From an uncultured bacterium (GTDB taxonomy: Bacteria; Patescibacteriota; Saccharimonadia; Saccharimonadales; Saccharimonadaceae), in NCBI GenBank assembly GCA_903889015.1, contig CAISVS010000010.1, positions 1 through 11,232 of the forward strand: a stretch of DNA of 11,232 nt, read 5' to 3'. The position numbers and the translations under genes are program-made. This document shows, in pieces, positions 1-11,232 of this stretch (the first letter of the stretch is position 1; each line of letters starts with the position of its first letter). The notes below the pieces were generated by a model that was not told the origin of the DNA, made no database searches, and saw only the letters and a list, made by a program, of their open reading frames with translations.

Positions 1-34
1 AGTGAAAACCGTATCCTAGGATACGGTTTTCACT
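1..34. terminator. Perfect 34-bp palindrome, probable bidirectional terminator
   Basis: The two 16-nt arms, AGTGAAAACCGTATCC and its exact reverse complement, flank a central TA. As RNA this would fold into a hairpin with an AAAA run at the base of one arm and TTTT at the base of the other, the usual design of a terminator working in both directions. It sits at the window edge, so the gene it would terminate is not visible. A protein-binding operator is the alternative. Confidence 0.55.
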
Positions 35-130
35 TTGGTAGGCGTCAATATCGAACTCTCATCGGAGCGAATGAAATGATCGCCTTCTCTCCGCTCGCCT
101 CCCCGTCATTCGTGTTATTCATTAGCGCAT
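35..130. other. GC-rich structured intergenic stretch, no gene seen
   Basis: This stretch has no convincing reading frame. It contains short pairings: CGGA/GCGA at 63-70 with TCGC at 80-83 and TCCG at 90-93, and alternatively CGAATGA (68-74) with TCATTCG (106-112). A pyrimidine-rich run lies at 81-105 on the plus strand. It could be the 3' part of a structured RNA extending left of the window, or just spacer. I do not recognise a family. Confidence 0.25.
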
Positions 131-145
131 TTACAAATTATTCCG

Positions 146-151
146 TATAAT
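146..151 (+). promoter_or_regulatory. -10 box TATAAT for the small basic protein
   Basis: A consensus TATAAT lies 11 nt upstream of the ATG at 163. No good -35 is seen at 16-18 nt; TTTACA at 130-135 is too close. Transcription would start near 158, leaving a leader of only a few nucleotides and no Shine-Dalgarno sequence. Confidence 0.45.
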
Positions 152-162
152 AAACCTAAAAT

Positions 163-498
163 ATGGACATGAATAGTCACATAGTCAAACCTGATGATAA
201 TAAACCATTTCACAGTAATGGCTATGCCGAGATCGCAAATGCTAATCAGATTGGATCGACATCTAGCTTAACGTTTGAACGGCGTCAATCAATTGAAAGT
301 AATCGTCAAGTAATTGGTAGCTATAAGCGTTCGAGTATTGGTACGACTTACAGCGTAATGCGCGCAAAACCAGTTGCCGAAAAGGCAATGAGTCGCAATA
401 TTATTCGTCAGAGATCGGCGTTGCCACAGCGTAATATGTCACCAACAACAAGACGTTTCAGTGAACCATCAGGGCGGACTTTTAACCCGTACGCTTAG
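163..498 (+). CDS. Small basic, probably disordered protein, unknown function
   Basis: This is a 111-residue protein I do not recognise. It has no signal peptide, membrane helix or cysteine. It is rich in Ser, Asn and Gln and carries a clear excess of Arg and Lys over Asp and Glu; most of the arginines lie in the C-terminal two-thirds, including paired Arg near residues 40-41 and 97-98. Such composition suits a nucleic-acid-binding or largely unfolded protein, but that is inference. The start may be the ATG at 163 or the in-frame ATG at 169; no ribosome site separates them, and a consensus -10 lies close upstream. It converges on the murA-like gene with 13 nt between the stop codons and no terminator in the gap. 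A spurious reading frame is possible but less likely given its length and promoter. Confidence 0.6.
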   Translation: MDMNSHIVKPDDNKPFHSNGYAEIANANQIGSTSSLTFERRQSIESNRQVIGSYKRSSIGTTYSVMRAKPVAEKAMSRNIIRQRSALPQRNMSPTTRRFSEPSGRTFNPYA

Positions 499-511
499 GG
501 GTTAATAACTG

Positions 512-2041
512 TTAAATCTCGCGCAAAGTTTCAATGTCAGCGCCAATAGTATTCAAACGATTGGCAAAATCTTCATATCCGCGATTAATTGAATAAACAT
601 CTCGTAAAATTGATCGTCCAGGGGCAGCCAGCATGGCGATTAATATTACAACTGATGGTCTTAATGCCGGTGGAGTAACAATATCGGCTGGTTTCCATTT
701 AGTTGGGCCAGTGATGTAAACTCGGTGCGGGTCGACTAATTCGATATTAGCATTTAACTTGCTGAGTTCGGTAAAATAAATAGCGCGGTTTTCATAAGAC
801 CAGTCATGGACCATCGTGCGGCCAGTGGCAACGGTTGCAATCAAGCCCAAGAAAGGTAAATTATCCATGTTAACACCCGGAAAGGGCATACTGTGTAATT
901 TATCCTTCGGCGCCTTTAATTCAGAATGCAAAATTTTGACATCAACCAATCGGGTTTCACCGTTTCGGGCGGGGTATTCGTCACTAATTTCACATTTAAG
1001 ACCCATGTTATCCAAAATGGCCATTTCAATTTCGATAAATTCGATTGGAGCGCGTTTGACAGTGATTTCAGAATCAGTTACGATGCCGGCGGCAATCAAA
1101 CTCATGGCTTCGATTGGATCTTCGCTGGGATAATATTCGACATTTTTATTAATACTACGCAGACCACGAATTTTAAGGGTAGTTGTACCAATACCTTCGA
1201 TTTTGACGCCAAGTTTTTGTAAAAAGAAGCAAACATCTTGGACCATGTAATTTGGGCTGGCATTACGGATAGTAACTTCGCCATCGTACAGGGCAGCCGC
1301 CATAATGACATTTTCAGTCGTTGTGTCGCCGCGTTCGGTCAATAAAATACTGTGTGTAACGGGCTTTTCTTTGACGGTGGCGTGATAATAATCACCAGTT
1401 GCCTCAACATGCAGCCCGAATGGCGCCAAACCTGTCATATGAGGTTCAACGGTACGAGTTCCTAGGTTGCAACCACCAGCAAACGGCAATTTAAAATCTT
1501 TGTATTGATGTAGTAATGGGCCTAATAGCATAATGACAGTTCGAGTACGTTTAGCGGCTTCGACGTCGATATTATCTAGTTTTAATCTTGCAGGTGGAAT
1601 AATTTCAAGGTCGTTTTTGTCATTTAGCCAACGAACTTTGACGCCTATACTTTGCAAGACTTCAATAATACGGTTTACTTCTTCGATACGCGCTACGCGA
1701 CGAATAATTGTCGTGCCGTGGTTTAACAGGCTGGCGCACAACAGGCCAACGGCGGCATTTTTGCTGGTTTTAACCTCAATTTCGCCCGATAGTTTTTTGC
1801 CACCATTAATGCGAAAATTGATTTTACCAGATTGATTAAGGGTAACGAGTTCGCTTGACAAAACCTCACTAATGCGGGCCAACATCTCAAGGCTGATATT
1901 TTGACCACCTTTTTCGATGCGGTTTATGGCACTTTGACTGGTGTTTAAGGCTTCAGCTAGTTGAGATTGAGTTAAGCCTCTTGATTGTCTGGTCTCTTGA
2001 ATTAATGCTCCGATTTTGACTTTGTAATCGCTAGTTTTCAT
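512..2041 (-). CDS. murA: HTH-MurA fusion: UDP-GlcNAc 1-carboxyvinyltransferase with XRE-type DNA-binding domain
   Basis: MurA transfers enolpyruvate from PEP to UDP-GlcNAc, the first committed cytoplasmic step of peptidoglycan synthesis. This 509-residue protein has an XRE/Cro-type helix-turn-helix at about residues 9-65 (recognition core LTQSQLAEALNTSQSAI at 23-39), then a full EPT-fold domain from about 75 to the end. Visible MurA marks are SKN at 93-95 (Lys and Asn of the active site), LPFAGGCNLGTR at 185-196 (the Cys of fosfomycin sensitivity is Cys191), ENR at 417-419, an ALRPS segment at 459-463 and a terminal INRGYE. The usual FPTDxQ catalytic loop is changed to FPGVNMDNLPF, so the general-acid Asp is displaced or replaced. 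The ATG at 2041 is chosen because the longer frame starts with a TTG that is itself the -35 box. The gene is divergent from glyA. It may be the working MurA with self-regulation, or an enzyme-like sensor. Confidence 0.85.
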   Translation of the reverse strand: MKTSDYKVKIGALIQETRQSRGLTQSQLAEALNTSQSAINRIEKGGQNISLEMLARISEVLSSELVTLNQSGKINFRINGGKKLSGEIEVKTSKNAAVGLLCASLLNHGTTIIRRVARIEEVNRIIEVLQSIGVKVRWLNDKNDLEIIPPARLKLDNIDVEAAKRTRTVIMLLGPLLHQYKDFKLPFAGGCNLGTRTVEPHMTGLAPFGLHVEATGDYYHATVKEKPVTHSILLTERGDTTTENVIMAAALYDGEVTIRNASPNYMVQDVCFFLQKLGVKIEGIGTTTLKIRGLRSINKNVEYYPSEDPIEAMSLIAAGIVTDSEITVKRAPIEFIEIEMAILDNMGLKCEISDEYPARNGETRLVDVKILHSELKAPKDKLHSMPFPGVNMDNLPFLGLIATVATGRTMVHDWSYENRAIYFTELSKLNANIELVDPHRVYITGPTKWKPADIVTPPALRPSVVILIAMLAAPGRSILRDVYSINRGYEDFANRLNTIGADIETLREI

Positions 2042-2048
2042 ATATTCA

Positions 2049-2077
2049 ATAATATACCAATTATGATATATGGTCAA
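2049..2077 (-). promoter_or_regulatory. murA promoter, leaderless layout
   Basis: On the minus strand, TTGACC (2077-2072) and TATTAT (2054-2049) are separated by 17 nt, with a G-rich TGG inside the spacer. The ATG at 2041 follows the -10 after exactly 7 nt, so the predicted transcript begins at or within 1-2 nt of the start codon. No Shine-Dalgarno sequence is present. Confidence 0.65.
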
Positions 2078-2107
2078 TGAGGATTGTAGTATTTAAAATA
2101 GTACAAA

Positions 2108-2127
2108 TTTTGCTCGGCCGAGCAAAA
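2108..2127. promoter_or_regulatory. 20-bp perfect palindrome, candidate operator between murA and glyA
   Basis: TTTTGCTCGG is followed directly by its reverse complement CCGAGCAAAA. It is not a terminator, because reading either strand the T-run precedes the stem and A-runs follow it. It lies about 31 nt upstream of the murA -35 box and covers the -35 region of glyA, a position suited to a dimeric regulator acting on one or both genes. The HTH of the MurA fusion is an obvious candidate binder, but that is inference. Confidence 0.5.
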
Positions 2128-2143
2128 AGTTAACCTAAATTGA

Positions 2144-2173
2144 TGGTATAATTTTAAGTAATAGATTAGGAGG
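2144..2173 (+). promoter_or_regulatory. glyA extended -10 promoter and ribosome binding site
   Basis: TGGTATAAT at 2144-2152 is an extended -10 element (TGn plus a consensus hexamer). No consensus -35 is present; the place is taken by the palindrome and an A-run. A full AGGAGG at 2168-2173 lies 7 nt before the ATG at 2181 and only 4 nt from the in-frame GTG at 2178. This decides for the ATG. Confidence 0.65.
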
Positions 2174-2180
2174 AAATGTG

Positions 2181-3458
2181 ATGAAAGATGAAAAGATTGC
2201 AGCTTGTATTACAGGCGAAGAAAACAGACAACGTGACGGTCTAGAATTAATACCTAGTGAAAATTATGTCAGTCGGGACGTTTTGACAGCACTAGGCAGT
2301 GTATTTACTAACAAATATTCTGAGGGCTATCCAGGTAGGCGTTATTACGGTGGTCAACAATTTACCGATCAAGTTGAACAATTGGCAATTGACCGTGCTA
2401 AACAGCTGTTTAAGGCTGATCATGCCAATGTTCAACCACATTCAGGTGCACCAGCCAACGAGGCCGTTTACAGCGCTTGGTTGGAGCCAGGCGACACAGT
2501 GCTGGCAATGGACCTAAGTCACGGCGGACACCTCACACACGGCGCGCCAGTGACTCGTAGTGCGCATTTATATAACTTTATTCGTTACAAGATGAAGGAC
2601 GTTTCAACTGGCGAGATTGACTATGAAAATTTGCGTGAATTAGCGTTAAAACACAAACCTAAAATTATCTTGGCTGGATTTAGTGCATACCCAAGGGAAC
2701 TGGACTACGCTAAATTTGCTGCGATTGGTAATGAAGTTGGGGCACTGTTGATGGCAGATATGGCACATATTGCTGGCTTGATTGCTGGTGGCGTAGCCAA
2801 AAACCCATTCGATTATGGTTTTCATGTTATTACGACGACAACTCACAAAACTTTGCGTGGTCCACGCGGTGGAATGATTTTGTCGATGGGCAAAGTAGGG
2901 AATCCATTGAAGGCGCCTGAAAAGACGCTTGAAAACATTCCAACGTTAATCGATCGATCAATCTTCCCTGGTATGCAAGGCGGTCCACATATGCATTCAA
3001 TCGCTGCCAAGGCTGTAGCCTTTAATGAAGCTCTACAGCCTGAATTTAAACAGTATGCTCAGCAAATTATCGATAACGCGTCAACATTGGCCCAGGAGAT
3101 GCAAAAGCAAGGTTTTCAATTGGTGACAGGCGGCACCAGTAATCACTTGATACTTGCCGATGTCTATAAAAGCTTTGGTTTGGATGGTAAAGTGGTAGAG
3201 GTAGCATTGGATGCAATTGGATTAACGCTAAATGCAAATGCCATTGCCGATGATACATTACCACCATTTAGGCCAAGTGGTATCAGGTTAGGTACGCCAG
3301 CGATTACAACTCGTGGATTAAAGCAAAATCATATGGCTCAAATTGCATCTTGGATGAAACAGGCGATTGATAATCGTGATAATCCAGATCAGCTGGCTAA
3401 ACTAAAGCTGGAAGTTACGACTTTTGCAAGGTCATTCCCATTACCTAGTGATAAGTAA
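2181..3458 (+). CDS. glyA: Serine hydroxymethyltransferase
   Basis: GlyA is a cytoplasmic PLP enzyme that interconverts serine and glycine while loading a one-carbon unit onto tetrahydrofolate; it feeds glycine, methionine and nucleotide synthesis. The 425-residue length is typical of bacterial SHMT. Family landmarks in order are ELIPSENYVS near residues 22-31, the YPGRRYYGG segment near 50-58, NVQPHSGAPAN at 83-93, DMAHIAGL from 193, and the PLP-lysine motif TTTTHKTLRGPRGG with Lys223. The start is set by the AGGAGG 7 nt upstream. The gene is divergent from the HTH-MurA fusion, with 139 nt between start codons, and ends at a strong hairpin shared with the converging pilin. A palindrome over its -35 region suggests regulated expression. 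Identification is secure. Confidence 0.96.
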   Translation: MKDEKIAACITGEENRQRDGLELIPSENYVSRDVLTALGSVFTNKYSEGYPGRRYYGGQQFTDQVEQLAIDRAKQLFKADHANVQPHSGAPANEAVYSAWLEPGDTVLAMDLSHGGHLTHGAPVTRSAHLYNFIRYKMKDVSTGEIDYENLRELALKHKPKIILAGFSAYPRELDYAKFAAIGNEVGALLMADMAHIAGLIAGGVAKNPFDYGFHVITTTTHKTLRGPRGGMILSMGKVGNPLKAPEKTLENIPTLIDRSIFPGMQGGPHMHSIAAKAVAFNEALQPEFKQYAQQIIDNASTLAQEMQKQGFQLVTGGTSNHLILADVYKSFGLDGKVVEVALDAIGLTLNANAIADDTLPPFRPSGIRLGTPAITTRGLKQNHMAQIASWMKQAIDNRDNPDQLAKLKLEVTTFARSFPLPSDK

Positions 3459-3474
3459 TTAATAATAAACACAA

Positions 3475-3506
3475 ATTTAATATCCCTCATGTGAGGGATA
3501 TTAAAT
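3475..3506. terminator. Bidirectional terminator between glyA and the first short pilin
   Basis: A perfect 14-bp stem, ATTTAATATCCCTC and its complement, encloses an ATGT loop. A and T runs border it on both sides. It lies between two converging genes and can serve both transcripts. Confidence 0.8.
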
Positions 3507-3529
3507 GTTTTATAAAATTATTTTTAAAA

Positions 3530-3976
3530 CTATGAGCAAGTTGTACCGTTGTCAGCTGTTGCGTCGCCACCGAATAGGTAAGCAACTGAACCTGATCCAC
3601 TGTAATCCCAGTAACCTACACAGATACCTGTTGCACCTTTTTGTCGGTATGACAAAGCTGTTGCAGTACCAGAAGTAACAGAAGTGCTTGTAACTGTTAA
3701 GCCTGTAGGGATTTTAGCATCGCTAGCGTTCAAGTTAGCAATTACTGTAGCTGAAGTTGCGTTTGTTGCTGGGAATGCGCTAGTGTTAGCGTATACGATT
3801 TGGGCAGCAGCAAGGACGCTACTTGCATTTTGTTTGTTAGCAGCTGTATTTGCGCGTGCTGTGATACCAGTATAAGAAACAATCGTGATTGCTGCCAAAA
3901 TACCGATAACGACGATAACGACCAAAAGCTCTACGATTGTAAACCCTTCTTTTTTATTGATATTTGCTTTTGTCAT
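3530..3976 (-). CDS. Type IV pilin, short paralogue 1
   Basis: This is a 148-residue prepilin. It has a short Lys-rich leader, cleavage after Gly11, Phe12 as the mature first residue and the conserved Glu at mature position 5 (Glu16), followed by a hydrophobic helix to about residue 37 that would pack in the pilus core and anchor the subunit in the membrane before assembly. The C-terminal half is Thr/Ser/Ala-rich with GYWDYSG at 121-127 and two cysteines, Cys119 and Cys147, probably closing a disulfide loop like the D-region of other type IV pilins. AAAGGAG lies 6 nt before the ATG at 3976. It has its own promoter just after the stop of paralogue 2. It is likely a major shaft subunit, though a minor one cannot be excluded. 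Confidence 0.9.
   Translation of the reverse strand: MTKANINKKEGFTIVELLVVIVVIGILAAITIVSYTGITARANTAANKQNASSVLAAAQIVYANTSAFPATNATSATVIANLNASDAKIPTGLTVTSTSVTSGTATALSYRQKGATGICVGYWDYSGSGSVAYLFGGDATADNGTTCS
3861..3945 (-). repeat. Pilin N-terminal DNA repeat, copy A
   Basis: This 85-bp block encodes the leader cleavage site and N-terminal helix. It matches copy C at 77 of 85 positions and copy B at 73 of 85, without gaps. Divergence outside the block is much larger. Confidence 0.8.
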
Positions 3977-4006
3977 TTTATGCTCCTTTATTATGATTAT
4001 GCTTAT

Positions 4007-4036
4007 AATTTACTACAAAACTTGCATTAGCACAAG
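4007..4036 (-). promoter_or_regulatory. Pilin-type promoter A (CTTGTGC-17-TAAATT)
   Basis: On the minus strand, CTTGTGC (4036-4030) and TAAATT (4012-4007) are separated by 17 nt. Two other pilin genes carry the same arrangement. Predicted transcription starts near 4000, giving a leader of about 24 nt that includes AAAGGAG (3989-3983). Confidence 0.6.
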
Positions 4037-4043
4037 CGGTTTG

Positions 4044-4511
4044 TCATGTACAAGTTGGTGTTGCGACGTTTGATCCTGCTGTAGCATTACCAGCGTATAA
4101 GTAAACAGCTGATCCAGAACCACTATAGTCCCAATACCCAATACAGATTCCAGCGCCGCCATTGGTAAGATATTGGATTGTTGCACCTGCAGCTAATTGA
4201 GCATTATTAACCGTCAGACCTGTAGGAATCTTGGCGCTGCCGGCGTTTAAGTTTGCTACAACTGTCGCTGACGTTGCACCTGTTGCTGGGAACGTGGAGG
4301 TTGCGCTGTCAGTGTATACCATTTGCGCAGCGCGACGTACGCTGTTTGCGTTGTTTTTGTTGGCAGTAGTATTTGCCTTAGCAGTAATACCAGTATAAGA
4401 AACAATTGTAATTGCTGCCAAGATACCGATAACGACGATAACGACTAGCAGTTCGACAATCGTAAAACCACGACTTTGTGTTAGCCTATGTACATTATTC
4501 AATTCTTTCAT
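4044..4511 (-). CDS. Type IV pilin, short paralogue 2
   Basis: This is a 155-residue prepilin with cleavage after Gly15, mature Phe16 and Glu20 at mature position 5, then a hydrophobic helix almost identical to its neighbours. The globular part aligns with paralogue 1 along its length: an FPAT segment, NLNAxxAKIPTGLTV, and GYWDYSG at 125-131. Cys123 and Cys154 sit at the same places as in paralogue 1, suggesting the same disulfide loop. The ATG at 4511 follows a purine-rich AAGGGAAGGG ending 8 nt upstream, a weaker ribosome site than in paralogue 1. Its own promoter lies at 4551-4580. No terminator separates it from the next promoter. Very close relationship to paralogue 1 suggests tandem duplication and a shared role in the pilus shaft. 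Confidence 0.9.
   Translation of the reverse strand: MKELNNVHRLTQSRGFTIVELLVVIVVIGILAAITIVSYTGITAKANTTANKNNANSVRRAAQMVYTDSATSTFPATGATSATVVANLNAGSAKIPTGLTVNNAQLAAGATIQYLTNGGAGICIGYWDYSGSGSAVYLYAGNATAGSNVATPTCT
4384..4468 (-). repeat. Pilin N-terminal DNA repeat, copy B
   Basis: This is the equivalent 85-bp block in paralogue 2. Compared with copy A it differs at 12 positions, seven of them clustered in the segment encoding the mature N-terminus (4444-4461). Confidence 0.8.
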
Positions 4512-4550
4512 TAAGTGCGCCCTTCCCTTTATGGTTGTGAATATGTATTT

Positions 4551-4580
4551 AATATACTACTTCTTTAATATAAGCACAAG
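4551..4580 (-). promoter_or_regulatory. Pilin-type promoter B (CTTGTGC-17-TATATT)
   Basis: On the minus strand, CTTGTGC (4580-4574) and TATATT (4556-4551) are 17 nt apart. The spacer ends in GTAG, as in promoter A, and the start region reads TAAATACATA, close to TTAGATACATAA in promoter C. The predicted leader is about 33 nt. Confidence 0.6.
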
Positions 4581-4630
4581 TAGTATATATTTGTGATATA
4601 TATTACACGTGTCTACATTCTGTGGATAAA

Positions 4631-4658
4631 TTAATACCCCCGATGAAGGGGGTATTAA
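4631..4658 (-). terminator. Terminator after short pilin paralogue 3
   Basis: An 11-bp stem, TTAATACCCCC paired with GGGGGTATTAA, closes a six-base loop. It lies 17 nt past the stop of the 186-residue pilin, and on the minus strand it is followed by a T-rich tail (TTTAT). Confidence 0.75.
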
Positions 4659-4675
4659 AGTTTTGCTTATTGGGA

Positions 4676-5236
4676 TCAAGTTGCTGTGTAGTAACAAGCG
4701 ACCAAGTTGGCATATGTTGTTCCACCTGAGATGAATGGTCCTACAGAACCTGATACTGCGTTTCCAGCAGACAATGTTGCCTGTTGAGGGGTTGCAGCTG
4801 AGTAATCCCAGTATCCAACAATGACACCGGTTGGGTTTGTTATGGCAGCTAAGTTAGCTGGTGCTGTATATGTTGCACCGGTTTGTGATGTTGTACCACA
4901 TACTTGGTATGAGATTTGGGTCATGCTTGCTGCGGCTAGTGCTGCAGAAGCAGTAACTGTTACACCACTTATAGCTGCTGAAGATGAGGTTGCAGACAAT
5001 GCAAGCGCACCTGTTAGCGGCCAGTTAAGTGTTGAACCTTCTGTTTGGTAAATACCAGCTTTTGAAATGACATTAGATGCCATTTGTTTGGTTGATGCAG
5101 CGTTTGCCCTAGCGGTGATACCAGTGTAAGAAACGATCGTAATTGCTGCCAAGATACCGATAACAACGATGACGACCAAAAGCTCGACGATTGTAAAACC
5201 GTGGTCCTTTTTAGCTTTGATATTTTGTAGACTCAT
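4676..5236 (-). CDS. Type IV pilin, short paralogue 3 (longer, divergent tail)
   Basis: This is a 186-residue prepilin. The leader is cleaved after Gly13, mature Phe14 is followed by Glu18 at position 5, and the N-terminal helix matches the other two nearly residue for residue. The globular domain has diverged: GYWDYS is kept at 141-146 but is followed by a different, longer tail, and the two cysteines are at 113 and 181, so the presumed disulfide would enclose a loop of nearly 70 residues rather than about 30. AGGAA sits unusually close (3 nt) to the ATG at 5236, with a G-rich AGGGGG further upstream. It has its own promoter and terminator, so it is probably monocistronic. It could be an alternative shaft subunit or a minor pilin with different surface properties. 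Confidence 0.88.
   Translation of the reverse strand: MSLQNIKAKKDHGFTIVELLVVIVVIGILAAITIVSYTGITARANAASTKQMASNVISKAGIYQTEGSTLNWPLTGALALSATSSSAAISGVTVTASAALAAASMTQISYQVCGTTSQTGATYTAPANLAAITNPTGVIVGYWDYSAATPQQATLSAGNAVSGSVGPFISGGTTYANLVACYYTAT
5115..5199 (-). repeat. Pilin N-terminal DNA repeat, copy C
   Basis: This is the 85-bp block in paralogue 3, differing from copy A at only 8 positions although the rest of the two genes hardly align. This suggests gene conversion or strong constraint on the helix. Confidence 0.8.
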
Positions 5237-5272
5237 ATTCCTGTGTGCCCCCTAATTATTAGTTATGTATCT

Positions 5273-5302
5273 AATTTACTATACTATTTATGTAAGCACA
5301 AG
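5273..5302 (-). promoter_or_regulatory. Pilin-type promoter C (CTTGTGC-17-TAAATT)
   Basis: On the minus strand, CTTGTGC (5302-5296) and TAAATT (5278-5273) are 17 nt apart, and the spacer ends in GTATAG. It lies just beyond the stop of the LamG pilin, so paralogue 3 does not depend on read-through from that operon. The predicted leader is about 30 nt. Confidence 0.6.
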
Positions 5303-5310
5303 TGGAATTA

Positions 5311-6867
5311 TTATATGCCATATCTGTATCTGATCGCGTTAAAATTTTGCTGGATTTCTATACCGGTCAAAGAGCGATTATATATTTGTATGTTACTCAT
5401 TTTGCCGTCCCAATAAGCGTCACCTGACCAGTTGCTTCTGCCGATGTAGTTATTGTTTATAACAACGTTTGTAACATTAACACCGCTAGTAACACCAACT
5501 AGCGATCCGTCTTTGTAAAGTTTTAATGTTCCGTTTGGGTCTATCGTTCCGACAAGATTTGTCCAGACACCAGCTACTAAAACGTTAGGTATGCTCATTG
5601 AATAGCATGTGGTGCCGCTACAATCTTGCCAAAAGACAGTTCCTGTACCTGTGCTTAATCTACCCATAATAATATTGTCGCTTGGTACGCCGTTTCCGAA
5701 ATCAATAATTCTTTCAAATGTGCCGCTAAAATCATTATTTATCACCCAAGCTGAAATTGAAAAGCCGTTAGCGCTGTACCAGTTTTTTGAAGGTAGGCTG
5801 ACGTAATTATTGGCCCCATTAAATACTATATTTCCGCTGTTATATAATGGCGTATTTTGTAGCGTAGCGTTGTAGGTGTTATTGCTCAGATTAGTCCATG
5901 TTGACCCAGAGCCGGAATATGAAGCTGGGTTACCTGAATCCAGATTAACAACTGCACCATTAGTCACTGTATCTGAATAGGCTGATGTATTATTATTTGG
6001 GCTGATTGATCGTATCGTACCAGACTGAGTAATATCTCGACCAGCTATGGTGTTAGCTGCGCTGATTGTAACGCTTATTGTACTAGCTGTTTGCAGTGCA
6101 GCTTGCCTGACGTTATCTGTTTGAGAACCGTCATTAGCTGTTGAACTTGCCAAGGGGTCATTACAAGCATTCGCACCAGACGTATTGGCGCCTGGTGTTG
6201 TAAAGTAACTAACGCAAAAGCCACCAGATTGAATATTGTCGACTAGTTTTTCGTCTTTTGCTACACACATTGTGCCTGTGGCGGTTGCCGAACAACTTGG
6301 TTGTTGCCAGGGTTTGTCAACTGATCCATTTACACAACCAGTCGTCGCATAATTAGCAGGTGCAATAACTCGTCGCCATAATGTATTATTCTTTACAAAA
6401 TAGACAATATTCATCATCAGCGGCTGATTTTGGTTAACCAAAGCATTACTGCATGAATTAGGCTGATTAGATATATATACAATATTACGTGTCAAGATAG
6501 TTGGGTTGGATGTTGTTGCATAGGTATTTAAAATTAATATTTGCCCGATTGCGCTGCTGGAGTTGGCGTTATGAAAAGGGGTCGCATCGTTGTCATTATA
6601 GCCCTGTGGTGATATAACGTTGATATTGTTTGTCGCTAAAAATGAACTACTTAAATTAACATCTGATTGTATACGATTTAAAGCATCTTGAATGTTGTAA
6701 GCCATACTGTTGGATGCTCGGGTTGCCAATACATCACCAGTCATACTGACGATTGCGCTAATAAAAATGCCAATCATCAAGATGACGATAGGTGCAATAA
6801 TTAGCATTTCAACCAATGTAAAACCAGGGTGCAAGTTAAGCTTACGTTTTTGATTATGGTTTGACAT
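5311..6867 (-). CDS. Large minor pilin with C-terminal LamG-like lectin domain, candidate pilus adhesin
   Basis: This 518-residue protein has a prepilin leader (PGFTLVE, cleavage after Gly15, Glu20 at mature position 5) and a hydrophobic helix to about residue 40. Residues 50-290 resemble PilW/PulJ-type minor pilins in layout and contain many cysteines. From about 306 to 518 there is a concanavalin-A/LamG-like jelly roll: LDSGNPASYSGSGSTW, VFNGANNYVSLP, GFSISAWV, WTNLVGTIDPNGTLKLYKDG, IGRSN and YWDGKMSNIQIYNRSLT, in the order usual for that fold. Such domains bind glycans or proteins, so this is a likely tip adhesin. Its start overlaps the preceding minor pilin by 14 nt with no Shine-Dalgarno, implying translational coupling. 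It is the last gene of the three-gene operon. The pilin part is certain; the ligand is unknown. Confidence 0.88.
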   Translation of the reverse strand: MSNHNQKRKLNLHPGFTLVEMLIIAPIVILMIGIFISAIVSMTGDVLATRASNSMAYNIQDALNRIQSDVNLSSSFLATNNINVISPQGYNDNDATPFHNANSSSAIGQILILNTYATTSNPTILTRNIVYISNQPNSCSNALVNQNQPLMMNIVYFVKNNTLWRRVIAPANYATTGCVNGSVDKPWQQPSCSATATGTMCVAKDEKLVDNIQSGGFCVSYFTTPGANTSGANACNDPLASSTANDGSQTDNVRQAALQTASTISVTISAANTIAGRDITQSGTIRSISPNNNTSAYSDTVTNGAVVNLDSGNPASYSGSGSTWTNLSNNTYNATLQNTPLYNSGNIVFNGANNYVSLPSKNWYSANGFSISAWVINNDFSGTFERIIDFGNGVPSDNIIMGRLSTGTGTVFWQDCSGTTCYSMSIPNVLVAGVWTNLVGTIDPNGTLKLYKDGSLVGVTSGVNVTNVVINNNYIGRSNWSGDAYWDGKMSNIQIYNRSLTGIEIQQNFNAIRYRYGI

Positions 6868-7237
6868 AAGTCGCGACGTTTAAGGTTTGTTGGGGTGTAT
6901 TATACTGGATTGTTACTAATACTTTTGACACTGTCAATGTAGCTGGATATGGACAAGATATAACCACTGATACGGTCGCGTTGGCGATGATATCATCAGT
7001 AATGGTCTGGTTGGTAATTGGAGTTAATGCCGAGCAGGGATTAGTGGCATTTGGCTTGTATCGTTGCAAATAGTCATAGGCAATGTTGCTAGCGCGAGCT
7101 TGAGCGCGGGCGTCACCACCGTCCTTCATAATGACGTCATATAATTGGTATCCCGTCATCAAAAATGCGGCGGCGATAAATAAAGTTACTAGTAACTCGA
7201 CAGTTGTGAATCCATTCGATTTTATTTGTTTTTTCAT
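6854..7237 (-). CDS. Small minor pilin (prepilin-type N-terminus)
   Basis: This is a 127-residue protein with a Lys-rich leader, cleavage after Gly9, mature Phe10 and Glu14 at mature position 5 (FTTVELL), then a hydrophobic helix to about residue 33. The remainder is a short globular domain with Cys68 and Cys95, a possible disulfide, and a beta-rich C-terminus. It resembles the PilV/PulI-type minor pilins that form a priming complex with a PulJ-type partner. The partner is plausibly the overlapping LamG pilin. Its ATG overlaps the stop of the upstream gene (ATGA) and its stop lies 14 nt inside the downstream gene, so the three genes are probably translated in a coupled fashion. No independent ribosome site or promoter is visible. 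Confidence 0.85.
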   Translation of the reverse strand: MKKQIKSNGFTTVELLVTLFIAAAFLMTGYQLYDVIMKDGGDARAQARASNIAYDYLQRYKPNATNPCSALTPITNQTITDDIIANATVSVVISCPYPATLTVSKVLVTIQYNTPQQTLNVATYVKP

Positions 7238-8586
7238 TGGTTTTTACTCGTTACCATATATACAGTATCGTCCGATTCAAGGTGATAGTAAAGATTGAAT
7301 TTACGGCATTCTTGTGATTCGAAAGTGCATAATGAACCATCGCTTTGCAAAGGTTGATAAACATATTGATTGATACTTGGCTGAGGTGCGACTCCGGCTG
7401 TTGTTTGAACGTTATTAGCAGCAGCAACAAAAGTTTGCGCCCAATCAGTAATGCCAGGAGCGGTGATTGATGAGGTGTCTAGGTCGCGCAATATGTTTTG
7501 AATATTATAGGCAGTAAACTTAGTTACCGTAAAAGTCCCATTGCTAGTAAAGGTATGGATTGTATTTCCCCCGGCGTAGGCTGGGGTTGATCTGGAATTC
7601 AGATTATTTGCATCAGTATATGTTATTGTGCCGCCAGTTGCTGTTATCGAAGCAGAAGGGTAGCTGATAATCACGATTCCTGAACCACCATTGCCGCCCG
7701 CTCCTCCTCCGCCACCAGTGTTTGCTGTACCTGATACTCCTCCCGCTCCTCCTCCGCCATTACCACCAGAAGAATAGCTTTCAGCACCTGCTGAAGTGAT
7801 TCCATGTCCACCGCCACCAGCTGCGTAGAAGATACTTGAACCAGATATTGAATTAACAAGCCCATCGCCTCCATTGCCAGGTAGATTATTAGTTGAGGTG
7901 GCTCCAGTGCCAGATGCGTTAGATCCTACGGTTCCTGCTCCACCGCCCCCACCACCAGCTGTCCATCCGCCGGTTCCATTTCCAACGCCAGAACCTCCGC
8001 TATTACCTTGACCAACTGTGGGGGTTCCGCCATTTTTTGTGCCTGCTGGCCATCCACCACCACCACCACCAGAACCTCCATTGTTACCATTTGCTGAGAC
8101 TGAATAGCCTGCTCCACCACCACCACCAACAGCAGTAATTGTTGAGAATATAGAATTACCGCCATTTCCGCCGACTTCAGAACTTGATATTCCAGCAATT
8201 CCACCAATTCCAACTGTAATATTGTATGATTGTTGAACAACGGATAGTGAAGCGTTGTATTGATAACCGCCACCACCTCCACCACCACCTCTAGAGTAGC
8301 CTCCGCCACCACCTCCTGCAACAACTAAAGCCTTTATTGGCAAGCTAGATGCTGTACCAGTAATTAGCGTAGTTGATGGATATCTTCCAACAGTTTGGCT
8401 GGTGTCTGAACCAGCGATATAATACGTTTCCAGATTGGATGCAATTGCTTCAATGTCGATTTTGCGTTCGGCGTCCCGAGCACTCATTTGGGAACCACGA
8501 AGGTTAACAACGTTTAGGATTAGTAAAGCCCCCATAATAGTTATGACGACTAGCAGTTCGACGATAGTAAACCCACGACGTTTCAT
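7234..8586 (-). CDS. Minor pilin carrying an inserted glycine-rich domain
   Basis: This is a 450-residue protein. It begins as a prepilin (MKRRG cleaved after Gly5, mature Phe6, Glu10 at mature position 5, helix to about residue 28). A normal pilin segment follows to about residue 80. Then comes a glycine-rich domain (about 83-311) that starts IKALVVAGGGGGG, contains repeated GGGGG/GGNGG blocks between short beta strands, and ends GGSGIVIISYP. A beta repeat follows (TGGTITYTD ... IHTFTSNGTFTV, about 317-354). The pilin sequence resumes at about 359 (NIQNILRDLD ... CRKFNLYYHLESDDTVY) with Cys420 and Cys427. The glycine-rich type is known from phage adhesins and other surface proteins. The start at 8586 is preferred over the ATG at 8598, which lies inside the -10 box. 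It is first in a three-gene operon and is probably a surface adhesin or spacer subunit. Confidence 0.88.
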   Translation of the reverse strand: MKRRGFTIVELLVVITIMGALLILNVVNLRGSQMSARDAERKIDIEAIASNLETYYIAGSDTSQTVGRYPSTTLITGTASSLPIKALVVAGGGGGGYSRGGGGGGGGYQYNASLSVVQQSYNITVGIGGIAGISSSEVGGNGGNSIFSTITAVGGGGGAGYSVSANGNNGGSGGGGGGWPAGTKNGGTPTVGQGNSGGSGVGNGTGGWTAGGGGGGAGTVGSNASGTGATSTNNLPGNGGDGLVNSISGSSIFYAAGGGGHGITSAGAESYSSGGNGGGGAGGVSGTANTGGGGGAGGNGGSGIVIISYPSASITATGGTITYTDANNLNSRSTPAYAGGNTIHTFTSNGTFTVTKFTAYNIQNILRDLDTSSITAPGITDWAQTFVAAANNVQTTAGVAPQPSINQYVYQPLQSDGSLCTFESQECRKFNLYYHLESDDTVYMVTSKNQ

Positions 8587-8593
8587 AGTATTA

Positions 8594-8622
8594 ATCATAA
8601 ACGTTTTAAGTGTGAACCGCAA
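8594..8622 (-). promoter_or_regulatory. Promoter of the minor-pilin operon, leaderless layout
   Basis: On the minus strand, TTGCGG (8622-8617) and TATGAT (8599-8594) are 17 nt apart, and the ATG at 8586 follows after exactly 7 nt. The alternative in-frame ATG at 8598 is part of the -10 hexamer itself, so it cannot be on this transcript. No Shine-Dalgarno sequence is present. Confidence 0.55.
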
Positions 8623-8629
8623 GTGCAAG

Positions 8630-8700
8630 GGCTAAATACTGTCCAACTATTAGCCGTAAACTTCAGTTCGGTCACTTCAATATATGGGCAGTATTTAGCC
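8630..8700. repeat. 12-bp perfect inverted repeat flanking a 47-nt centre
   Basis: GGCTAAATACTG (8630-8641) and CAGTATTTAGCC (8689-8700) are exact complements, and three further pairs (one G-T) extend the stem inward. On the plus strand a TTTTTATATTT run follows, like a terminator, but no plus-strand gene precedes it. On the minus strand it lies 3 nt after the murB stop and 8 bp before the pilin-operon -35 box. It may be a murB 3' structure, an operator or a mini-element. Confidence 0.45.
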
Positions 8701-8703
8701 TTT

Positions 8704-9723
8704 TTATATTTCTAGTGGTTCTTGTTCGATTTGGACATGAAAGGTATCACGCACCTTGCCAATAATTTCGTTGCGAGCCATAGACAGTTCCATATATGAG
8801 GTTGCAGACTCGTTGACTAATACTAATGCATTATTTTCAAAAACACGCATGCCGTGAATTAATTGTCCTTTTAGGCCACAATTTTCAATCAACCAGCCAG
8901 CTGGTATTTTATATGTCCCATCAGCCATTTCGTACATTGGAATATTTGGGTTGATTGCTTTTAAGCCGTCGACTTGCCATTTTTCAACAATAGCGTTTTT
9001 AAAGAACGATCCAGTGTTTGGTGATACGGCAGGATTTGGTAATTTAGTGTTGCGAATTTGGATAACGATATCTCGAATAATTTGACTGGTGAATAAGTGT
9101 ATATTATGTTCGTCAAAGTATTTTTGCAAAGCTTCATAAAATGGTGGCTGTGGTTGATTTTTTGATAGCTTCAAAGTAATGGCGGTAATGACATAACGAC
9201 CTTTGGCGTCGCTGCGGAAAATACTGTCACGATAAGTAAAATTACAATCGGCGGCTGGCAAAACACCAAAAGTGTTTGTCAGACTGTCGTAAGCGTCAAT
9301 TGATATCAATGTGTCGGCAATTTCTTGGCCATAGGCGCCGACGTTTTGAACAGGAGTGGCCCCAGCGGTACCAGGAATACCTGACATTGCTTCAATACCA
9401 CTTAATCCCAATTCAACTGATCGTTTAACAACTGAATCCCAGTTTTCGCCTGCGCCAATATGAATAGTAGTTGAAGCGGCATCATCAGCGATTATTTCAA
9501 ATCCTTCAATGCGCATACGTGCGACAATACCATTAAAACCTTCGTCACGGGCGATGACATTGCTGCCACCGCCTAGTATAAACACTGGCAATGATTGTGC
9601 CGAAGCGCTGTTGTATACATCAGCGACTTCTTGTGGTGTGCGGACCTCGGTCATAAAGCGAGCGTTACCGCCCAACTTCATGGTAGTAAAATTCTTCAGG
9701 GGAATGTTAGTGTGAATATCCAT
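8704..9723 (-). CDS. murB: UDP-N-acetylenolpyruvoylglucosamine reductase (type I MurB)
   Basis: MurB is the cytoplasmic FAD enzyme that reduces the MurA product with NADPH to give UDP-MurNAc. The 339-residue length and motifs fit the E. coli-like type I family: GGGSNVI at 51-57 and PGTAGATPVQNVGAYGQE at 117-134 (FAD binding), YRDS at 164-167, GSFFKN at 238-243 with the catalytic Ser239, IPAGWLIE at 273-280, and ALVLVNE at 299-305. The C-terminal EQE at 333-335 supplies the acidic residue that pairs with the serine in known enzymes. The ATG at 9723 follows TATAAT after 8 nt, with no Shine-Dalgarno. The gene is divergent from tRNA-Arg and followed by the minor-pilin operon on the same strand, separated by an inverted repeat. 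With the HTH-MurA fusion it forms the UDP-MurNAc branch. Confidence 0.95.
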   Translation of the reverse strand: MDIHTNIPLKNFTTMKLGGNARFMTEVRTPQEVADVYNSASAQSLPVFILGGGSNVIARDEGFNGIVARMRIEGFEIIADDAASTTIHIGAGENWDSVVKRSVELGLSGIEAMSGIPGTAGATPVQNVGAYGQEIADTLISIDAYDSLTNTFGVLPAADCNFTYRDSIFRSDAKGRYVITAITLKLSKNQPQPPFYEALQKYFDEHNIHLFTSQIIRDIVIQIRNTKLPNPAVSPNTGSFFKNAIVEKWQVDGLKAINPNIPMYEMADGTYKIPAGWLIENCGLKGQLIHGMRVFENNALVLVNESATSYMELSMARNEIIGKVRDTFHVQIEQEPLEI

Positions 9724-9731
9724 ATTTAATT

Positions 9732-9737
9732 ATTATA
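9732..9737 (-). promoter_or_regulatory. murB -10 box, leaderless layout
   Basis: The minus strand reads TATAAT (9737-9732), 8 nt before the ATG at 9723. The hexamer at the -35 position (TATCAT) is poor. The predicted start is within 1-2 nt of the ATG. Confidence 0.55.
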
Positions 9738-9755
9738 GCCCAAGATTGTTCATCA

Positions 9756-9764
9756 TGATATAAT
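9756..9764 (+). promoter_or_regulatory. tRNA-Arg extended -10 promoter
   Basis: TGATATAAT is a TGn-extended consensus -10 element, 12 nt before the mature tRNA 5' end. It is back to back with the murB -10, and no consensus -35 is visible. Confidence 0.6.
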
Positions 9765-9776
9765 TAACACTAGTTT

Positions 9777-9853
9777 GCACCCATAGCTCAGATGGATAGA
9801 GCGTTTGGCTTCGAACCAAAAGGCCGGCGGTTCGAGTCCGTCTGGGTGTACCA
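9777..9853 (+). tRNA. tRNA-Arg (anticodon TCG)
   Basis: A complete cloverleaf is visible: acceptor GCACCCA/TGGGTGT (one G-T pair), anticodon stem TTTGG/CCAAA around the loop CTTCGAA, and T-arm GGCGG-TTCGAGT-CCGTC. The discriminator base is A and the CCA end is encoded. Anticodon TCG reads the arginine codons CGA and CGG. Confidence 0.96.
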
Positions 9854-9900
9854 AAATAGAATATCAAGCATTTTTTAGCCATTATATTTGTTAATAGCTT

Positions 9901-9935
9901 CCTGTCATTCGACAGGACCATGTCGAATGACATGG
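9901..9935. repeat. 12-bp inverted repeat with two nested hairpins next to the tRNA relic
   Basis: TGTCATTCGACA (9903-9914) and TGTCGAATGACA (9921-9932) are exact complements separated by GGACCA. Each half can instead fold on itself: CCTGTC-ATTC-GACAGG at 9901-9916 and CCATGTC-GAAT-GACATGG at 9918-9935. The element ends where similarity to the tRNA-Arg gene begins. Confidence 0.6.
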
Positions 9936-10000
9936 CAGATGGATAGAGCGTTTGGCTTCGAACCAAAAGGCCGGGGGTCCAAGTCCCTCCGGGTGTACCA
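9936..10000 (+). pseudogene. Truncated tRNA-Arg relic, 3' portion only
   Basis: This copies the intact tRNA-Arg from the D-loop to CCA: 60 of 65 positions agree and the first 39 are identical (9789-9827 versus 9936-9974). The 5' acceptor strand and 5' D-stem are missing, replaced by the inverted repeat. In the T-stem, two of the five changes (C to G and G to C) compensate and keep pairing, but the T-loop is TCCAAGT instead of TTCGAGT. It could not form a normal tRNA. It may be a remnant of another tRNA-Arg gene or an integration scar. Confidence 0.8.
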
Positions 10001-10038
10001 AAGAAAATAGCTTACTTATATAGTAGGCTATTTTCTTT
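10000..10038 (+). terminator. Terminator hairpin after the tRNA relic
   Basis: A stem of 12 bp (AAAGAAAATAGC with GCTATTTTCTTT) is extended by four more pairs around a seven-base loop. The 3' arm is T-rich. It would end transcripts from the tRNA-Arg promoter and insulate uppP. Confidence 0.6.
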
Positions 10039-10061
10039 TGCTATTATGTTAATTATAAATC

Positions 10062-10070
10062 TGTTAAAAT
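10062..10070 (+). promoter_or_regulatory. uppP extended -10 promoter, leaderless layout
   Basis: TGTTAAAAT combines a TGn extension with TAAAAT (10065-10070). The ATG at 10078 follows after exactly 7 nt, so transcription should begin at or next to the start codon. There is no Shine-Dalgarno and no clear -35. Confidence 0.55.
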
Positions 10071-10077
10071 TAATGCA

Positions 10078-10875
10078 ATGTCTATTATCGATGCAATTAT
10101 TTTAGGTCTGGTGCAGGGGATTACAGAATTCTTGCCAATCAGCAGTTCGGGCCATCTGGTCATCGTCAGCCATATCTTAGGTGCCAACAATGCTTTTACA
10201 TTTGATGTTTTGTTGAATTTCGGTTCATTATTAGCGTTGATTATTTATTATCGATTACGAATTTGGTCGATTATTGTTAGGATTTTTAGTGGTAAAGAAT
10301 GGCTATTAGTCGCAAAAGTTGTTGTTGCGACTATTCCGGCTATATTTTTAGGTCTGGTATTCAACAGTCAGATTGAACAATTGAACGGTATGATTTGGGT
10401 GGTTATTGCGACGTTAATAATTATTGGTATTCCAATGATTATTATGGGCAAGGCGAATGATGGCGCTGATAATCGCGAGATCGAAAAATCAGTTGGCTGG
10501 AGATTGGCGCTTAAAACTGGTATAACGCAAGCGTTTGCATTGGTACCTGGCGTGTCACGCTCGGGGATTACAATACTAACCGGCCTTCGCAATAATTTAA
10601 GCGCCGAGCGAGCGGCTGAATTTAGCTTTTTGTTGGCCATACCTATAATCGCTGGTGCAAGTTTGAAAATGTTAGTGTCAAGCGAAGGAATTGAATTTAT
10701 TCGAAATAATTCGACAGCTTTTGTTATTGGCAACGTCGTATGTTTTATATCAGGAACACTGGCGATTAATTTTATGATTAAACTTATCGAAAAACGTGGC
10801 CTGAAAGATTTTGGTTGGTATCGGGTAATTTTAGCCGCCATATTGACGGTGTTATTGTTGTTGGGCATATTGTAA
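10078..10875 (+). CDS. uppP: Undecaprenyl-diphosphatase (UppP/BacA family)
   Basis: UppP is an integral membrane phosphatase that converts undecaprenyl diphosphate to the monophosphate lipid carrier used for peptidoglycan precursors; in other bacteria its overproduction gives bacitracin resistance. The 265-residue length is typical. The first family motif is complete: Gln13 and Glu17 form the (E/Q)xxxE pair in LVQGITEFLP, followed by ISSSGHLVI with His26. The second motif PGVSRSG at 157-163 provides the catalytic Arg161. Several hydrophobic segments (about 41-57, 80-95, 105-123, 184-200, 213-235 and 248-265) agree with a multi-pass membrane protein. The ATG at 10078 directly follows a leaderless-type promoter. 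It stands alone between the tRNA relic and the hairpin-chain region, and links functionally to murA and murB. Confidence 0.95.
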   Translation: MSIIDAIILGLVQGITEFLPISSSGHLVIVSHILGANNAFTFDVLLNFGSLLALIIYYRLRIWSIIVRIFSGKEWLLVAKVVVATIPAIFLGLVFNSQIEQLNGMIWVVIATLIIIGIPMIIMGKANDGADNREIEKSVGWRLALKTGITQAFALVPGVSRSGITILTGLRNNLSAERAAEFSFLLAIPIIAGASLKMLVSSEGIEFIRNNSTAFVIGNVVCFISGTLAINFMIKLIEKRGLKDFGWYRVILAAILTVLLLLGIL

Positions 10876-10923
10876 TTTTTACAAGTTAAATTCGTTTTTA
10901 TCGTATAGATTAATAAGGTAATT

Positions 10924-11117
10924 GGTCGACCGTCAATTTCTTTAAAATTGCGGGTCTACCCCGCCTCAGTCGGTGACGTTCGTCATCCGGCTTCCGGCCT
11001 TGCGCAGTGCAGACTTGCACTGCTCACCCTCGGACAACCCAAGGGTTGTCGAGAAGTCAATTCTCTCATGGTCCCGACTATAAAAAATGCTCGACCAAAA
11101 AGGTCGGGCGTTTTTTA
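10924..11117 (+). ncRNA. Candidate structured non-coding RNA, chain of hairpins
   Basis: From 10951 to 11050, 64 of 100 bases are G or C, against 43 of 100 at 10081-10180 in uppP. Seven hairpins follow each other: 10930-10953; GCGGG/CCCGC at 10950-10964; GGTGAC/GTCATC at 10972-10987; CCGG/CCGG at 10987-10997; an 8-bp stem GCAGTGCA/TGCACTGC at 11004-11023; an 8-bp stem GACAACCC/GGGTTGTC extended by CTC/GAG at 11029-11053; and GAGAA/TTCTC at 11051-11065. AGTCGG (10968-10973) can pair with CCGACT (11074-11079) and close the whole set. A strong terminator follows. I recognise no tmRNA, 6S, SRP, RNase P or T-box signature. The plus strand is preferred because the tRNA on the other strand is terminated by the same hairpin. 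The 5' end is uncertain; the 48 nt from the uppP stop to 10923 hold no other gene. Confidence 0.55.
11082..11116. terminator. Bidirectional terminator between the candidate RNA and tRNA-Lys
   Basis: A run of A at 11082-11087 pairs with T at 11111-11116 outside a nine-pair stem TGCTCGACC/GGTCGGGCG (two G-T pairs), with an AAAAA loop. On the plus strand it ends in TTTTTT. On the minus strand it begins 2 nt past the tRNA-Lys CCA end and also finishes in a T-run. Confidence 0.85.
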
Positions 11118-11194
11118 TGGAGGGCCAGGAGGGAATTGAACCCTCGACAACCTACTTAAGAGGCAGGTGCTCTAACCAGCTGAGCTACTGGCCC
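11118..11194 (-). tRNA. tRNA-Lys (anticodon CTT)
   Basis: On the minus strand, acceptor GGGCCAG/CTGGCCC (7 perfect pairs), D-stem GCTC/GAGC, anticodon stem CCTGC/GTAGG around the loop CTCTTAA, and T-arm GAGGG-TTCAATT-CCCTC form a full cloverleaf with an encoded CCA. Anticodon CTT (plus-strand 11158-11160) reads AAG, lysine. The discriminator base is T (U73), unusual for a lysine tRNA, where A is usual. Confidence 0.93.
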
Positions 11195-11208
11195 ATTTAC
11201 AAAAACTG

Positions 11209-11214
11209 ATTGTA
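11209..11214 (-). promoter_or_regulatory. Possible tRNA-Lys -10 box
   Basis: The minus strand reads TACAAT (11214-11209), 14 nt before the tRNA 5' end. The -35 region runs to the window edge and no good hexamer is seen, so this is tentative. Confidence 0.35.
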
Positions 11215-11232
11215 CACTATTACCTCTGTTGA

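Follow-up and report, generated by a model that had tools for sequence, protein, structure and literature searches.

A MurA enzyme carrying an XRE-type helix-turn-helix, and a predicted operator in its own promoter, in Saccharibacteria and Actinomycetota

Peptidoglycan synthesis begins with MurA, which is also what fosfomycin targets. The enzyme is known to be controlled through proteolysis, protein partners, and feedback; to our knowledge, DNA binding of its own is not among these controls. Several metabolic enzymes, such as PutA, BirA, and NadR, possess a DNA-binding domain of their own and act on genes of their own pathway, and we know of none among these three that is a peptidoglycan enzyme. 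The closest described gene is murA2 of Streptomyces (SCO5998; sven5810; vnz_28735). According to the relevant passages of the papers concerned, S. coelicolor has two such enzymes, SCO5998/MurA2 being one (PMC12161575), murA2 is a target of BldM-WhiI (PMC4125116), SCO5998 is reported to be SigB-dependent (PMC8346170), and a DmdR1 site is predicted between SCO5998 and SCO5999 (PMC12161575), with a further source on venezuelae in the murA2 context (PMC11005364). The passages on murA2 in these papers mention neither a helix-turn-helix (HTH), nor autoregulation, nor the palindrome described below. The open-access literature searched yielded no account of a MurA whose HTH acts on the promoter of its own gene and no publication on a transfer of such a gene, and the motif strings searched for were absent from the main text of PMC12565409, which deals with XRE palindromes.

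Here we describe a MurA joined to an N-terminal HTH (HTH-MurA), encoded in the window, that is, the whole stretch of 11,232 nucleotides analysed (contig CAISVS010000010.1 of GCA_903889015.1, from an uncultured bacterium of the Saccharimonadaceae). The protein itself is already in databases, and the published murA2 is probably the HTH-MurA of Streptomyces. New are the predicted operator, its link to the HTH, its loss together with the helix, and the likely transfer.

The fused protein and its gene

The reading frame runs on the minus strand from an ATG at 2041 to a stop at 512-514, and the plus strand across 512-2041 contains many stops. The protein and its parts are as follows.

512..2041, minus strand: HTH-murA gene, 509 aa (open reading frame, Pfam, NCBIfam, relatives' alignments)
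1853..2017, minus strand: XRE HTH domain, residues 9-63 (Pfam, alignment, AlphaFold2)
1913..1936, minus strand: recognition helix, residues 36-43 (Q36, S37, and E43 invariant)
1820..1852, minus strand: linker, residues 64-74
515..1819, minus strand: MurA domain, residues 75-509 (eight active-site positions conserved)

The first-pass annotation had read a complete HTH followed by a complete MurA, and this is what the 509 residues contain, an XRE HTH at 9-63 and a MurA with an intact active site. Both Pfam matches, HTH_3 (residues 14-63, E 2.7e-14, 53.3 bits vs a cut-off of 23) and EPSP_synthase (residues 79-496, E 2.3e-45), lie above cut-off. The AlphaFold2 model, built on a 40-row alignment (mean pLDDT 90.1, pTM 0.83), places helices at 3-20, 25-31, 36-43, and 51-60, followed by a linker with pLDDT <50 at 66-72 and a confident MurA. 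A single alignment passes through both domains in 32 of the 40 relatives' genomes searched, own genome counted, and three more hold HTH-MurA in pieces (G019, G022, G036; 35/40 in total), so that the frame is neither due to chance nor mis-joined; the split in G022 is only apparent and falls on a run of N in the assembly. Among the same 40 genomes, G002 and G020 gave a weak HTH match only, and G001, G011, and G027 gave no match.

Membership in the XRE/Cro-CI group is indicated by HTH_3 over its cut-off, by the conserved recognition helix, and, from comparative genomics, by the palindrome at the own promoter described below. The HipB/Y4mF model TIGR03070 matches residues 9-65 (E 5.6e-13), with 48.6 bits where its cut-off of 71.65 is not reached. 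Within the helix, Q36, S37, and E43 are found in 131/131 sequences, A38 in 130, and S35 and R41 in 129 each, and by analogy with the 434 repressor we take Q36, S37, S35, A38, and R41 to be the DNA-contact positions. A lack of conservation at such residues had been named in the first-pass annotation as evidence against its proposal; they are conserved in 129-131 of 131. Specific DNA binding by an HTH-MurA dimer is predicted.

For the MurA half, the NCBIfam model PRK09369 scores 327.7 bits, above its cut-off of 297, and the equivalog cut-off of TIGR01072 is not reached (309.2 vs 392.7 bits). The other HTH-MurAs of a 60-genome search (below) likewise miss this cut-off, which marks them as a divergent subfamily. 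Positions K22, N23, R91, C115, R120, D305, R371, and R397, which we take as E. coli MurA numbering, are each conserved in 133/133 sequences, so that the MurA half looks active, and HTH-MurA is presumably a working enzyme. The best PDB match is 5u4h (residues 75-504). Classical MurA, of E. coli and others, shares the fold and the same eight positions; it differs in having neither HTH nor operator, and it shows ~28-37% identity to the window protein in the loci compared.

Distribution, second MurAs, and neighboring genes

Saccharibacteria share HTH-MurA as a family trait, and it is also frequent in some Actinomycetota. Among the nearest relatives, those with a named record mostly go by Candidatus Saccharibacteria. 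The survey of homologues for the N-terminal HTH, proposed in the first-pass annotation, shows the architecture beyond these relatives in samples of Patescibacteria and Actinomycetota. Among 286 Patescibacteria genomes, 35 alignments reach into the HTH, with a degenerate HTH in G047 and G147; all 22 genomes of the window's own order are among the 35, and the three genomes of the same class outside that order gave distant matches only. A further 17 Patescibacteria genomes hold a close (45-57% identity) HTH-free MurA, and the remaining MurA matches of this sample have <=37% identity, among the matches listed. At least 12 of 296 Actinomycetota genomes carry HTH-MurA, in two frames in G472, with up to five candidates scored per genome. 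It occurs in 27/41 genomes of the order of G504, and in the order of G547 all 117 genomes match (E 1.1e-177 or better), 53 of them without another match by a hand count in which G765 was only partly scored.

The window's own genome (671 kb, 71% complete) gave a single EPSP/MurA match. Whether a second, HTH-free murA accompanies the fusion, a point raised by the first-pass annotation, has a divided answer in the TIGR01072 search of 60 genomes hand-chosen from earlier matches. None was found in 40 Patescibacteria, each with one MurA match (39 HTH-MurA, and an HTH-free one in G171), nor in 10 of 20 Actinomycetota, whose further matches are weak only (E 5e-12 or weaker) and are read as EPSP-synthase-like; the other 10 also possess a classical MurA above the TIGR01072 cut-off. 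Nine Streptomyces-sized genomes of this search hold classical MurA together with HTH-MurA, resembling the two MurAs of S. coelicolor. HTH-MurA is thus often the sole MurA found, which is an indirect hint of enzyme activity.

Upstream of murA lies a divergent gene:

2178..3458, plus strand: glyA, serine hydroxymethyltransferase (Pfam), 136 bp from murA

The same arrangement, glyA on the opposite strand upstream of murA, was observed in 49 of 80 loci (L032-L111), 57-197 bp apart except in two. Elsewhere in the window, a small ORF at 163-498 (plus strand), convergent with murA, has no Pfam or NCBIfam match, and similar sequence occurs in 19 of 80 relatives' loci. A run of prepilin-like genes occupies 3530-8628 on the minus strand, one with a Gly_rich_2 and one with a Laminin_G_3 domain, and murB and an undecaprenyl-diphosphatase gene lie on the same contig as murA, at 8704-9723 and 10078-10875.

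The promoter palindrome and its link to the recognition helix

A scan of 130 upstream regions for perfect palindromes revealed a recurring dyad ~28 bp before the start codon, which resolves into an 18-bp palindrome, TATMTCA-N4-TGAKATA, inside the HTH-murA promoter and ~29 bp upstream of the start codon. It was scored as TATMTCANNNNTGAKATA with a threshold of 12/14, both pattern and threshold being chosen after the first locus set was seen. The left arm is mostly TATATCA in Patescibacteria and mostly TATCTCA in Actinomycetota. In the window, the elements are as follows.

2053..2070, minus strand: predicted operator TATATCATAATTGGTATA, 13/14 specified positions, -29 to -12 from the ATG
2072..2077, minus strand: -35-like TTGACC of the murA promoter (consensus scan)
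2049..2054, minus strand: -10-like TATTAT, 17-nt spacer, 7 nt before the ATG (consensus scan)

The predicted operator lies across the spacer of the promoter-like TTGACC-17-TATTAT pair and reaches into its -10, and the murA mRNA may be leaderless. The scan found 2 promoter-like pairs vs 1.2 in shuffles, which makes the promoter call itself weak. An extended -10 reads TGnTATAAT; the right arm of the operator overlaps the -10 and resembles this form, and its conservation may partly be that of the promoter. A GC-rich perfect 20-bp palindrome at 2108-2127, between murA and glyA, was rejected as an operator, as its core occurs in 2/181 loci, both of them window copies, and on the minus strand it scores like a terminator. 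In the closest relative, L003, a different palindrome of similar form lies upstream of murA.

The site reaches >=12/14 in 108 of 133 distinct HTH-murA upstreams, 100 of the 108 at -36..-19, and 20 shuffled sets gave a mean of 1.6 (maximum 4). It is absent from HTH-free murA upstreams, in 0/46 rows (two of which, L150 and L207, are the same gene) and in 0/17 of the close kin. A dyad test free of any consensus found >=6/7 pairs at -34..-22 in 59% of 54 representatives vs 5% of 44 HTH-free upstreams. The left arm is not a promoter element, and, given a right arm, it is present in 99/121 HTH-murA upstreams vs 39/756 background places and 2/13 HTH-free ones.

Held-out loci behaved in the same manner. 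Nonomuraea gerenzanensis and Streptomyces sp. BHT-5-2 (2/2) each gave 13/14 as the best match in 6.5 kb. With the pattern fixed, 49 new loci were scored: 47 attain the threshold of 12, in each case at the usual place, and the other two have 11/14 there; many of the 49 are near relatives and do not count as 49 independent events. Three HTH-free murA in this test had no site (0/3). In a divergent set of 20 loci from the lower-identity end of G547's order, an intact helix goes with a score of at least 12 in 15/15 cases; the position is the usual one in 14 of them and -57 in L354. The other five (L345, L352, L356, L357, and L363) are actinobacterial HTH-MurAs whose recognition helix has decayed; they score 7-8/14 (0/5 with a site) and keep a full-length MurA frame. 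Two Patescibacteria with a decayed HTH score 8 and 10.

On a 100-row tree, 61 rows with an intact helix have the site and 9 do not, and of the rows in which the helix is not intact, 0 have it and 30 do not; ten rows of this tree were hand-picked from the 49 new loci, all with a site, which somewhat flatters the 61:9 split and leaves 0/30 untouched. Six independent pairs could be drawn, with 5.5 on average in the same direction and 0 opposite (median p 0.031, range 0.031-0.125), and a 72-row tree gave four pairs (p 0.125).

Within whole genomes the site is sparse. The window's own genome has one place within 1 mismatch, the murA site, and five within 2; within 3 mismatches there are 78 places vs 66 for the reversed control, so that weak sites are uninformative. 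All seven HTH-MurA Actinomycetota tested have the site before HTH-murA, with 10 sites within 1 mismatch, 3 of them elsewhere, and five Actinomycetota without HTH-MurA have no site within 1 mismatch. Patescibacteria contain a few other sites within 1 mismatch whether HTH-MurA is present or not, and in two of the HTH-MurA genomes (G013, G033) none lies within that limit; on account of these strays and absences, only the murA site is claimed here. A wider regulon through a femAB-type gene, which carries a 2-mismatch site in the own genome, was rejected, as one of 15 relatives' loci reached 12, at -185, and three clustered sites in G012 lie inside coding ORFs and were taken as chance.

In the gut-type Saccharibacteria clade, the right arm is often kept and a good left arm is found in 2/12, often with TAT-K-CAT instead; either the operator has changed there or regulation was lost while the helix stays. 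Loci of this clade with a changed left arm are L095, L097-L104, L106-L109, L111, and L120-L122.

Autorepression, its alternatives, and the history of the pair

A matching palindrome in the promoter of its own gene suggests that HTH-MurA probably controls its own production, and we consider it quite probable that the protein is both a working MurA and its own transcriptional autorepressor through the predicted 18-bp operator. The XRE HTH, as a dimer, would bind TATMTCA-N4-TGAKATA between the -35 and the -10 of the own promoter, at about -29 to -12 from the ATG, where bound HTH-MurA would block RNA polymerase, and the level of MurA would set murA transcription. The computed support comprises the architecture, the conserved helix, the promoter palindrome, the single good match to it in the own genome, and the lack of this palindrome wherever the helix has been lost. 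Repression of the own promoter, as the first-pass annotation had put forward, gains support from comparative genomics in that the palindrome tracks the HTH; that HTH-MurA itself binds the palindrome is what this association suggests, and repression as the sign is read from the position of the site over the core promoter.

The proposal had also included a neighboring promoter. Of 34 murB upstreams, two have the site, in G201 (L127) and G206 (L228), the one in G201 lying between divergent murA and murB, and the other 32 lack it. Where the gap between murA and glyA is short, the promoter of glyA might come under the same operator, making glyA a possible second target.

A stronger form of autorepression, whose odds overlap with those of the general one, would have UDP-GlcNAc or PEP, the ligands suggested in the first-pass annotation, or the product alter operator binding. 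PutA, BirA, and NadR work in this way and MurA closes on its substrate, yet the modelled linker is of low confidence and probably flexible and no docking is predicted, which leaves ligand gating possible but doubtful. It is considerably less probable that a separate regulator binds the palindrome and that the HTH of MurA does something else: the other known or predicted regulators of Streptomyces murA2 noted in the sources above (BldM-WhiI, SigB at SCO5998, and DmdR1) would favor such an arrangement, but the site never occurs without an intact HTH-MurA helix, disappears where the helix alone has decayed, and is conserved across two phyla, and the BldM-WhiI-like core, present upstream in 5 of the 20 actinobacterial loci (exact in 3, one mismatch in 2), differs from it in sequence and sits at -57 to -59. 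Somewhat more improbable still is that HTH-MurA binds the palindrome and activates, or merely holds MurA at a chromosomal place; the predicted binding fits either sign, but the site lies over the spacer and the beginning of the -10, a position from which bound proteins usually block. That the HTH is vestigial or serves dimerisation without a DNA role, and the palindrome is a form of promoter only, is very improbable, for although the right arm resembles an extended -10 and some lineages have lost the HTH and kept MurA, the residues of the recognition helix do not vary between the two phyla, the left arm persists as counted above, and HTH-free kin lack the site.

As for the history of HTH-MurA and its putative operator, the 72-row MurA-domain tree unites the actinobacterial HTH-MurAs in one clade (100/98), nested together with the window's family in a larger one (99/99). 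That larger clade excludes the remaining families of the order as well as other and HTH-free Patescibacteria. A quick 100-row tree with 35 actinobacterial rows agrees (99) and groups the kin of G504 with Streptomyces otsuchiensis. The branching that would place Actinomycetota either beside the window's family or inside it has a support of only 80/81, with a distant outgroup and a long-branch warning. Given this nesting, the tree favors an origin of HTH-MurA and operator in Patescibacteria and a transfer to Actinomycetota, the phylum that hosts known Saccharibacteria. The fuller scenario, in which enzyme, HTH, and operator arose in Patescibacteria, moved as a unit, and replaced the native MurA in many actinobacterial genomes, we offer tentatively, as less likely than not to hold in full.

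If autorepression is true, the enzyme itself sets murA expression in Saccharibacteria and many Actinomycetota, by way of a precise 18-bp site, and the system would be one of the few in which gain, inter-phylum transfer, and repeated loss can be traced jointly for a regulator, its binding site, and an essential enzyme. Its palindrome resembles the HipB operator, given in the relevant passage of PMC3920265 as TATCCN8GGATA, likewise an 18-bp dyad with TAT...ATA ends at the own promoter. HTH-MurA is unlike the HipB/Y4mF antitoxins in that its HTH is joined to an enzyme. In this union of enzyme and DNA-binding domain it is like PutA, BirA, and NadR, in which control by a ligand is established and for HTH-MurA would be a possibility.
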